Shown: positions 1 through 64,000 of the stretch, piece after piece
Numbering within the stretch: position 1 is the stretch's first letter
How the letters are laid out: each line of letters opens with the position of its first letter
Assembly (NCBI RefSeq): GCF_016865255.1
Contig: NZ_CP033381.1
Span: 2,604,001-2,668,000, forward strand
DNA: 64,000 nt
Reading direction: 5' to 3'
From: Methylomonas sp. LW13
Lineage (GTDB): Bacteria; Pseudomonadota; Gammaproteobacteria; Methylococcales; Methylomonadaceae
The notes under the pieces: generated by a model
What the model was told of the DNA's origin: nothing
The model's input: the letters and a program-made list of their open reading frames with translations, nothing else
Database searches by the model: none
Position numbers and translations under genes: made by a program

Positions 1-2
1 CG

Positions 3-1124
3 GCCAGCCGGGCGCGCTTACTGAAAGCATTGATGGCCCAGCAACCGGAAGCCAGCCTGTTCAGCGTGGGCGATGATTGGCAATCCATCTACCGCTTTAC
101 CGGCAGCGACGTTGCACTGACCAAAGACTTTCAAACCCACTTCGGCGATACGGCGACCAGCGTGCTGGATCAAACCTTTCGCTTCAATAACAAAATTGGC
201 GAAGTGGCCTCGCGCTTCGTCATCCAAAACCCCAGCCAGATCGACAAACAGATCCGTAGCCTGCGGCTTGTCGAGCAGGCTGCCGTATCCCTCATCAAAA
301 CCGATCAGGATTTAACGGGCATACAGGCGGCACTCGACGACGTCGCCGGCAAGGCCAACCCATCTGCCAGCGTGTTGCTATTAGCGCGCTTCAATTTCAA
401 ACGACCCGATGTCGCCGCCTTAAAGCGCCGTTATCCGCAACTGTCGCTGCAATTCATGACGGTACATGCCTCCAAGGGCAAAGAAGCCGATTACGTGGTC
501 GTGTTCGGTTTGGAGAAGGGCGAACACGGCTTTCCGTCGGAAAAAGCCACTCACCCCTTGCTAGAACTGTTGTTGCCTCAAGCTGAGGCCTTTGCACACG
601 CCGAAGAGCGTCGCCTGTTCTACGTGGCACTGACGCGGGCGCGGCATCACGTGTATTTGGTCACCAACGGCCTTAACCCGTCGCCATTCGTCAGAGAACT
701 AATCGACGGCGACTACGCCGTTACGGTCGACGAATTTACCGGGCCCGGTTTTCAAGAGCAAATTGCCGATATTCCCTGTCCAGCATGCAAAACCGGCTGG
801 ATGGTACCGCGAGATAGCCAGTACGGCAGCTTTTTCGGCTGCAATCAATATCCATTGTGCAATCACACGCAACGGGCTTGTCAATGGTGTGGCGGCGGCT
901 TGAAAACTCAAGGCCGCTTTCTCGTTTGTGAAAATCGCCGTTGCGACTTCGTCGAACCGATCTGCCCACATTGCCAAGGCGCCATGGTGCTGCGCAAAGG
1001 ACCGCATGGCCAATTTTGGGGCTGCTCGCATTACCGAAAAAACACAGCGTTTTCCTGTTCGCACACCGAGCAATTTATCGATTTACAGGCCGCCAAGGTC
1101 AACTGCCCCGTCAATGCCACCTAA
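3..1124 (+). CDS. UvrD/HelD-type superfamily 1 DNA helicase, 3' part only
   Basis: The frame is open to the left edge of the window, so the N-terminal part with Walker A is missing. The helicase core shows SF1 motif III (SVGDDWQSIYRF), motif V (VHASKGKEADYVVV) and motif VI (FYVALTRARHHVYLV), as in UvrD, Rep and HelD (helicase IV). The C-terminal 110 residues add three cysteine-rich units starting at CPAC, CQWC and CPHC. Each has a second Cys pair about 20 residues on, like the zinc ribbons at the C-terminus of topoisomerase I. ATP-driven 3'-5' unwinding in the cytoplasm is inferred from the family. The wording around motif III is closest to HelD-like proteins, but the exact subfamily is uncertain without the N-terminus. 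Confidence 0.85.
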   Translation, partial: ASRARLLKALMAQQPEASLFSVGDDWQSIYRFTGSDVALTKDFQTHFGDTATSVLDQTFRFNNKIGEVASRFVIQNPSQIDKQIRSLRLVEQAAVSLIKTDQDLTGIQAALDDVAGKANPSASVLLLARFNFKRPDVAALKRRYPQLSLQFMTVHASKGKEADYVVVFGLEKGEHGFPSEKATHPLLELLLPQAEAFAHAEERRLFYVALTRARHHVYLVTNGLNPSPFVRELIDGDYAVTVDEFTGPGFQEQIADIPCPACKTGWMVPRDSQYGSFFGCNQYPLCNHTQRACQWCGGGLKTQGRFLVCENRRCDFVEPICPHCQGAMVLRKGPHGQFWGCSHYRKNTAFSCSHTEQFIDLQAAKVNCPVNAT

Positions 1125-1179
1125 GAGCGGCTCCGGGCATGGTCTAAACTTGATCCGGTCTAACTAGAGAACTACAGCG

Positions 1180-2055
1180 ATGAGTGACGAAAAACGCCTA
1201 TCCACCACCCAACTGGCCAAATTACGCGGGGTGTCCCAAGAGCAAATGTTCGGGCAGTTGACTGCACTGGGCCTAATCGAAAAACAAGAAGACAAATGGC
1301 AGTTAACCGACGCAGGCAGTGCCGCCGGCGGTGTCTATCTAACCGGTAAATACGGCCAATACGTTGCCTGGCCGGAAGATTTTCAGTTGCCGAACGCGCC
1401 AAGCAAAGTCGATGCGCCGAAACTACTGACCGCCACTGTGCTCGGGCAACAATTCGAACTGCCGGCCAACAAAATGAACTACATCCTTTCAGAGCTCGGC
1501 TGGATCAAAAAAGGCTTGAAAGGCTGGCTGGTTACCGAGCAAGGCTTGGCGATGGGCGCCGAACAAGGCGAAGACAGCCGTTCCGGTATTCCTTACGTGC
1601 GCTGGCCGGAAAAGATCACCCGCAACCGCGCGCTGAAAGACAATGTCGATAACATGAAAGGCGTCGATAAACCCAAGACCGACACCGACAAAATGGACAG
1701 CTTCCGCCACAAATTCGAAGCCACCCACCGCACCACCGACGGCCACTTCGTGCGCTCCAAAGCAGAAATGTTGATCGACAATTGGCTGTACATGGCGGAA
1801 ATCGTCCACGCCTACGAACGAAAACTGCCGATCGAAGAAGAAATGTACTGCGACTTCTACATCCCCACCGGCAAGGTCTATATCGAATTCTGGGGCTACG
1901 ACAACGATGCTAAATACCAAGCCAGAAAACAGGAAAAACTCGCTATTTACCAGAAATACAATTTCAACTTGATTGAATTGACGGATAAGGACGTGTTGAA
2001 TTTAGATGATATTTTGCCGAGGTTGTTGTTGAGGTTTGGGGTGCAGGCGTATTGA
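1180..2055 (+). CDS. Vsr-like endonuclease-fold protein with two winged-helix-like repeats
   Basis: A 291-residue protein of unknown role. Two similar units occupy roughly residues 5-66 and 78-146. Each has a TxLxxLG-type helix pair, then W-L-(x)-T-(x)2-G and a Y-(x)2-WPE ending, which looks like a duplicated winged-helix module. The C-terminal 110 residues resemble the Vsr/PD-(D/E)XK nuclease fold: RSKAEMLIDNWL, then CDFYIPTGKVYIEFWG with candidate metal ligands Asp and Glu, then YQARKQEKLAIYQ and a LIEL strand. A DNA-processing job next to the helicase is inference. The gene starts at ATG 1180, 55 bases after the helicase stop, and may be cotranscribed with it. Confidence 0.6.
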   Translation: MSDEKRLSTTQLAKLRGVSQEQMFGQLTALGLIEKQEDKWQLTDAGSAAGGVYLTGKYGQYVAWPEDFQLPNAPSKVDAPKLLTATVLGQQFELPANKMNYILSELGWIKKGLKGWLVTEQGLAMGAEQGEDSRSGIPYVRWPEKITRNRALKDNVDNMKGVDKPKTDTDKMDSFRHKFEATHRTTDGHFVRSKAEMLIDNWLYMAEIVHAYERKLPIEEEMYCDFYIPTGKVYIEFWGYDNDAKYQARKQEKLAIYQKYNFNLIELTDKDVLNLDDILPRLLLRFGVQAY

Positions 2056-2088
2056 TTTTAACTCAGTCGCTTAAAAAATAATTGGACG

Positions 2089-2169
2089 CGTAGGCTGGGT
2101 TGAGCGTTAGCGATACCCAGCATAAAATATCGTCAATGCTGGGTTTCATTGTATTCAACCCAGCCTACG
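2089..2169. repeat. Palindromic intergenic repeat (MITE/REP-like)
   Basis: A 15-base arm at 2089-2103 (CGTAGGCTGGGTTGA) is exactly reverse-complemented at 2155-2169. An inner ACCCAGC/GCTGGGT pair makes the 81 bases fold into one long hairpin. The right half (2138-2168) recurs exactly at 4673-4703. Confidence 0.75.
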
Positions 2170-2412
2170 GCCCTGCACAACCGCCGGATTTACGCCACTT
2201 CGCTTTGATCACGAGAGCTTCGCGGAATTATGACCGCTCGCCCTGCTACGCAGCGACCGCCTTCTATCCGATTCTTGTCCATCGGCTCGCAGCTTCGCTA
2301 CGCGCTTCCTCCCCACAATCAGTCACCCTCATGCAGTTGCGCTTCGCTTCGTTCGCTGTGATCAACTTACGGTAGGACTTTCACCTACAACAGCCCGCCC
2401 GTGCGGTCGCAC
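2170..2412 (-). mobile_element. Possible 5' remnant of a group II intron
   Basis: Read on the minus strand from about 2412, the sequence begins GTGCGACCGCACGGGC. It then has TAGGTGAAAGTCCTA, which resembles the 5' boundary (GUGYG) and a conserved domain I GUGAAAGUCC segment of bacterial group II introns. It continues with structured G-rich sequence (AGGGTGACTGATTGTGGGGA) and stops at the palindromic repeat at 2169. No maturase reading frame follows, so this would be a truncated, inactive copy. The identification rests on remembered sequence character rather than a folded domain V, and is tentative. Confidence 0.4.
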
Positions 2413-2727
2413 ATAAAAAAACCGCTTGCGCGGCTATATGCCGGTAGATAATGAGTCCGCCAAGACCCTTGCCACCATGTGGGCGACGAATGCAGAATAA
2501 GGCCACTATCCTAAGTTGTCAAATGGGTTATATAATGCTGCTGAAAAAGGCGCTACATGTGTGTGCTGAATGAGATTTTTATTGCAATTCAGTTGTTTAA
2601 AAGTCTTTTGCCTCCACAATACAAATTTCATAGCTAGACTAGCTAGACAGAAGTCAGCTATCGTCTTTGCGAAACTTTCAATGTCTTCAAGCGTCCAATT
2701 GAGCTCTTTGAGCATTGATACAAAATA
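2413..2727. other. AT-rich spacer without a supported gene
   Basis: About 315 bases between the possible intron remnant and the AT-rich cassette. A 69-codon minus-strand frame (2715-2506) has no ribosome binding site and no recognisable content. Composition drops to AT-rich from about 2510, marking the left edge of the foreign-looking segment. Confidence 0.5.
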
Positions 2728-3495
2728 ATGGATAAGGCTATGTTAAAACTGGAAAATAAATCGATTGCACAAGCCATTTTTGTGGCTGGCTATAAAAGAG
2801 ATTTAGAAATAAGGACCAAACAATTTGAGATTGAAAAGGCTTTTAAATCTATCATTCCTGCCGTTTCTGTTAATACCAATATTGATGACAATGCTAATCC
2901 TCAAGCAGCTCGCGTAATACTATCAAATGGACTGATTTCTGCGCATTTTACTCAAGTATCCGCTCAGCTTAATTTAGACATAAACGATAAAGATTGGCCC
3001 GGCTTGGATGATATTAAAAAATATATTATTCATAATGTGACAATATTTCAGGAATGTTTGTGCAGCGTAGTTCCGCTAGCTTCTCAACTGGAGCGCGGGC
3101 TTGTTGTTGCTGTGAAGTATCCTGTAGATATTGAAAAATATAGTGATGTCGATATTTTCGGTTATATACAAGATAAATTTATTTCTTTACCGTCTTTTGG
3201 ATTACCCGCTAGTGCTAGTTTAAATGTTGGCTATAAAACGGATGACAATTATTATATAAGCCTTGGGATATCACAGTATAAGATGGCATCAAGTGAGATT
3301 CCTATTGGATCAAGCGGTTTAATATTAGACTTTTCATCTCTTCCTATATCTGAAACAGGTATTGAGTTGAAGGTTGATATCAATAGCAGACCTTTACTGA
3401 ATACTTCTAACACGAAAGATGTAACAGGTACTATTTTAAATAAAGTATTCGATTTTATATACGGCGATGCTGATAAAATAATGGGGATAAAGTAA
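2728..3495 (+). CDS. Uncharacterised protein, first gene of AT-rich cassette
   Basis: A 255-residue protein that I do not recognise with confidence. It has alternating beta-like and polar segments, no signal peptide and no membrane helix, so a soluble cytoplasmic protein is likely. The overall pattern is vaguely like the sporadically distributed TIGR04255 family, but no diagnostic motif was verified. The start could be ATG 2728 or ATG 2740; neither has a well-spaced Shine-Dalgarno. Base composition is far more AT-rich than in the flanking housekeeping genes, suggesting transfer. The stop overlaps the next start (TAATG), so translation is coupled. Confidence 0.65.
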   Translation: MDKAMLKLENKSIAQAIFVAGYKRDLEIRTKQFEIEKAFKSIIPAVSVNTNIDDNANPQAARVILSNGLISAHFTQVSAQLNLDINDKDWPGLDDIKKYIIHNVTIFQECLCSVVPLASQLERGLVVAVKYPVDIEKYSDVDIFGYIQDKFISLPSFGLPASASLNVGYKTDDNYYISLGISQYKMASSEIPIGSSGLILDFSSLPISETGIELKVDINSRPLLNTSNTKDVTGTILNKVFDFIYGDADKIMGIK

Positions 3496-4007
3496 TGAAG
3501 CCAATGCGTGTTGAGAATGATTTTCGAACTACGTCAGATATTGGCAGCGGTATTCTTTCCGGTGGCTATCCTTCAGGAGATGTTCTTTTTCGAGTTGTAA
3601 GCACTGATGGCGCTCGATGGGAGCATGTAGCAGTAACACAGACACAATTCGTGAGGGATGGCCTCAATCAGTTATGTGATGATCATCAGAAAGACATTGC
3701 GATTCTATCGTCGGTAATCGTGTGGCAGAAAAGGACGATTGACTTTCAAGCACTGCATACTGCATATCTCTTAAATTCAATATCAGAAGAAGAGTTTGAC
3801 ACTGAGTCGGATAAATTTACGTTTCGACAACGTTCTGTTGATCCAGAGAAAATAGCATTTGTGGTTGAAAGAATGCACGAATTACTAGGTTTTAGCTTCG
3901 ACACATCCGACTATGCCGATTATTTTAAATGCACGCAGAAAAATGTCATGGAAGGTTTAAGACTATTGCCCGGAAAACAATTTACCGAATTACTACCCTC
4001 CGAATAA
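3495..4007 (+). CDS. Uncharacterised protein, second gene of AT-rich cassette
   Basis: A 170-residue soluble protein without a recognised domain. The N-terminal third is glycine-rich and polar; the remainder is predicted mostly helical, with motifs such as ISEEEFDTESDKF. The gene overlaps its upstream neighbour by one base (TAATG), so the two products probably act together or are made in a fixed ratio. It shares the AT-rich composition of the cassette. Pairing of unknown overlapping genes fits toxin-antitoxin or defence modules, but that is only a guess from arrangement. Confidence 0.65.
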   Translation: MKPMRVENDFRTTSDIGSGILSGGYPSGDVLFRVVSTDGARWEHVAVTQTQFVRDGLNQLCDDHQKDIAILSSVIVWQKRTIDFQALHTAYLLNSISEEEFDTESDKFTFRQRSVDPEKIAFVVERMHELLGFSFDTSDYADYFKCTQKNVMEGLRLLPGKQFTELLPSE

Positions 4008-4032
4008 CATCTGGCGAAAAGGGATTGTTTTA

Positions 4033-4479
4033 ATGGCAAAGAAGTCAAACATTTGTGCTTCGATTGAAGGGAAAAGAATTTCTTTCAACACACGACAGTT
4101 TTATCAATATACACCATATGTGCATGAACACCTCGGAGTTAAAGTATTCCCGTTTAAATTGGGTATTAATGGATATGCAGAGATAGAGTCTTCGCTGGAA
4201 GATTTATCAAAAGTAGTTTTCGAGACATCAATGCTTGAAGTAGGCGACAGTATCCAAGGCGGTTCTGTAGAAGGGTGGGCAACTAAGGCAATTGGAAAGA
4301 CTGAAGTAATAAATCGTACGGCCACGCACAAAGCTGAAGCCGGTAATTTACGGGGCCATGCTTATGCTCATGTTCAATCCCCTCATAGAGATCATTTGCA
4401 AAGCGAAGATATAATGGCTAGACATCCCGAATTGCCGCAAGTTTTGAATCCAATTTACAAAACTGAACCTGGTGATTAG
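4033..4479 (+). CDS. Uncharacterised protein, third gene of AT-rich cassette
   Basis: A 148-residue protein, not recognised. The C-terminal half carries several histidines (THKAEAGNLRGHAYAHVQSPHRDH), which could bind metal or form a nuclease-like site, but no known signature is met. It follows the second cassette gene by 25 bases in the same direction. Base composition is AT-rich up to about 4450, and the next 300 bases are palindromic intergenic repeats, so this looks like the right edge of the inserted segment. Confidence 0.6.
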   Translation: MAKKSNICASIEGKRISFNTRQFYQYTPYVHEHLGVKVFPFKLGINGYAEIESSLEDLSKVVFETSMLEVGDSIQGGSVEGWATKAIGKTEVINRTATHKAEAGNLRGHAYAHVQSPHRDHLQSEDIMARHPELPQVLNPIYKTEPGD

Positions 4480-4481
4480 CC

Positions 4482-4703
4482 CGCGTAGGGTGTATTAGCG
4501 ATAGCGTAATACGCCGGATGTGAAACCGTTTCATTCGGCGCAATACGGCTTCGCCTATTGTCGCCCTACCGGTTATCTCGCGCCTTGAAGGCAAATAATG
4601 TATTGAGGATTTTTCATCGTTCCCACGCTCCTTGTGGGAACGCCGCCCTAGACGCTCCAGGACAGCACCAAAGCTGGGTTTCATTGTATTCAACCCAGCC
4701 TAC
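4482..4703. repeat. Cluster of palindromic intergenic repeats
   Basis: Three elements lie here. The first, around 4482-4516, pairs GTATTAGCGATAGCGTAATAC. The second is a hairpin at 4618-4642 with arms CGTTCCCAC/GTGGGAACG; its relatives recur in the mxaF-mxaJ gap (57337-57436). The third, at 4673-4703, is an exact 31-base copy of 2138-2168. No gene is supported here. Confidence 0.7.
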
Positions 4704-4779
4704 ATTTGGTTTGGAAGCATTCTCTAATACCAAGCATCCCGTAGCGTGCGCTTAGGCAACGGAACGCGCAATAATCAAT

Positions 4780-5148
4780 TTACGACCAGCAATCCACCCC
4801 AAACCGCTCGGCAAGTTTCGCCAACCGCTTGTCCAACGTCCACAGCTTGGCGCCGGGCGTAATCAAAACCGAGGCTAGCAACTGCAAATCGATTAGTCCG
4901 CAACCCAAGCCATATAGTGCTTCACGTTCGATAAAGTCTTCCACTTCCTGCAAACCGGCTTGATTGCAATACCTTAGCTGACGCAGGTTGTTCAGGGTTT
5001 GGGTTCTCGGCGCGGGCGGCGTACCGCAAGCCAATTCGGCAACGATCAGCGGGTGAATCAACGCCGAATCGGAAACAAGCAAACGCACCAGGTCTTCGTT
5101 GCACTTTTTGAAATGGTCAACCCAAACCGAGGTATCGACCAATATCAT
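4780..5148 (-). CDS. vapC: PIN-domain toxin of a type II toxin-antitoxin system
   Basis: A 122-residue PIN-domain protein of normal VapC length. It has the N-terminal MILVDTSVWVDHF with the first catalytic Asp, the internal acidic residue in LIVAELACG, and the Asp residues in LGCGLIDLQLLA and LWTLDKRL. VapC toxins are metal-dependent RNases, often cleaving tRNA or rRNA, and are held inactive by VapB. The start overlaps the end of the antitoxin frame by four bases (ATGA), the normal coupling for these pairs. The composition is not AT-rich, unlike the cassette upstream. Confidence 0.9.
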   Translation of the reverse strand: MILVDTSVWVDHFKKCNEDLVRLLVSDSALIHPLIVAELACGTPPAPRTQTLNNLRQLRYCNQAGLQEVEDFIEREALYGLGCGLIDLQLLASVLITPGAKLWTLDKRLAKLAERFGVDCWS

Positions 5149-5354
5149 GCAGACGGTTCGGTTTGGCCGCGTTCTCGGGGAATATCGGCCATCTCCGGTA
5201 GGGTTCCGCCCAAGGCAGCCAAGCGTTTGGCGGCCTGGATTCGGACGAAGGTTTTCATCGCTTCCCGGAAAATTTCGGTCTTATCCATACCTGGATCAGC
5301 CATTTCCAGGGCCTTTTGGTACAACGCATCGTCTATGGTTACAGTGGTTCTCAT
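5145..5354 (-). CDS. vapB: VapB-type antitoxin
   Basis: A 69-residue protein. The first 45 residues (MRTTVTIDDALYQKALEMA) form a ribbon-helix-helix DNA-binding domain. The remaining tail, rich in Ala, Pro, Glu and Arg, would wrap around the toxin. It starts at an ATG whose complement is at 5352-5354 and overlaps vapC by four bases. VapB normally represses its own promoter with VapC as corepressor; no clear operator palindrome was seen just upstream. Confidence 0.88.
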   Translation of the reverse strand: MRTTVTIDDALYQKALEMADPGMDKTEIFREAMKTFVRIQAAKRLAALGGTLPEMADIPRERGQTEPSA

Positions 5355-5822
5355 AGGGTTTTCCAGGCGTCACTTGATGATCTACTGTATCAAAAAATGA
5401 GGTCAAGGGATTGTGCTAAAACATGCACCAAACGCCAATGTAATGTTCAACAAAAACCGGTCATTTGTTTCGCCAGCGCCTCTCGAAATTCCCGCTCGAG
5501 TGACCGGGTGTTGAACGGTTCTCATCTCCAAGTCAAACAACCTTCGCCTCCCCCACATTTGCGACACCAACTCAATCGTGTTTTTGGTCGTCGTTTGGAG
5601 CCAAGCTTTAATTGCGCTTGTCTGCCTTCGGCTTCAAGCGAATGATCGATATTTTTAATGTTTGAACGGCGGACAATTTTGTTTATCGGCCGATAAGTGA
5701 AAAATCGACCGCGAATGGCAAGCTGGCAGCCCGTTGATTCGGCAAGGACCCAATCTGCAACTCTGGTATCATGGCCTCCCGCATGTCGGCAAGCGCGCCG
5801 CATCATATCGATTAGAGCCTTT
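5355..5822. other. Divergent intergenic region upstream of vapBC and dbpA
   Basis: About 470 bases with no supported gene. The frame upstream of dbpA stays open but contains no helicase sequence. A perfect 14-base palindrome, TTATCGGCCGATAA, sits at 5683-5696 and could be an operator. Nothing else was recognised. Confidence 0.5.
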
Positions 5823-7211
5823 GTGAATACACCCGAATTTTCGTCCCTGCCATTAAAACCCGCCCTGCTGGAAAACATCGAATCGCTGGGTTACACCCAC
5901 CTGACACCAATCCAGGCCGAAAGTCTGCCGCATATTCTGGAAGGCAAGGATGTGATCGCCCAAGCTAAGACCGGCAGCGGCAAGACGGCGGCGTTTGGCA
6001 TTGGCTTGTTGTCGCGGCTGGATTTGAGCAGCTTTAAAGTGCAAGCCATGGTGATTTGCCCTACCCGCGAATTGGCCGATCAGGTCTGCAAAGAAATCCG
6101 CCAATTAGCCCGCTTCACGCAAAATATTAAAGTGCTGGCCTTGTGCGGCGGCACACCGTTCGCGCCGCAGCGCAGTTCGCTGGAACACGGCGTGCATGTG
6201 GTGGTGGGTACTCCGGGCCGATTGCAGGAACATCTGCAAAAAGCCAGCTTGCGCCTGGATCATTTAAAAGTATTGGTGCTGGACGAGGCCGACCGCATGC
6301 TGGACATGGGCTTTGCGGACATCATCTCCGACGTAATTGCCTACGCGCCGACACATCGGCAAACGCTGCTATTCTCCGCGACTTACGCCGAGCCGATTCG
6401 CGCCTTGAGCCAGAAATTTCAATTCAAACCGATCTCGGTCAGCGTCGAAACCAGCCATCTGGACAACCCTATCGAACAACGTTTTCATCAGCTAGACAAA
6501 GCCAAACGCCTGAATGCGCTCGGTTATTTGCTGGCTTATCATCGCCCGGAATCGACGGTGGTGTTTTGCAATACCAAGCGCGAATGCCAGGACGTGGCAG
6601 ATACATTGACCAATTGCGGCTTTTCCGTGCAGGCCTTGCATGGCGATTTGGAACAAAAAGACCGCGATCAAGTGTTGGTGCGTTTTGCCAATAAAAGCTG
6701 TTCGATTCTGGTCGCTACCGATGTTGCCGCGCGCGGCCTGGACATCAAAGACATGCAAGCGGTGATCAATTACGAACTACCTTGGGACCCGGAAGTGTAC
6801 GTGCACCGAATTGGCCGTACCGGCCGTGCCGGCGCGAAAGGCCTGGCACTGAGTTTAGTCAGCGAAGCGGAGTTAAACCGCGTGAAAGCCATCGAAGACT
6901 ATATGGCAGGTTCCGTGAAATGGGACGAAATCGCGCCGTTTAAACTGAGCAGCGAACACCGCTTCGAGCCGCCGATGGTCACGCTATGGATAGACGGCGG
7001 CCGCAAGGACAAGATGCGGCCGGGCGATATTTTGGGCGCACTCACCGGCGCTAACGGCATAGCCGGCGGCGAAGTGGGCAAAATCGACATCTTCGATAAA
7101 CACGCCTATGTAGCGGTGAAACGCGGCAGTGCGGATAAGGCTTTGACCTGCTTGCGGGCCGGCAAAATCAAGGGCCGCAATTTCAACGTGCGCAAATCGC
7201 AATGGAATTAG
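5823..7211 (+). CDS. dbpA: ATP-dependent RNA helicase DbpA
   Basis: A DEAD-box helicase of 462 residues, close to the 457 of E. coli DbpA. The GTG at 5823 gives an N-terminus (MNTPEFSSLPLKPALLENI) that lines up with DbpA; earlier in-frame starts add unrelated sequence. Motifs in order are Q motif, AKTGSGKT near residues 48-55, PTRELA, VLDEADRMLDMGF, SAT, then VATDVAARGLDI and HRIGRTGRAG. The C-terminal domain (IDGGRKDKMRPGDILGALTG) is the DbpA-specific RNA-binding domain. In E. coli that domain binds 23S rRNA hairpin 92 during 50S assembly. A short palindrome follows at 7261-7283. Confidence 0.95.
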   Translation: MNTPEFSSLPLKPALLENIESLGYTHLTPIQAESLPHILEGKDVIAQAKTGSGKTAAFGIGLLSRLDLSSFKVQAMVICPTRELADQVCKEIRQLARFTQNIKVLALCGGTPFAPQRSSLEHGVHVVVGTPGRLQEHLQKASLRLDHLKVLVLDEADRMLDMGFADIISDVIAYAPTHRQTLLFSATYAEPIRALSQKFQFKPISVSVETSHLDNPIEQRFHQLDKAKRLNALGYLLAYHRPESTVVFCNTKRECQDVADTLTNCGFSVQALHGDLEQKDRDQVLVRFANKSCSILVATDVAARGLDIKDMQAVINYELPWDPEVYVHRIGRTGRAGAKGLALSLVSEAELNRVKAIEDYMAGSVKWDEIAPFKLSSEHRFEPPMVTLWIDGGRKDKMRPGDILGALTGANGIAGGEVGKIDIFDKHAYVAVKRGSADKALTCLRAGKIKGRNFNVRKSQWN

Positions 7212-7423
7212 TTTAAAGCCTTGAGCAGCGGTTTTGCTTGGTTTTTCTGACGGCATTTCCTCATCCCTGCCGACGGGGGATGACGTCTGAAGACGGATGA
7301 TCAGCATCTGAACAGCGTCTGCTTTCGTAACCCAGCAAATATAACAGCGCTCGATAGCCGAATCGCCAAAGCCTGCTATACCTATGCCAGCCGACACTGA
7401 CTACTCCAAAATAAGATTCGCCT

Positions 7424-8560
7424 GTGGCACCTAAAACACATATCAGTTACCTGGACACCATTCGCGGCCTGGCGGCCTTGGCCGTTATCAGCGAACATTT
7501 CGTCATCGCCTATGGCCTACCCTGCGAAACGCCACTTTGCCAGCAACTATTGGATTTCTCGCCGCTACACATTTGGTGGGACGGCTCGGCGGCAGTATCG
7601 ATGTTTTTCGTGCTCAGTGGCGTGGTGCTGTCTTTACGCTATTTTCGCGCCGGACACATGCCCGATCTGAGCGAATTTCATTTGGCGCGTTTTTTGATTA
7701 ATCGGATGTTTCGGATCTGGTTGCCGTACTTGTTGGTTTTACTGATCAGCGCCGGCCTGTTTGTGAACACCTTCGACAGCGCGATACTGAAGACCAGTCT
7801 GCCGGCAACTGACTGGATAACCGGCATGTGGCATAAATTTCCGTTAACGCCCGCCGACATGCTGCGTGAGAGTTTTTTATTGAAATTGCCCGCCTTGATC
7901 GTACTACTGCCGCAAGCTTGGACTTTAAGTATCGAATTGGTCTTGTCTTTGCTGCTGCCGGTAGGCTTATTGCTGGCGGGACGCGGCAGTTCTTGGCTGG
8001 TATTTTTTGGCTTGCTGGCGACCAGCCTATTGGGTGTGTCGATTTTCTTGCTGCATTTTCTATTGGGCATGACCATTGCCAGACACTACACCGATCTGAC
8101 CCATTACCTGTCCGGCCGACGCTGGCAACGGCGTTTGTTGCTATTGACCGGCTTAGCGTTTTATACCTGCGGCACTTTTGTGCCGTCCGACATATTTGGG
8201 GATACCGCAGTCTGGCTGGGTTCCGGTTTGGGAGCCGGCTTGATTTTGATGTTCGTGCTAGGTTCTAAAGATGCACAGCAGGTGCTATCGCAACCGATGT
8301 TACGGCAAATCGGCAAAGTGTCTTACAGCGCCTATCTCAGCCACATGGCGATTCTGATTTGTCTAACGCCGCTGGTTTTAAAATTTTTGGAAGGGTTTAC
8401 CGAAAATCGGCTGGCACTTTGGTTTGGCGGCTGGCTTATCACTATCGGCTGCGTACAAGGGGTTTCTTTGTTGTTTTATCATTGGCTGGAAATCCCCAGC
8501 ATGAGTTTGGGGCGGCGAGTGACCGATGCGATAGCCGCTATCGGCAAGCCAACGGTATAA
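7424..8560 (+). CDS. Membrane acyltransferase (acyltransferase 3 family)
   Basis: A 378-residue integral membrane protein with about ten hydrophobic segments. The N-terminal SYLDTIRGLAALAVISEHF contains the family's Arg and His (RGLAAL...H), and there are further signatures in FFVLSGVVLSLRYFR and KVSYSAYLSHM near the end. These inner-membrane enzymes move acyl groups onto sugars, lipids or peptidoglycan; the acceptor here is unknown. The start is GTG 7424, giving the standard N-terminus. It precedes mepA by 36 bases, so the two may be cotranscribed. Confidence 0.88.
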   Translation: MAPKTHISYLDTIRGLAALAVISEHFVIAYGLPCETPLCQQLLDFSPLHIWWDGSAAVSMFFVLSGVVLSLRYFRAGHMPDLSEFHLARFLINRMFRIWLPYLLVLLISAGLFVNTFDSAILKTSLPATDWITGMWHKFPLTPADMLRESFLLKLPALIVLLPQAWTLSIELVLSLLLPVGLLLAGRGSSWLVFFGLLATSLLGVSIFLLHFLLGMTIARHYTDLTHYLSGRRWQRRLLLLTGLAFYTCGTFVPSDIFGDTAVWLGSGLGAGLILMFVLGSKDAQQVLSQPMLRQIGKVSYSAYLSHMAILICLTPLVLKFLEGFTENRLALWFGGWLITIGCVQGVSLLFYHWLEIPSMSLGRRVTDAIAAIGKPTV

Positions 8561-8596
8561 TCGCGGCCCGTTATTCCATTTCCTTGCCAATTGACC

Positions 8597-9454
8597 ATGC
8601 GCCTAGCTAGCATTTCATCCATTTTAGTAAGCGTTGCCGCGTTGGGCGTTAACATCGACGCTACGGCCGGCTCGACCGCTCAAGACTGGGCCAAAATCAC
8701 CACACCGACCCAGGAACCCAGCGAAAGCATCGGCACTTACACCAGCGGCTGCATCAGCGGCGCGGCCACCCTCCCCCTGGACGGCCAAGGCTATCAAGTC
8801 ATGCGCTTATCGCGCCACCGCTATTATGGGCATCCTAACTTAATCGGCTTTATCCAGCATCTGGGCCAGTTCAGCGCCGAGCATAAATTGGGCTCGTTGT
8901 TGATCGGCGATTTGGGCCAACCGCGCGGCGGCCCGACCTTGAGCGGACATCGCAGCCATCAGTCGGGCTTGGATGTGGATATATGGTTTTTGTTATCCGA
9001 ACCAGCCAGTAACCGGCAATTGACGGCCAACGAACGCGAAACTTGGAGCGCACCGTCAGTCGTGAATATGCAAAACGATAGTATGGATTACCGGCATTGG
9101 TCGCCGGACCTGGCAAAGGTACTGGAAGCCGCCGCACGCCAACCGGAGGTCGACAGGATTTTTGTAAACCCCAGCATCAAACAAGAATTGTGCACCACTA
9201 AAAGTCCCGGAGCCGGCGAATGGTTGCGCAAGATTCGCCCATGGTGGAAACATGACGATCATTTTCATGTGCGCTTGAAATGCCCCGCGCACAGCCCGCA
9301 TTGCGACTCGCAAGAGCCATTGCCTGCCGGTGACGGTTGCGACGCCAGTTTGGCCTGGTGGTTTTCCGCGGAAGCCAAAGCACCGTCGAAAAGCGTGCCG
9401 CTACCACCGCCACCGTTACCGGCATTGTGCGAGCAGTTGTTGCGTCGTCCCTGA
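8597..9454 (+). CDS. mepA: Penicillin-insensitive murein endopeptidase
   Basis: A 285-residue M74 (LAS) metallopeptidase with an N-terminal signal peptide, acting in the periplasm on D-Ala-meso-DAP cross-links of peptidoglycan. The zinc ligands are visible in LSGHRSHQSGLDVDIWF (H-x6-D) and DDHFHVRLKC (HxH). The other family blocks, GDLGQPRGGP and the Cys residues CISGA/CTTK/CPAHSPHC, are also present. ATG 8597 is preferred over the TTG two codons upstream. The C-terminal proline-rich tail is typical of the family. Confidence 0.94.
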   Translation: MRLASISSILVSVAALGVNIDATAGSTAQDWAKITTPTQEPSESIGTYTSGCISGAATLPLDGQGYQVMRLSRHRYYGHPNLIGFIQHLGQFSAEHKLGSLLIGDLGQPRGGPTLSGHRSHQSGLDVDIWFLLSEPASNRQLTANERETWSAPSVVNMQNDSMDYRHWSPDLAKVLEAAARQPEVDRIFVNPSIKQELCTTKSPGAGEWLRKIRPWWKHDDHFHVRLKCPAHSPHCDSQEPLPAGDGCDASLAWWFSAEAKAPSKSVPLPPPPLPALCEQLLRRP

Positions 9455-9523
9455 TGGTTTTGGCACATCGGCTTTTACAGAACCACAGTCAGCTAAATAT
9501 TTTATTCGTCATTTGAGATAACC

Positions 9524-9946
9524 ATGCCCGATTTCGTACTTCATCAACAACTGGCGCAAGATTGTTTTAACGTAGGAAGCTTTGCGCTATCGGAATTGTT
9601 AATGATGAACGATAGCCAATACCCGTGGTTCATCCTGGTGCCCAGGCGCCACAATATCAGAGAAATTTATCAGCTTGGACAGGCGGATAGACAGGCTCTG
9701 CAAAGCGAGTCCTGTCTGCTTGCCGAGGCACTGGCGAGTATTTATCGCCCCGACAAACTCAATATTGCCGCAATCGGCAATCTCGTCCCGCAATTGCATC
9801 TGCACCATGTGGTGCGCTATCAAACCGATAAAGCCTGGCCGGCGCCGGTATGGGGAAAGTTCGCCAGCCTGCCGTATGCGGGTGATCAGGCCGAACAAAG
9901 GATCACCCAACTCCGTTCCGCTTTGCAGATGCATTTAATCAATTGA
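9524..9946 (+). CDS. HIT-family nucleotide-binding protein
   Basis: A 140-residue protein of the histidine triad superfamily. The motif lies in IGNLVPQLHLHHVVRY, in which the usual HxHxH pattern is HLHH, as in a bacterial branch of these proteins. The upstream WFILVPRRHNIREIYQL segment matches the family core. HIT proteins hydrolyse or transfer nucleotidyl groups; the substrate is unknown. It starts at ATG 9524, about 70 bases after mepA. Confidence 0.85.
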   Translation: MPDFVLHQQLAQDCFNVGSFALSELLMMNDSQYPWFILVPRRHNIREIYQLGQADRQALQSESCLLAEALASIYRPDKLNIAAIGNLVPQLHLHHVVRYQTDKAWPAPVWGKFASLPYAGDQAEQRITQLRSALQMHLIN

Positions 9947-10178
9947 AAATTGAGTGAATCTTTAGCCAGGGATAGCAAGCGAGAATATGCAATAACTGAA
10001 ATAACCCAATTATTGTGTGATTGACGCTCGGTGCAAAAGCACGTCACAATCAAAAAGGTCGCAACGTAAGGACAGGCGCTTGCAAATATCGTGACTCCAG
10101 TTTGAGCCCGCATCAGAAGCTCAGGAAATTTCGAGCCAGGTAAGCCGCTTATATCGATTGCTCAAATCCGTCGAGCTT

Positions 10179-10733
10179 ATGGCAGACTGTGTAAAACTTA
10201 AAAAAGCCATTGTTACTACCATGCCTATTTTCATCGTCTGCTGTCTAATCTTAACTCCCCTAACCTTAACCCAAAATGCATTTTTACCCTTACTGAATAT
10301 AGAGGCCGTATGGGGTGCGGGAGCGTGCCTTGCGGTGCTTTTTCTATTGAGTGGTTGTTTGAAATTAGTACCCAGCAAAATATGGCACGATGGTTTTGCC
10401 TCCACAGGCTTATGGACTTGGTACGGTTACTGGAGCCCGCAATTCAGCGACGGCTCACCGCAATTCAGCGTGTTTCCAGTTTATTTTGCTTTGCTTAGCA
10501 GTTGGATGCTACTGGCTTTAATCAACAAAAGTCCGCAGTTTGATTGGGAATCCCAAGAATCCTTGCGCTATATGCAAAAATATTTGGCCCGCTTCGATTC
10601 CTGCGCCGTTGCGGTATTGGTGCTGATTTGTCTGGCACTACCTGAGCACTATCTATCCTACCCGCTTGCAATGACCTTTTTCATCGTCCGTAGTGCTTTT
10701 CAGCGCTGCCTGGAGATTATTGATAGCCTGTAA
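10179..10733 (+). CDS. Uncharacterised inner-membrane protein
   Basis: A 184-residue protein with four or more hydrophobic segments: TMPIFIVCCLILTPLTL, then AVWGAGACLAVLFLLSGCL, FPVYFALLSSWMLLALI and CAVAVLVLICLAL. Between them is a polar loop rich in SPQF repeats. ATG 10179 is preferred over an in-frame TTG seven codons upstream. It has no recognised family and stands alone between the HIT gene and the acnB terminator region. Confidence 0.6.
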   Translation: MADCVKLKKAIVTTMPIFIVCCLILTPLTLTQNAFLPLLNIEAVWGAGACLAVLFLLSGCLKLVPSKIWHDGFASTGLWTWYGYWSPQFSDGSPQFSVFPVYFALLSSWMLLALINKSPQFDWESQESLRYMQKYLARFDSCAVAVLVLICLALPEHYLSYPLAMTFFIVRSAFQRCLEIIDSL

Positions 10734-10780
10734 TTTTTTTTGCAAGTGGAAGACGTAAATATTTTCCCACTGGGTGCGAC

Positions 10781-10810
10781 GCGGTAGCCCAGCTAAAACC
10801 GGGTTACCGC
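10781..10810. terminator. Hairpin downstream of acnB and the membrane-protein gene
   Basis: GCGGTAGCCC and GGGTTACCGC pair with one mismatch around an AGCTAAAACC loop. It sits between convergent stops at 10733 and 10845 and could end transcripts from either side. No long T-run follows on either strand. Confidence 0.45.
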
Positions 10811-10844
10811 GCCTGCTACGGCACGATGCCTAAAATCCGCCGGG

Positions 10845-13403
10845 CTAAGCGACTTCCTTGGCCTTATCCTGATAACTATCAATTTGATCGAAGTTAAGAT
10901 AACGATAGGTATCCGCGCTGGTTTGTTCGATGCTGGCGGCATATTGCATATACTCAGCAACCGTCGGAATCTTGCCCAATAGCGAGCACACCGCTGCCAA
11001 TTCCGCTGAGGACAAATAGACGTTCGCACCATTGCCCAAACGGTTGGGGAAGTTGCGGGTCGATGTCGATACCACGGTCGAACCTTCCGCCACTCGCGCC
11101 TGGTTGCCCATGCACAAGGAGCAGCCGGGCATTTCGGTGCGTGCTCCGACCTTGCCGAAGGTGCCGTAATAGCCTTCTTCCACCAACTGGTTTTGATCCA
11201 TTTTGGTCGGCGGTGCTACCCACAAACGTGTCGGCAAGGCCCCGGCTTTTTCCAGCAACTTGCCGGCGGCGCGGAAGTGGCCGATGTTGGTCATGCAGGA
11301 ACCGATGAACACCTCGTCGATCTTGGTGCCCGCCACTTCCGACAAAGGCTTGATGTCATCCGGGTCGTTTGGGCAAGCTAACAATGGCTCGGTGATTTCA
11401 TTTAGGTCAATTTCAATGATTTCCGCATATTCCGCGTCTTTATCCGCTTCCATCAATACCGGATTGGCTAACCAATCGTGCATCGCTTTGATGCGGCGCT
11501 GAATGGTTCTGGCATCGCCGTAACCTTCGGCGATCATCCATTTCAGCAAGGTGATGTTGGAATTCAAATACTCGCGAATCGGCGCTTCGTTGAGCTTGAT
11601 CGTGCAGCCGCCTGCGGATCGCTCGGCCGAGGCGTCGGATAATTCGAACGCTTGCTCGACTTTCAAATCCGGCAAACCTTCGATTTCCAAAATCCGGCCG
11701 GAAAACACGTTCTTCTTACCTTGCTTGGCGACGGTCAATGAGCCGCTTTTCAATGCCGCATAAGGAATAGCGTTGACTAAATCGCGCAACGTAATGCCAG
11801 GTTGCATCTGGCCCTTGAAGCGCACCAATACCGATTCCGGCATATCCAAGGGCATAACGCCGGTCGCCGCAGCGAAGGCCACCAGGCCGGAACCGGCCGG
11901 GAAGGAAATACCGATGGGAAAACGGGTGTGCGAGTCTCCGCCGGTGCCGACGGTATCCGGCAACAACATGCGGTTCAACCAAGAGTGAATCACGCCGTCG
12001 CCGGGACGTAGAGATACCCCACCGCGGGTCATGATGAAGTCCGGCAATGTATGCTGCATCTGCACGTCCACCGGTTTCGGATAAGCGGCAGTGTGGCAGA
12101 ACGATTGCATCACCAAGTCGGCTGAGAAGCCCAGGCAAGCCAAGTCTTTCAACTCGTCTCTGGTCATCGGGCCGGTAGTGTCTTGCGAACCGACCGTGGT
12201 CATTTTAGGCTCGCAATAACTACCCGGCCGCACGCCGGCCACGCCGCAAGCCTTGCCGACGATTTTTTGCGCCAGGGTAAAACCTTTGCCGGTGTCGGCG
12301 GCTTCGCACAAGCGGCGAAATACCGTGGAGGCAGGCAAGCCCAAGAATTGCCGGGCACGGTCGGTCAAGCCGCGACCAATGATCAACGGAATCCGGCCAC
12401 CGGCGCGGACTTCGTCGAAGATCACTTCGGTTTTCAAAGCAAACTCGCAGACGACTTCGTCCGTATCATGCCGTTTGACGATACCTTGATAAGGATAAAT
12501 ATCGATCACGTCGCCCATCGCCATGCCAGTGACGTCGCATTCGATCGGCAGTGCGCCGGAATCTTCCATGGTATTGAAGAAAATCGGCGCGATCTTACCG
12601 CCGATACAAACACCGCCGCCGCGCTTGTTGGGGATATACGGAATATCGTCGCCCATGAACCACAACACCGAGTTGGTAGCGGATTTGCGCGACGAGCCGG
12701 TGCCGACCACGTCGCCGACATAGGCCACCGGGAAGCCCTTGGCTTTCAGTTCGGTGATTTGTTGCTCTGCATTGGTGATGCCGTCGCGCGGCATCTTCAG
12801 CATCGCCTTGGCGTGCAATGGAATATCCGGTCTGGACCAGGCATCCGGTGCCGGTGACAAATCGTCGGTATTGGTTTCACCGGTGACTTTGAACACTGTC
12901 ACGGTGAGTTTTTCCGGCACTTCCGGCTTGGCGGTAAACCATTCGGCATCAGCCCAGGATTGCAGTACCTGTTTGGCGTAAGCGTTGCCGGCTTCGGCTT
13001 TTTCCTGCACATCGTGGAAGGCGTCGAAGATCAGCAAGATTTGCGACAGCGCTTTCGCGGCAATCGGCGCCAACGTGGCGTTGTCCAGCAATTCGATCAA
13101 CGGTGCGACGTTGTAACCACCCAGCATCGTGCCGAGCAATTCGGTGGCTTTTTCAGCTGTTAATAGTGGCGATGTCGCCTCACCTTTAGCAATGGCGGTC
13201 AAAAAACCGGCTTTGACATACGCCGCTTCGTCGACGCCGGCTGGTATGCGGTTTTCCAACAAATCCAGCAGAAACGCTTCTTCGCCGGCAGGCAGCTGTT
13301 TCAATAATTCAACCAGCGCGGCGACTTGTTCGGCGTCCAGTGGTTTGGGAACGATGCCTTCGGCAGCGCGTTCGGCGACATGTTTTCGGTATTGTTCTAG
13401 CAT
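10845..13403 (-). CDS. acnB: Aconitate hydratase B
   Basis: An 852-residue AcnB-type aconitase that interconverts citrate and isocitrate in the TCA cycle. It has the N-terminal HEAT-like domain of AcnB ([20 protein letters not shown]), then the swivel domain, then the catalytic domains. The [4Fe-4S] cysteines are in [12 protein letters not shown] and [14 protein letters not shown]. It starts at ATG 13403 with GGAAA upstream. It is the last gene of an operon with isocitrate dehydrogenase, 18 bases after the Uma2 gene, so two consecutive TCA enzymes are transcribed together. Confidence 0.97.
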
Positions 13404-13421
13404 GATGATTTCCGGTAAAAA

Positions 13422-14036
13422 TTATTGGACTTGGGACGCTTGGTCTGCGGCGGCCTGTTCGGCGATAAAAGTACGCATGTCGTCGTTATCAACCCGCTGA
13501 TAAATCTCGGCAACATCCAGCGTTAAATCCACTGACTCGAAGCGGGCTTGATCACCGAGAAAGTAATGATTGGAGACCCAGCCTTCGCTACGCCGGCAGA
13601 CCTCGAAATCGACGATGTCCTGCTCGATCAGCACATATTCCAGCAAGCTGGGAATGGTTTGGTACAAGCGGCGCTTGATGGTTTCGTCGCGGCGGCGAGT
13701 GGATTTGGACAGCACTTCGACGATCAAGACTGGCGCTTCGGCATAATAGTCGTGGGTCGAGGTATCTTCGCAAACCACCATCGCATCGGGGTAGAACAGA
13801 TACTGGCCGATCTTAACTTTGACATCGGAACTGAAGGGTTCACAAGGCTTGCCTTGTAAATGATTACCCAACAGTCGAGCCAAACTCATCTTGATGCGCT
13901 CATGATTCTTGCTGGCACTCGACATGGCCACCAGCTCGCCGGCGTCATACTCATGCTTTATGTCGCTGAGCAATTCCGCTGCCAGATAATCCTCAACAGA
14001 CATCCAAGGCTTATCGAATTTAGGTTGCGCACTCAT
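13422..14036 (-). CDS. Uma2-family (DUF820) nuclease-fold protein
   Basis: A 204-residue protein with the Uma2 pattern: the opening MSVEDYLAAEL, then KHEYDAGELVAMS, then YPDAMVVCED and APVLIVEVLSKSTRRRD. The Asp and Glu of the last two blocks fit a PD-(D/E)XK metal site. A strong GGAGG lies five bases before ATG 14036. The family is common in cyanobacteria and scattered in other bacteria, and its biological role is largely unknown. Here it sits in-line between idh and acnB with gaps of 22 and 18 bases, so it is almost certainly cotranscribed with the TCA enzymes. Confidence 0.9.
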   Translation of the reverse strand: MSAQPKFDKPWMSVEDYLAAELLSDIKHEYDAGELVAMSSASKNHERIKMSLARLLGNHLQGKPCEPFSSDVKVKIGQYLFYPDAMVVCEDTSTHDYYAEAPVLIVEVLSKSTRRRDETIKRRLYQTIPSLLEYVLIEQDIVDFEVCRRSEGWVSNHYFLGDQARFESVDLTLDVAEIYQRVDNDDMRTFIAEQAAADQASQVQ

Positions 14037-14058
14037 AACCGCCTCCGCCGCTGGTTAA

Positions 14059-15069
14059 TCACTCCATCGCATCGACGATGGCTTGACCCATTTCCTGGGT
14101 GCCGTATTTGGTGTCCGGGTTCAAATCCGGGGTGACATAGACACCGCCGTTCACGACTTTTTCAATCGCGTTCAGCATTCGGGTAGCCGCGTCGTGTTCG
14201 CCCAAATGGTTCAGCATCATCACGCCACCCATCATCACCGCTGTAGGGTTGGCAATATTTTTGCCGACTATGTCCGGCGCACTGCCATGTACCGCTTCGA
14301 ACAGCGCGGCGTCCGCACCTATGTTCGCACCAGGGATCAAGCCCAAGCCGCCTACCAAACCCGCAGTCAAATCCGACAAAATGTCACCAAACATATTGGT
14401 GGTAACAACCACGTCAAACTGTTCCGGCTTCATCACCATATGCATGCAAGCGGCATCGACGATTTTTTCGTCGAATTCGATGCCCGGATATTTGGCCGCC
14501 ACTTCCCGTGCCGCTCTGAGGAACAAGCCCTGGGTGTATTTCAAAATATTGGCTTTGTGGCAGACCGTCACTTTCTTACGATTGTTATCGATAGCATACT
14601 TAAAGGCGTATTCCACGATACGTTCGGAACCGGCCTTGGTGACCACGGCCAAGCTTTCGGCAATGTCTTTAGCCGGGGTTAGATAATGTTCCAAACCGAC
14701 ATAGAGGCCTTCGGTGTTCTCACGCACGATGACAATATCGACGTCGTCGTAACGGGTTTTTACGCCTTTCCAGCTTTTCGCCGGCCGTACGTTGGCGTAG
14801 AGATCGTATTGTTTACGCAGTTCCACGTTGATGCTTCTAAACCCCTCGCCCACCATCGTGGTCAATGGTCCTTTAAACGCCACCCGAGTCTGGGCGATAG
14901 ATTCCATCGTCGCATCCGGCAGCGGCGTGCCGGTTCTTTCATAAGCCGACATGCCGGCGTCCGCCTCATGCCAATGAATTTTCGCACCCGAAGCGTTGAT
15001 CACCGCCACGGCGGCGTCCATGATCGAAGGGCCAATACCATCACCTTTAATCAACGTGACGTTATGCAT
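14059..15069 (-). CDS. Isocitrate dehydrogenase, isopropylmalate-dehydrogenase-like (probably NAD-dependent)
   Basis: A 336-residue enzyme oxidising isocitrate to 2-oxoglutarate and CO2. Family blocks are TLIKGDGIGPSI, then RENTEGLYVGLEH, then KANILKYTQGLF, TTNMFGDILSDLTAGLVGG and AVHGSAPDIVGKNIANPTA. The short length and the Asp in SAPDIVGKN point to the NAD-using, homoisocitrate/isopropylmalate-like branch rather than E. coli-type NADP Icd; cofactor choice is inferred. AGGAG lies seven bases before ATG 15069. It is the first gene of the idh-uma2-acnB operon. Confidence 0.88.
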   Translation of the reverse strand: MHNVTLIKGDGIGPSIMDAAVAVINASGAKIHWHEADAGMSAYERTGTPLPDATMESIAQTRVAFKGPLTTMVGEGFRSINVELRKQYDLYANVRPAKSWKGVKTRYDDVDIVIVRENTEGLYVGLEHYLTPAKDIAESLAVVTKAGSERIVEYAFKYAIDNNRKKVTVCHKANILKYTQGLFLRAAREVAAKYPGIEFDEKIVDAACMHMVMKPEQFDVVVTTNMFGDILSDLTAGLVGGLGLIPGANIGADAALFEAVHGSAPDIVGKNIANPTAVMMGGVMMLNHLGEHDAATRMLNAIEKVVNGGVYVTPDLNPDTKYGTQEMGQAIVDAME

Positions 15070-15392
15070 TCATTTCTCCTACTTGATGTTTAAAAATAAC
15101 CAGTCTTTGCGTGCACTCATCTGTATCGCGATTGAGTCGTTACTCATTCGCCTGATAAAGCACCGTTATTGCGAGTAATAATACACAGTTTCGCGCCCCG
15201 CCGCATGGTCAAGCGGGATTGGTGTAGGCCTTAATTTCGGGCGTACTCGGAGTTTATCAGCCAAACTCACCCCAGAAATGCAGCAAAATTCATACCCAAG
15301 CAGCCTAAGCCGATAATCGGCGTCCGGCAAACGAAAAAGCGGTATCATCGAACCCGCATCATTTTTTACCCAAGCCTTCATCAAAACTAAAC
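15070..15392. other. Divergent promoter region between idh and the ABC exporter
   Basis: About 320 bases that must hold the promoters of idh-uma2-acnB (minus) and the ABC operon (plus). An overlapping minus-strand frame (15441-15166) was judged spurious. I saw no convincing consensus promoter, repeat or RNA element. Confidence 0.4.
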
Positions 15393-16307
15393 ATGGTCTC
15401 CGTCGATAAGCTGATTTTCGAATACCCTGGCCTGCGCGCATTGGACAATGTGTCGTTCGACATCGCTGCCGGCAGCATCACCGCGCTGGTCGGCCCCAAC
15501 GGCGCCGGCAAAACCACGCTGCTGCGCTGCATGGCGGCGCTGGATCAACCGGTCAGCGGTGCGATCAACATCGCCGGCATCGACGTATTGGAACAACCGC
15601 GCGAGTGCCATCGCATCATCGGCTACTTATCGGATTTTTTTGGGCTTTATCAACGCTTGACGGTGCGGCAATGCCTGCATTTCGTGGCCCGCGCCCAGGG
15701 CATTTTTGCAACTGATTGCCCCGCCGCCATCGAAGCTGTCAGCCGGCGTTTACATATTCAAGATAGATTGGAAAACAGCCCAGCCGAGCTATCGCGCGGC
15801 CTACGTCAACGGGTAGCCATCGCCCAAGCCATCATCCACAAACCGCCGGTGGTGTTGCTGGACGAACCGGCATCCGGCTTGGACCCGGAAGCTCGCCATG
15901 AACTGGCCGAGCTATTTTTAGACCTGCAAGCCCAAGGCATGACACTGCTGGTGTCCTCGCATATCCTCGCCGAACTGGAAGCCTATTGCACCGATATGCT
16001 GGTGCTGCGTCACGGCAAAATCGTCGAACAAGTTGCGGTGAAAGCGCCGTCCTTGCTAAAACCCTTTAAATTACTGCTGGCACATCCAGTAGAAAACCTG
16101 CTGCAACGCCTGCAATCGCTACCCGATGTTAAGGTGTTGAACAGCGACGATAAACAACAAGCCGTATTGCAGCTGAACGGCGACGCGGCTCAACAACACC
16201 AAGTATTGAAAGCCCTCATCGCTTTGGATTTACCGGTCTGCGAATTCGCCCCGGTCGCCAGCAATCTGCAAGACGCTTACCTACAAACTATCCGCCACAG
16301 CTCATGA
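15393..16307 (+). CDS. ABC transporter ATP-binding protein (exporter type)
   Basis: A 304-residue ATPase. Motifs are Walker A GPNGAGKTT near residue 35, signature LSRGLRQRVAIAQAI, Walker B VVLLDEPASGLDP and switch His in LVSSHIL. The GLD and SHI wording is typical of the CcmA/NatA-type exporter branch. Residues 215 to the end form an accessory domain found in this branch. The stop overlaps the start of the permease (ATGA), so the two form one transporter. The substrate is unknown. Confidence 0.92.
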   Translation: MVSVDKLIFEYPGLRALDNVSFDIAAGSITALVGPNGAGKTTLLRCMAALDQPVSGAINIAGIDVLEQPRECHRIIGYLSDFFGLYQRLTVRQCLHFVARAQGIFATDCPAAIEAVSRRLHIQDRLENSPAELSRGLRQRVAIAQAIIHKPPVVLLDEPASGLDPEARHELAELFLDLQAQGMTLLVSSHILAELEAYCTDMLVLRHGKIVEQVAVKAPSLLKPFKLLLAHPVENLLQRLQSLPDVKVLNSDDKQQAVLQLNGDAAQQHQVLKALIALDLPVCEFAPVASNLQDAYLQTIRHSS

Positions 16308-17599
16308 ATCTGAATCCCGAATTTGAACGCCAGCTGATTTTGGAATGCTCGCCAGCTCGGATGGTAGGTGCGCCAATCGTGCTGGGCACGGTGTTTACCT
16401 TAAGCTATTTTTTGGACGACTACCGGCTGGGCAACATAACGGCGCAAGCCGCGCTGACGCTATTCATGCTGATCACGCTGCTATGGGGCACCCGGCAAAG
16501 CCTGGACAGCATCGTCGAAGAATACCGCGACCGGACCTGGGATACGCAACGCCTGTCAGCTCTCGGGCCGTGGGAAATGACCTGGGGTAAACTGCTGGGC
16601 AGCACCAGTATGGTTTGGTACTGCGCTGGTATCTGCTTGCTAGTCCATGCGCTGGCGACCGACAATCCGGCCGCCCTACCCTTGCTGTTTTTTTACGCCA
16701 TCGGCACCGCGTTACTGGTACAAAGCGCCGGTCTTTTACTCGGTTTGCTGGCAGTGCAACGCGGCCAGCTAAAAACCGGTTCGATACTCATTTTGGTATT
16801 GGTGGGCTTCCTCGTTTTCATGCCGTCTTTGACTGATTTAACCGAAACGGCAAATTATTTGCCCGGTCATTTTCAAAGCAACACCTGGTATAACCTGACC
16901 GTTAACCCACAGACTTTGCACCAAATAAGCCTGCTTTTCGCCTTATTCTGGTGCGTCATGGGCAATTATCGCTTGCTGGCGCAAGACTTGAGTTTGCGAA
17001 ATTTACCCTGGGCCTGGCTGGGTTTTACGCTGTTTTTGATTGTCTATTTGGGCGGCTTTATTCCCAATACCCACTATTCCTTTTCCCTGGCTGCTTTAGC
17101 CGTTTGCAGCGCTTTAACTTACATTGGCGTCATCGTCGAACGGCACGAGCCGATGCGCATCAAACGTTTACTGGATTATTGGCAACAAGGCAACTGGCGC
17201 CGAGTGGGTGAGGAACTACCCTTGAGCGCATTGAGTTTTGCGCTAAGCCTGCCGTTTGCGATATTTCTGAGCTTCCAAGAGCAACGCTTTGCCTGGCTGG
17301 ACATCTCCCTGCATGCCTACCCACTGGCTGTCGCACTATTAGTACTACGCGATTGCGCCGTTTACCTGTTTTTTTGCTACGGCAAAAATCCGCAACGCGC
17401 GTTTAGCCTGAGTTTACTGTCCGCAGCGCTGCTGTACGGCATTCTCCCCGGCCTGTTCGGCGCAGTCGGCATGACCAGCGTTTCAGCGTTATTCTTTCCA
17501 CTATGGGCGGATTCCGCATTCTCGGCGTTAGCTTTTGCCGCGCTGCAATGTGCGCTGATTTTACGCCTACTTTATCAACGCTGGCGGCAAAGTGTTTAA
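16304..17599 (+). CDS. ABC transporter permease, exporter type
   Basis: A 431-residue inner-membrane protein with about ten to twelve hydrophobic segments. It has an N-terminal cytoplasmic stretch and a DTQRLSALGPWEMTWGKLLG loop that resembles the coupling region of ABC-2 exporter permeases. It is translationally coupled to the ATPase gene by a four-base overlap. There is no substrate clue in the neighbourhood. Confidence 0.85.
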   Translation: MNLNPEFERQLILECSPARMVGAPIVLGTVFTLSYFLDDYRLGNITAQAALTLFMLITLLWGTRQSLDSIVEEYRDRTWDTQRLSALGPWEMTWGKLLGSTSMVWYCAGICLLVHALATDNPAALPLLFFYAIGTALLVQSAGLLLGLLAVQRGQLKTGSILILVLVGFLVFMPSLTDLTETANYLPGHFQSNTWYNLTVNPQTLHQISLLFALFWCVMGNYRLLAQDLSLRNLPWAWLGFTLFLIVYLGGFIPNTHYSFSLAALAVCSALTYIGVIVERHEPMRIKRLLDYWQQGNWRRVGEELPLSALSFALSLPFAIFLSFQEQRFAWLDISLHAYPLAVALLVLRDCAVYLFFCYGKNPQRAFSLSLLSAALLYGILPGLFGAVGMTSVSALFFPLWADSAFSALAFAALQCALILRLLYQRWRQSV

Positions 17600-17740
17600 G
17601 GCCAATAGAATTTGTTGGTGCGTTAGCTAACTTTTCTTGCTTAGGCCTACCGGAATAGAGAAAATAAAGCCCAGCTACAAAAACAACAATAACTTGGCTA
17701 TCGGAAAAACTGATGCGCTCTTTGCGCCGCATCGAGTACG

Positions 17741-19602
17741 ATGGTTGCGACCAAGACCGGCGGCATGCGCGTACCAAATCCATTCATCGAACATCTTGCC
17801 GGCAAGGCTTTTTTTCGCGCCCCCACCCACCGTCCGCTCGGACTTTTTCTCGATACCAAACTATCGCTCAGCCTCACCAAACTGTTTGCCATCCCGCAGT
17901 TCAATGAAGATAGCGAACGGCAGTTTTGGGAAGAGAACGTTACCTAGTATTACTAAGCCCCCTCAAATGGGCGTTAGGCTTGGGAGCCGTCGCATTCCTG
18001 GTCTATATCCTGCTGGATCTGCATACAGGTAATACCTCAACCGCAGAAGCCATCTTAAGACTTCCCATAGTCCTGGTACTTTTGGGCTTATTCAGATACC
18101 TAAATGTCTGCGTAGAAGCAGCGGCAAAAATCAACACCATCGCCAAACTCAGCGCCGGACTGTCCGCAGCCAATTTAATCGCCATCTTGCTGTACGACGG
18201 TAATCCCCGCTACTACGCTGAAACCTGGCCGGCCCTATTGCCCATGTATTTTTTCAGTTACGGGCAAATGTTCATGTCGTTGCGGGCGACAATGAGTTTT
18301 GGCTGGAGTACTGCGCTGACCATGCCGCTGGCCGGCTATTGGCTTGGGCTGACTATGATTGACTTGATCCCGTCTATTCTGAACCTTTGCATCGTCAATA
18401 TCTTCGGCGTCTGCACTCGTTGTCAATTGGAAGCTTACGCCCGCAAATCCTTCCGCGAAAAACGCAAAGCCCAGGTCAATGCGGAAGACAAAACCCGCTT
18501 TTTACAGCAAATGGGCCACAATCTGCGCCAACCACTTCAAGCGTTGGCCTGCTACGCCGCCGTATTGGACGCCGCGCAAACAAAGCCGGCCGGTAATAAC
18601 GCGGCATTTATGCTCAACCGCATGGGCCTGGTGATAGACTAATTGAACGCCGCCTTTAACCATGTATTGGACATCGCCAACCTGGAAACCGGCCGGCAAA
18701 TTCCGCAACCGGCCAATATCGATCTCAATACGCTGCTGACCAGCCTGGAAAATCAATATGCCCCGCAAGCCGCCAAGCGCGGCATCCGGCTTAAAGTAGT
18801 TTTACGCCGCCAGGAGCCTTACAACCTATGCAGCGACAGCAACATCCTGCGGCAAATTCTCGGCAATTTGCTGGATAACGCCATCAAATATACCGAGAGT
18901 GGCTGGATATTGGTCTCTGCTGTAAAAACCGGTAAGCACCGTCTGACGCTACATATCTGTGACAGCGGCCCCGGGATCGCCGAGGAAATGCGCGAAGAGG
19001 TATTCAAGGAATTTGTTCGTAACCAGCGTCGCCAGAACGACAACATAGTACCGGGCTTGGGCATAGGCTTGGCTTACGTGGCCGCAGCCGTTAAATGTTT
19101 ACCCGAACACAGTCTGAGCTTGGTATGCGGTTCGCGTTTTGGCTGCGACTTTAAAATCCAACTACCGGTTGCCGAGCCGATGCTGGCTATATACATCGGA
19201 TTAGATCAAAACGGCGACTTCTCCGGCTACTTTGTGATGGTGGTGGACGACGACGCCGAGGTATTGCAAGCCATCGCCAAGCAACTCAGAGCTTGGGGCT
19301 GCCTGGTACAGGAAGCAGCATCGCTCACGGAAACCGCAGCACTACTAGCCGAAAACGATAGAGATCCGGATTTATTGATCACCGACTTTTACCTGGGCAA
19401 CCGCGAAACCGCCCACGACATTATCGCCGCAGTCCACAGCGCTTGTGGGCCGGTACCGGCCATGATCCTCTCCGCCCGCGCCATCTCGGACCACGAAAAA
19501 GCCCTGTTGCCGGCACACACCGCCATTCTGCGCAAACCTGCCGGCGCCAAAGCCCTGAGGGAAACCATGGTTAAAACGTTGCAGATAACCAAATCCGTGT
19601 GA
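17741..19602 (+). pseudogene. Hybrid sensor histidine kinase broken by a frameshift and an in-frame stop
   Basis: Three consecutive pieces make one kinase. The first runs 17741-17947 and ends ERQFWEENVT-stop. Adding one base near 17938 joins EEN to RYLVLLSPLKW in the next frame, which continues through membrane helices to the HisKA helix (MGHNLRQPLQAL). That piece ends at TAA 18640-18642, and the same frame resumes with LNAAFNHVLDIANLE. CAA (Gln) to TAA explains the stop. The last piece has the HATPase N box (NLLDNAIKYTESGW), DSGPGIAEE and GLGIGLAYV. It then has a receiver domain (VVDDDAEV, LLITDFYLG, LRKPAG). Both lesions need sequence confirmation. Separate expression of the ATPase-receiver half from TTG 18643 is possible but unproven. 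Confidence 0.82.
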
Positions 19603-19670
19603 AGGATAGTCAACAAAGAAAATCCGTTTATTAACCATTGGCGTTAAGTTAAGCTTTGGCGCTATTAATT

Positions 19671-19691
19671 CCCCTCTTAGAAAAAGAGGGG
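19671..19691. repeat. Palindromic repeat between convergent genes
   Basis: Arms CCCCTCTT (19671-19678) and AAGAGGGG (19684-19691) flank a five-base loop, followed by CTAGGGGAG. This is a REP-like element related to those at 55840-55966. It may also end transcription of the broken kinase and the convergent regulator. Confidence 0.6.
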
Positions 19692-19732
19692 CTAGGGGAG
19701 ATTCTATATAAATCCCCTCAACTTCAAAGCCG

Positions 19733-20407
19733 TCAATTCCCCACCCCCGGCTTCCCAAACACAATCCCCCGCTCAAAAATCTTCACCAACAACTCGGTAC
19801 GTTTAGCGACACCGAATTTTTGGTAAATCGGCCGCAGATGATTGCGCACCGTTTGTTCTTCTATACCCAACTGCCGAGCAATCTGCTTATTGCCTATCCC
19901 CTGTGCTAACCAAGTCAGCACTTCGAACTCGCGCGCTGTCAGGCCTAAACTGGCCGAATCGGATACCTTAGGTATTTCTGTAACATGGCCGGCATATGAA
20001 TCGACAGTTCGTTGCGGGCCCACCGCGGATGCCGGCAAATAAACCTTCCCGGCCAACACGTCCCGCAACGCATCGACAAACGCCTGCCGAGATACAGTTT
20101 TGACGATAAATCCCATAGCTCCCGCCCTTAGCGCCTTAAATACCAACTCCCTATCGTCCAGCCCGGAAAACATCACCACGCACAAATCCGGAAATGCCGC
20201 CTTCAATTCCACCAGCCCCGCCAACCCATCCTTGCCGGGCAACTGCACATCCAACATAACCAGATTCAACGGCGTTTGCTGAGCCAAGGTCAACCCCTCG
20301 TCGAAGCTCTCCGCTTCAAACACCTGTAATTCCGGAATGATTTGTTTCAACAAACAAGCCACACCCTCGCGGGCGCAGAAATGGTCGTCGATCAGGAGAA
20401 TATTCAT
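19733..20407 (-). CDS. NarL/FixJ-type response regulator
   Basis: A 224-residue regulator. The receiver domain has LLIDDHFCAREG, phosphoacceptor Asp in LVMLDVQLPGKDG, and the Lys in FIVKTVSRQ. A LuxR-type helix-turn-helix follows (GLTAREFEVLTWLAQGIGNKQIARQLGIEEQTVRNHL). It is convergent with the broken hybrid kinase 130 bases away and is probably its former partner. If the kinase is dead, this regulator may be orphaned or served by another kinase. Its targets are unknown. Confidence 0.9.
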   Translation of the reverse strand: MNILLIDDHFCAREGVACLLKQIIPELQVFEAESFDEGLTLAQQTPLNLVMLDVQLPGKDGLAGLVELKAAFPDLCVVMFSGLDDRELVFKALRAGAMGFIVKTVSRQAFVDALRDVLAGKVYLPASAVGPQRTVDSYAGHVTEIPKVSDSASLGLTAREFEVLTWLAQGIGNKQIARQLGIEEQTVRNHLRPIYQKFGVAKRTELLVKIFERGIVFGKPGVGN

Positions 20408-20554
20408 GGATAGAGCCGTCCAAATGTAATTTCATCCGATTGTAAATGTTGGTTAGCTTTAATGTCGCGCAGTACATTTGTACTAGTACAAATACACCGT
20501 AGACAATATCTAAAAAAAAACAGATTATTACTGAAAATATCCCAGGCCAATAAA

Positions 20555-21841
20555 ATGAAAATAAAAATATTCCTATTTAGCCTTATATTCATAACAAATG
20601 GGTGCGCTTTTATTGATAAACACATATTTGATCCAGCAGCATCTCATGCGAGAGTAGCACCGCTATTTCGCAGTCCGGAATGTAAAAACTATAGTGCGCC
20701 AGATGGCAAACATTGGTTAAGCACTTTAAGCGAAGACACGTCAACAAAAAATTTTGGTAGCTTTATTGTTAAAGATGAATGTGAATATCAGACAATTTCT
20801 ATAAACGACTCAAACAATAAAAATACAAATGCAGATAGATTATATTTTGAGCAATGCGAAAATAAAAATCCTAATGAAAACGCATTGAAATACAAAGAAA
20901 ATATTATAGAAGATAAAAAAATAATTGAAACATTAAAGAAAGATTTAGAGAAATCAAACAAAATTGCACAAGAGCATGAGAAAGAAGCTTTAAGTGTTGA
21001 AAAACAGGCTAAAAAACAGATAAGTCTAGTGCCTATAGCTAACGAAAGTAGGATTTTAGCCAATGAATGGAAAGAAACAGCCGAAAACAAAAAATCCGAA
21101 CTCGATTTGGCTATTGAAAAGTTAAAAATTAGCGAAGCACAACTCGCAAGCATTAATGCCTATTCATTGGGATGTCTTACTTATTTAATAAGTAGATCAG
21201 ATGAAATTTGTGAAATACACAAATCACATATATACGGTAATAGAACCGCAATGAATACCATATTTCAAGTCATGGCAACTGGCGCAGGTATTGCTGGTAG
21301 TATGTCTGGCGTCGGCGCGGCACAAGCTCTTGCGGGTTCTGCTAGTTTCCTGACCGGCAGTCAGGCCATAATGAATGAAGAGGTTTTTCAAAATGTTGTT
21401 ACACCAGCAATACTAATGGAAATCAATACTAACCGACAAAATTTTTTGAACGATAAACTAACAAGTTATAAAAACGCATCCCAAGCAATAGGACTCGGAG
21501 AAATACGTTTCGACGCAATGAATTATCACAATAAGTGCTCATTTTACGATGGACTCAGTTCACTTTTGGATAAAGCTGGAAAAAATCAGATAAAGCTAGA
21601 GACCTCCAATAAAGCAATAGAAAACCTGTTAAACCAGAAGAAGGCATTGGAAAATAAAATTAGCACACTACGCGAAACCTTAGATAACGAAAGAAAGGCA
21701 TCAAATCGCGATGAGTCAAAAATTAAAGATATTGAAAAAGAACTGAAATATTTAGAAGCAAAACTAAATTCCACAGACGCGGCCATACTACAAATCAGTG
21801 TCGCAACTATTCCAGAAGAAAATTCAAAAGATAAGAAATAG
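20555..21841 (+). CDS. Coiled-coil lipoprotein with a glycine-rich hydrophobic segment
   Basis: A 428-residue protein of unknown function. ATG 20555 gives a classical lipoprotein signal (MKIKIFLFSLIFITNGC) with the lipobox Cys at about residue 17, so outer- or inner-membrane anchoring is likely. Residues about 105-205 and 345-410 are Lys/Glu-rich heptad-like coiled coils. Between them lies a small-residue hydrophobic stretch (ATGAGIAGSMSGVGAAQALA, then GSASFLTG) that could insert into a membrane. The gene is strongly AT-rich compared with the chromosome around it and begins an accessory cluster running to 25345. Confidence 0.75.
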   Translation: MKIKIFLFSLIFITNGCAFIDKHIFDPAASHARVAPLFRSPECKNYSAPDGKHWLSTLSEDTSTKNFGSFIVKDECEYQTISINDSNNKNTNADRLYFEQCENKNPNENALKYKENIIEDKKIIETLKKDLEKSNKIAQEHEKEALSVEKQAKKQISLVPIANESRILANEWKETAENKKSELDLAIEKLKISEAQLASINAYSLGCLTYLISRSDEICEIHKSHIYGNRTAMNTIFQVMATGAGIAGSMSGVGAAQALAGSASFLTGSQAIMNEEVFQNVVTPAILMEINTNRQNFLNDKLTSYKNASQAIGLGEIRFDAMNYHNKCSFYDGLSSLLDKAGKNQIKLETSNKAIENLLNQKKALENKISTLRETLDNERKASNRDESKIKDIEKELKYLEAKLNSTDAAILQISVATIPEENSKDKK

Positions 21842-22207
21842 CAACATATAAATATTAACTCGTAAGTTAATGATCGCCATGGACTATAATTCAAATTATT
21901 TATTCAATCTTATACCAAATAAACATTTCTACGATAATAATCTTAACCCTTAACCTAACTAAATAGGTTTAACGCCACATAAATTCAAATCACTAAATTA
22001 ACACATATATAGTATAACGATGATGAAAACCCTATAAAACTTAACGGGAATACTTACCCAATAAATTCCGACTCAATAAAAAAATGACACGGGAGTGCTA
22101 ACATGCTGTCTTTGGCAAGCATCAAAAACCAAATTACAATGAGTTTGAATAATGACGAGCACAATCTTAAATATACAATTAATTGAATTTATTCAATAGA
22201 GGTTGTC
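21842..22207. other. AT-rich gap inside the accessory cluster
   Basis: About 366 bases, very AT-rich, with no supported gene; a 15-codon frame at 22139 is too short to defend. A good ribosome site (AGAGG) precedes ATG 22208. The length suggests that the following three genes have their own promoter. Confidence 0.5.
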
Positions 22208-23092
22208 ATGGCAATAAACTTCAACGAAATATACAGTGTAATTGAACTGACAGTGACATTTATTCCATTTCATCAAGGCATCATCGAGTTGTGGAAGCTA
22301 TTTGGATCCAGAACCAGAAGATATTGGGAAGCATTAAACTATATAGTGTATGGCACAGAAAACGGATTAGACGATAAAGAAGAACTGAAACGCTCTGCAT
22401 CAGATATTCTTAAAGGATTTGTGGTTGGAATACCGACAACTTTCCCTAAAAGAATTCGTGATCATTATAAGAAATCTGGCAAGCAAGTGCGGCTAATTCA
22501 GAGCTTTTTATTACGCTCAGTTGGAGACAGCCCAATTACAGAGGTGTCAGATGCCGATATTCGCAATGTTTCGGATATATCCAAATTAATGGCACCCTTG
22601 GGAGTCCAACAGACAGCTACGGCATTAGATGAACTGATTCGTTTGAATATACGCAATCCTAATGATGCACAAAATATATTAGATGCAGTTCTAACCAACT
22701 TAGACGACCATAAGGATCAAATCTTAAAAAATACCTTACGGAACTGGATTAATATCTTAAATACTGAAGGACAAGATGTAAGCCCTGCTCTATTTTATGT
22801 ATGGAGGGTTCAGTTTATCGAATCTTTCCTACCTGGAGTAATCCGAGCCGAACGTGAACTCGCAAATGCGCTGAAGTCGGCTGAATTCCGCTATCACAGG
22901 CAACTTCGTTCCTTTTCGGCATTTCTTGCAATTACCGAGGCTTTTGCAATTAATTTTATTTTTATTAAATCAGATTCTCACATCCAAATTATTGGTTTTC
23001 TATTCGGATTTGGAGCTCTCACACTTGGGTCTGAAGCAGGTAAAAGTCTACTTCAAACTATAGTAGGAATTGGCGCCAGATTTAGGAGATAA
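22208..23092 (+). CDS. Uncharacterised membrane-associated protein of AT-rich envelope cluster
   Basis: A 294-residue protein, not recognised. It is mostly helical and soluble, with a hydrophobic hairpin near the C-terminus (FSAFLAITEAFAINFIFI and IIGFLFGFGALTLGSEAG) that probably anchors it in the inner membrane. It starts at ATG 22208 after AGAGG and ends two bases before the PhoD-like gene, so the two are cotranscribed and probably translationally coupled. Confidence 0.7.
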   Translation: MAINFNEIYSVIELTVTFIPFHQGIIELWKLFGSRTRRYWEALNYIVYGTENGLDDKEELKRSASDILKGFVVGIPTTFPKRIRDHYKKSGKQVRLIQSFLLRSVGDSPITEVSDADIRNVSDISKLMAPLGVQQTATALDELIRLNIRNPNDAQNILDAVLTNLDDHKDQILKNTLRNWINILNTEGQDVSPALFYVWRVQFIESFLPGVIRAERELANALKSAEFRYHRQLRSFSAFLAITEAFAINFIFIKSDSHIQIIGFLFGFGALTLGSEAGKSLLQTIVGIGARFRR

Positions 23093-23094
23093 AT

Positions 23095-24540
23095 ATGGCA
23101 GATCTGAAGTTGTATCCCGGAGCAATTAACGCTGAAGGCAATACATATTCGCTACGATTAAGAGTTGATGGCTGGCCTTCCCACTTACCATGCAAAGCAA
23201 GTAATCACCTAGAAATCACTCCAAATAGCAATAATGAAAATATAATTGGTCTTGACCCAATACCTGGTGCATTGGGATTAGATAGCCACATCGCTCTCAT
23301 CACCGGTCTTAAGCCAAATGAGAAATATGTGATAAAGCCAAAATTTCAAGCTACCAATGATGATGAAACTATACTAATAAGAACCCCGCCAGTCTCTTTA
23401 GAGCATCCGGAAGACGAGTTAGTTATCGCTCTATCATCATGCTACTTTCCTTCTGACCAATTTGTTGAATATCCAATCAGGATGGAAAATTTCATAAAAA
23501 ATAATATCCCTCATCTGAAAATATTTTCTGGTGACCAGATATATGCGGATGTTCCAGCAGCATTCAATTCTATTTCACCAAAAATGTTATACCAAGACCG
23601 CTACCAGAAGGCTTTTCAAGCGGACAGACTTGGAGGCCTTCTAAAAAAGGGAGCGAATGTGTTTACATGCGATGATCATGAATATTGGAACGGATATCCC
23701 GAATCAATGCCTTATTTAACAAGGAGTTGGAGTGAGAATAAATCAAATTGGGCAAAATGTGGACAAGAAGCGTTTTGGAGAAATCAAGGTGTAATGAATA
23801 TGATAGGAGATTCTCCGCTTGAATTTGAGCGTTGCTGGGCTTCCTACAAATTAGCAGGTATAGACTTATTTATTTCAGATACCCGCACTGACCGTACGAA
23901 TAGAGATGCCAACAAACCTCACACATTATCTGCGCCGCAAAAGTCCGCATTAATATCGTGGATTAACACAGTTGAACGAATTGGCTTGTTGGTCATTGGT
24001 CAACCATTGATGCAGGGACCAATTAAGCTCGTTAACACACTATTTGATAACGCACTAGAAGACTATAAGCGAGAATATCAAGAGCTACTTAGCAATCTCG
24101 TAAATAATATTAACGAGCGGGGCGTAAGCTTTATTATTCTCACAGGGGACATTCACTGGGGACGCTTAGTTTACTGGGTCCCGCCGAAAAATAGTCAAGC
24201 CAAGCTGATTGAATTTGTAGCATCCCCGCTAGCAAGAGTAGGTGGAATTAACAGCTTACTAAGCACCGAATATAATGTTGGGGTACCAGAAGATGTCTCA
24301 TTGAGCTCAAGTGAATTCTATAAATTCACACAAAAACTACCTGGTTTCATGGGCGTAAAAGCATTTTCCACAAACGCCAATAATTTTGGAATATTAAAAT
24401 TAAAAAAGCCTTATACAGATTTTATAACAGCTGGATTTGAGTTATTGAACCTTGCCTTTCCCGAGCCGGAAACCGCAATTGACAATTGGTGTATATCAAA
24501 AAACCAAAATAGATGCAAAATTGAAGATCTACCGGTTTAA
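23095..24540 (+). CDS. PhoD-like metallophosphoesterase without signal peptide
   Basis: A 481-residue protein. The N-terminal 105 residues look like the beta-sandwich that precedes PhoD-type catalytic domains. Metal-site motifs follow: IALSSC, IFSGDQIYADVP, CDDHEYWNGYP, SDTRTDR and ILTGDIHWGRL. These fit the PhoD-like/metallophosphatase superfamily (phosphodiester or phosphomonoester hydrolysis). Unlike secreted PhoD, there is no Tat or Sec signal at MADLKLYPGAIN, so it should stay in the cytoplasm. The substrate is unknown. It is coupled to the upstream membrane gene and followed by the NlpC/P60 gene. Confidence 0.85.
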   Translation: MADLKLYPGAINAEGNTYSLRLRVDGWPSHLPCKASNHLEITPNSNNENIIGLDPIPGALGLDSHIALITGLKPNEKYVIKPKFQATNDDETILIRTPPVSLEHPEDELVIALSSCYFPSDQFVEYPIRMENFIKNNIPHLKIFSGDQIYADVPAAFNSISPKMLYQDRYQKAFQADRLGGLLKKGANVFTCDDHEYWNGYPESMPYLTRSWSENKSNWAKCGQEAFWRNQGVMNMIGDSPLEFERCWASYKLAGIDLFISDTRTDRTNRDANKPHTLSAPQKSALISWINTVERIGLLVIGQPLMQGPIKLVNTLFDNALEDYKREYQELLSNLVNNINERGVSFIILTGDIHWGRLVYWVPPKNSQAKLIEFVASPLARVGGINSLLSTEYNVGVPEDVSLSSSEFYKFTQKLPGFMGVKAFSTNANNFGILKLKKPYTDFITAGFELLNLAFPEPETAIDNWCISKNQNRCKIEDLPV

Positions 24541-24592
24541 AAATCACATAGAAAGAGTTTTATTTTACCAGTTTTTACCAGGATAGCCCCAG

Positions 24593-25345
24593 ATGAAAAC
24601 AACATTCCAATGCATTGCAACAGCTTTAAATATTAGATCCACGCCACGCGGTAGTATTATTGGTGAACTGAGGCTAGGAGATCTGTTTGAAATAGATGCT
24701 CAGAAATCGGATTTAACATGGGTTTCTGGAAACGTTTTGAGCGGGATTAACACGGGAAAATCCGGAGTAGTTAGACGCAAGTGGTTGATACAGTATTTTC
24801 AAAACTCTCCTGTCCTTTCCTCAGTTAATAGAGATAAAGCAGCCCAGATAATCGCGGATCGTACTCTTGAGTTCGATACCATTAAATATTCATTAGGGGA
24901 CAAAGCAAAAACATGGAAAGATTTGCAGCAAAAAGAATATGTTGACTGTTCTGGTTGGATTTACCTTTTATCTAAAGAAATATTAAATGCCTATAGTCTT
25001 TCCACTAAGCCTAGTCAATTATTTACTTATTCAGACGAGCAGATTACTAACGTAGGCAAGATCACTAGTCAAATTATTTCAGCAAATTGGTTGACTGAGG
25101 ATATGTTTAAACCGGGTTGTCTGGTAGGAATCGATTTTGCTGAATATTCATGGGATCGTGATCGCGCGTTGGACATTGATCATATTGTAATTGTTGGTGA
25201 AGATGCCAATGAACGGTTCATATCTCAAAGCTCGAGCAGCGGTGGCGGCGTAAATCGTGTTGCGCTTTCAAAATGGCTCGCTAGCAATAATGGATTGATA
25301 GCGCTTGGGCGAATGCACTTAGTTGACCTCCTGGCACTACCCTAG
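24593..25345 (+). CDS. SH3b-NlpC/P60-type cysteine peptidase
   Basis: A 250-residue protein. Residues 1-70 form a bacterial SH3-like domain (ALNIRSTPRGSIIGELRLGD, a cell-wall-binding type). Residues about 90-245 form an NlpC/P60-like domain. Its candidate catalytic Cys is in EYVDCSGWIYLL and the candidate His in ALDIDHIVIVGED. Such enzymes usually cut peptidoglycan stem peptides. No signal peptide is visible, so export would need another route, or the target is intracellular. AGGA precedes ATG 24593. It is the last gene of the AT-rich cluster. Confidence 0.8.
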   Translation: MKTTFQCIATALNIRSTPRGSIIGELRLGDLFEIDAQKSDLTWVSGNVLSGINTGKSGVVRRKWLIQYFQNSPVLSSVNRDKAAQIIADRTLEFDTIKYSLGDKAKTWKDLQQKEYVDCSGWIYLLSKEILNAYSLSTKPSQLFTYSDEQITNVGKITSQIISANWLTEDMFKPGCLVGIDFAEYSWDRDRALDIDHIVIVGEDANERFISQSSSSGGGVNRVALSKWLASNNGLIALGRMHLVDLLALP

Positions 25346-25363
25346 CTTGTCTTTACTCCCACC

Positions 25364-25390
25364 AGCTATTGTGGATTTTCCACAATAGCT
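25364..25390. terminator. Hairpin between convergent NlpC/P60 and ftsH genes
   Basis: A perfect 12-base stem (AGCTATTGTGGA / TCCACAATAGCT) with a three-base loop lies between stops at 25345 and 25396. It probably acts on both strands. No long T-run is present. Confidence 0.6.
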
Positions 25391-25395
25391 GCCTC

Positions 25396-27327
25396 TTACT
25401 TACCGCCGCCAATCAACGCCACCATCTCCTCCCGCTGAATCACCTCTTTCTCCTGCAACAGCTCGGCCAACTTATCCAAATAACCGCGTTTCTCGCTTAA
25501 TATCTTTTGCGCGCGGCGTTCTGCGTCTTCGATCAAGGCTTTGATTTCAGCATCGACGACTCGGGCAGTTTCCTCGCTGAAGTTGCGTTGCTCGTTGACG
25601 TCGCCGGGCAGGAATTGCAGTTGCTGGCGTTGTCCGTAGATTAGCGGCCCGAGTTTTTTACTCATGCCCAGGTAGCAAACCATGTTGCGGGCGATTTCGC
25701 TGGCTTTTTCCAGATCGTTTTGGGCACCGGTGGAAATGCTTTGTAGCGCCAATTGTTCAGCCACTCGGCCGCCAAGCAGGATGGCTAATTGGTCTTTCAG
25801 TTCGTTTTCGGTGGAAAGATATTTTTCCTCGACCGGCAACTGCAACGTAAAACCCAGCGCTGAGACACCGCGCGGGATGATGGAGATTTTATGTACCGGC
25901 TGGCCGGTGGGCACGTTTTCTGCGACGAGCGCGTGACCGGCTTCGTGATAAGCCACTCGGCGCTTTTCGTCCGGGCCGAGAATGCGGTTTTTCTTTTCCG
26001 GGCCGGCCATCACTCTATCTATGGCTGCTTCGAAATCTGCCATATTGACGGTGTCGCGGCCGCCGCGCGCAGCCAATATCGCCGCTTCGTTGGCGATGTT
26101 GGACAGATCGGCGCCGACGAAACCGGGTGTGCGTTTAGCAACCGTGTTTAAGTCGATATCTTTGTCCAATTGCATGGCTTTGCTGTGCAATTTCAGGATA
26201 GCCACCCGGTCGATCAGGTCGGGTTTATCCACCACAATTTGCCTGTCGAAGCGGCCGGCACGCAGCAAAGCTCTATCCAGGATTTCCGGCCTGTTGGTGG
26301 CTGCCATCACCACGACGCCGGAGGTGGCGTCGAAGCCGTCCATTTCGGTCAATAACTGGTTCAGGGTTTGCTCGCGTTCGTCGTTGCCACCCAGCATAGC
26401 CGGGCCGCCACGGGAACGGCCAATCGCGTCCAGTTCGTCTATAAAGATGATGCAAGGGGATTTTTGCCGGGCTTGTTCGAACAAGTCCCGCACCCGCGCC
26501 GCGCCGATACCGACAAACATTTCGATAAACTCGGAGGCGCTGATGTTAAAAAACGGCACCCCGGCTTCACCGGACACCGCGCGGGCCAACAGGGTCTTGC
26601 CGGTACCCGGCGAGCCGACCAACAACACGCCTTTGGGCATGCGGCCGCCCAACTTTTGCAGTTTTTCCGGGGATTTTAAAAACTCAATGGTTTCTTTTAA
26701 TTCCTGCTTCGCGCTTTCCGCGCCGGCCACGTCATCAAAAGTGGTTTTAGAGGTTTCCTGCTGGATCCGGATTTTATTGCCCAAGTTCAAAAAGCCGCGC
26801 CCTGCTCCGCCGGTCATTTTCGGCAATAGCCACATCCATATGCCGGCAAAAATCGCCAGCGGAATTACCCAGTTAAACAGCAAATTGCTCAACCAGTTGT
26901 CACCGCTTCTGACCACATATTCCACTTTATGCTCTTGCAGATTTTTAACCAGCGACTCGTCCCATAGCGGCACGGTGAAGAAATGCTTGCCGATTTTCTT
27001 ATCTTCTTCTTTTAATGTGCCGTTGATGAATCGCTGGGTAACCACGGCGTTTTCGACTTTATTGTCGTTAACCAGGGTTAAGAACTGGCTAAAGGGAATT
27101 TCCTGGCCCTGGATGCGTTCGCCGCCGGCGAATAGCGACATTACAAAAATCCCCAACAGCACGTATAACCATACCGGTGAACGCTTAGGCTCACTGCCGT
27201 CGGGCTGGTCGGTACCCGGTTTAGGTTTGGATAGGCTTTGCCACGTCGATTTGAGCCACGCCCAAAACACGCATAACCATTTAACAAAAGTCTGATAAAG
27301 CTCGGTTAGTCTTTGCTGGTCTATCAT
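25396..27327 (-). CDS. FtsH-type ATP-dependent zinc metalloprotease
   Basis: A 643-residue membrane AAA+ protease. ATG 27327 is chosen because GAGGGGAG lies six bases upstream; the longer frame lacks a site. An N-terminal cytoplasmic extension of about 50 residues precedes the first membrane helix (VWLYVLLGIFVMSLFAGG). A periplasmic domain and second helix (FNWVIPLAIFAGIWMWLLP) follow. AAA+ motifs are GSPGTGKT, IIFIDELDAIG and the second region ATNRPEILDRALLRAGRFD. The zinc site is HEAGHA. FtsH degrades membrane and regulatory proteins. The long N-terminal extension and accessory setting suggest a second, non-housekeeping copy, which is inference. Confidence 0.93.
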   Translation of the reverse strand: MIDQQRLTELYQTFVKWLCVFWAWLKSTWQSLSKPKPGTDQPDGSEPKRSPVWLYVLLGIFVMSLFAGGERIQGQEIPFSQFLTLVNDNKVENAVVTQRFINGTLKEEDKKIGKHFFTVPLWDESLVKNLQEHKVEYVVRSGDNWLSNLLFNWVIPLAIFAGIWMWLLPKMTGGAGRGFLNLGNKIRIQQETSKTTFDDVAGAESAKQELKETIEFLKSPEKLQKLGGRMPKGVLLVGSPGTGKTLLARAVSGEAGVPFFNISASEFIEMFVGIGAARVRDLFEQARQKSPCIIFIDELDAIGRSRGGPAMLGGNDEREQTLNQLLTEMDGFDATSGVVVMAATNRPEILDRALLRAGRFDRQIVVDKPDLIDRVAILKLHSKAMQLDKDIDLNTVAKRTPGFVGADLSNIANEAAILAARGGRDTVNMADFEAAIDRVMAGPEKKNRILGPDEKRRVAYHEAGHALVAENVPTGQPVHKISIIPRGVSALGFTLQLPVEEKYLSTENELKDQLAILLGGRVAEQLALQSISTGAQNDLEKASEIARNMVCYLGMSKKLGPLIYGQRQQLQFLPGDVNEQRNFSEETARVVDAEIKALIEDAERRAQKILSEKRGYLDKLAELLQEKEVIQREEMVALIGGGK

Positions 27328-27791
27328 GACGCACTCCCCTCTTGTAGTTATCGAGGCCATTGCAGGGTCCCTAATCCGCCATTCCAGCCAAAATGGGGAA
27401 CCTGTTTAGGCCTCTTTGTTCGTTCACTGTACGCCAGTTTTACCGGTTTTTAACGAGTAAGCAAATGTACTGTGCCGGAAACATTTTCTTGAATATACGG
27501 AAATCCAGTTTTTAACTATCTCCAGGCGCCTATCTTCGTGCGAACGACGCCATTTGAGGCGCGGGTTAATGATCTAAAGTCGGACGCACTATTTTTTGTC
27601 GCTAGGAAAGTGAAAAATGCATCCAAAGCTTGGGTATTTTCGTACATCCTCATACACGCCAGTGTCGGCATAATCGCTTTATCAATTGAGTTGCTGTTTC
27701 GTCGCGTTTGCTATCTAATGACCAACGGTCAAAGCAACCGGGCGCACCGCGTCCCGCAACTCATTTTTCCCAACTTAGAAGGAGGGACAAA
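27328..27791. other. Divergent region between ftsH and the second envelope cluster
   Basis: About 460 bases. A 92-codon plus-strand frame (27538-27816) overlaps the better start at 27792 and was rejected. The region should contain promoters for both directions, but no clear consensus was seen. It ends with a strong AAGGAGG ribosome site. Confidence 0.45.
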
Positions 27792-28493
27792 ATGTCAAAC
27801 CCGCTTAGCACGCTGATCGGCAAACTATTCACAGACCCGATCGAACAAGTCGGCATCGCTCTGCCGTCCGCTACTTTGGTAGCAGTATTCTTTAATTATC
27901 GAGAACAGATTCACCCCGCATTGCAGCGTTTGCCTGACCCGTTTGCCGCCAGCACGGCAGGTGCATTGATTTTTCTGCTGCTGACACTGGCGATCTCCCT
28001 TATTGTCAAACGCTTGTCGCACGACATACTCAATACCACTTACGATTATTTATATCGGAACCGTAAACGCCTGAAAACGGATAGTTGGTACCGGCGCGCG
28101 CAAAATCTGGCTTTAACCACCAACGACCCGTTGTTGAGTCAATATCACGAAGCCTTGGATAGGCTTAGGGACAACGACAACCCCGTGGTGGCCAAGGTGG
28201 AGGCGTTGCAATTGCAATCCAAATTAGCGCGCAGCCTGACTTTGATATTGGCCATTTTTACTGTGGTCTTGTTTATTGAGAAGTTGCTATTACTGGGATG
28301 GGTATGCGGCGGGGTTTCAGGATTAATGCTTTCCAGTTTTTGCAAGGAACGTTGGGCCGCGTCCGAAATGGTTTATCAAGCGCTTTACGAAACCTATTAC
28401 CGCCAGGAGCGCCGTCACCCCATATGGACTTCCCCGGTCACTCGTATCAAAAAACCGGCGCAGCAATTACCCGAGACCGAGTCTATAGAATAA
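27792..28493 (+). CDS. Uncharacterised inner-membrane protein, first gene of second envelope cluster
   Basis: A 233-residue protein of unknown family. AAGGAGG eight bases before ATG 27792 fixes the start. Two hydrophobic helices near the N-terminus (ALPSATLVAVFFNY and TAGALIFLLLTLAISLIV) and a hairpin near residues 160-195 (LTLILAIFTVVLFIEKLLLL, then GWVCGGVSGLML) flank a charged cytoplasmic helical region. It runs in the same direction as the following three genes, 146 bases upstream of the next start. Confidence 0.7.
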   Translation: MSNPLSTLIGKLFTDPIEQVGIALPSATLVAVFFNYREQIHPALQRLPDPFAASTAGALIFLLLTLAISLIVKRLSHDILNTTYDYLYRNRKRLKTDSWYRRAQNLALTTNDPLLSQYHEALDRLRDNDNPVVAKVEALQLQSKLARSLTLILAIFTVVLFIEKLLLLGWVCGGVSGLMLSSFCKERWAASEMVYQALYETYYRQERRHPIWTSPVTRIKKPAQQLPETESIE

Positions 28494-28639
28494 AAAATCG
28501 TCATTGACACATCAAAAGACGGCAAGAGGCGCATAGAACGAATCCTAGACCGGCGGATAGAGCGGGTATATCATCCGCGCGGCAAGCCTAATTAGAGACC
28601 TTAATCGATCAACGAGATCGTTACCCAAAAGGCGGACTT

Positions 28640-29986
28640 ATGCATAAACCGACATATCGACTTAAAACCCTGGGTTACGCCGCGCTGAGCCTGCTCCCGC
28701 TCTCCGTTGCCGCGCAAACTGCGGCCGTTAACGGCGAGGAAAAACCCATCGCCCTATCGATTCATTTTTTGATTACGTTGGGCATCTTGGCGTTGGTTGT
28801 GCTCGCTTTTTTACTGTATTTGCGGCATCTGCAAAAAACCTTTCTGGAAACCTGCACCCGCGAAAAACAACTGGCGCTGTTTTTTCAAAGTCCGGCCGGC
28901 CTGCCGGAGGGCACGATACGCGGTGTGATCGCGATGCTGATCGTCACGGCCTCAATGTTGTTTTTGGCCTTGCCGAACAATCAGTTTCCGGACGTATTGG
29001 GCGGCATCCTCGGCACCATCATCGGCTTTTACTTCGGCGCACGCGGCCAGAATCGAGATTCGGAAAGCGCCGCATTGCAGCAAGCCCATGAAGCAACCAC
29101 GCAACGCGACGCAGCGGTCAGCCAACAACAGCAATCCAAAACCGGCTCCATGCTGGAAACCGTCAGCAGCGGCATCGACATGGCGCGCACGGTGGCCGGT
29201 TTGCTGCCCAAGGAAATTGGCGGCAAATACGTCGATCTGGCGAACAAAGTCGAAAAAGGCGTAAATGTCGCCAAGGGCCTGATGGGCGAAGGTAAAATCG
29301 AAGATGCGCTGCACGCGGTCACCGACACGCAAACCGCGCTGGACCAGGATGGGCCGTTGACAGACATCCTCGGCAGCGCGGTAAAAACCTTCGGCGCCAC
29401 GCTGGGGACCTTCATGCCGCCTGCTGCGTTGATCGCCGCCGTGGTGGCCGGCACCGTGAAACTGACTGGTATTTATTATCAAAAATGGAAAGCCCGGATT
29501 TTACACATGCCCTTCTCACCGGCGGCCGGTTTGACGCTGGAGCCGGTCGATGACAACACCGGCTTTATGTTGCTGCGACAAAGCCCGTTATTTCGTGCCG
29601 CGTTTCAGGCGCAGATGGAAAATCCCAAGTTTATGAAAGACGCGGTCAACGACTTTATCGGCAATGCCGATTCGGCGGCATTATTCGAAAAATATGCCGA
29701 ACTGGGCGGCTTTACGACGTTGCAGCAATTTGAAGAAGGCCTGGACGAATTCCATCGCACCGCTGCCGACCGGGAATTGAAGTCTTTGATCCTAGCCCGC
29801 GACCCGGCGATGTTCGGCAGCACCGGCGGTTACGAATCGGTGTTGCAAGCCGTGGACAAACTGCACCAAAACCCCGATGCATTAAAGGACCTGGATAGCT
29901 TGATTGTGGTGACCGAGAAGCTGCAAGCGGAGGACAAACCGGTCTCCGGCATGATTAACAAAATCCTCGAGGGCCAAGCGTCATGA
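28640..29986 (+). CDS. Uncharacterised multi-helix membrane protein of second envelope cluster
   Basis: A 448-residue protein, not recognised. It starts with a signal-like helix (LGYAALSLLPLSVAAQTAA). Hydrophobic helices follow at about 40-62 (FLITLGILALVVLAFLLYL), 93-111 (VIAMLIVTASMLFLAL) and 115-130 (VLGGILGTIIGFYFGARG). Then comes a Gln-rich linker, an amphipathic helical region, and another hydrophobic stretch (FMPPAALIAAVVAGTVKLTG). The C-terminal 150 residues are acidic and helical. Its stop overlaps the next gene's start (ATGA), so it is coupled to the lipoprotein. Glycine-zipper-like helices suggest oligomerisation in a membrane, which is inference. Confidence 0.75.
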   Translation: MHKPTYRLKTLGYAALSLLPLSVAAQTAAVNGEEKPIALSIHFLITLGILALVVLAFLLYLRHLQKTFLETCTREKQLALFFQSPAGLPEGTIRGVIAMLIVTASMLFLALPNNQFPDVLGGILGTIIGFYFGARGQNRDSESAALQQAHEATTQRDAAVSQQQQSKTGSMLETVSSGIDMARTVAGLLPKEIGGKYVDLANKVEKGVNVAKGLMGEGKIEDALHAVTDTQTALDQDGPLTDILGSAVKTFGATLGTFMPPAALIAAVVAGTVKLTGIYYQKWKARILHMPFSPAAGLTLEPVDDNTGFMLLRQSPLFRAAFQAQMENPKFMKDAVNDFIGNADSAALFEKYAELGGFTTLQQFEEGLDEFHRTAADRELKSLILARDPAMFGSTGGYESVLQAVDKLHQNPDALKDLDSLIVVTEKLQAEDKPVSGMINKILEGQAS

Positions 29987-30651
29987 GGCCGAATCTGAAA
30001 ATAGTCATACCGCTATTAGCAACGGTTTTGTTAGCCTCCGGCTGCGCGACCCGGCAATTGAAAAACTTCAAAGAAGCCGCTGATGAAAATAATTGGCACG
30101 AAATAGCGGGGGCGGAAGTCGATTGCAAAGCCGACGACGAGACCTGTAACCAATTGCATCTGCTGAAAGGCGACGCCTGTTACCGGCTAGCTAAACAAAA
30201 CACCGACAGCATCAAAAATTATCAATGCGCAGCAGAGCAACTCGAACAAGGCATACATTTGACAACGGATTGGGCTGCGGCCGAGGCTATCGTCGGGCAA
30301 CGCGCCCAGTATTTCGAAAACTGGTGCGAGTCGTTGCGCTCACTGCGTAGCGAACAGACCAGCACAGCCGCTGCTAAGCCTTACAACCAAAAGTTACACG
30401 CTTGTGCCCGCGAATTTCTGCAAGCGCCCGGCGACTTAAAACCCGCCGCCACCTTTTTTCTGCATAACGCCGAGTTGGCAGCGATTCGTTTTCAAATCAA
30501 CGATACCGGCAGTTGCCAAGCGCTGAAACAATTACAACAAAACGAGAACCAAGCTGCCGCGCAGGCTGGCCAAAGCCGCTACGCCGATTATCACCGGCGC
30601 TTGTTAAACGACATCGCCGGAATCAAAGCTTCGATTCCCGGCTGCCCATAA
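29983..30651 (+). CDS. Helical repeat lipoprotein of second envelope cluster
   Basis: A 222-residue predicted lipoprotein. The signal peptide IVIPLLATVLLASGC ends at a lipobox Cys near residue 21. The mature part is all-helical and rich in Cys, Ala and Gln (CNQLHLLKGDACYRLAKQ is TPR/Sel1-like), with about eight Cys that may form disulfides in the periplasm. It overlaps the upstream membrane gene by four bases and precedes the transglycosylase by 24 bases. Its function is unknown; the context suggests a scaffold or partner of the wall-cutting enzyme. Confidence 0.78.
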   Translation: MRPNLKIVIPLLATVLLASGCATRQLKNFKEAADENNWHEIAGAEVDCKADDETCNQLHLLKGDACYRLAKQNTDSIKNYQCAAEQLEQGIHLTTDWAAAEAIVGQRAQYFENWCESLRSLRSEQTSTAAAKPYNQKLHACAREFLQAPGDLKPAATFFLHNAELAAIRFQINDTGSCQALKQLQQNENQAAAQAGQSRYADYHRRLLNDIAGIKASIPGCP

Positions 30652-30675
30652 GCCTTTAGCGGATAGGAGCCGGTC

Positions 30676-31614
30676 ATGGCATTCAGTCGCCCACTTAAAT
30701 TTCAACTGCCTATGCTGCGCGGCCGCGATGTGTTGGAAGTACAGACGCGCTTAAAAAGCCTGCAAATAAACGGTGTCGGCCAGCCCGACGGATTATTCGG
30801 TGCCAAAACCTCCGCAGCCGTGGTGGCGTATCAAAGCAGCCACGGCTTGGACAGCGACGGCATCGTCGGCCCGCTAACCTGGAGCAGTTTATTCCAGGAC
30901 GACAGTTCTCCGAATATGCAACGTCCCGCCGCTAACGATGCCGGCAGCACGGTTATCGGCCAAGATTTACTCGACGAGTTAAAAACCCGGCATGCTTATC
31001 AGGACAGCGTGACCTGGCAATTGACCGATCAAGGGTTATTGGTAGGCAGCGACGATACCCCAATAGGCACTGGCGGCGAGCCGAAAACGGTAGGCAAAGT
31101 CTGGAACCAGTTCGGCAGTGCCTTGACGCATTGGTCTACCGAGTTGAAAGTGCCGGTGGAGCTGATCATCGCCACCATTTGCACCGAGTCGTCAGGCAAT
31201 CAAAACGCGGTGCGCGAAGAACCGGGCTTTATCGACGAAGTGCGCACACCGCATAAAATTTCGCCAGGCCTGATGCAGACTTTGATTTCCACCGCCCGCG
31301 CGGCTTTAAACAAAGATGACATCGATAAAGCCTGGCTATTAGTCCCCAGCAATTCGATTCAGGCCGGCACCGCCTACATCGCCGGACAATGGAAGCAAAC
31401 CCATTTCGATCCTCCCAAGGTCGCATGCGCTTACAACGCCGGCGGCATCTATCGTAACGACTCGGCCCGCAATCGTTGGAAAATGCGTCAATACCCGATC
31501 GGCAGCGCCGAACACGCCGACCGTTTTGTGAAATGGTTTAACGATTGTTTTGTGTTTTTCGAGAGTAACGGCGGCGCGCCCGAGTGTAGTTTTTTTAATG
31601 CCCTCCGCAAATAA
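30676..31614 (+). CDS. Peptidoglycan-binding lytic transglycosylase-like protein
   Basis: A 312-residue protein. Residues about 10-75 form a PG_binding_1 domain (LRGRDVLEVQTRLKSLQ ... GLFGAKTSAAVVAYQ). Residues about 150-300 form an SLT-like lysozyme fold, with candidate catalytic Glu in IIATICTESSGN and the family blocks SPGLMQT and VACAYNAGG. It would cut glycan strands of murein. No signal peptide is seen, as in phage endolysins, so it may need a holin-like partner; the upstream membrane proteins are candidates. AGGAG precedes ATG 30676. It is the last gene of the cluster and a terminator-like hairpin follows. Confidence 0.85.
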   Translation: MAFSRPLKFQLPMLRGRDVLEVQTRLKSLQINGVGQPDGLFGAKTSAAVVAYQSSHGLDSDGIVGPLTWSSLFQDDSSPNMQRPAANDAGSTVIGQDLLDELKTRHAYQDSVTWQLTDQGLLVGSDDTPIGTGGEPKTVGKVWNQFGSALTHWSTELKVPVELIIATICTESSGNQNAVREEPGFIDEVRTPHKISPGLMQTLISTARAALNKDDIDKAWLLVPSNSIQAGTAYIAGQWKQTHFDPPKVACAYNAGGIYRNDSARNRWKMRQYPIGSAEHADRFVKWFNDCFVFFESNGGAPECSFFNALRK

Positions 31615-31681
31615 GCTGCGCAGCTTTCTCCGCAAAAGTTGGGGCCGGTAGGCGGCTAAGCAAATCCATTGCAAGCACTGA

Positions 31682-31711
31682 GCTCCCGCCTGCGCGGGAG
31701 CGGCGATTTTT
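31682..31711 (+). terminator. Intrinsic terminator-like hairpin after the envelope cluster
   Basis: A perfect 8-base stem (GCTCCCGC / GCGGGAGC) with loop CTGC is followed within a few bases by TTTTT. It lies 68 bases after the transglycosylase stop. It may also belong to the family of G+C-rich palindromic repeats seen elsewhere in the window. Confidence 0.6.
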
Positions 31712-31895
31712 AAGTTTAGATCAATCACTAGACAGACTCTGCGATTCCGAGACGTCCCTCCCACCGCAGTTTGACAATTACCTACCCCGAGGAATCTTAG
31801 CGGTATGAAGATGTCGATTGGCAGAAGGTATTGCCGCATCGCCACCATCCATGGCATAACGTCGGCTGACCTGCTTGCCGACATTGAGGCCCAAC

Positions 31896-34800
31896 ATGCT
31901 GCAAAAACGCCTGATTGCTCTGCTGTTGCTGCTGATCCTGTTGCCGACTTTATCGGTCGGTTACATGGCCTATCGGTTTGCCATCGACAATATCCGCACG
32001 GACCGCTTTAATATTGTCAGCCGCGTCGCGGATAACCGCCATGAACAACTCAAACTGGTACTGGCACGTGCCGACACGCGCGCCCACGCCTTCCTGGCCG
32101 AGGTGCTAATGAAATGCGTGGCGGCGGAGCAATTGAACCGCGCCTGTGCCACTGATTTCATAAACGACTATTTACTCACCGAAGGCGCTGCCGGCGCGGT
32201 GTTTTTCCGGCTCGACTCCGAATCGGGCACGGTCAGCGTCGGCGAGCAGCCGGTGGCACTTTCTGATCTAAAAAATTTTCAAGCCGGACAACTGGCCGAC
32301 TTCAGCAAACCGGTTCCGGACCAGCCACGTTTTTATTATGTGATTGCCAAAGATGCCAAACTGCCCTGGCAATTGTTGATCAGCTATCCGGTTAGCCTGA
32401 TTCAAAGTATTTTTACGGCTCACTCCGATTTGGGCAAATCCGGCGAATCTTTCCTGGCCGACAGCAGCGGCTTTTTCGTTACCCAGCCGCGCTATGCCAA
32501 TAGCCACCCTATCGCTACGCAACCCATGCAAAGCTGCCTGGCCCGGCAAAACGCGGAAATGATGGCCAGCGATTACCGGGAGCGTGCCGTCATTCATGGT
32601 TTCCGCACGATTCCGGAAATCGGCGGCGGCTGCATCATGGCGCATATCGAACAGGCCGAGGCGCTGGCCCCCATTCAGCGCCTGGAAAAACAAATGCTGC
32701 TCATCGTGCTGGTCTTTGTCGGCTTGACGACGATAATCGCCAACGCCCTGGCCCGGCGTATCGTCCGGCCCATCTCGCGCCTGACCTGCACCGCCCGACG
32801 CATTCGCGACGGCGACTTGTCGGTGCGAGCCGAAGTCCGAGGTCTGGATGAAATCGCCGAATTGGCCAACTCCTTCAATCACATGACCGATGCACTGGCG
32901 GATGCCCAACATAATCTGGAAGCGAAAATCGCCGAACGCACCCACGCCCTGCGTACCAGCGAGGAACGCTATATGCTTGCCGAACGGGCCGTTAACGACG
33001 GTATCTGGGACTGGGATATCGTGCATCACGAATACTACTTATCACCGCGCTGGAACAAGATTCTGGGTTATGCCGACGGCGAATTGCCGAACGTGGAATC
33101 GATTTTCTTCGAATTAATCCACCCCGATGACAAAGCCCGCGCCAGTGAAGCGTTTCGCAAACACTTGGAACATAACGAGCGTTACACTACCGAACTGCGT
33201 CTTCGGCACAAGGACGGCAGCTACCGTTGGGTGCTGGATCGGGGGGATGCGTTGCGCGACGCCGAGGGCCGGCCGGTGCGGATGGTCGGTTCCATCACCG
33301 ACATTACCGAACGCAAGGCGGCGGAAGCCGAATTGCTGAAATACCGCGAGCACTTGGAAGAACTGGTGGCGATGGCCACCACCGAGGTCAAAGCCATCGT
33401 GCAAACCGCCGTAAACGGTGTGATTTCCATCGACAGCAGCGGTCTGATTCGGATGTTCAATCCCGCCGCCGAAAAACTGTTCGGCTGGAGCAGCGCCGAG
33501 ATCGTCGGTAAGAATGTCTCGCTACTGATGCCGGAACCGGATGCCTCTGCGCACGACAGTTACATTCAGCATTTTTTAGCCACCCATCAAGCCAAAATTC
33601 TCGGCATAGAGCGGGAAGTCATCGCCCAACGCAAAGACGGCAGCCGCTTTCCGGCCAATTTGGCGGTGGGTCACGGCATTATCTCGGAGGGCCGGCATCT
33701 ATTTGTCGGCTTTATTTCTGACATCAGCTTGCAGAAACAAGCCGAGCAGGAATTGAGACTGGCTAAGGAAGCAGCCGAGGCCGCCGCCAAAGCCAAGGCC
33801 AATTTTCTGGCCAATATGAGCCACGAAATCCGTACGCCCATGAATACCGTGATTGGCTTTGCCGAAGTGGCCTTGCAAGATCAAAACCTGGCCGCCGATA
33901 CGCGCGGCCACATCAAAACCATCCTCAGCTCCGGCCGGCATCTGCTGGGTGTGATTAACGATATTCTGGATTTTTCCAAAATCGAAGCCGGCAAAGTAGA
34001 GTTGGAATCGGTGTGCTTCAACCTGCCGTTTGCGGTGCAAGAAGCCTTGCAAATTATGGGACTGCGCGCCGCCGAAAAAGGCTTGCGCATCGATTTGGCT
34101 ATAGAAGCCGGCTTGCCCACCCATTTCGTCGGCGACCCGAACCGTTTACGGCAAGTGATTTTGAATCTGGTCGGCAACTCGGTAAAGTTTACCGATACCG
34201 GCAGCATAGGCGTCACCATCACCCGCGCGGAAGGTGTGGAGATGTTGCATTTTGCCATCAGCGACACCGGCATCGGCATGACCCAGGAACAAACCGAACA
34301 CATCTTCGAATCATTTTCGCAAGCGGATACCACCACCAGCCGTCGCTTCGGCGGCACCGGTCTGGGCACCACCATCAGCAAACAAATTGTCGAGTTGATG
34401 GGGGGCCGGATTTGGGTGGAAAGCCAGGTTGGCGTCGGCTCGGTGTTTCATTTTACTGTGCATATGCCGGAATCAGCCAGCGCGGAAAACTGCCTGTACG
34501 ATGTGAGCTCGGTGCATAGCGTGGCTTATTTTTCGCCGCGCCGCTTCAAGGTATTGCTGGCGGAAGACATAGAAGCCAACGCCACTTTGGCGCGCTTGCG
34601 CCTGGAGCAGCAGGGCCATCAAGTCAGCTGGGTTAAAAACGGCCAGGAAGCGGTGGACGCCTTTCGAAGCGGTGACTACGACTTGATTCTGATGGACTTG
34701 CAAATGCCGGTGCTGGATGGCATAGCCGCCACCCGACAAATCCGCGAACTGGAACAAGCCGGCAGCAGCCACATCCCAATTCTGGCCCTGACCGCCAGCG

Positions 34801-35573
34801 TGTTGAGCCACGAACGCCGCGAGTCGCTGGATGCCGGTATAGACACCATCGTCGGCAAACCCATTGATGTCGACGATTTATTAACGCAGATGGAACGGCT
34901 GGTGCCCAAGGGGCATGGCATTGCCAACACCGGCGTAAACATTGCCGAGCCGGCGAAAATCGCCGTCGACTTTACGCCTTTGGCCGGCGTCGCCGATTAC
35001 GAGAAAGGTTTGGCAACCTGGCTGGACCCGCTGATTTACGCCGATGCCTTACTAAATTTTGCCGAACAACACGGCGCGGACGGCAGCAAATTACTGCGCA
35101 ATCTGCAGGAGCACCCGGAGAATCCGGAAGCGGTCCGGCGCATCGCTCATGCTTTAAAAGGTGTGGCCGGCAATCTGGCCTTACCCGTTATCGCCGGTCT
35201 GGCAACCGAGGTTGACGCGCAATTCAAAAGCGGCGACCTGCAAAATATCCAGGAATTGATCAAGACGCTGGACGCCGCGCTAAACACCGCTGTTGCAGCC
35301 ATACACCAACTAAAACTGCCGAGCAAACCGCCAGCGGTTGCCGCAACAGCCTTCGATGCGGAACGGGTCAGCGATCTTTTACTGGAATTAAACACCGCGC
35401 TGGACAGTTTGAATCCTGACCACGTCGAACCGGTTTTACAAAGGCTTGGCGCGTTTCTCGGCGAAACCGAGCTGAAAGCCATCCGCTTTGAAGTGGATAG
35501 TTTCGATTTCGACGCCGCGAAAATCCAAGTTAACCGCTTGGCGGATAAATTAGCGATCACGTTTAAGGAATAA
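31896..35573 (+). CDS. BarA-like hybrid sensor histidine kinase
   Basis: A 1225-residue membrane sensor. ATG 31896 has GAGG seven bases upstream and directly precedes membrane helix 1 (LIALLLLLILLPTLSVGYM). A periplasmic Cache-like domain runs to helix 2 at about 266-286, then HAMP, PAS near 357-480, and a second PAS near 501-610. Next come HisKA with His in ANMSHEIRTPMN near 641, HATPase about 735-855 (NSVKFTDTG, DTGIGM, GGTGLG), and a receiver about 884-1000 with Asp in LILMDLQMPVLDG. Last is an Hpt domain with His in RRIAHALKGVAGNL near 1084. The full phosphorelay H-D-H is intact. The HD-GYP gene three bases downstream is the likely output. Confidence 0.94.
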   Translation: MLQKRLIALLLLLILLPTLSVGYMAYRFAIDNIRTDRFNIVSRVADNRHEQLKLVLARADTRAHAFLAEVLMKCVAAEQLNRACATDFINDYLLTEGAAGAVFFRLDSESGTVSVGEQPVALSDLKNFQAGQLADFSKPVPDQPRFYYVIAKDAKLPWQLLISYPVSLIQSIFTAHSDLGKSGESFLADSSGFFVTQPRYANSHPIATQPMQSCLARQNAEMMASDYRERAVIHGFRTIPEIGGGCIMAHIEQAEALAPIQRLEKQMLLIVLVFVGLTTIIANALARRIVRPISRLTCTARRIRDGDLSVRAEVRGLDEIAELANSFNHMTDALADAQHNLEAKIAERTHALRTSEERYMLAERAVNDGIWDWDIVHHEYYLSPRWNKILGYADGELPNVESIFFELIHPDDKARASEAFRKHLEHNERYTTELRLRHKDGSYRWVLDRGDALRDAEGRPVRMVGSITDITERKAAEAELLKYREHLEELVAMATTEVKAIVQTAVNGVISIDSSGLIRMFNPAAEKLFGWSSAEIVGKNVSLLMPEPDASAHDSYIQHFLATHQAKILGIEREVIAQRKDGSRFPANLAVGHGIISEGRHLFVGFISDISLQKQAEQELRLAKEAAEAAAKAKANFLANMSHEIRTPMNTVIGFAEVALQDQNLAADTRGHIKTILSSGRHLLGVINDILDFSKIEAGKVELESVCFNLPFAVQEALQIMGLRAAEKGLRIDLAIEAGLPTHFVGDPNRLRQVILNLVGNSVKFTDTGSIGVTITRAEGVEMLHFAISDTGIGMTQEQTEHIFESFSQADTTTSRRFGGTGLGTTISKQIVELMGGRIWVESQVGVGSVFHFTVHMPESASAENCLYDVSSVHSVAYFSPRRFKVLLAEDIEANATLARLRLEQQGHQVSWVKNGQEAVDAFRSGDYDLILMDLQMPVLDGIAATRQIRELEQAGSSHIPILALTASVLSHERRESLDAGIDTIVGKPIDVDDLLTQMERLVPKGHGIANTGVNIAEPAKIAVDFTPLAGVADYEKGLATWLDPLIYADALLNFAEQHGADGSKLLRNLQEHPENPEAVRRIAHALKGVAGNLALPVIAGLATEVDAQFKSGDLQNIQELIKTLDAALNTAVAAIHQLKLPSKPPAVAATAFDAERVSDLLLELNTALDSLNPDHVEPVLQRLGAFLGETELKAIRFEVDSFDFDAAKIQVNRLADKLAITFKE

Positions 35574-35576
35574 GCC

Positions 35577-36557
35577 ATGAAAGACAGCTACAAAGTATTG
35601 CTGGTCGACGACGAACCGAACAATTTGAAAGTGTTACAGCAAATACTCAAGGACCACTTTCAACTGCTGTTTGCCATCAACGGCGAAAAAGCCCTGGCGG
35701 CCGCCCGGGAACATCAACCTGACATCATTCTGCTGGACATCATGATGCCGAATATGGACGGCTACCAAGTGTGTACGCAGTTAAAAGCCGATCCGTTGAC
35801 TGAGAAAATCCCGGTAATTTTCGTCACGGCGATGGGCGAAATGGAAAACGAAGCGCGCGGTTTCGATGTCGGTGCGGTCGATTACATCCAAAAACCGGTC
35901 TCAGGCCCTATCGTGCTGCGCCGGGTACAAACCCATCTATCGCTGGTGCGGGTGGACGAGTTGGATCAACTCGCCCGCGCCGCCATCGAAATGCTCGGCG
36001 ATGCCGGCCACTATAACGATCCGTACACCGGCGACCACATCTGGCGCATGGCAGCTTATTCTGCGGCGCTGGCTCGCGCCGCCGGTTGGACGCCATCGCA
36101 AGTGGCGATGATGGAATTGGCCGCGCCCACCCACGACACCGGCAAAATCGGCATTCCACATGCCATTTTAAAAGCGGCACGGGCGCTTAATGAAGAAGAA
36201 TGGCCGATCATGCAGTCGCATTCGCAAATCGGCTACGACATCTTGAATAAAAGCGACAATCCGGTCTTCAAAATGGCTGCGGAAATCGCCCGCCATCACC
36301 ACGAACAATGGGACGGCAGCGGCTATCCGATGGGTTTGGCCGGTGAGGCAATTCCGGAATCCGCCAGAATCGTGGCGATAGCCGATGTATTCGATGCCTT
36401 GACCACTAAACGTCCTTACAAAGAACCGTGGCAGCTGGAAGAGACTTTAAAATCGATGCAAAGCATGGCCGGCAGCCATTTCGATCCGCGCCTGCTGGCC
36501 TTGTTTATGGAAATAATGCCGGAAATCTTACGCCTGAAAGCGGCATGGGGCCAATAA
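35577..36557 (+). CDS. Response regulator with HD-GYP cyclic-di-GMP phosphodiesterase domain
   Basis: A 326-residue protein. Receiver residues are 1-125 (KVLLVDDEPNN, Asp in IILLDIMMPNMDG, Lys in YIQKPVSG). The output domain has the HD pair in PTHDTGKIGIPHAIL and the GYP motif in HHHEQWDGSGYP, with further metal-site residues in IADVFDALTTKRPYK. All signature residues for cyclic-di-GMP hydrolysis are present. It starts three bases after the hybrid kinase stop, so the pair forms one operon linking an external signal to cyclic-di-GMP removal. Confidence 0.94.
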   Translation: MKDSYKVLLVDDEPNNLKVLQQILKDHFQLLFAINGEKALAAAREHQPDIILLDIMMPNMDGYQVCTQLKADPLTEKIPVIFVTAMGEMENEARGFDVGAVDYIQKPVSGPIVLRRVQTHLSLVRVDELDQLARAAIEMLGDAGHYNDPYTGDHIWRMAAYSAALARAAGWTPSQVAMMELAAPTHDTGKIGIPHAILKAARALNEEEWPIMQSHSQIGYDILNKSDNPVFKMAAEIARHHHEQWDGSGYPMGLAGEAIPESARIVAIADVFDALTTKRPYKEPWQLEETLKSMQSMAGSHFDPRLLALFMEIMPEILRLKAAWGQ

Positions 36558-36764
36558 GCTACTAAATATCGTATCGGTGACGATTTTCCGTAACGATTGC
36601 AGGCGGGAAGCCGGCTTTTCTGTATCAGGCCCTATCAGGCTCTTCGCACCCAGGCCACAGCCGGCAAGGCTTGGACGCCCACTACCCCAAACCCCGTTTA
36701 ATTCGATAGTTTTGGCATTTTTTATGCTGCGTACTGCTTGTCATTAAATAACCAGGGGCGCGTC

Positions 36765-36941
36765 ATGAAAACCTACGAAAAAATACAAATCGGCGATGTC
36801 ATCCACAGTAACTGGTATGGCGATGGCACCGTCGCCGATCTGAATGAATCCGGGACAGGCAAAATCAAATTCGGCAGATTCTTCGTGCTGTTCCGGGAGT
36901 TTGAGATTTTTTATGCAAACGGCTGGATGTTGTCGGTGTAA
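36765..36941 (+). CDS. Small uncharacterised protein (58 aa)
   Basis: ATG 36765 has AGGGG upstream at good spacing. The 58 residues (IQIGDVIHSNWYGDGTVADL ... IKFGRFFVLFREFEIFY) suggest a small all-beta, SH3-like barrel. There is no signal peptide or membrane helix. It lies 200 bases after the HD-GYP gene and probably stands alone. Its function is unknown. Confidence 0.5.
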   Translation: MKTYEKIQIGDVIHSNWYGDGTVADLNESGTGKIKFGRFFVLFREFEIFYANGWMLSV

Positions 36942-37268
36942 AGGCAGAGCATACTAGCCAAACAGAACACTCGAACCGGTGAGGACAAGGCCACGCACAG
37001 TCAGCGGGTTGGCTGTTCCTCTCTGGTTTGATGGGGGTATTGGGTACTCCAAAGCGCAAAGCACTTGCTTAAACACGTTTCAATGGTGGCATTAACCCAG
37101 CTGCGGATCCCTCTCTAATCAATGCATCCGCAGTGAGTTTGTCTGGCGTTTTCAAAATACCGTTTTGGTCTTGTCAGCCGGAAATTGGCTTAGCAGTGTG
37201 ATATGGCAGCTAAGCGCTGCCCCGTGAATGTCGGACTGCGTGGGAGCGACGATATTTAAAGGCCGGGC
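36942..37268. other. Intergenic stretch with no recognised feature
   Basis: About 327 bases between the small gene and the convergent 180-residue gene. No supported frame, no clear terminator and no repeat of the families seen elsewhere. Confidence 0.4.
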
Positions 37269-37811
37269 TTAGGATTTAGCCGCGCTTTTACTGCCCAGTA
37301 AAATCGTATGCCTTTGATAGCCGTCGTCCGCCGCCGCAGCCGCAGCCTCGGCTTTCCGCAATTGCTCGGCCCGGTCGTGTTCTAGCGCTTCTCTCAGTAC
37401 ATCGCGGTAAGACCGATTGATGCTGCTGGCATATTGCGTGTCTTTTTTCTCTTGGGTTTCGGCGATGGTCTTCGTGGGTTCCGGGTCGTAACGCTCTTCA
37501 AGTTCCTCAGCCAGTTTTTTTAGCTGTTGGCTGATTGCCAGGGCTGATTGAGATGAATGGGTTTTGTTGTCGTCCAAACTAAAAATTCGGATCATTTCAT
37601 CCCGCAAATTAAACCCATACACCACAGGGTCGCCGTGCTTTTGCTGAAAATCGTAGGCAATAAAAAAATCCAGCGGATTGGTGGGATTTTTATCGAAGAA
37701 GATCGTAGCGCTTTCCATGGTGTAATTCAGCGCCTCGACAAACTGCTTCCTGGCCTGCTCCATTTCTTCAAAGATAAAATCATCGGCAATTTGTTTTACG
37801 ATGTATTTCAT
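37269..37811 (-). CDS. Uncharacterised 180-aa protein
   Basis: Not recognised. The N-terminal 85 residues look folded (MKYIVKQIADDFIFEEMEQA ... YGFNLRDEMIRIFSLDD). The rest is charged and helical, ending in an Ala-rich stretch (EAAAAAADDGYQRH). There is no signal peptide. It is a single minus-strand gene whose start faces the nitrate-assimilation control region 320 bases away. Confidence 0.6.
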   Translation of the reverse strand: MKYIVKQIADDFIFEEMEQARKQFVEALNYTMESATIFFDKNPTNPLDFFIAYDFQQKHGDPVVYGFNLRDEMIRIFSLDDNKTHSSQSALAISQQLKKLAEELEERYDPEPTKTIAETQEKKDTQYASSINRSYRDVLREALEHDRAEQLRKAEAAAAAADDGYQRHTILLGSKSAAKS

Positions 37812-38137
37812 AATCCGCCCCAGCTTAAATTCGATTGACTCGTCTACCTAAAACTCGCTGCATCCTATTCTGTTTCATAGACGGCGAGCATCATTGCTAC
37901 GAATTGTATCAATTTGCTTCGCTGGTGCACCTAAATGAAATATTGCCATTATCCGGCAGGTTTACACCTGGCAAAATGCCTATCCAGCCACCGGGAAGCT
38001 CATATCGGCCCGGCCAATCCTACATCGCAGACCCGCGACCTTAGCAATACCGCTAATTCTTCCGCATGTCTCGGCGAGCCTCCCCATTCCGGTGCGCACC
38101 ACGCATGTGCAAAAAAAGCACTTCCGAATCAATAGAG
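37812..38137. other. Upstream part of the nrt/nas control region
   Basis: About 325 bases with no supported gene. It includes the palindrome GTGC-A7-GCAC at 38107-38121, next to the NtrC-like site. It presumably holds the promoter of the divergent 180-residue gene. Confidence 0.4.
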
Positions 38138-38154
38138 TGCATGATTTTTCTGCA
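38138..38154. promoter_or_regulatory. NtrC-type enhancer site (predicted)
   Basis: TGCATGATTTTTCTGCA matches the dyad spacing TGC-N11-GCA of NtrC sites (17 bases). Its centre lies about 140 bases upstream of the predicted nrt start, a normal enhancer distance. Only one half-site pair is strong, so confidence is moderate. Confidence 0.5.
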
Positions 38155-38262
38155 TGCCAAGATGCACCCGCAAATTTCTCTAAAAACAGACTCACCAAAA
38201 ATAGGTGTAACACACTGTTTATAATGGTTTTTTACATATAGTTATCACAAGAGTCATTAAAC

Positions 38263-38279
38263 TGGCATCAGCATTGCTT
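38263..38279 (+). promoter_or_regulatory. Sigma-54 promoter of the nrt-nas operon (predicted)
   Basis: TGGCATCAGCATTGCTT has the invariant GG (38264-38265) and GC (38276-38277) separated by exactly ten bases, with the flanking TGGCA and TTGCT of the consensus. Transcription should begin near 38289, only a few bases before the first leader hairpin. Expression under nitrogen limitation through NtrC is the expected consequence. Confidence 0.75.
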
Positions 38280-38291
38280 AGTAAGCAGCAA

Positions 38292-38338
38292 TACTCCAGT
38301 GTAGGAGTGGTAAACCCAAACCCCGCTCACTGTTGAGC
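38292..38338 (+). ncRNA. ANTAR-type tandem-hairpin leader of the nrt-nas operon
   Basis: Hairpin 1 pairs ACTCC (38293-38297) with GGAGT (38304-38308) around the hexaloop AGTGTA. Hairpin 2 pairs GCTC (38325-38328) with GAGC (38335-38338) around the hexaloop ACTGTT. Both loops have six bases with A at position 1 and G at position 4, the known recognition rule for ANTAR antiterminators. The pair is followed by an intrinsic terminator, as in NasR- and NasT-controlled leaders. The regulator itself is not in this window. Confidence 0.78.
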
Positions 38339-38347
38339 ACTAAAGAC

Positions 38348-38401
38348 AAAGGCGTCTACTGTCAGGCTTGCAAACAAGTCGGACATAGACGCCTTTTTTT
38401 T
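38348..38401 (+). terminator. Leader terminator before nrtA
   Basis: A perfect 11-base stem, AAAGGCGTCTA (38348-38358) and TAGACGCCTTT (38386-38396), runs into eight T. It lies between the ANTAR hairpins and the nrtA start, so it should stop transcription unless an antiterminator binds upstream. Confidence 0.9.
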
Positions 38402-38432
38402 GGCCCGTTTTTCTCAATTGACAGGAACCGAC

Positions 38433-39827
38433 ATGAAACAGAACCGCATTTTCACCCCGAAGACACTTGCCGCCGCTTTCAGCTCGGTGGTTGCGCTGGG
38501 CATATTAGGCTTTTCCAACCACAGCTTCGCCGCCGGGAAACTGGAAAAAGAAGATTTGAAGTTCGGTTTTATCAAATTGACCGACATGGCCCCGCTGGCG
38601 GTGGCTGCGGAAAAAGGTTTTTTTGAAGAGGAAGGCCTGTTTGTGCAACTGGAAGCACAAGCCAATTGGAAAGTGGTGATGGACCGGGTTGTGAACGGCG
38701 AGCTGGACGGTTCGCACATGCTGGCGCCGGCACCGTTAGCGGCCAGCATCGGCTTCGGCACCAAGGCCGACATCGTGACTGCCTTCAGCATGGGCTTCAA
38801 CGGCAATGCCATCACCGTATCCAACGACATCTGGAAACAAATGAAAGCCAATGTGCCAATGGAGGGCGGCAAACCGGTGCATCCGATTAAGGCTGATTAT
38901 CTGAAACCGGTAGTGGACAAATATAAAGCCGAAGGCAAGCCATTCAATATGGCGATGACTTTTCCGGCCGGTTCCCACAACCTGAAACTGCGCTATTGGC
39001 TGGCGGCTGGCGGCATTAATCCCGGCTACTATGCGCCACCGCAAGACATTTCCGGCCAGATCAGCGCCGATGCTTTGTTGTCGGTCACGCCGCCGCCGCA
39101 AATGCCGGCGACGCTGGAATCCGGCACCATCTTCGGCTATTGCGTCGGCGAGCCGTGGAACCAGCAAGCGGTATTTAAAGGCATCGGTGTGCCGGTGATC
39201 ACCGACGAGGAATTGTGGAAAGACACTCCGGAAAAAGTGTTCGGCGTGACCAGCTCTTGGGCCGAGAAATATCCCAACACCTATCTGGCAGTCACTAAAG
39301 CCTTGATCCGCGCTTCGATCTGGCTGGATGCCGAGAGCAACAAAAACCGTAAGGAAGCGATTGAAATGTTGTCGCAAAAACAATATGTGGGCGCCGACGT
39401 TGAAGTACTGGCGGCCAGCATGAACGGCACCTTTGAATACGAAAAAGGCGACAAACGCTCCCTGCCCGACTTCAACACCTTCTTCCGTCACGGCGCCAGC
39501 TATCCCTCTTACAGCAGTGCGGTTTGGTACCTGACGCAATTACGGCGCTGGGGCATGATCGCCGAGCAAAAACCGGATAACTGGTATCTCGACACCGCGA
39601 AAAAAGTTTATCGCCCCGATATCTATTTGGCTGCGGCGAAAGAATTGGTGGCCGAGGGTAAAGCCAAAGCGGAAGATTTTCCGGCCGACACCGGCATCAA
39701 GCCTTCACAAAACTTTTTCATCGACAAAATTCCGTTCGATGCCAACAAACCTAACGATTATCTAGCCAAATTTCCGATTGGCTTGAAAGGCAAACAAACC
39801 GTCTCCGGCGGCAAGATTGTCGACTAA
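38433..39827 (+). CDS. nrtA: Nitrate ABC transporter, periplasmic substrate-binding protein
   Basis: A 464-residue NrtA-type binding protein. ATG 38433 has AGGA upstream and starts a Sec signal peptide (FSSVVALGILGFSNHSFAA). The mature part begins GKLEKEDLKFGFIKLTDMAPL, as in NrtA/NasF. Further family blocks are HMLAPAPLAASIG, FPAGSHNLKLRYWLAAGGI, PPPQMPATLESGTI and GYCVGEPWNQQA. It binds nitrate (possibly nitrite) in the periplasm for NrtB and the double ATPase. It is the first gene behind the attenuated leader. Confidence 0.95.
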   Translation: MKQNRIFTPKTLAAAFSSVVALGILGFSNHSFAAGKLEKEDLKFGFIKLTDMAPLAVAAEKGFFEEEGLFVQLEAQANWKVVMDRVVNGELDGSHMLAPAPLAASIGFGTKADIVTAFSMGFNGNAITVSNDIWKQMKANVPMEGGKPVHPIKADYLKPVVDKYKAEGKPFNMAMTFPAGSHNLKLRYWLAAGGINPGYYAPPQDISGQISADALLSVTPPPQMPATLESGTIFGYCVGEPWNQQAVFKGIGVPVITDEELWKDTPEKVFGVTSSWAEKYPNTYLAVTKALIRASIWLDAESNKNRKEAIEMLSQKQYVGADVEVLAASMNGTFEYEKGDKRSLPDFNTFFRHGASYPSYSSAVWYLTQLRRWGMIAEQKPDNWYLDTAKKVYRPDIYLAAAKELVAEGKAKAEDFPADTGIKPSQNFFIDKIPFDANKPNDYLAKFPIGLKGKQTVSGGKIVD

Positions 39828-39918
39828 GAAACTCTGGTGGGTGCTCTACACAAGGATCGTATGTTGATGCATGGACGCATCCTTTTTACCGACACCATTA
39901 AGACAAGCGAGCAAAGAC

Positions 39919-40932
39919 ATGACTAATACATTGATCAAATTTTTCAACATCACCGGCCTGACTTGGTTCGTACCCTTGGTCAAAATCGCCGCTGGCGAAA
40001 ACCCTGCCCAACAAATGCGTCAATTATGGCTGGTCATGGGCGTCCCCATCATCGCTTTCATCTTGTTTTTAGGATTTTGGAGCGTCACTGCCGCACGCAT
40101 CAACACCAGTTTGGGCGCCATTCCCGGCCCGGTCGCGGTATGGTCGGAAGTCAGCGGCTTGGTGACCGAACACTATGCGGAAAAAACCAAAATGGCCGAG
40201 TTTTACGAACGCCAGGAATTACGGAATAAAGAAAAACTGGCCGAAGACCCCAAAGCGGAAATCAAGCCCCGCCCCTACACCGGCAAACCGACTTATCTGG
40301 ACCAAATATTTACCAGCCTGCGCACCGTATTCGCCGGCTTTATCATCGCTACGCTGATTGCCGTGCCTCTAGGTATCATCTGCGGCATGAGTCCGGTGTT
40401 GAATACCGCGTTTAACCCTTTGATTCAAATCTTCAAACCGGTATCGCCGCTAGCCTGGTTGCCCATCGTCACCTTGGTGGTGAGCGCCATCTATGTCACT
40501 GACGACGATTCCTGGTTCGCCAAATCGTTCGTCACCTCGGCCATCACCGTGACTTTATGCTCTTTATGGCCAACGCTGATCAACACCGCCGTGGGTGTGT
40601 CATCGATAGACCGCGACCTGGTCAACGTCGGCAAAGTGTTAAGACTGGATTGGGCCACGCAGATCAAACGCATCATTCTGCCTTCGGCATTGCCTTATAT
40701 CTTTACCGGGATGCGCCTATCCTTGGGCGTGGGCTGGATGGTTTTGATCGCCGCCGAGATGCTGGCGCAAAACCCAGGACTGGGCAAATTCGTCTGGGAT
40801 GAATTCCAAAACGGCAGTTCCAATTCCTTGAGCAGGATCATGGTGGCGGTATTTACCATCGGTATTATCGGCTTCATTCTCGACCGGGTAATGCACTCGT
40901 TACAAAACCTGTTCTCGTTCCAAAAAATCTGA
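39919..40932 (+). CDS. nrtB: Nitrate ABC transporter permease
   Basis: A permease of about 337 residues with six membrane segments in the C-terminal half and the loop typical of the NitT/TauT family ([22 protein letters not shown]). ATG 39919 ([14 protein letters not shown]) is preferred; an in-frame ATG at 39871 would add 16 residues. An unusually long charged stretch (residues about 90-130, [20 protein letters not shown]) lies between helix 1 and the transport core. The stop overlaps the ribosome site of the next gene. Confidence 0.93.
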
Positions 40933-40942
40933 GGATGCCGTC

Positions 40943-42703
40943 ATGAGCGCCGCCCAAGCCAAAATCATCGAACTTTCCATGCACAAACAATCCGCTATGT
41001 CTTCCGTTCCCGCCAACGATGCGTATAAGCCGCTAGTAGAGTTAAAAAATGTCTGTAAATCCTACGGAGAAGGCAAAGACAAAACCTCCATCCTCAGAGA
41101 CATTAATCTGGATATTCGCGAAGGCGAGTTTATCGCCATTGTCGGTTTTTCCGGCAGCGGCAAAACGACCTTGGTATCGATGATTGCGGGTTTAATCCAT
41201 GCCGACAGCGGCGAACTATTGAAACAAGGCCAGCCCATCACCGAACCCGGCCCGGATCGCGGCGTGGTGTTTCAAAACTATTCCTTGATGCCCTGGCTAA
41301 CCGTTTACGAAAACGTGGCGCTGGCGGTAGATGCGATCTTTAAGGACTGGACGCCGGAACAACGCCGCGCGCATACCGAGAAGTACGTCAAAATGGTGAA
41401 CCTCGGCCGGGCGATGGACAAAAAACCCGCCGAGTTGTCAGGCGGTATGCGCCAGCGTGTTAACGTGGCCCGGGCGCTGGCCGCCAACCCGGATATTTTG
41501 CTGCTGGACGAACCGCTCAGCGCCCTGGATGCGTTGACCCGCGGCAACTTGCAAGACGAAATTCTGCAAATTTGGGAACAGGATAAAAAGACTGTCATCT
41601 TGATTACCAACGACGTCGATGAAGCCATTTACATGGCCGACCGGGTCATTCCACTCAATCCCGGCCCGGATGCCAGCTTTGGCCCGTCCTTTACGGTCAA
41701 CCTGGAGCGGCCGCGCGACCGCACCGCTTTAAACCATAACGATGAATTCAAACGCCTGCGCGCGGAAATCACCCGCTATTTGATGAATATCGGCATGGAA
41801 AAAGCCCAAGCCGACGCTGGCGACAAGCTCAAGCTACCGGATGTCCGCCCCAATACCAGTAACGACTGGAAGCTGGATACCTCGGCGCTAAAACCCAGCG
41901 CCCGCGATCTGGGCAAGGCCCGCTATCTGGAATTCTCCAATCTGTCCAAAATCTACCCTACCCCGGACGGCAACAGTACCGTGAAAGTGGTGGACGGCTT
42001 CGATTTAAAAATGAAGAAAGGCGAATTCATTTCCATCATCGGCCACTCCGGTTGCGGGAAATCCACGGTGTTGTCGATGACCGCCGGCCTGAACGAAATA
42101 TCCGAAGGCGGCATTATTTTGGATAACCGGGAAATCAGCGGCGCCGGTCCGGATCGCGGCGTGGTGTTTCAGGCTCCTAGCCTGTTTCCCTGGCTGACCG
42201 CCTTCGAAAACGTGATGCTGGGCGTGGATAAAGTCTACCCACATGCCTCGCAAGACGAACGCGAGGACATCGTCGAATACTACCTGACCCGGGTCGGTCT
42301 GGCCGATGCGATGTTTAAAAAAGCCGGGGACATGTCCAACGGCATGCGCCAGCGCGTCGGTATTGCCCGCGCCTTTGCCTTGTCGCCCAAATTACTGCTA
42401 CTGGACGAACCGTTCGGTATGCTGGATTCGTTGACCCGCTGGGAATTGCAGGAAGTATTGATGGAAGTCTGGGAACGCACCCACGTCACCGCGATCGTCG
42501 TGACGCACGATGTCGACGAAGCCATTCTATTGGCTGACAGAGTGGTGATGATGACCAACGGCCCGCACGCCAAAATCGGCAAAATTCAAGAAATCGACCT
42601 GCCTCGGCCGCGTACTCGCAAGGCCCTGCTGGAGCATCCGGATTACTACAAGTACCGGGAGAGCTTGCTGACCTTCCTGTCCGAATGCGATCACACCCAT
42701 TAA
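40943..42703 (+). CDS. Nitrate ABC transporter, fused double ATPase (NrtC/NrtD-like)
   Basis: A 586-residue protein with two ATPase domains in one chain. The first has Walker [10 protein letters not shown], signature [15 protein letters not shown] and Walker [13 protein letters not shown], but its switch histidine is replaced: [10 protein letters not shown] has Asn where THD is normal. The second has GHSGCGKST, a variant signature [27 protein letters not shown] and a normal VTHDVDEA. One composite site is therefore probably degenerate. It powers nitrate uptake with NrtA and NrtB. GAGG lies eight bases before ATG 40943. Confidence 0.93.
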
Positions 42704-42734
42704 TTTATAACCGCTTGTTTTCCTAGGGGGCCTT

Positions 42735-44027
42735 ATGCCGCAAACACTCAAACGTCCAACCGGCACGTTACCGGCGACACTATTATCACTCACCTTCTTC
42801 AGCCTGCCGGCCGCCGCCGACATTACCAAAGAGGTGGAAGACGCCTTGAATTTCTACCATTACGGCAGCAACGGCGCAGTAAAAATGGATTTGAATTACC
42901 GCTGGGAGAATGTCGATAAAGACAACTCTGTTCGTAAACCCGCCAATATGGGCGGCCAGCCGGTGGAAACCGCCAACGCCAATACGGTGCGCCTGCGGCT
43001 GGGTTTCCTGACGCCGGTTTTTCACGATTTCCAAGGTTACGCGGAATACGAAGGCCTCTACGCGGCGCAAGCCGACTACGACCGCGGCGGTACTACCTCG
43101 AACCGTGACCGCAACTATGCCGTCATTGCCGATCCGGCCCGCAACGAGCTGAATCAATTCTGGATCAGCTACAAAGGCATCGCCGACACCCTGATCAAAG
43201 TCGGCCGGCAACGCATCAAATTGGACGACGACCGCTTCATCGGTAACGTCGGCTGGCGGCAGATGGAAATGACCTATGATTCGATTCTGATCACCCACAA
43301 TAATCAGACCTTGTTCGGGCTGACAGCAAACGTCGGCTATATCGACCACATCCAAAACATATTCGGCGAAACGCATTCGATAAACGCGCCGTTTTTAAAC
43401 CTGAATTACAAGATTAATGACTGGGGCAACCTGATCGGTTATGGATACTGGCTGGATTACCGCGAACGCGCTAACTACGCTAACTCCTCGCAAACCTACG
43501 GCTTGCGCTTCGACGGCAAATCGCCGCAGTTTTTTGACACTGTCAATGCCATCTACACGGCCGAATGGAGCAAACAATCGGACTACGGCGACAACCCCAA
43601 CCACTACCAGGCCGACCGCTTCAATCTGATGGCGGGGGCCAGTGCTTACAACCTGACCGTATCAGGTGCCGTGGAGCAGCTAAACGGCTACGGAGCCGGC
43701 AAATCTTTCCAAACCCCGCTGGGCACCAATCACGCTTTCCAGGGGTGGGCGGATTTATTTTTGACTACACCGGCTAATGGTATCCGCGACGTCTTCGCCA
43801 CCGCCAGCTACAAAGCGATGAACGACAGCTTGATCATTACCGGCGTCTATCACGACTTTAAAGACGATACCGGCAAAATTGAATACGGTAAGGAATGGGA
43901 TTTTCAGGCCCTGAAAAAGTTTGGCAAACATTACTCGCTGTTAGCCAAGTACGCGAACTTTAACAGTGATAACCCGGCGTTCCCGGACACCCAAGTGATT
44001 TGGATGCAAGGCAACGTCAGCTTCTAG
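42735..44027 (+). CDS. Outer-membrane beta-barrel (alginate-export/porin-like)
   Basis: A 430-residue protein with a signal peptide (LLSLTFFSLPAAADI), alternating amphipathic strands rich in Tyr and Asn, and a C-terminal aromatic strand ending in Phe (VIWMQGNVSF), the recognition signal for outer-membrane assembly. Blocks such as MDLNYRWENVDKDN and KVGRQRIKLDDDRFIGNVGWRQ resemble the alginate-export barrel family. Its place between transporter and reductase genes suggests that it passes nitrate across the outer membrane. AGGGGG precedes ATG 42735. Confidence 0.82.
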   Translation: MPQTLKRPTGTLPATLLSLTFFSLPAAADITKEVEDALNFYHYGSNGAVKMDLNYRWENVDKDNSVRKPANMGGQPVETANANTVRLRLGFLTPVFHDFQGYAEYEGLYAAQADYDRGGTTSNRDRNYAVIADPARNELNQFWISYKGIADTLIKVGRQRIKLDDDRFIGNVGWRQMEMTYDSILITHNNQTLFGLTANVGYIDHIQNIFGETHSINAPFLNLNYKINDWGNLIGYGYWLDYRERANYANSSQTYGLRFDGKSPQFFDTVNAIYTAEWSKQSDYGDNPNHYQADRFNLMAGASAYNLTVSGAVEQLNGYGAGKSFQTPLGTNHAFQGWADLFLTTPANGIRDVFATASYKAMNDSLIITGVYHDFKDDTGKIEYGKEWDFQALKKFGKHYSLLAKYANFNSDNPAFPDTQVIWMQGNVSF

Positions 44028-44037
44028 GCAACAGCGG

Positions 44038-44062
44038 CGCAAACTGTTTTGCACAGTTTGCG
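44038..44062 (+). repeat. Intercistronic hairpin between barrel and reductase genes
   Basis: A perfect 9-base stem, CGCAAACTG / CAGTTTGCG, with a seven-base loop follows the barrel stop by ten bases. No T-run follows, so mRNA protection or partial attenuation is more likely than full termination. Confidence 0.6.
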
Positions 44063-44104
44063 TCCGATTTCCCAACGATCTTCGCAAATAGTACCGACAA
44101 CATC

Positions 44105-45328
44105 ATGAAACTCAAATTGGTAGTGATAGGCAATGGCATGGCCGGCATGCGCACCGTTGACGAATTGATTCAAACCGTACCGGATCGCTACGACATTACC
44201 GTGTTCGGCGCCGAGCCGCACGGCAACTACAATCGCATCATGCTGACACCGGTGTTGTTCGGCGCCAAAAGCGTTGCCGACATCATGATTCACGATTTCG
44301 ATTGGTATCTAAAAAACCGCGTGACCTTGTATTGCGGACCGGACAAAGCGGTTGTCGATGTGGATCGCGAACGCCGCTGTGTCATCGCCCACGACGGCAC
44401 CTGTGCGTTTTACGACAAACTGTTGATCGCCACCGGTTCCTTGCCGCTGATGCTGGACATACCGGGCCGCGACGTCGAAGGCGTATTGGGCTTTAGAGAC
44501 ATCGCCGACGTGGAAACCATGATCGAAAAATCCGCCAGCAAACGCCATGCGGTCATTCTGGGCGGCGGTTTACTGGGTCTGGAAGCCGCCAACGGCTTAT
44601 TGCAACGCGGTATGCAAGTCAGCGTCATCAACCGTGCCGACCATTTGTTGAACCGGCAATTGGATGGTAAAGCTGCGGCGTTTTTACAACGGCAATTGGC
44701 GGATAAAGGCATTCAATTTCATCTGGGTACCACCATCCAACGCATAGACAGTCAGGACGGGCATATCAGCGCGGTGACTTTAAGTAACGGCAGTGTTTTA
44801 CCGGCCGACATGCTGATCATGTCCACCGGTATCAAACCCAATATCAGTCTGGCGAAACGCATTGGCCTGGCGTGTCAGCACGGCATCGTAGTCGACGACG
44901 GCATGCAGACTAGCGACCCGGCGATATTCTCGGTCGGCGAATGCGTGCAGCATCGGGGCGAACTGTTCGGTTTGGTCGCGCCGGTCTACGAACAAGCCAA
45001 AGTCTGCGCCCAACAACTGGCGGGTAAAGTCGACAGCCAATTTAAAACCTTATCGTCCGCCACCATGCTGAAAGTCACAGGCATCGATTTATTCTCGGTA
45101 GGCGATTTCGAAGGCGACAGCGAATGCCAGATTTTGCAGTTGATTGACCACGGCCTGGGCATCTATAAAAAAATCGTCCTGCGCGGCGACGTCGTCGTCG
45201 GCGTTATTTTGTACGGGGATACCAGCGACAGTGCCTGGTATCTGAATTTGGTTAAAGAAAGCACGCCGATTGCCGCGATCCGCGACCGCTTGATGTTCGG
45301 CAGAATCCCGCTCGCGCGCGCGGCTTAA
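44105..45328 (+). CDS. nasB: Assimilatory nitrate reductase electron-transfer subunit (FAD/NAD(P)H oxidoreductase)
   Basis: A 407-residue flavoprotein corresponding to the N-terminal half of NirB-type nitrite reductases. ATG 44105 places the FAD-binding Rossmann motif right at the start (LVVIGNGMAGMRTVDEL). A second nucleotide motif for NAD(P)H is AVILGGGLLGLEAANGL, and the FAD block DPAIFSVGECVQHRG is present. It lacks the sirohaem and [2Fe-2S] domains of NirB, so it should feed electrons to NasA rather than reduce nitrite. The gene symbol follows usage for such subunits and varies between species. Confidence 0.85.
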   Translation: MKLKLVVIGNGMAGMRTVDELIQTVPDRYDITVFGAEPHGNYNRIMLTPVLFGAKSVADIMIHDFDWYLKNRVTLYCGPDKAVVDVDRERRCVIAHDGTCAFYDKLLIATGSLPLMLDIPGRDVEGVLGFRDIADVETMIEKSASKRHAVILGGGLLGLEAANGLLQRGMQVSVINRADHLLNRQLDGKAAAFLQRQLADKGIQFHLGTTIQRIDSQDGHISAVTLSNGSVLPADMLIMSTGIKPNISLAKRIGLACQHGIVVDDGMQTSDPAIFSVGECVQHRGELFGLVAPVYEQAKVCAQQLAGKVDSQFKTLSSATMLKVTGIDLFSVGDFEGDSECQILQLIDHGLGIYKKIVLRGDVVVGVILYGDTSDSAWYLNLVKESTPIAAIRDRLMFGRIPLARAA

Positions 45329-45340
45329 ATTCCTTTACCC

Positions 45341-48019
45341 ATGAACACCATCAAAACCACTTGTCCTTATTGCGGCGTCGGCTGCGGCATCGAAGCCACG
45401 ATAGAAGACCACGCGACACACCGGGTCTGTATCAAAGGCGACAGTAAGCACCCGGCCAATTTCGGCAGACTTTGCTCCAAAGGCGCGACGCTGGGCGATA
45501 CCGTGTCGCTGGAAAATCGCCTGCTCTACCCCAGCATTCAAGGGAAACAAGTCGATTGGGCGTCAGCTTTAGATCATGTCGCGGAACGCTTCAATAACAT
45601 TATTGCGCAGCACGGCCCCGAAGCGGTGGCGTTTTATGTCTCAGGCCAATTGCTGACCGAGGATTACTACGTCGCTAACAAATTGATGAAAGGCTTCATC
45701 GGCACCGCTAATATCGATACCAATTCCCGTTTGTGCATGTCCTCGGCGGTAGTGGGCTACAAACGCGCATTCGGCGCCGATACCGTGCCTTGCAATTACG
45801 AAGACCTGGAACTGGCCGAATTGATTTTACTGGTCGGCTCCAATGCCGCCTGGTGCCACCCGATTGCCTTTCAACGCATTCGCAAGGCTAAGGAAACCAA
45901 TCCCCATTTAAAAATCGTGGTGATCGATCCGCGCAGCACGGCCAGTTGCGACATCGCCGATTTGCATCTGCCCGTTAAACCGGGCATGGATGCGCTATTG
46001 TTCAACGGCATTTTGGCTTATTTAGCGCAAAACGGCCGGATCGATCAGACTTATATAGACACGCATACCGAAGGTTTCGAGGCCGCATTGCAAGAAGCTG
46101 TGAAAACCGCCGGCAGTATCGAGCAGGTCGCCGCAGGCTGTGGCTTGCCTAGCGAAGCAGTCGCCACACTGTTCGACTGGTTTGCCGGCACCGAGAAAAC
46201 CGTCACGGTCTATTCGCAAGGCATCAACCAATCCAGCTCAGGTTCGGATAAATGCAACGCTATCATCAACTGCCACCTCGCCAGCGGCCGCATCGGCAAG
46301 CCGGGTATGGGACCGTTCTCGTTTACCGGCCAACCCAACGCGATGGGCGGCCGTGAAGTGGGCGGTTTAGCCAACACCTTGGCTGCGCATATGGACCTGG
46401 AAAACCCGGAACACGTCGATAGAGTCGGCCGCTTTTGGGGCAGTGACAAAGTCGCCGACAAACAAGGTTTGAAGGCCGTGGCCATGTTCGACGCCATTGC
46501 CGCCGGTCAAATCAAGGCCGTATGGATCATGGCGACCAATCCGGTCGTATCGATGCCCGACGCCGACAAAGTGAAACGTGCTCTGCAGCAATGCGAATTG
46601 GTGGTGGTTTCCGATTGCATCGCCAACACCGATACCGCCAAGTTAGCCCATGTGCTGCTGCCGGCCACCGGCTGGAGCGAGAAAGACGGCACCGTCACCA
46701 ATCTGGAGCGGCGCATCTCTCGACAACGGCCCTTGTTTCCGGCCTCCGGCGAAGCCAAACACGACTGGTGGATCATCAGCCAAGTCGCGCAACGCATGGG
46801 TTTTAGCGATGCGTTTAATTACCAATCCAGCGCCGATATTTTTCGTGAACACGCCGCGCTGTCGGCCTTCGAAAACGATGACGAGCATCAGTTACGCGAT
46901 TTTAATTTATCGGCCTTTGTCCACTTGGATGGGCAAGGTTATGACGCGCTGCAACCGGTGCAATGGCCGGTCACCAACGAGCAAACCGCAGGCATAGCCA
47001 GAATGTTTACTGACGGCCAGTACTACACAAGCAATCGTAAAGCCCGCTTCATCCCGATTACCCCGCGTCCGCCGGTTAATGCGCCGGATAGCGATTATCC
47101 GTTTACGCTGAATACCGGCCGCCTGCGCGACCAATGGCACACGATGACCCGCACCAGTCTGGCCGCCAAATTAAACGCGCACCGCCCGGAACCTTTCGTC
47201 GAGATACACCCCGCCGACGCTGAACGCCTCGGCTTAAGCGCGCGCAGTCTGGCGCAGATAGAAAGCCGTTGGGGCAGTATGCTGGCCCGCGTCGATCTCA
47301 ATCCGGGGCAACAAATCGGCAGTCTGTTCGTCCCTATGCACTGGACCGAACAACTCAGCAGCCACGGCCGCATGGGTGCCGTGGTCAATCCGGTGGTCGA
47401 TCCCTATTCCGGGCAACCGGAAAGCAAGCAAACACCGGCCACAATCCATGCCTGGCCGGCACGTTGGTATGCCACTATTTTGTCGCGCCGTCCCTTGCAA
47501 ATTAGCGGGGCCGAGTATCAAGTCAGTGTGCGCGGCGACCGCTATTTTCGTTACGAGTTAGCGTCTACTAAACCCGGCGAGGACTGGCGGGCCTGGAGCC
47601 GCGCGCTGCTCGCTGACACAAGACATATTGATGATGATAACTGCTGGCTGGAATACAGCGACCAACAAGCCGGCTATTACCGTACCGCTTATTTACCGGA
47701 TCGCGAATTACAAGCCTGTTTGTTCGTCGGACCGGATTGCGAGCTGCCCGAGCCTGGCTGGCTGGGCAGTTTATTCGCTAAAAATGAGTTGAGCCGAGCC
47801 GAGCGCCTGAGCTTGCTGAGCGGACTGCCGCCAAAAGGTGAAGCCGATATTGGCCGAATCGTCTGTTCGTGTTTCAATGTGGGCGAAAAAGCCATCCGAC
47901 ACGCGGTACAAACCCAGCAACTGCAAAGCGTCGCCGACATCAGCGCCTGTTTGAGCGCCGGTAGCGGTTGCGGTTCCTGCGTCGCGGAGTTGAAGGAGTT
48001 TTTACCCAAACCCAGTTAA
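45341..48019 (+). CDS. nasA: Assimilatory nitrate reductase catalytic subunit
   Basis: An 892-residue molybdopterin oxidoreductase reducing nitrate to nitrite in the cytoplasm. The N-terminal [4Fe-4S] cysteines are in CPYCGVGCGIEA and GRLCSKGATLG. Molybdopterin-domain blocks include TNSRLCMSSAVVGYKRAFG, GMGPFSFTGQPNAMGGREVGG and LNTGRLRDQWHTMTRT. The C-terminal 50 residues form a BFD-like [2Fe-2S] domain (IVCSCFNVGEKAI ... GSGCGSCVAEL), as in Klebsiella NasA. Nitrite reductase genes are not in the window. Confidence 0.96.
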   Translation: MNTIKTTCPYCGVGCGIEATIEDHATHRVCIKGDSKHPANFGRLCSKGATLGDTVSLENRLLYPSIQGKQVDWASALDHVAERFNNIIAQHGPEAVAFYVSGQLLTEDYYVANKLMKGFIGTANIDTNSRLCMSSAVVGYKRAFGADTVPCNYEDLELAELILLVGSNAAWCHPIAFQRIRKAKETNPHLKIVVIDPRSTASCDIADLHLPVKPGMDALLFNGILAYLAQNGRIDQTYIDTHTEGFEAALQEAVKTAGSIEQVAAGCGLPSEAVATLFDWFAGTEKTVTVYSQGINQSSSGSDKCNAIINCHLASGRIGKPGMGPFSFTGQPNAMGGREVGGLANTLAAHMDLENPEHVDRVGRFWGSDKVADKQGLKAVAMFDAIAAGQIKAVWIMATNPVVSMPDADKVKRALQQCELVVVSDCIANTDTAKLAHVLLPATGWSEKDGTVTNLERRISRQRPLFPASGEAKHDWWIISQVAQRMGFSDAFNYQSSADIFREHAALSAFENDDEHQLRDFNLSAFVHLDGQGYDALQPVQWPVTNEQTAGIARMFTDGQYYTSNRKARFIPITPRPPVNAPDSDYPFTLNTGRLRDQWHTMTRTSLAAKLNAHRPEPFVEIHPADAERLGLSARSLAQIESRWGSMLARVDLNPGQQIGSLFVPMHWTEQLSSHGRMGAVVNPVVDPYSGQPESKQTPATIHAWPARWYATILSRRPLQISGAEYQVSVRGDRYFRYELASTKPGEDWRAWSRALLADTRHIDDDNCWLEYSDQQAGYYRTAYLPDRELQACLFVGPDCELPEPGWLGSLFAKNELSRAERLSLLSGLPPKGEADIGRIVCSCFNVGEKAIRHAVQTQQLQSVADISACLSAGSGCGSCVAELKEFLPKPS

Positions 48020-48038
48020 ATTGATAGCCCAAGGGACG

Positions 48039-49211
48039 ATGCAAGCTAAAACACAGTTATTTCCGTATTTCCAACCCATTATTTCGGTGGCCAGCGGCAA
48101 AATCGTCGGCTACGAAGCCCTGGCCCGCCAATACGACGACAAAGGCAAAGTGGTTTCCGCCGGTGCCCTCTTCTCTTCCGCCAAGGTCGATGCCAAAACC
48201 CGTATCGAACTAGACAGGCAGGTGCGCTGGCAAGCCCTGGAAAAGTTCTCGGCCTTGGCCGATACGCAAAGCTATCTGGCGCTGAATATTTCCGCGGCCT
48301 GGATAGAAAATCTGCGCCAATTAAACACGCTGCCCACGCTACGGATGTTGGACGAGTTGAATATCGACCGGCGGCGCATCATCGTGGAAATTTCCAATGC
48401 GCATGTCGATCCGCAGAAGTTAAAACAAATCGTGCAGCGCTACCGCAAACACGGCTTGAGTGTGGCTATCGGCGATTTCGGCGCCGGCGCCTCGCAACTG
48501 GAACGGGTGATCGCCATTCAACCCGACATCATCAAAATCGACATGCGGCTGTTCAAACTGGCCACCAAGGGCGGCATCGCCGGCGACATTATTCATATGA
48601 TCTCGCGGCTGGGTAAGCGCACCGGCTGCCGGATTATTTGTGAAGGCGTGGAATCGGACGAAGCGTTTTTATTTAGTTTGAACTGCGGCGCGCAATTCAT
48701 GCAGGGGTTTTTGTTTGCCAAAGCCGAAGCCGATTTTCAGCATGCCGAGCTTTACGAACAACACATCGCCTCATTGCGCACTAAATTTTTGAAAAACACA
48801 CTGGTTAAAGTGCAAAAGAAAGTCAGCGCCATTAACACCACCAAAACCTTGATTTACAAGCTGGCCGAAACCTTGCAGGACGACTTTAACTTGAATGAAC
48901 TGGTCAGCTGGAACTTTACCGATAGCGGCGTGATTCGTTTTTATTTGTGCAACAACCAGGGCGACCAGATTTCGCCGGATTTTAATTTCAAGGAAAACCA
49001 ATGGTTCACCGATCCGCGCAAAATCGGTTTTAACTGGTCCTGGCGCCCTTATTTCTTTCAATTGCTGGCATTGGAAAACTGCGGCGACCGCAATCGGGTC
49101 GTCACTTCCGAGCGCTACATGGATTTTGAAACCAGCTTGCTGTGTAAAACCCTGTCTTTACGCCTAGATAGCGAGCGGATTTTGTTGGTGGATACCGTGG
49201 CGGGCGATTGA
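48039..49211 (+). CDS. EAL-domain protein with YkuI-like C-terminal sensor domain
   Basis: About 390 residues. The EAL domain (residues 5-245) has GYEALAR, the Asn in YLALNIS, the Glu in VEISN, IKID and EGVE. However, the canonical DDFGTG motif reads GDFGAGAS, losing the first metal-binding Asp, so phosphodiesterase activity is doubtful. The C-terminal 135 residues (VSWNFTDSGVIRFYLCNN ... FNWSWRPYF) resemble the PAS-like domain that follows EAL in YkuI. The start is uncertain: ATG 48039 has a ribosome site very close, and TTG 48021 lies one base after the nasA stop. It is probably cotranscribed with nasA. Its stop is one base from the convergent mxaL stop. Confidence 0.82.
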   Translation: MQAKTQLFPYFQPIISVASGKIVGYEALARQYDDKGKVVSAGALFSSAKVDAKTRIELDRQVRWQALEKFSALADTQSYLALNISAAWIENLRQLNTLPTLRMLDELNIDRRRIIVEISNAHVDPQKLKQIVQRYRKHGLSVAIGDFGAGASQLERVIAIQPDIIKIDMRLFKLATKGGIAGDIIHMISRLGKRTGCRIICEGVESDEAFLFSLNCGAQFMQGFLFAKAEADFQHAELYEQHIASLRTKFLKNTLVKVQKKVSAINTTKTLIYKLAETLQDDFNLNELVSWNFTDSGVIRFYLCNNQGDQISPDFNFKENQWFTDPRKIGFNWSWRPYFFQLLALENCGDRNRVVTSERYMDFETSLLCKTLSLRLDSERILLVDTVAGD

Positions 49212-49212
49212 G

Positions 49213-50145
49213 CTACTTTAGATACACCATCACCAGAAACAACAAAGCCAGACCGGCATAGCGCCAGCTGCTATCGACGGTGTGCGTGCCAGGCTTGGCA
49301 AACTCGGCTTGTTGCAGCGCTTGATCCAGACTGTCGGTATCGCTCAGGCGTCGATACTGTAAACCACTCTCAGCAGCCAGCTGGCGGAGATAGCTTTCGT
49401 GCAGCCGGCTCATATGCTCGTCGCCGGTTGCCGCCTCGCTGCCGAAAGGTGCGTTACGGGCGTTGTAGCCCTGGATCTTCTCGGGATTTAGATCCGATTC
49501 ACCAAAGGACGAACGATGCGGCACGTCTTCGGGTTTGTAAAAGCCCTGGCGTTGGCCTTTGGCGTCGAACTTTGGGATGGGGGCAAGTTGATCGCCGCCG
49601 ACGCCGACGATCACACCTTTTACCTTATCTTTAACTGGCGACAGATCGGGTTTGTAACGCCGATTGGGCGGGGGTGCCTCCTGGCCGTCGCTAAAAAACA
49701 CCAGGGTCTGATCTTTATCTTTCAACATTTCCAGCGTACTCAGCAAGCCACTGGCGATGCGGCTGTCGGCGGCCCAGGCCATGCGCCAATCCAGCGCCGC
49801 AATCGCTGCGTCTATCTCGGCAAATCCCGAACACACGTCTATCGGTTCGAACAGCAACGTCGAGTGGCGTTCGGTAAACACCCCCAAGCCGACTTGCGAA
49901 CCACAAGGCAGTTTCAACAACTCTTGGCGCAACGCCTGTTTGACAAACTGCAAGCGGCTGACCGGCTGTTTATCCAGCTGATAGTCTTCGGTGTTCATGC
50001 TGCGGGTAATGTCGACAACAAACACCAGCCGGTACAGTGACACTTGCGCGCTGGTTTGCGGATGGAAAAACACTACCGACAAGGACAGCAAGGCCGCGGT
50101 CAGCAACCAGAAACGGTAATTCCTAAGATTGGGGGCGATAGTCAT
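49213..50145 (-). CDS. mxaL: MxaL, von Willebrand A-domain protein for methanol dehydrogenase assembly
   Basis: A 310-residue protein with an N-terminal membrane helix (FWLLTAALLSLSVVFF). A VWA domain follows, whose MIDAS motif reads VFVVDITRSMNTED (DxTxS), with Thr and Asp further on (TLVFFSDGQEAPPP). A C-terminal membrane helix completes it (YAGLALLFLVMVYL). In methylotrophs MxaA, MxaK and MxaL are needed for calcium insertion into methanol dehydrogenase. It is the last gene of the operon and converges with the EAL gene. Confidence 0.9.
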   Translation of the reverse strand: MTIAPNLRNYRFWLLTAALLSLSVVFFHPQTSAQVSLYRLVFVVDITRSMNTEDYQLDKQPVSRLQFVKQALRQELLKLPCGSQVGLGVFTERHSTLLFEPIDVCSGFAEIDAAIAALDWRMAWAADSRIASGLLSTLEMLKDKDQTLVFFSDGQEAPPPNRRYKPDLSPVKDKVKGVIVGVGGDQLAPIPKFDAKGQRQGFYKPEDVPHRSSFGESDLNPEKIQGYNARNAPFGSEAATGDEHMSRLHESYLRQLAAESGLQYRRLSDTDSLDQALQQAEFAKPGTHTVDSSWRYAGLALLFLVMVYLK

Positions 50146-50181
50146 ATAGCGAAATTATCGGTCGGGAAGATAAGCGCCAAT

Positions 50182-50745
50182 TTAGGGCAAGCCACGCGGA
50201 AAGCCCGGCAAGGTGGTCCACAGTTGGGTCTGTTGATTAAGATCATCCTGCTCGTCGCCGCTGCTGATTCTGTCCATCTCCGGCAACAGCCGCATCGCCA
50301 CTTCCAGATTGTACTTGGCATCCCAAAACTGACTGTCCAGCGTCAATGCATCGCGATAGGCTTGCTTGGCCAACCCCAGCAGCGGCATCGCTTCGTTGAC
50401 ATTGCCCGTTTCGGCTTTCTGCATCGCTTGCCTTAGATACAGATTACCCAGATTGTAACGGGTGTGCGCCTGTGCCTCTGCGCCGGCTTGCTGCAACAAC
50501 AAATTCAGCGTTGCCAAGGCTTCGTCGTAGCGTTGGTGCCGGCTGAGATACACCGCTCTGGCCATACGTACTTCCGGCGCCGAGGTGGCCAATTCGTCTG
50601 CGCCGACATCCTGATCGGCCAGTAATTGGCCGATCAGCCGATTTTGGCCGGCTAGGCCATACAGTTGCAGCAATTGCGTCAGAGTCACTAATAAAGCTGC
50701 TGCCAATATGGCCCACAGCGCCCAGTGTTTTAACTTACGGATCAC
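50182..50745 (-). CDS. mxaK: MxaK, methanol dehydrogenase accessory protein
   Basis: A 187-residue protein with an N-terminal membrane anchor (LWAILAAALLVTLTQLLQLYG) and a helical, TPR-like periplasmic part (YLSRHQRYDEALATLNLLL, then ARYNLGNLYLRQAMQKAE type repeats). The GTG start at 50745 overlaps the mxaC stop by four bases (GTGA). Family work links MxaK to calcium insertion with MxaA and MxaL. Assignment rests on position and fold more than on a catalytic motif. Confidence 0.87.
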   Translation of the reverse strand: MIRKLKHWALWAILAAALLVTLTQLLQLYGLAGQNRLIGQLLADQDVGADELATSAPEVRMARAVYLSRHQRYDEALATLNLLLQQAGAEAQAHTRYNLGNLYLRQAMQKAETGNVNEAMPLLGLAKQAYRDALTLDSQFWDAKYNLEVAMRLLPEMDRISSGDEQDDLNQQTQLWTTLPGFPRGLP

Positions 50746-51725
50746 AGTCTGGCCTCGCAGAGTTTCACGCCCAACAATAACAACATCAGCGCCGCCGCAA
50801 AGGCATAACAGCGCGTGGATAAATCCTGCTTCGGAATCCGCTCGAAATAATGCAAAGGCCGATTCTCCAAGCGGTTGATGTCGTCAATGGCCTGCTGCAA
50901 TGCACCGGGCGTTTCGGCTTCGTAGGCTTGATAGGGAATATGCAGACTGTTAAAGAACAGATGCAGATAACGTTCCGGCATGGCCTGAGCATTATCGTCG
51001 CGCGGGTCGTCGGGCACTTCAAACAAGCCAGGGCTGTTGGCGGTGCGCAGAAACACCCAATACAAACTGACTTGGCGTTGTTTGAACAACTCGCGCAAGG
51101 CCGCTTCGCTGTCCGGATCGATTACCGCCGCGCCGTCCGACACCAGCAACACGATGCGCGAACCGGTCACCGGCCGGCTATCGAAGAACTCCAAAGCCAT
51201 GCTCAAGCCCTTGCTGACGTTGGTATAAGCCAAGGCCGGCAAGGCGGTGGCGTCTATCGCAGCATGAATCGCGGCTTTGTTTTCAGTGAGCGGTAGCACG
51301 AATAGCGGCGAAGTACTGTATTCGGCGATGCCGATCAAATCGTGCGCTCGGTGATCGACAAACTGATTCAACAAGCGGCGGGCGGCGTTGGCTTTGGATT
51401 CCTCGCCTTGGGTTTCCGGCGTCTTGCCGGCGAAGGTGTTGTCCATACTGTTACTGCGATCCAACAGCATAACGATGTGTGCGCCGTGGCCGATGCGCTC
51501 CACTTGCTGTTCTTGCTGATAGGCACCGGCCAAGCCCAGAATCAACCCGCCTATCGCCAGCACGCCCAGCAAGCGGATCAAGGCGCTGATAGCCAGCGAT
51601 AGTGGGTCGACAGGCAATATCGCCAGCCAGGGATAGGGGTTGGCGACCATTCCCATTCTCCACATCGGCAACAGGCATAAGCCCAAACCGAGCAAGACCC
51701 AAGGATACTCAAAGCCCAAATTCAT
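50742..51725 (-). CDS. mxaC: MxaC, VWA-domain methanol dehydrogenase accessory protein
   Basis: A 327-residue membrane protein with two N-terminal helices and a VWA domain. The MIDAS motif is IVMLLDRSNSMDNTF, and VLLVSDGAAVIDPDSEA follows. The start ATG 51725 forms an ATGA overlap with the mxaA stop; a GTG 12 codons upstream is less likely. It is one of two VWA proteins in the operon, typical of MoxR-associated assembly systems. Confidence 0.9.
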   Translation of the reverse strand: MNLGFEYPWVLLGLGLCLLPMWRMGMVANPYPWLAILPVDPLSLAISALIRLLGVLAIGGLILGLAGAYQQEQQVERIGHGAHIVMLLDRSNSMDNTFAGKTPETQGEESKANAARRLLNQFVDHRAHDLIGIAEYSTSPLFVLPLTENKAAIHAAIDATALPALAYTNVSKGLSMALEFFDSRPVTGSRIVLLVSDGAAVIDPDSEAALRELFKQRQVSLYWVFLRTANSPGLFEVPDDPRDDNAQAMPERYLHLFFNSLHIPYQAYEAETPGALQQAIDDINRLENRPLHYFERIPKQDLSTRCYAFAAALMLLLLGVKLCEARL

Positions 51726-52639
51726 CGGCTGCCTCGCTCGATTTCCCGGCAATGCAGGCACAGGGTTTTGAGTTTTTGCAGATCGTGTTCTTGCGGCATT
51801 ATCGAAGCGTCACCGAAAAAGTAACGATTGGAATAATCGAAAAACCAAGTCAATTCGTCAGCGATGCTGCGATATTCCGGGTGGCCCTGATAAAACTCGG
51901 CCAATTTGTGCAAAAACACCGGCTTACCGTGAAGACCGTTAAACGCCGTATGCACTGCGGCAAGTGCTTGCGGTAATTGTTGAAGGCCAAGGTTTTGCAA
52001 CTGACGCTGCGCGCGCTTGAATACGCTGCGTTTCGGTAGTCCCGGTAAATAACCGTAAAGCCAAGCCAAACGCAAAGCGATGCCCAGCGCCACCGTCAGC
52101 GACACGCATAAGCGCCGGACAATTGCCGCGTCATCCAACAAGCTCGGCGCTTGGTCCGGGCGCATGTATTCGCCGTGTTCATCCTGCCTGACCACCAACT
52201 CCCGCAATGGCGAGGTCGTGAAGGTCCAGGCCGCGACCGGCTGTTCCAGAGTTTGCCCGTGCTGCTGAAAGCGCAAGGTAAAACCGGGTATGCTCAAGGC
52301 TTTCACTTCCAGCGGTGCGTAAAATTGCTGATATTGCAGATCGATTTGATAGCGCTTGCCGTCATTGCCGGCCGTTTCCTGCACAGTCACCGCGTTCAGT
52401 TGTAACCAGCGATTCAAACGGCCCGGCGCCGGCAGGCTATTGCGCTCCAAGATCATACCGGCGCGCGTTTCCAGCACAATCCGCTGCGGGATGGTATCGC
52501 CGATCACATAACCGAACGGCCGCGGCGTTTGCAGTTGAAAGTCGCGGAGTGCTTGGTTAGACGTGCCGGAGCACGCCGCCAGCAGCGTGACGCATACCCA
52601 TACCCAAGCACAACCAAGCCGCTTTGCCGCCAACGTCAC
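51722..52639 (-). CDS. mxaA: MxaA, methanol dehydrogenase accessory protein
   Basis: A 305-residue protein with a signal peptide that could be lipidated (VWVCVTLLAACSG), a beta-rich periplasmic domain, a membrane helix near residues 178-198 (VRRLCVSLTVALGIALRLAW) and a cytoplasmic tail. GTG 52639 overlaps the mxaS stop (GTGA). It is needed in known methylotrophs for calcium insertion and active MxaFI. Confidence 0.88.
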   Translation of the reverse strand: MTLAAKRLGCAWVWVCVTLLAACSGTSNQALRDFQLQTPRPFGYVIGDTIPQRIVLETRAGMILERNSLPAPGRLNRWLQLNAVTVQETAGNDGKRYQIDLQYQQFYAPLEVKALSIPGFTLRFQQHGQTLEQPVAAWTFTTSPLRELVVRQDEHGEYMRPDQAPSLLDDAAIVRRLCVSLTVALGIALRLAWLYGYLPGLPKRSVFKRAQRQLQNLGLQQLPQALAAVHTAFNGLHGKPVFLHKLAEFYQGHPEYRSIADELTWFFDYSNRYFFGDASIMPQEHDLQKLKTLCLHCREIERGSR

Positions 52640-53490
52640 CCTGCTCTCCTTAAAAAATATTGCCCCAGCTGCTCGGCGCGGTAGCCGTTGTCGATAAACA
52701 GCGGCTCACAGCCCGAGGCCCGAAACTGCTGTTGCAATTGCTCCCGGCGCTGGGCAAATGCCTGTTCTATCTTGCGCTTCAAACCTGGACGCAACCACAG
52801 CGTGCTGCGCTTGCCGGATTCCAGATCCTGAATTTGAAACAGGCCCCAATCCGGTAAGCGGCTGTATTCGGTTTGGTCCCACAGCACCAGCGGTATCAGG
52901 TCGTGGCGACGCAAGTTCTGTAAAATGGCTTGCAGCTGCGGCAACGGAAAATGAAAATCCGACGCCAGAAACACCAAGGCTCGATGCTTGGGTAGATAGC
53001 GTTGGGCTTGCTGCAAACCGGCCGAACCGGGTTGCAGGTCGAGTGTTTCCAGGCGTTTTGCTGTCGATTGAATCCGACCTAGGTGTTTACCAGCCGGCAA
53101 ATAACAGTCGGTGAGCACCTGCTGGTTAGCCGCAATAAACCCGATGTTGTCGCCGTATTCCAAGGCCGATGCGGCAATCGATAACAGCATATCGGCCATT
53201 ACACGGCGCTTGTCGTTATTGCCGCCGAAACGCATGGAAGCAGACAAATCGGCCAGCAAATACACGTCGATAGCACTGTGTTGTTGCTGCACCCGCACTT
53301 GATAATTTCCGAACGGGTCGAGCAGGCTGGCCCGCAGATCGATGCGTCTGGGGTCCGGACGGGCGATCAAGGTGTCATGGCGCTTGAACAATTGGCCGTT
53401 GCCGACCATCTGTCCGGGGTGCGCGCCGGGAAATACACCGACTGCCGGGCGTGGCAGGCGGTATTGGAAAGGCTTTATCGTGGCCGACAT
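52636..53490 (-). CDS. mxaS: MxaS, DUF58-type accessory protein
   Basis: A protein of about 284 residues of the DUF58/VWA-like type. It has AIDVYLLADLSASMRFGG (MIDAS-like DLSAS), HRALVFLASDFHFPLPQ and GDNIGFIAANQQV. ATG 53490 is taken as start; an upstream TTG at 53520 would overlap the preceding gene by 14 bases. With MxaR (a MoxR ATPase) it forms the usual MoxR-DUF58-VWA chaperone set. Confidence 0.88.
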   Translation of the reverse strand: MSATIKPFQYRLPRPAVGVFPGAHPGQMVGNGQLFKRHDTLIARPDPRRIDLRASLLDPFGNYQVRVQQQHSAIDVYLLADLSASMRFGGNNDKRRVMADMLLSIAASALEYGDNIGFIAANQQVLTDCYLPAGKHLGRIQSTAKRLETLDLQPGSAGLQQAQRYLPKHRALVFLASDFHFPLPQLQAILQNLRRHDLIPLVLWDQTEYSRLPDWGLFQIQDLESGKRSTLWLRPGLKRKIEQAFAQRREQLQQQFRASGCEPLFIDNGYRAEQLGQYFLRRAG

Positions 53491-53506
53491 CGTTTTAGCG
53501 AGTACC

Positions 53507-54133
53507 TTATTGGCTGACAACCAAATTCGCCAGCACGGCCGTCACGACCAGGTATCCGGGCAGGGAAAATCTCAGCGGCACCCTCATCAATAAGGCCACC
53601 ACGCCTGAGTAAGTTTTCGGATTGCGGCTATGGATGGCTTCGCCGAACAGCCATAGCAGGGAGTTCAACAGGCATAAGGCCAGGATAGTGAAAAAACCGA
53701 CATCGCTGAACAAAAACGATTTGTTAGCCAGCAGCGAAATGCGCTCGCTAGTATCGATAAAATTGGCGGTCAAAATCCCTATCATCAGGCCGCCCTCGTC
53801 GAAGGCCACCAAAAAAAACGTGTAGGTAAACCGCCGCAAGCGCCGGCTGAACTCCGTCAAGGCGGGAAAATGCAGCGATAGATATAACACCGGCAGGCTC
53901 AGACAAAACAGTAAAGTGCCGACCACCGCTAATAAAATCCAGAACTTAAAGCCCACCGCGTCGTTCAAGGCGCTGGTGTAATACGCGGCGTAAGGGACGT
54001 CGGCATGTTTATCCAAGCTACTGGCGATAAACGAGCAGATAAAGCCGACACCGGACCAAGTTAAATAGGTGTCCAATAAGTGGCCAAGGCCAGCATGCGG
54101 CAGCATGGCCTGCAGAATCGATTTAATGTTCAT
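53507..54133 (-). CDS. Extra inner-membrane protein between mxaR and mxaS
   Basis: A 208-residue membrane protein with about four helices (WILLAVVGTLLFCLSLPVLY, FFTILALCLLNSLLWLFG, GYLVVTAVLANLVVSQ and a first one near residues 25-45). It does not match any of the named Mxa proteins. It starts at ATG 54133, five bases after the mxaR stop, and ends next to the mxaS start, so it is firmly inside the operon. A role in methanol dehydrogenase maturation or in anchoring the MxaR/S/A/C complex is inferred from position only. Confidence 0.8.
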   Translation of the reverse strand: MNIKSILQAMLPHAGLGHLLDTYLTWSGVGFICSFIASSLDKHADVPYAAYYTSALNDAVGFKFWILLAVVGTLLFCLSLPVLYLSLHFPALTEFSRRLRRFTYTFFLVAFDEGGLMIGILTANFIDTSERISLLANKSFLFSDVGFFTILALCLLNSLLWLFGEAIHSRNPKTYSGVVALLMRVPLRFSLPGYLVVTAVLANLVVSQ

Positions 54134-54138
54134 GACTG

Positions 54139-55158
54139 TTACGGTGCGGCGATTTGGTTGAGTATGCTGTCTATCAAGGTGGGAATAATGTCGTCTTGGC
54201 GATAGCTGTACATCGGATTCAGGAATATCCGGTGCGACATGGTGACGGCGAAAACCGCCTGCAAATCTTCCGGCAACAGGCTGTCGCGATTTTCCAGCCA
54301 GGCCCGGACTTTGGCGGCACGTATCATGTAGCTGACGCCGCGCGGACTGGCACCGGCCTGCAGCAGGTTATCCATGTCCACATCGGCTAAAGCGATGCCG
54401 AATGCGCCGGGATCGGCGGTGGCTTTCCATAAATCCAAGGCGTATTGGCGCAAAGCGGCGCTGGGCTGGATGCTGTCTTGAATCGCCGCCGCCCAGTCGT
54501 TGAGCTCGTAATAAGGTATTTGGCTGGCGGCCATTTCCCCGATCAAGGTATCGACATCGTGGTAACGCGGATTGAACAGCAAATCGTCCAACACCTTGTC
54601 GTCACTGGGTGCGGTGATGTTGATTTCCATAAAGAAGCGGTCGCGAGCGGCCGCCGGCAATTCAAAGGTTTCTTCTTTTTCCACCCGATTGCGATCGGCA
54701 AATACCTGAATGTGCGGTATCCGGTATTCGCGGTTGAACGCGCCGATACTGCGCTCGGCCATCACCCGCAACAGCAGCGAATGCACTTGCGGCCGAGCCC
54801 GGTTGATTTCGTTAAAAAAGAACACCGATAACTGTTCGCCCTGCTTCAACAAAGGGCCGGGATCGACGCAGGGCCGGCCTTCTTGATTTAAATAGGTGTA
54901 ATAGATCAAGTCGGCAGGCATTAAGTCGATGGTGCCTTCGATACGCTGGTAGTGTCCGCCCAGACCTTGGGCGATGGCCCGCAATAAGGTGGTTTTGCCG
55001 ACGCCGACTTGGCCTTCCAGCAACATATGGCCGCGGGCGAATACGGCTATCAGCAGATTTCTTACCGCCGCCTGCTGGCCGACGACGACATGGTTGATTT
55101 GTTGTTCCAACTGCAACGCACTGGCGCGCCAGTCGCTGAGGGTTTGCTTGCTTGTCAT
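54139..55158 (-). CDS. mxaR: MxaR, MoxR-family AAA+ ATPase
   Basis: A 339-residue ATPase. Walker A is EGQVGVGKTTLLRAIA and Walker B is SVFFFNEINRARPQV. The MoxR-specific GTIDLMPADLIYY, sensor-1 region FADRNRVEKEE and sensor 2 ASPRGVSYMIRAAK are present. ATG 55158 is used; the longer frame begins at a non-standard codon. It acts with the MxaS, C and L proteins as a chaperone for methanol dehydrogenase. Confidence 0.93.
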   Translation of the reverse strand: MTSKQTLSDWRASALQLEQQINHVVVGQQAAVRNLLIAVFARGHMLLEGQVGVGKTTLLRAIAQGLGGHYQRIEGTIDLMPADLIYYTYLNQEGRPCVDPGPLLKQGEQLSVFFFNEINRARPQVHSLLLRVMAERSIGAFNREYRIPHIQVFADRNRVEKEETFELPAAARDRFFMEINITAPSDDKVLDDLLFNPRYHDVDTLIGEMAASQIPYYELNDWAAAIQDSIQPSAALRQYALDLWKATADPGAFGIALADVDMDNLLQAGASPRGVSYMIRAAKVRAWLENRDSLLPEDLQAVFAVTMSHRIFLNPMYSYRQDDIIPTLIDSILNQIAAP

Positions 55159-55188
55159 AGCTAATTGAGCGCTGTTGATTAAAGCCAA

Positions 55189-55529
55189 TACCGCAAAAAG
55201 AACTCCGGTGCTCGGTTGCCATGCCGCCGATTGCTGACATACGCGCCGCTGATAACGGGCCGTCGTGATCTAAGCGGCATAGCAACGGCCCGGAGCCGTG
55301 AGGTTTCGTTTAGAAGCTGTTTAAAGGCTACTGCACTCGCGAAGTTCTTAAACAGCTTGCATGGGTTGAGCGTGCCGTTGCCCTGGGCATTCCCTGGTCT
55401 TCGCTTCGGCAGAATAATCTTCGATTCCCTCCGCATCATTAGTTACCGCCATCCCTGGCGGCGTCCTAAGGGTTCTATCCTCGTGGTCACTGTCGGCTTG
55501 CGCACTGCGCATCCCGACCCACCCGTTGC
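55189..55529. other. Long mxaI-mxaR spacer
   Basis: A 340-base gap with no gene, dividing the structural genes (F, J, G, I) from the accessory genes (R to L). It contains the hairpin annotated separately at 55314-55358 and could hold an internal promoter, though no consensus was recognised. Confidence 0.5.
55314..55358 (-). terminator. Hairpin downstream of mxaI, possible partial terminator
   Basis: A perfect 11-base inverted repeat, AAGCTGTTTAA (55314-55324) and TTAAACAGCTT (55348-55358), with a 23-base loop lies after mxaI on the minus strand. There is no T-run. It could attenuate readthrough or protect the 3' end of an mxaFJGI transcript. Confidence 0.5.
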
Positions 55530-55811
55530 TTATTGGCCTTCGACGTCGTAAACAAACTTGCCGGTTTTCGCCAGCACTTCAGTACGTTTGGCGTTGCGGG
55601 CTTCCATTTCCTTGATCGATTGCGCTTGTTTGTTCAGCTCGTTGGGATCGTGTTTCGGGTCGTATTTGCTGCCCGCCACTTGCGCCGGATAACCCGGTTT
55701 CGGTTCCCAGCAGTTGCCGGCTTCTTTGCATTTGGTGCCGTCGTAGGCTTTTGCCGCGCCGGACAGGCCAAAAGCCAGCAGTACCGCGCCTAACATTACT
55801 AATTTGTTCAT
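55530..55811 (-). CDS. mxaI: Methanol dehydrogenase small (beta) subunit
   Basis: A 93-residue precursor with a signal peptide (KLVMLGAVLLAFGLSGAAKA). The mature chain starts YDGTKCKEAGNCWEPKPGYP, has the two Cys of the beta subunit's disulfide, and a long Lys/Glu-rich helix (QSIKEMEARNAKRTEVLAK) that wraps around MxaF. MxaI occurs only with calcium-type MxaF, not with lanthanide XoxF. It is separated from mxaG by a 158-base palindromic spacer. Confidence 0.97.
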   Translation of the reverse strand: MNKLVMLGAVLLAFGLSGAAKAYDGTKCKEAGNCWEPKPGYPAQVAGSKYDPKHDPNELNKQAQSIKEMEARNAKRTEVLAKTGKFVYDVEGQ

Positions 55812-55839
55812 GTTGATCTCCTAATAAATTGTTGGATAA

Positions 55840-55966
55840 CCCTCACCCTGCCCTCTCCCCTGGGGAGAGGGTTCAATACCTACTTCCAAGGCAAACTCAA
55901 GCCGCCTGGAGTTAGCTGTATAGTGGCTTTATGCCCTCTCCCTCCGGGAGAGGGCTAGGGTGAGGG
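55840..55966. repeat. Paired palindromic (BIME-like) repeats between mxaG and mxaI
   Basis: Two hairpins, CCCTCTCC-CCTGG-GGAGAGGG (55851-55871) and CCCTCTCC-CTCC-GGGAGAGGG (55934-55955), are flanked by CCCTCACCCT at 55840 and its complement AGGGTGAGGG at 55957-55966. Together they form one large inverted repeat, the standard shape of a bacterial interspersed mosaic element. They may stabilise the upstream mxaFJG mRNA. Confidence 0.8.
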
Positions 55967-55969
55967 CGT

Positions 55970-56446
55970 TTATTTCAACCACTCGGCTTTCTTCGGATCG
56001 CCTTTGTAAATGCTGCGCAAGAAAGCCATGATGTGCAGCATGTCGTCGGTGCTGAAGTTGACGTATTGCGGGCCCATCATGCCGTTGGCACCGCCGAACA
56101 GGATTTCGAACAAGCCCTGGTCGCTCAGGCCGCGCGGATAAGTCCAGTAGTCGTCGGCCAAACCGGGGCCAAGCTTGCCTTCCGCTTCATGGCCGTGGCA
56201 GCCCGAGCAACCGGTCATGTACAAGCTCTCGCCTTTCTTGGCTGCCTCGGCATCGCCGTTGTAAGGGTTTTTGCCGGTTTGCATAAATTGCTTGAATTTG
56301 TCGGTGTTACCGCCTTTTTTGGCAAAACTCAAATCCAGCGCTTCCCCGGTCAAGGCATGGCGCAGGGTGATGTCGGCCTGGACAGCACTTGCCGCCAGCG
56401 CTGACATTGACAGCACGGCGCCAGTCAAAAATGTTTTCAATTTCAT
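55970..56446 (-). CDS. mxaG: Cytochrome cL, electron acceptor of methanol dehydrogenase
   Basis: A 158-residue class I c-type cytochrome with a signal peptide (VLSMSALAASAVQA). The haem site is TGCSGCHGHEAEGKLGPG (CxxCH), and the likely axial Met is in GGANGMMGPQYVNF. The order F-J-G-I identifies it as the specific acceptor cytochrome cL in the periplasm. It lies 14 bases after mxaJ. Confidence 0.95.
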   Translation of the reverse strand: MKLKTFLTGAVLSMSALAASAVQADITLRHALTGEALDLSFAKKGGNTDKFKQFMQTGKNPYNGDAEAAKKGESLYMTGCSGCHGHEAEGKLGPGLADDYWTYPRGLSDQGLFEILFGGANGMMGPQYVNFSTDDMLHIMAFLRSIYKGDPKKAEWLK

Positions 56447-56460
56447 TCAAGGTTTCCTGT

Positions 56461-57303
56461 TTAGTTCATGGACACGGCGGTTTCAGGTTGATCCAGCAAC
56501 GGAATGCCTTCCGCTTCCAGCAACGCTTCGATATTGTCCTGCCCGTCTTTGATGATTTTGTTCAATTGCCCCAGCAAAGCGCTGTCGTTCTTACGCACGC
56601 CAATGGAAGTGCTGTAATGCAAACCCACTTTTTCGCCGTCGGCGCGCTTGGCGTTGTCCGGAATGACCGTCATCGTCAGCGGCGTGGCCGATGTCTTCAC
56701 GTAGCGGGCCGCGGCGGGTCCCCACAAGATGGCGATTTCCGCTTTGCCGGAAGCAACTTCGTTGACCAATTTGTCGTTGTCGTACTTGACGTACTGGTTA
56801 CGTTTGGACTTGAAGCCGGCCAACTCTTGTTGGTAATTGAACATATCGTTGTAACGGCCGATAGCCCGCAGCATGGTTTCGGCTGGAGAGCCCGGTGCGA
56901 AAGCAATCCGCTGGGCTTGCTTCAAGGCCGGGCTATCCCAGTTCTGCAAGTCCAACCCATCTTTTTCGCGGCTGATAAACACGTAGCCGGACCGGTAGTA
57001 AGGTGCCGTGGTCAACAAACGCGGGTCGCCGGCATCGACGCCCATTACCACGTCGCACAAGCCTTTATCCAGGTAATCGCGGATAAAGTAGCGCGGATCT
57101 GTCCAGCTGACGGTTTCCAATTTGCGGCCCAGTTGTTCGGCCACATACTGCGCCAATTTGTTTTCAAAGCCTTCGCCGTTTTTATTGGAGTAAGGCATTT
57201 CGTTTTCAGCCGTGCAGACTTTTAAAACCGGCTGTTCGGCTTGAACTGTGGAAAAACCAAAGCCCAATGCCAACGCAGCCACAATGCGTGTGCTTGTTTT
57301 CAT
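56461..57303 (-). CDS. mxaJ: MxaJ, periplasmic solute-binding-like accessory protein
   Basis: A 280-residue type 3 solute-binding-fold protein. ATG 57303 gives a clean signal peptide (IVAALALGFGFSTVQA). The body has TAENEMPYSNKNGEGFENKLA, then DYLDKGLCDVVMGVDAGDPR and ASGKAEIAILWGPAAAR. MxaJ is required for active methanol dehydrogenase in methylotrophs. A strong hairpin cluster separates it from mxaF. Confidence 0.94.
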   Translation of the reverse strand: MKTSTRIVAALALGFGFSTVQAEQPVLKVCTAENEMPYSNKNGEGFENKLAQYVAEQLGRKLETVSWTDPRYFIRDYLDKGLCDVVMGVDAGDPRLLTTAPYYRSGYVFISREKDGLDLQNWDSPALKQAQRIAFAPGSPAETMLRAIGRYNDMFNYQQELAGFKSKRNQYVKYDNDKLVNEVASGKAEIAILWGPAAARYVKTSATPLTMTVIPDNAKRADGEKVGLHYSTSIGVRKNDSALLGQLNKIIKDGQDNIEALLEAEGIPLLDQPETAVSMN

Positions 57304-57336
57304 AGTGATTCTAGGAATTAAGTAGACTCGTTGCCT

Positions 57337-57436
57337 CGTTCCCACGCGCTGCGCGGGAACGCCTTAGTAGCCGCGCTGCGGCAGATCATCGCCACCGCAG
57401 CGCGGTTAACCTGAATTCCCACGCAGCGCGTGGGAA
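57337..57436. repeat. Three hairpins in the mxaF-mxaJ gap
   Basis: There are three palindromes in 100 bases: CGTTCCC...GGGAACG (57337-57362), an 11-base perfect stem CCGCGCTGCGG / CCGCAGCGCGG (57371-57381 and 57395-57405), and TTCCCACGC / GCGTGGGAA (57416-57436). The outer two belong to the same family as 4618-4642. They lie just after mxaF and could protect its mRNA. Confidence 0.8.
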
Positions 57437-57449
57437 CCAGGAAAGCTTT

Positions 57450-59258
57450 CTACAACGCGAACACCATCACGCCGCCGCCCATTTGGGTGTAGTGCGCCAA
57501 CTCTTTAAACGCACCCACTGCACCCAGACCGGCAGTCGGATCGGCCAAGTCGAATACCAGACCTACGCCAGGCCAGCCGCCGACACCGTAATAAATCGCA
57601 ACGTACTGTTTGTTGTTGTGTTTATAAGTGATCGGATGGCCGATGACGCCGGAAGGCAGCTTAAACTTCCACAGCTCTTCGCCGGTTTTGGAATGACGGG
57701 CTTTGATGTAGCCGTCCAAAGTGCCGTAGAACACCAAGTCGCCGGCTGTGGCTGTGGTACCGCCCCAGACCGCGAATTTCTCCTGAACTTCCCATTCCAT
57801 TTTGCCGGTGACGGCATTCATGGCTTTGACTTGACCCAAAGTGCCTTTCGGACCCGGATACATGTTCAAGGTCGCGCCGACGAAGAACTGGCCGGCCCGG
57901 TAAGGCAGCATGAACGGTTCCCAGTCCATGCAGATATGGTTGGTGCCCATGAAGAACAGTTTCTTATTCGGATCGTAAGACTCGATACCTTGGTTGTGGT
58001 AACCCATCGCCGACGGGCAGATACCGGTGGCTTGGTGGTCCATGTGTGTCGAATATTCCGGATCGCGGATCGGCAGACCGGTTTTCAGATCGACTTTTTT
58101 CACCCAGTTGACGGTGTCGTCGATTTTGAAGGCATTGACCAAGCTGCCGTTTTCGCGGTTCAAGGTATACACCAAACCGTTGCGGTCCGGATGCGTCAGC
58201 AGTTTGGTCATTTTGCCGTCGACCATTTGCTCGGACAGACCCATGTAGTTAACGCCGGCGTAGTCCCACTCGTCGTGCGGGGTTTTTTGGTAACCAAATT
58301 TGGCTTCACCGGTATTGACGTCGCGGCCCCAGATGGTCATGGTCCATTTGTTGTCGCCGGGACGCATGGTTTCGTTCCAAGGTGCTGGGTTGCCGGAACC
58401 GTAGTACAACATTTCCAGGTCGCTGTCATAGGCATACCAACCCCAGTTGGTGCCACCGCCGATTTTCCAGGCGTCGCCTTCCCAGGTTTTCAGACCCAAA
58501 CCGAACTGACCGTAATGCGGGTTAGCGCTGTTGAAGTCTTTGGATAATTTGATGTCTTCATCCGGACCGGTGGCGTAAACGCGCCAGGCTTGCTTGCCAT
58601 CCTTGATGTTATAAGCGGTGGCGTAACCGCGCACCCCCAACTCGGCACCGGAGGTGCCGACGATGACTTTGTCTTTCACCACGAACGGGGCGACGGTCAA
58701 CGTCGAACCCATGGCGATGTCGGAGTTTTCCATTTTCCATAGTACTTCGCCGGTCTTGGCGTTAATCGCCACCACATGGCCATCCAGCTGGTTTAAGAAA
58801 ATAGTAGCAGGGTAATCTTTGCCGGCCGGCGCATAGGCCAAGCCCCGATTGACCACGTCACAGCAGGCTACCGCGCGAGCCGCCGGATTTTGCTTGGGCT
58901 TGAACTGCCAGAGGATTTTATCGGGCTCATCCAGGCTGATGGCGAAGACGTTGTTAGGATATGGCGTATGGACGTACATAATGCCATCAACAACCAGAGG
59001 CCCACCTTCATGACCGTTGAGCACGCCCGTGGAAAACGACCACGCCACTTTCAGATTTTTGACGTTGTTGGCGTTGATGTCGATCATTTCGCTGAAATGA
59101 GTCGAACCGTAATCCTTGGTCTGCATCACCCAGTTGGTGTTTTGCTTGGCTAGTTGTTCCAGTTCTTTATTCGCTTGCGCCGATGACGACACGGCCAAGG
59201 CCGCAGCCGTGACTAAGGCCGTGGTCGATACCTGCTTGGCAAACCGTGAAATTTGCAT
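57450..59258 (-). CDS. mxaF: Methanol dehydrogenase large (alpha) subunit, calcium type
   Basis: A 602-residue PQQ enzyme oxidising methanol to formaldehyde in the periplasm. The signal peptide ends at about residue 29 (LAVSSSAQA). Vicinal cysteines at 132-133 ([12 protein letters not shown]) correspond to mature Cys103-Cys104. The active-site block [10 protein letters not shown] has the catalytic Asp, with Ala two residues later. XoxF enzymes have Asp there to bind lanthanide, so this is the calcium form. Repeated Trp docking motifs of the eight-bladed propeller are visible. AGGAGG precedes ATG 59258. Confidence 0.98.
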
Positions 59259-59764
59259 GAATCCTCCTATGTTGTTTATTAGGTTGCATGGCCCGGCAAA
59301 TCGGTTGGTTAGGGGAGCCTTCCGTTAAAAGCGGATAACGCCATCGGCATTTCCGGGCAAAATCAATCACACGCTGCGCTTAATTTTGGCGTCCATCCGT
59401 GACGCGAGATTTTGCTTTGCGGCAGAAATCTCCTTCACTTTTCACATCAGCAATCTCAATCAAGTCGCACACAATATTGACTTAGACCTACCGGGCCATG
59501 CTGGCGCAAATGGTAAAGAAGGCGGCCTATCGGGCGTTACGGAATAATCCATAAATAGCCTGGGAATTCCGCGAAAAAAGTCATGGAAGTTTTCCCGGTC
59601 GCACGCAGCCGCACGCCGCGGCAAAACGGGAAAAGCTCCCATGGTTTCCCGGCATAAAAATCGGCATCATGGCGGGGCAAGAAGCGCCAGCTAGGGATAG
59701 CACCGGTTCTGCCGGGGGCGTTTCTTGCTCATCCACACCAAAAACCAATCAGGACACGTAGTTA
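59259..59764. promoter_or_regulatory. Divergent mxaF-mxaB control region
   Basis: 506 bases holding the promoters of mxaF (minus) and mxaB (plus). An imperfect long inverted repeat spans 59581-59597 (TCATGGAAGTTTTCCCG) and 59627-59644 (CGGGAAAAGCTCCCATGG), with another TTTCCCGG just after. It is a candidate regulator site. No certain -35/-10 pair was identified. Confidence 0.5.
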
Positions 59765-60436
59765 GTGGCGAATAAAATCAGCGTTTTATTAGTAGACGAC
59801 CATGCAGTGGTCAGAGCCGGATACAAGACTTATTTATCCTTGTCGGAACGAATAGGCGCCGTCTATGAAGCCGATAGGGGCGAGACCGCTTGCCAGGTAT
59901 ATGACAAGCAGACGCCGGATGTGGTGGTGATGGATTTATCCATGCCCGGTCTGGGCGGTTTGGAATCGGTGCGGCGCTTATTGGTTCGCTATCCCAGTTG
60001 CAAGATATTGGTATTTTCGATTCATAACGAACTGGTCTACGTCACCCGCGCGATCAAGGCCGGCGCCAAAGGTTACATCACCAAAAATAATGAGCCGGAC
60101 ACGCTGGTGACCGCAGTCTGCACGCTAGCGGAAGGCGGCACGTATATCGAACCCGCTTTGGCACAGCAATTGGCGGTGAATATGGCTATCGGCCAGGATG
60201 AGGCATATAAAGTTAAATCGCTGTCGCCGCGCGAATTCGACATTTTTTGCCTGCTGGCCAATGGTTTGAGTACCCGTCAAGCAGCGGAAAAATTATGTTT
60301 GAGCTACAAAACCGTCTGCAACCACAGTACGGCGATCAAAGAAAAATTAAACGTCAAAACCATGTCGGAATTGACACTGCTGGCTGGTCGCCAGGGTATT
60401 ATCAATACCGGCAGCGAACTGTATGAGCACAGCTAG
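59765..60436 (+). CDS. mxaB: NarL/FixJ-type response regulator, MxaB-like
   Basis: A 223-residue regulator. The receiver has VLLVDDHAVVRAGY, Asp in VVVMDLSMPGLGG and Lys in GYITKNNEPD. The LuxR-type helix-turn-helix is SLSPREFDIFCLLANGLSTRQAAEKL. The start is GTG 59765 with AGGA at 59751. Position and orientation, divergent from mxaF, match the orphan regulator MxaB. In type I methanotrophs MxaB activates mxa and is involved in the lanthanide switch. No kinase is adjacent. Confidence 0.88.
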   Translation: MANKISVLLVDDHAVVRAGYKTYLSLSERIGAVYEADRGETACQVYDKQTPDVVVMDLSMPGLGGLESVRRLLVRYPSCKILVFSIHNELVYVTRAIKAGAKGYITKNNEPDTLVTAVCTLAEGGTYIEPALAQQLAVNMAIGQDEAYKVKSLSPREFDIFCLLANGLSTRQAAEKLCLSYKTVCNHSTAIKEKLNVKTMSELTLLAGRQGIINTGSELYEHS

Positions 60437-60875
60437 CGCGGAACACCCCCTTCCCTATTAACCAGGCCCTATTTATCCCTGGCATGCCGTTCGGGCTGAG
60501 CGAGTCGAAGCCTAGGCCTGTGCGCGCTTCGATAGACTCAGAGCTAACCGGTTTAACAACGCTGTTAATGGGCGCTTGCGACCGGAACTCCCGGTTGTAA
60601 GCCTGCAAATCCCTCTCCCAAGCAACTGGCTCAAGACGCCCGATTAAAGCCTTCCCGGTCTAAAAGCTGCGCCAGTCTTAATCATTACTTCATTATATTT
60701 TCATCTTCAATTCATGTTGAATGGTTATTGTGCCGACTGAATAACCTTATTAAAAAAAGCAATAAAGCATCATCGAGAAGCGACGCGGTATCGGATGTTG
60801 GCCGTTTGCTTCCATTCATATGGGCAATTCATTAACGATTACCCATCCGATCAAAACGTATTCATGGGAGATATT
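60437..60875. other. Intergenic region with one palindromic repeat
   Basis: About 440 bases. A repeat around 60487-60541 pairs CTGAGCGAGTCGAAGC with GCTTCGATAGACTCAG, a common interspersed type. The last 200 bases are AT-rich and probably hold the promoter of the multihaem cytochrome. No gene is supported. Confidence 0.5.
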
Positions 60876-63077
60876 ATGAATGCACGTCTATTTATATTTC
60901 AGTTTCTGCTGATTTTTCTGGGTGTATGCGAATTTGGTAGCGTCCAGGCGCTTGAACTCAAACCTAATTCCGTCGAAATCTTCGTAGGTGAACTAGCCAA
61001 GATTGCGGTCACAAAATCATCAGGAAGCATCAGTGTAAAATCCAGTAATACCAGTGTGGCGACAGTCACTTACGCCAGCGGTATCGCTAGCATCAAGGGT
61101 GTAAAAGCCGGCTCTACGACGGTCACGGTGAGAGATCGTAAGAGCTCGAAGCGCGTGGAAGTCAAAGTCATCAGCGCCCCTTCTCCCGTCTTGACGATTT
61201 CGCCGGCCGTATTGGCGGTCAATGTGGGCGGCACTGCCACCGTCACGGTCACTAACGCCTCCGGCACAGTAAACATTCAATCGTCGGACAACTCAATTGC
61301 CAGCGTCGGCTATGCCAATAATCTCGCTACCATAAAAGGTCTTAAAGCCGGCTCGGCCACGGTGACCATCCGCGACAGCAAGACGTCCAAAACGGTCGCG
61401 GTGACGGTCTTAAATACCACGGCTGTCGGCGAATACACCCTGCTCGCCTGGAACGACTTAGGCATGCATTGCATGGACGGCCTGGATTTTTCCGTGTTCG
61501 CCATCTTGCCGCCCTACAACACTTTGCATGCGCAATTGAAAGACAAAAACGGCAAGCTGGTCAGCAGCAACGTGTTGCTGACTTATGAAGCGGTCGTCGA
61601 CAGTAGCGGCTCTATCAATACCAGCAGCGCCAACAAAACCAATTTCTGGTCTTGGGTCGGTGAGTTGGTAGGCTTGAATCCGGCACCGGATGTCGGGGTT
61701 AACCTGGATGGACTCGCCAGCGGAAACCCCATGCCCGGCAATAAAACGCCATCCCTAACACCCGCGCCGATGACCTACAACACAGCGTTCGGCTGGTTCG
61801 AGGCCGAGGGTATTCCGGTGACGCCCTTCGACGACAAAGGTAACAAGAACTTCTATCCCACCGTTAAGGTCGTGGCTAAGGATGCGCTGAGCGGTAAGGT
61901 TCTGGCTAGCGCCACCACCGTGTTGCCGGTCAGCGACGAGATGACTTGCAAAGGCTGCCACGCATCCACTGACACCAATAACAATGCCGCACAAACTGCC
62001 GCCAAACCGGTGACGGGCTGGGTGTTCGATGCCGACCCTGACAAAGACTGGAAGCGTAACATTCTGCGTCTGCATGATGAAAAACAGGCCGCCAATCCAT
62101 TATTCAAGGATGCGCTGACCACATTGAATAGCAAAGGTTACAAATCAACAGGCTTACTGGCGACGGCCGATGCTGGGCAACCGGTTCTTTGCGTGGCGTG
62201 CCATGCCAGCAATGCCTATTTCGATAAGGAAAACAAGACCACGGTGATGGGCGGCATGACCGGCATTGCGCCATTCACCCAGTCCTTGCATTTAAAACAT
62301 GCCGATGTAAAAGACCCTGCCACCCAGTTAACCCTGGATAGTCTGGACAACCGCAGCGCTTGTTACCAATGTCATCCGGGATCGGTAACGCAATGTCTGC
62401 GCGGAGCAATGTCCACCGCCACCGACGCCAGCGGCGACCCGTCTATCAGTTGCCAAAGCTGTCACGGCAATATGAAAGCGGTCGGTAGTGCCACTCGGCA
62501 AGGCTGGTTCAACGAGCCGACCTGCGAGTCTTGCCACAATAGCGCCGCGCCCGGCAAACGCGCGATTTCAGGCATCGACGCCACCGGTAAAGCGATTGTG
62601 CCAACAGATCATACCTTTGCCACCAATGCCAATACGCCGGTTCCCGGATTGAACTTGTACCGCTTCAGTAAAGGACACGGCGGCTTGCAATGCGAGGCTT
62701 GTCACGGTGCGACACACGCGGAGTATCCCTCCACACATGCTGACGAAAACCTGCAAAGCATCGCCGTGCAAGGACACGCCGGTACGGTAGCCGAATGTAA
62801 GGCTTGCCATACCACGGTGCCGAATACGGTAAACGGCGGCCCGCACGGCATGCATACCACCGGTGACGCCTGGGTTAAGCAACACGAAGACGCCAATAAA
62901 AACGGCACAGCCACTACGCCAAGCTGTAGCTATTGCCACGGTACGACCAGCGCCGGCACTCCCTTGAGTGCGGTAAAGGTTGCGAAAACCATTGATGCCG
63001 ATGAGTTTGGTATTAAGAATTGGCCGGCGGGTTATCAAGTGAGTTGTTTTAGCTGCCACAACGGACCCAATCCGTAA
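60876..63077 (+). CDS. Secreted nine-haem c-type cytochrome with two bacterial Ig-like domains
   Basis: A 733-residue protein. ATG 60876, preceded by GGGAG, opens a signal peptide (LFIFQFLLIFLGVCEFG). Two Big_2-like domains follow (about 28-105 and 108-185), each with the VKAGSTTVTVRD or LKAGSATVTIRD pattern. From about residue 358 there are nine CxxCH motifs: CKGCH, CVACH, CYQCH, CQSCH, CESCH, CEACH, CKACH, CSYCH and CFSCH. The middle region (WNDLGMHCMDGLDFSVFA) is not a known domain to me. Ig-like domains suggest cell-surface exposure. Electron transfer outside the cell, or to a surface oxidase, is inference. A strong terminator follows. Confidence 0.92.
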   Translation: MNARLFIFQFLLIFLGVCEFGSVQALELKPNSVEIFVGELAKIAVTKSSGSISVKSSNTSVATVTYASGIASIKGVKAGSTTVTVRDRKSSKRVEVKVISAPSPVLTISPAVLAVNVGGTATVTVTNASGTVNIQSSDNSIASVGYANNLATIKGLKAGSATVTIRDSKTSKTVAVTVLNTTAVGEYTLLAWNDLGMHCMDGLDFSVFAILPPYNTLHAQLKDKNGKLVSSNVLLTYEAVVDSSGSINTSSANKTNFWSWVGELVGLNPAPDVGVNLDGLASGNPMPGNKTPSLTPAPMTYNTAFGWFEAEGIPVTPFDDKGNKNFYPTVKVVAKDALSGKVLASATTVLPVSDEMTCKGCHASTDTNNNAAQTAAKPVTGWVFDADPDKDWKRNILRLHDEKQAANPLFKDALTTLNSKGYKSTGLLATADAGQPVLCVACHASNAYFDKENKTTVMGGMTGIAPFTQSLHLKHADVKDPATQLTLDSLDNRSACYQCHPGSVTQCLRGAMSTATDASGDPSISCQSCHGNMKAVGSATRQGWFNEPTCESCHNSAAPGKRAISGIDATGKAIVPTDHTFATNANTPVPGLNLYRFSKGHGGLQCEACHGATHAEYPSTHADENLQSIAVQGHAGTVAECKACHTTVPNTVNGGPHGMHTTGDAWVKQHEDANKNGTATTPSCSYCHGTTSAGTPLSAVKVAKTIDADEFGIKNWPAGYQVSCFSCHNGPNP

Positions 63078-63092
63078 AACCTCAGACAACAG

Positions 63093-63118
63093 ATCGCCCC
63101 GCAAGGGGCGATTTTTTT
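63093..63118 (+). terminator. Intrinsic terminator of the multihaem cytochrome gene
   Basis: A perfect 8-base stem, ATCGCCCC / GGGGCGAT, with a GCAA tetraloop is followed by seven T. It lies 15 bases after the stop codon. Confidence 0.95.
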
Positions 63119-63216
63119 GTGGGTTGACTCCGCTCACTACAGGAGACGATTGAAATTCACATACAAAGGTCCCTGGCTCTGTCACTCCCACGTAAGCAGG
63201 AATGACGACATAAAAC

Positions 63217-63750
63217 TTACTTCTCCAGCTTGGCCTTCAAGCCGTTCAAGCCGTTCTTGAAAAACTGGGTCATCGCTTTAACCGCCGCTTCGTCACTCAA
63301 ATTCTCCGGTGGCGTGTTGCCGGTATCACCGCGGTAGAAGCGGCTTTTGATGGTGACCACGCTGCTGTCGGCGGTCTCACCTGCCGCGACTTTCACATCC
63401 ACCGTGTGCGAACTGGTTGGAAGCGCTTTGGTGTTTTCGGTTTTCAGCCGGTAGCTGTATTCGTGTTCGGCTTCGTTGTAATAATCCAATTCTTCAGTGA
63501 GGGTTTCGTCGTTTTGAAAGGTTAACGTGCGTAAACCACCGGACTGATTCTTGCGGTCACCCGCACTCTTTTTCAAGTCGCTATGCCAATTGGCAATGTC
63601 GTCGAAATTTTTCAGCTCTGCCCATACCTTGGCGATAGGCGCTTGGATGGTCACAGACTCCTTGGCTTTTTGCGGCGTCGGGCCGTGAGCGTGAACTTGC
63701 CAGGAAAGGAGCAAAAAGCTGAATGAAAGCATGATGTGTCGCATAAGCAA
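63217..63750 (-). CDS. mxaD: MxaD-like periplasmic SRPBCC protein
   Basis: A 177-residue protein with a signal peptide (LSFSFLLLSWQVHAHG). An SRPBCC/START-like domain follows (VTIQAPIAKVWAELKNFDDIANWH ... FFKNGLNGLK). This matches the 17-kDa MxaD that stimulates interaction between methanol dehydrogenase and cytochrome cL. Here it is outside the main operon, 4 kb away across mxaB and the cytochrome gene. The start could be the first Met or the one two codons later. The SRPBCC fold is common, so the name depends partly on context. Confidence 0.8.
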   Translation of the reverse strand: MLMRHIMLSFSFLLLSWQVHAHGPTPQKAKESVTIQAPIAKVWAELKNFDDIANWHSDLKKSAGDRKNQSGGLRTLTFQNDETLTEELDYYNEAEHEYSYRLKTENTKALPTSSHTVDVKVAAGETADSSVVTIKSRFYRGDTGNTPPENLSDEAAVKAMTQFFKNGLNGLKAKLEK

Positions 63751-64000
63751 TCCCGAAGGGTGGTGAAAAACCCGGTATTATCCGGGCGCACCGCCAGCGT
63801 TCATCGGGAATAAACCCCGAATTGATCCGGGGAAACTTCATTTAGCCTGCTGCCGGCAACTGTCGAAAGGAGCGAAAAGGTAAGTGCATCGCGAAGCCGA
63901 CGCGGTTAAACAGAGCAAAGGTTCGCCCGGTCGATCAGCTTTTATCGCCGCAGATTCAGATTGCTTGGTCTTGTTTTTCGATAGTCACCACAATCGATTT
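63751..64000. other. Window end, no gene supported
   Basis: About 250 bases upstream of mxaD. The mxaD promoter should lie here. No complete frame or recognised element reaches the right edge. Confidence 0.4.

Follow-up and report, generated by a model that had tools for sequence, protein, structure and literature searches.

A sigma-54 promoter and a three-hairpin ANTAR-type attenuator form a putative two-stage switch before nrtA in Methylomonas sp. LW13

Introduction

Is the nitrate operon of Methylomonas sp. LW13 controlled twice by the DNA in front of nrtA, once where transcription starts and again in the leader RNA? The original prediction proposed an AND gate at this site, in which nitrogen shortage and nitrate are both required. 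Combined control of Pseudomonas nirBD by NtrC/sigma-54 and NasT was reportedly described by Romeo et al. in 2012. NasR-type proteins, in which a NIT domain is fused to ANTAR, are nitrate-sensing antiterminators of the Klebsiella kind. In the published ANTAR model, as outlined in the cited passages, the second hairpin occupies the 5′ base of the terminator, so that only one of the two structures can form at a time (PMC3369931). The account of Pseudomonas nirBD describes a start at an NtrC/sigma-54 promoter followed by NasT antitermination in the NalA leader (PMC12830290). NasS is described as keeping NasT inactive until it binds nitrate (PMC3795266; PMC12830290).

Results

The operon and its promoter region

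The window is the whole 64,000-nucleotide stretch of DNA analysed, and the genome holding it is a single contig of 5.23 Mb with a completeness of 100. Methylomonas species are among the closest named NrtA relatives in the best 80 of 518 loci kept (91 and 94% identity), which fits the methanotroph host that had been supposed. All genes of the operon lie on the + strand. The nrtA gene for the substrate-binding protein of a nitrate ABC transporter (38433-39827; PF13379, E 1.1e-96) has its ATG at 38433 and is followed by genes for an nrtB-like permease (39871-40932; best NCBIfam match ntrB, 160.7 bits, below the cut-off of 209) and an nrtCD-like ATP-binding protein with two ABC stretches (40943-42703; TIGR01184, 603 bits, above the cut-off). 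The open reading frame at 42735-44027, placed between the transporter and reductase genes, gave no NCBIfam match and perhaps encodes an outer-membrane porin. The next gene encodes a NirB-like FAD/NAD reductase protein (44105-45328; TIGR02374, E 1.1e-119, over profile positions 1-390 of 794 and below the cut-off); its start at 44105 was picked by us, the listed reading frame beginning at 44000. The last gene encodes a molybdopterin oxidoreductase (45341-48019; NF047855, E 2.3e-140, below the cut-off), a probable assimilatory nitrate reductase, for which the formate dehydrogenase profile TIGR01591 scored slightly higher, also below its cut-off.

As originally predicted, an exact GG-N10-GC sigma-54 promoter, TGGCATCAGCATTGC, is present at 38263-38277 on the + strand (GG at 38264-38265, GC at 38276-38277). 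The same element, written as TGGC-N9-GC, occurs in 27/27 sequences of the close set, a count made without a shuffle control. This set consists of the window and 26 loci (L006-L031) from the best 80 of the 518 NrtA loci; 23 of the 26 carry Methylococcales-type labels, and L006, L014 and L023 are labelled just as proteobacterium or Gammaproteobacteria. A search of 37812-38440 gave no sigma-70-like promoter.

Upstream DNA was compared with TGCACN7GTGCA, which we take to be the consensus of the NtrC-type dyad. The NtrC-like dyad first noted (38138-38154, + strand) is a putative site with 8/10 matches, and a better putative dyad, CGCACCACGCATGTGCA with 9/10, lies outside the interval first considered, at 38095-38111 on the same strand. 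Since matches with two mismatches or fewer are below chance across the whole window (11 found vs. 36 expected), the dyads rest on their position and on the relatives. Within 220 bases upstream, the best dyad reaches at least 9/10 in 10 of the 27 sequences, the window included (0.18 expected), and at least 8/10 in 21 of the 27 (2.1 expected). Motif discovery in the close set also gave a conserved AT-rich motif, ATAACnnATTGTATTTAT (38207-38224, + strand), beginning 52-57 bases 5′ of the sigma-54 site in 22/27 sequences; its log-likelihood was 125.7 vs. 56.4-64.8 in eight shuffled sets run with fewer restarts and iterations. In the motif and dyad tally, the row for L023 was measured from a misassigned sigma-54 site. 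Because the motif has the NtrC-like site on one side and the promoter on the other, and partly resembles what is presumably the IHF consensus, it suggests a candidate IHF site.

Hairpins, terminator and fold of the leader

Two hairpins with A1/G4 six-base loops had been predicted, and both were read directly on the + strand and recognised in relatives: P0, ACTCC[AGTGTA]GGAGT, at 38293-38308, and P1, GCTC[ACTGTT]GAGC, at 38325-38338. The sigma-54 site ends at 38277 and P0 begins at 38293, and the predicted placement of a sigma-54 start just 5′ of the first hairpin is supported. The perfect 11-bp stem of an intrinsic terminator was also present as described, pairing 38348-38358 with 38386-38396 and running into eight T at 38394-38401 (whole element 38348-38401, + strand). 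A simple terminator scan of the window did not list this terminator, the stem of which is long and interrupted. A third hairpin had been overlooked, namely P2, AGAC[AAAGGC]GTCT, at 38344-38357 on the + strand, which is supported by direct reading, relatives and fold. As P2 and the 5′ side of the terminator stem have 38348-38357 in common, the two structures are mutually exclusive. The attenuator is therefore of the predicted ANTAR type, but P0 and P1 are not the hairpin and terminator pair; P2 is the exclusive partner, and it is the element that makes the leader a switch. The features by which we recognise an ANTAR leader occur together here: three A1/G4 hexaloop hairpins, a P2 that overlaps and excludes the terminator, and one ANTAR protein in the genome. 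The linker between P1 and P2 is 5 nt in the window and 2-5 nt in the 21 sequences with a detected P1; several relatives are thus shorter than the 5-12 nt of eut leaders, a range in which the window falls. A fourth candidate inside the terminator, GTCT[ACTGTC]AGGC, was seen in the window only and was dropped.

The computed fold of the full leader (38289-38401), proposed earlier as a check, has an energy of -43.6 kcal/mol and a z score of -5.25, with 0/200 shuffles as good, and the stretch 38344-38401 folded alone gave a z score of -7.39. When the transcript is cut at 38357 (69 nt), P0, P1 and P2 form together with -16.4 kcal/mol, a fold that is unexceptional by itself (z -1.48, 18/200 shuffles as good). 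In the full-length transcript P0 and P1 stay and the terminator takes the place of P2. The computed fold also closes the P1 loop further by an A1-U6 pair, leaving four unpaired bases.

Conservation of the leader

P2 was found in 24 of the 27 close leaders. L014, L022 and L027 have the sigma-54 site without P2, which suggests that some relatives can dispense with the attenuator; the distance from promoter to estimated gene start is ~70 bases in L014 and L027, in place of ~160-175. These three loci offer natural comparisons for the role of the attenuator and were left out of the hairpin counts, which cover the 24 P2-bearing leaders, window included, with expectations from 300 dinucleotide-shuffled sets. 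With A or G allowed at loop position 1, P1 is present in 23/24 leaders (0.30 expected) and all three hairpins in 22/24 (0.02 expected); with A alone, the counts are 21/24 for P1 and 19/24 for P0 with P1 (0.19 and 0.01 expected). The P2 loop is AAAGGC in 23/24 leaders and AATGGC in L023. By the rule used, L018 has neither P0 nor P1 and keeps P2 and the terminator, and L008 has no P0. G stands at loop position 1 of P1 in L006 and L008, and of P0 in L011 and L023.

Covariation was measured on a MAFFT alignment that was not fitted to structure, with the structure taken from the window row, which is thereby favoured over slid versions. For the antiterminator structure of three hairpins, 92.9% of the alignment cells are paired vs. 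86.7% in shuffles, and 26 cells carry double changes vs. 10.3; for pairing, double-change cells and covariation score alike, 0/500 shuffles were as high. The terminator structure has 90.8% of cells paired and 25 double-change cells vs. 11.6, again with 0/500 shuffles as high. Two other measures were not above the shuffles: in the antiterminator, five pairs have at least one double change (103/500 shuffles as high) and 16 further pair types occur (236/500), and the corresponding terminator values were reached by 95/500 and 488/500 shuffles. Conservation of the loops in relatives, which the original prediction had made a point of proof, is hence borne out.

These counts bear directly on the notion that an ordinary terminator happens to stand beside chance hairpins and that expression begins elsewhere. 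Terminators are indeed frequent, and chance alone can produce short hairpins with loops of six bases; a genome-wide search for the pattern AAAGGC...GCCTTTTT gave six matches vs. ten for a backwards-read control and so was not above chance. Three of the six include a 4-bp hairpin around AAAGGC, namely the nrtA leader, the nirBD leader and one antisense copy, with a G-U pair, inside a 352-aa open reading frame; the first two are notable through their context only. Against coincidence stand the triple arrays in 22/24 leaders, the covariation of the hairpins, the sigma-54 site in every close sequence and the failure to find a sigma-70-like promoter around the leader, and we hold this explanation to be hardly credible.

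We also looked at wider Gammaproteobacteria with looser rules, by which some matches overlap and counts have no shuffle control; L045 and L063, with little upstream DNA, were excluded. A P2-like hairpin was seen in 24 of the 52 loci with sufficient upstream DNA, 20 of the 24 having at least one upstream hexaloop hairpin and nine having two or more. Triple hexaloop arrays may thus exist outside the close set.

Regulators encoded in the genome

The genome encodes one ANTAR protein (E 6.8e-18), as the prediction demanded. It is of the NasT type, with a receiver (PF00072) and an ANTAR domain (PF03861), both above cut-offs. A NasR-type NIT-ANTAR fusion was not found in this genome, the sole ANTAR protein being without a NIT match. 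As a separate observation, a genome of another genus of the family (G093) encodes such a NIT-ANTAR protein (L096:409-1671; PF08376 E 5.6e-43, PF03861 E 1.8e-19) besides its other ANTAR genes. The genome also has genes for NtrC (732 bits) and for RpoN (493 bits), both above cut-offs, and together with the sigma-54 site they fit the predicted nitrogen half of the AND gate.

The nitrate half fared differently. The search for nasT and nasS elsewhere in the genome recovered the former, ~117 kb from nrtA, and not the latter: NasS was found neither with PF13379 nor with a profile of seven NasS-like proteins encoded beside nasT in other bacteria, the identity of which we infer from position and similarity. 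Besides NrtA, PF13379 detected an SsuA-like protein and, weakly, two pieces of one large open reading frame; with the seven-sequence profile, NrtA scored 365 bits and a piece of the SsuA-like protein 23 bits. At locus L087, a 331-aa open reading frame followed by a permease-like one was rejected as NasS, with 77.7 bits to PF13379, 23 bits to the NasS profile and a likeness to SsuA/TauA by our reading. Among 121 genomes of the family, the profile exceeds 500 bits beside nasT in G014, G041 and G064 and finds fragments, likewise beside nasT, in G082, these 4/121 genomes all belonging to one genus (g14). In the other family genomes no match is above 390 bits, and matches up to that score are taken, as a group and by score and length, to be NrtA. 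Because NasS was not found, a response of the leader to nitrate is no more than a prediction.

The nasT gene stands directly behind narK and divergent from nirBD. The two reading frames overlap by four bases if nasT starts at TTG and are separated by two bases if it starts at the ATG two codons on; the name NarK follows TIGR00886 (309.5 bits, just below the cut-off of 311.7). nasT follows a narK-like gene in 8/8 genomes of the genus and in the three genomes each of genera g6 and g11 that were examined, where narK was named by likeness. As we read the alignment, the phospho-acceptor column holds Asn (VVLNLYAP) in the NasT studied here and Asp or Glu in NasT proteins encoded beside NasS.

Such traits could mean that NasT is always active. 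The attenuator would then be no nitrate switch, and either NtrC/sigma-54 would be the sole real control or NasT would answer another signal, for example c-di-GMP as in Pseudomonas putida. That NasS was not found, that Asn occupies the acceptor column and that nasT sits directly behind narK all speak for this possibility, as does the effect of c-di-GMP on NasT reported in the cited passages of PMC12830290. A terminator kept in many genera is nevertheless hard to explain if the antiterminator is always on, and an overlooked sensor is equally possible; we regard this explanation as unlikely.

The nirBD leader and the terminated transcript

The nirBD leader (L002:7775-7895) contains a sigma-54-like site, TGGCATAAATTTTGT, a P2 hairpin, GGAC[AAAGGC]GTCC, and a terminator, and P2 with terminator recurs in 7/7 other genomes of the genus fetched (L171-L177). 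By eye, no A1/G4 hairpin precedes P2 in these eight leaders (L002, L171-L177). In place of the expected A1/G4 hexaloop they show a loop such as CGTCGTT, and a standard P2 and terminator come next.

Searches of Rfam gave P11, STnc40 and narK, all far below their cut-offs, and were kept as leads only. P11, which we take to be the same RNA as NalA, matched the nrtA leader with 22.4 bits (E 0.017), far below the gathering cut-off of 70; a P11 search of the whole genome listed the nirBD leader (24.6 bits) and not the nrtA leader. In our reading of its alignment, the P11 consensus has a sigma-54-like stretch, a hairpin with an AuaGAA loop and then GAC-AAAGGC-GUC on the terminator.

Termination leaves P0 and P1, which lie outside the terminator, folded, and the short transcript might therefore itself be the product, either titrating NasT through its free hexaloops, as a sponge like EutX RNA, or acting as a small RNA. 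In favour, single hexaloops are described as binding EutV, and EutX has been proposed to sequester EutV, according to the cited passages (PMC8934654); the best weak Rfam match, too, is a Pseudomonas sRNA, P11. That match is far below the family cut-off, however, and nirBD is the sole other candidate NasT target seen in the genome. We consider a role for the terminated transcript improbable.

A GAF-repeat protein linked to nasT in other genera

Seven of the 26 close loci carry, upstream of nrtA, both nasT (a fragment in L029) and a gene encoding a ~307-aa GAF protein; in L026 this second gene runs on the other strand. ANTAR was found in 69/121 family genomes. A profile search found the GAF protein in 38 of the 121, representing 14/29 genera, and all 38 also have ANTAR (Fisher p 2e-12, relatedness ignored). 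In 29 of the 38 genomes (11 genera) the GAF gene directly follows nasT on the same strand, 37-79 bases past the ANTAR domain; L028:1520-2455 is an example linked to nasT. The profile that found these 38 genomes gave no match in the genome of the window or in seven other members of its genus drawn, and thus supports absence, for which the single-protein query alone was insufficient. For the nitrate half of the AND gate, neither NasS nor the GAF protein was thus found in this genome. In the wider class, full-length GAF relatives were found in 4/369 genomes, none in the order of the window, and a NasT gene lies just upstream in one of these four loci (L151-L154), namely L154; repeating the NasT search with every open reading frame of at least 60 aa gave the same answer.

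The best of five predicted structures, made with seven sequences in the input, has a mean pLDDT of 81.8 (range of the five models 40.1-81.8) and by the order of its elements would be read as three GAF-like repeats. Among the Foldseek matches listed, tandem GAF proteins rank first, and NreA appears at ranks 25 (mutated, 6k2h) and 44 (nitrate-bound, 4iuk), amid many GAF proteins. Comparison of the GAF profile with the sequences of solved structures gave weak matches only (best E 0.0011, NLH1) and no NreA. Pfam GAF_NLP detected L028 with 26.4 bits (cut-off 24.1) and did not list L030 and L154. The sources describe NreA as a nitrate-binding GAF protein and NLP7 as a proposed plant nitrate sensor, the latter doubted by one review. 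By analogy with these two, the GAF protein is a candidate nitrate receptor, and we put this forward as a hypothesis.

Discussion

We consider it highly probable that the leader before nrtA switches the operon for nitrate transport and reduction in two stages, combining an NtrC/sigma-54 start with NasT antitermination. This reading is based on the elements seen in the sequence, on how they are conserved and covary, on the exclusive fold and on the genes for NasT, NtrC and RpoN. When nitrogen is short, NtrC bound ~110-170 bp upstream would activate the sigma-54 polymerase at 38263-38277, probably with the aid of a protein that bends the DNA at the AT-rich motif, and transcription would start near 38289. 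P0, P1 and P2 would then fold one after another in the nascent RNA. By default, the emerging downstream strand would undo P2, form the terminator and end transcription at ~38401. Active NasT, by the binding and signal supposed here, would hold P2 through the A1/G4 hexaloops and let the polymerase read into nrtA. P0 may serve as an extra landing site that raises the local occupancy of NasT ahead of P2.

The AND-gate idea is not new, as NtrC/sigma-54 together with NasT has already been described for Pseudomonas nirBD. The nrtA leader resembles the Pseudomonas NalA leader in its sigma-54 promoter and predicted NasT antitermination, but precedes nrtA and not nirBD, and NasS, which is part of the Pseudomonas system, was not found here. 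With the ANTAR dual-hexaloop antiterminators (EutV/eutP, NasR/nasF and AmiR), as presented in the cited passages of PMC3369931, it shares tandem A1/G4 hairpins, the second over the terminator, and a short linker; it differs by the third hexaloop hairpin upstream, P0, seen in 22/24 close leaders. In the cited passages of PMC8934654, ANTAR RNA elements are described as dual hexaloops only. The Paracoccus NasS-NasT system, so far as its cited account goes, likewise has a receiver-ANTAR NasT, an attenuated nas leader and involvement of NtrC (PMC5424462), unlike which the genome studied here yielded no NasS and has nasT behind narK, ~117 kb from nrtA, and not before nasA. With its three hairpins, and with no NasS found, the nrtA leader is a variant of a known switch. 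Among titles and abstract starts of openly licensed papers, we found none on NasT with GAF or on ANTAR/NasT in methanotrophs, which says little.

For the family as a whole, we tentatively suggest, as possible rather than probable, that NasT of Methylomonadaceae has been rewired to new inputs. NasS would have been lost nearly family-wide; the GAF protein might have become the nitrate receptor in 14/29 genera, directly behind nasT in 11 of them; in Methylomonas and two further genera nasT would have come to lie behind narK with neither partner; and, at the level of the RNA, the triple hexaloop array would belong to the same change. How NasT senses nitrate without NasS is the question that this raises, and the nasT-linked GAF protein is a testable candidate in other genera. 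The conserved three-hairpin leader is suited to testing the model in which ANTAR proteins act on one hexaloop at a time. The two-stage switch would extend NtrC/sigma-54 and ANTAR control of nitrate use to the methanotrophs, organisms in which the methane and nitrogen cycles are linked.
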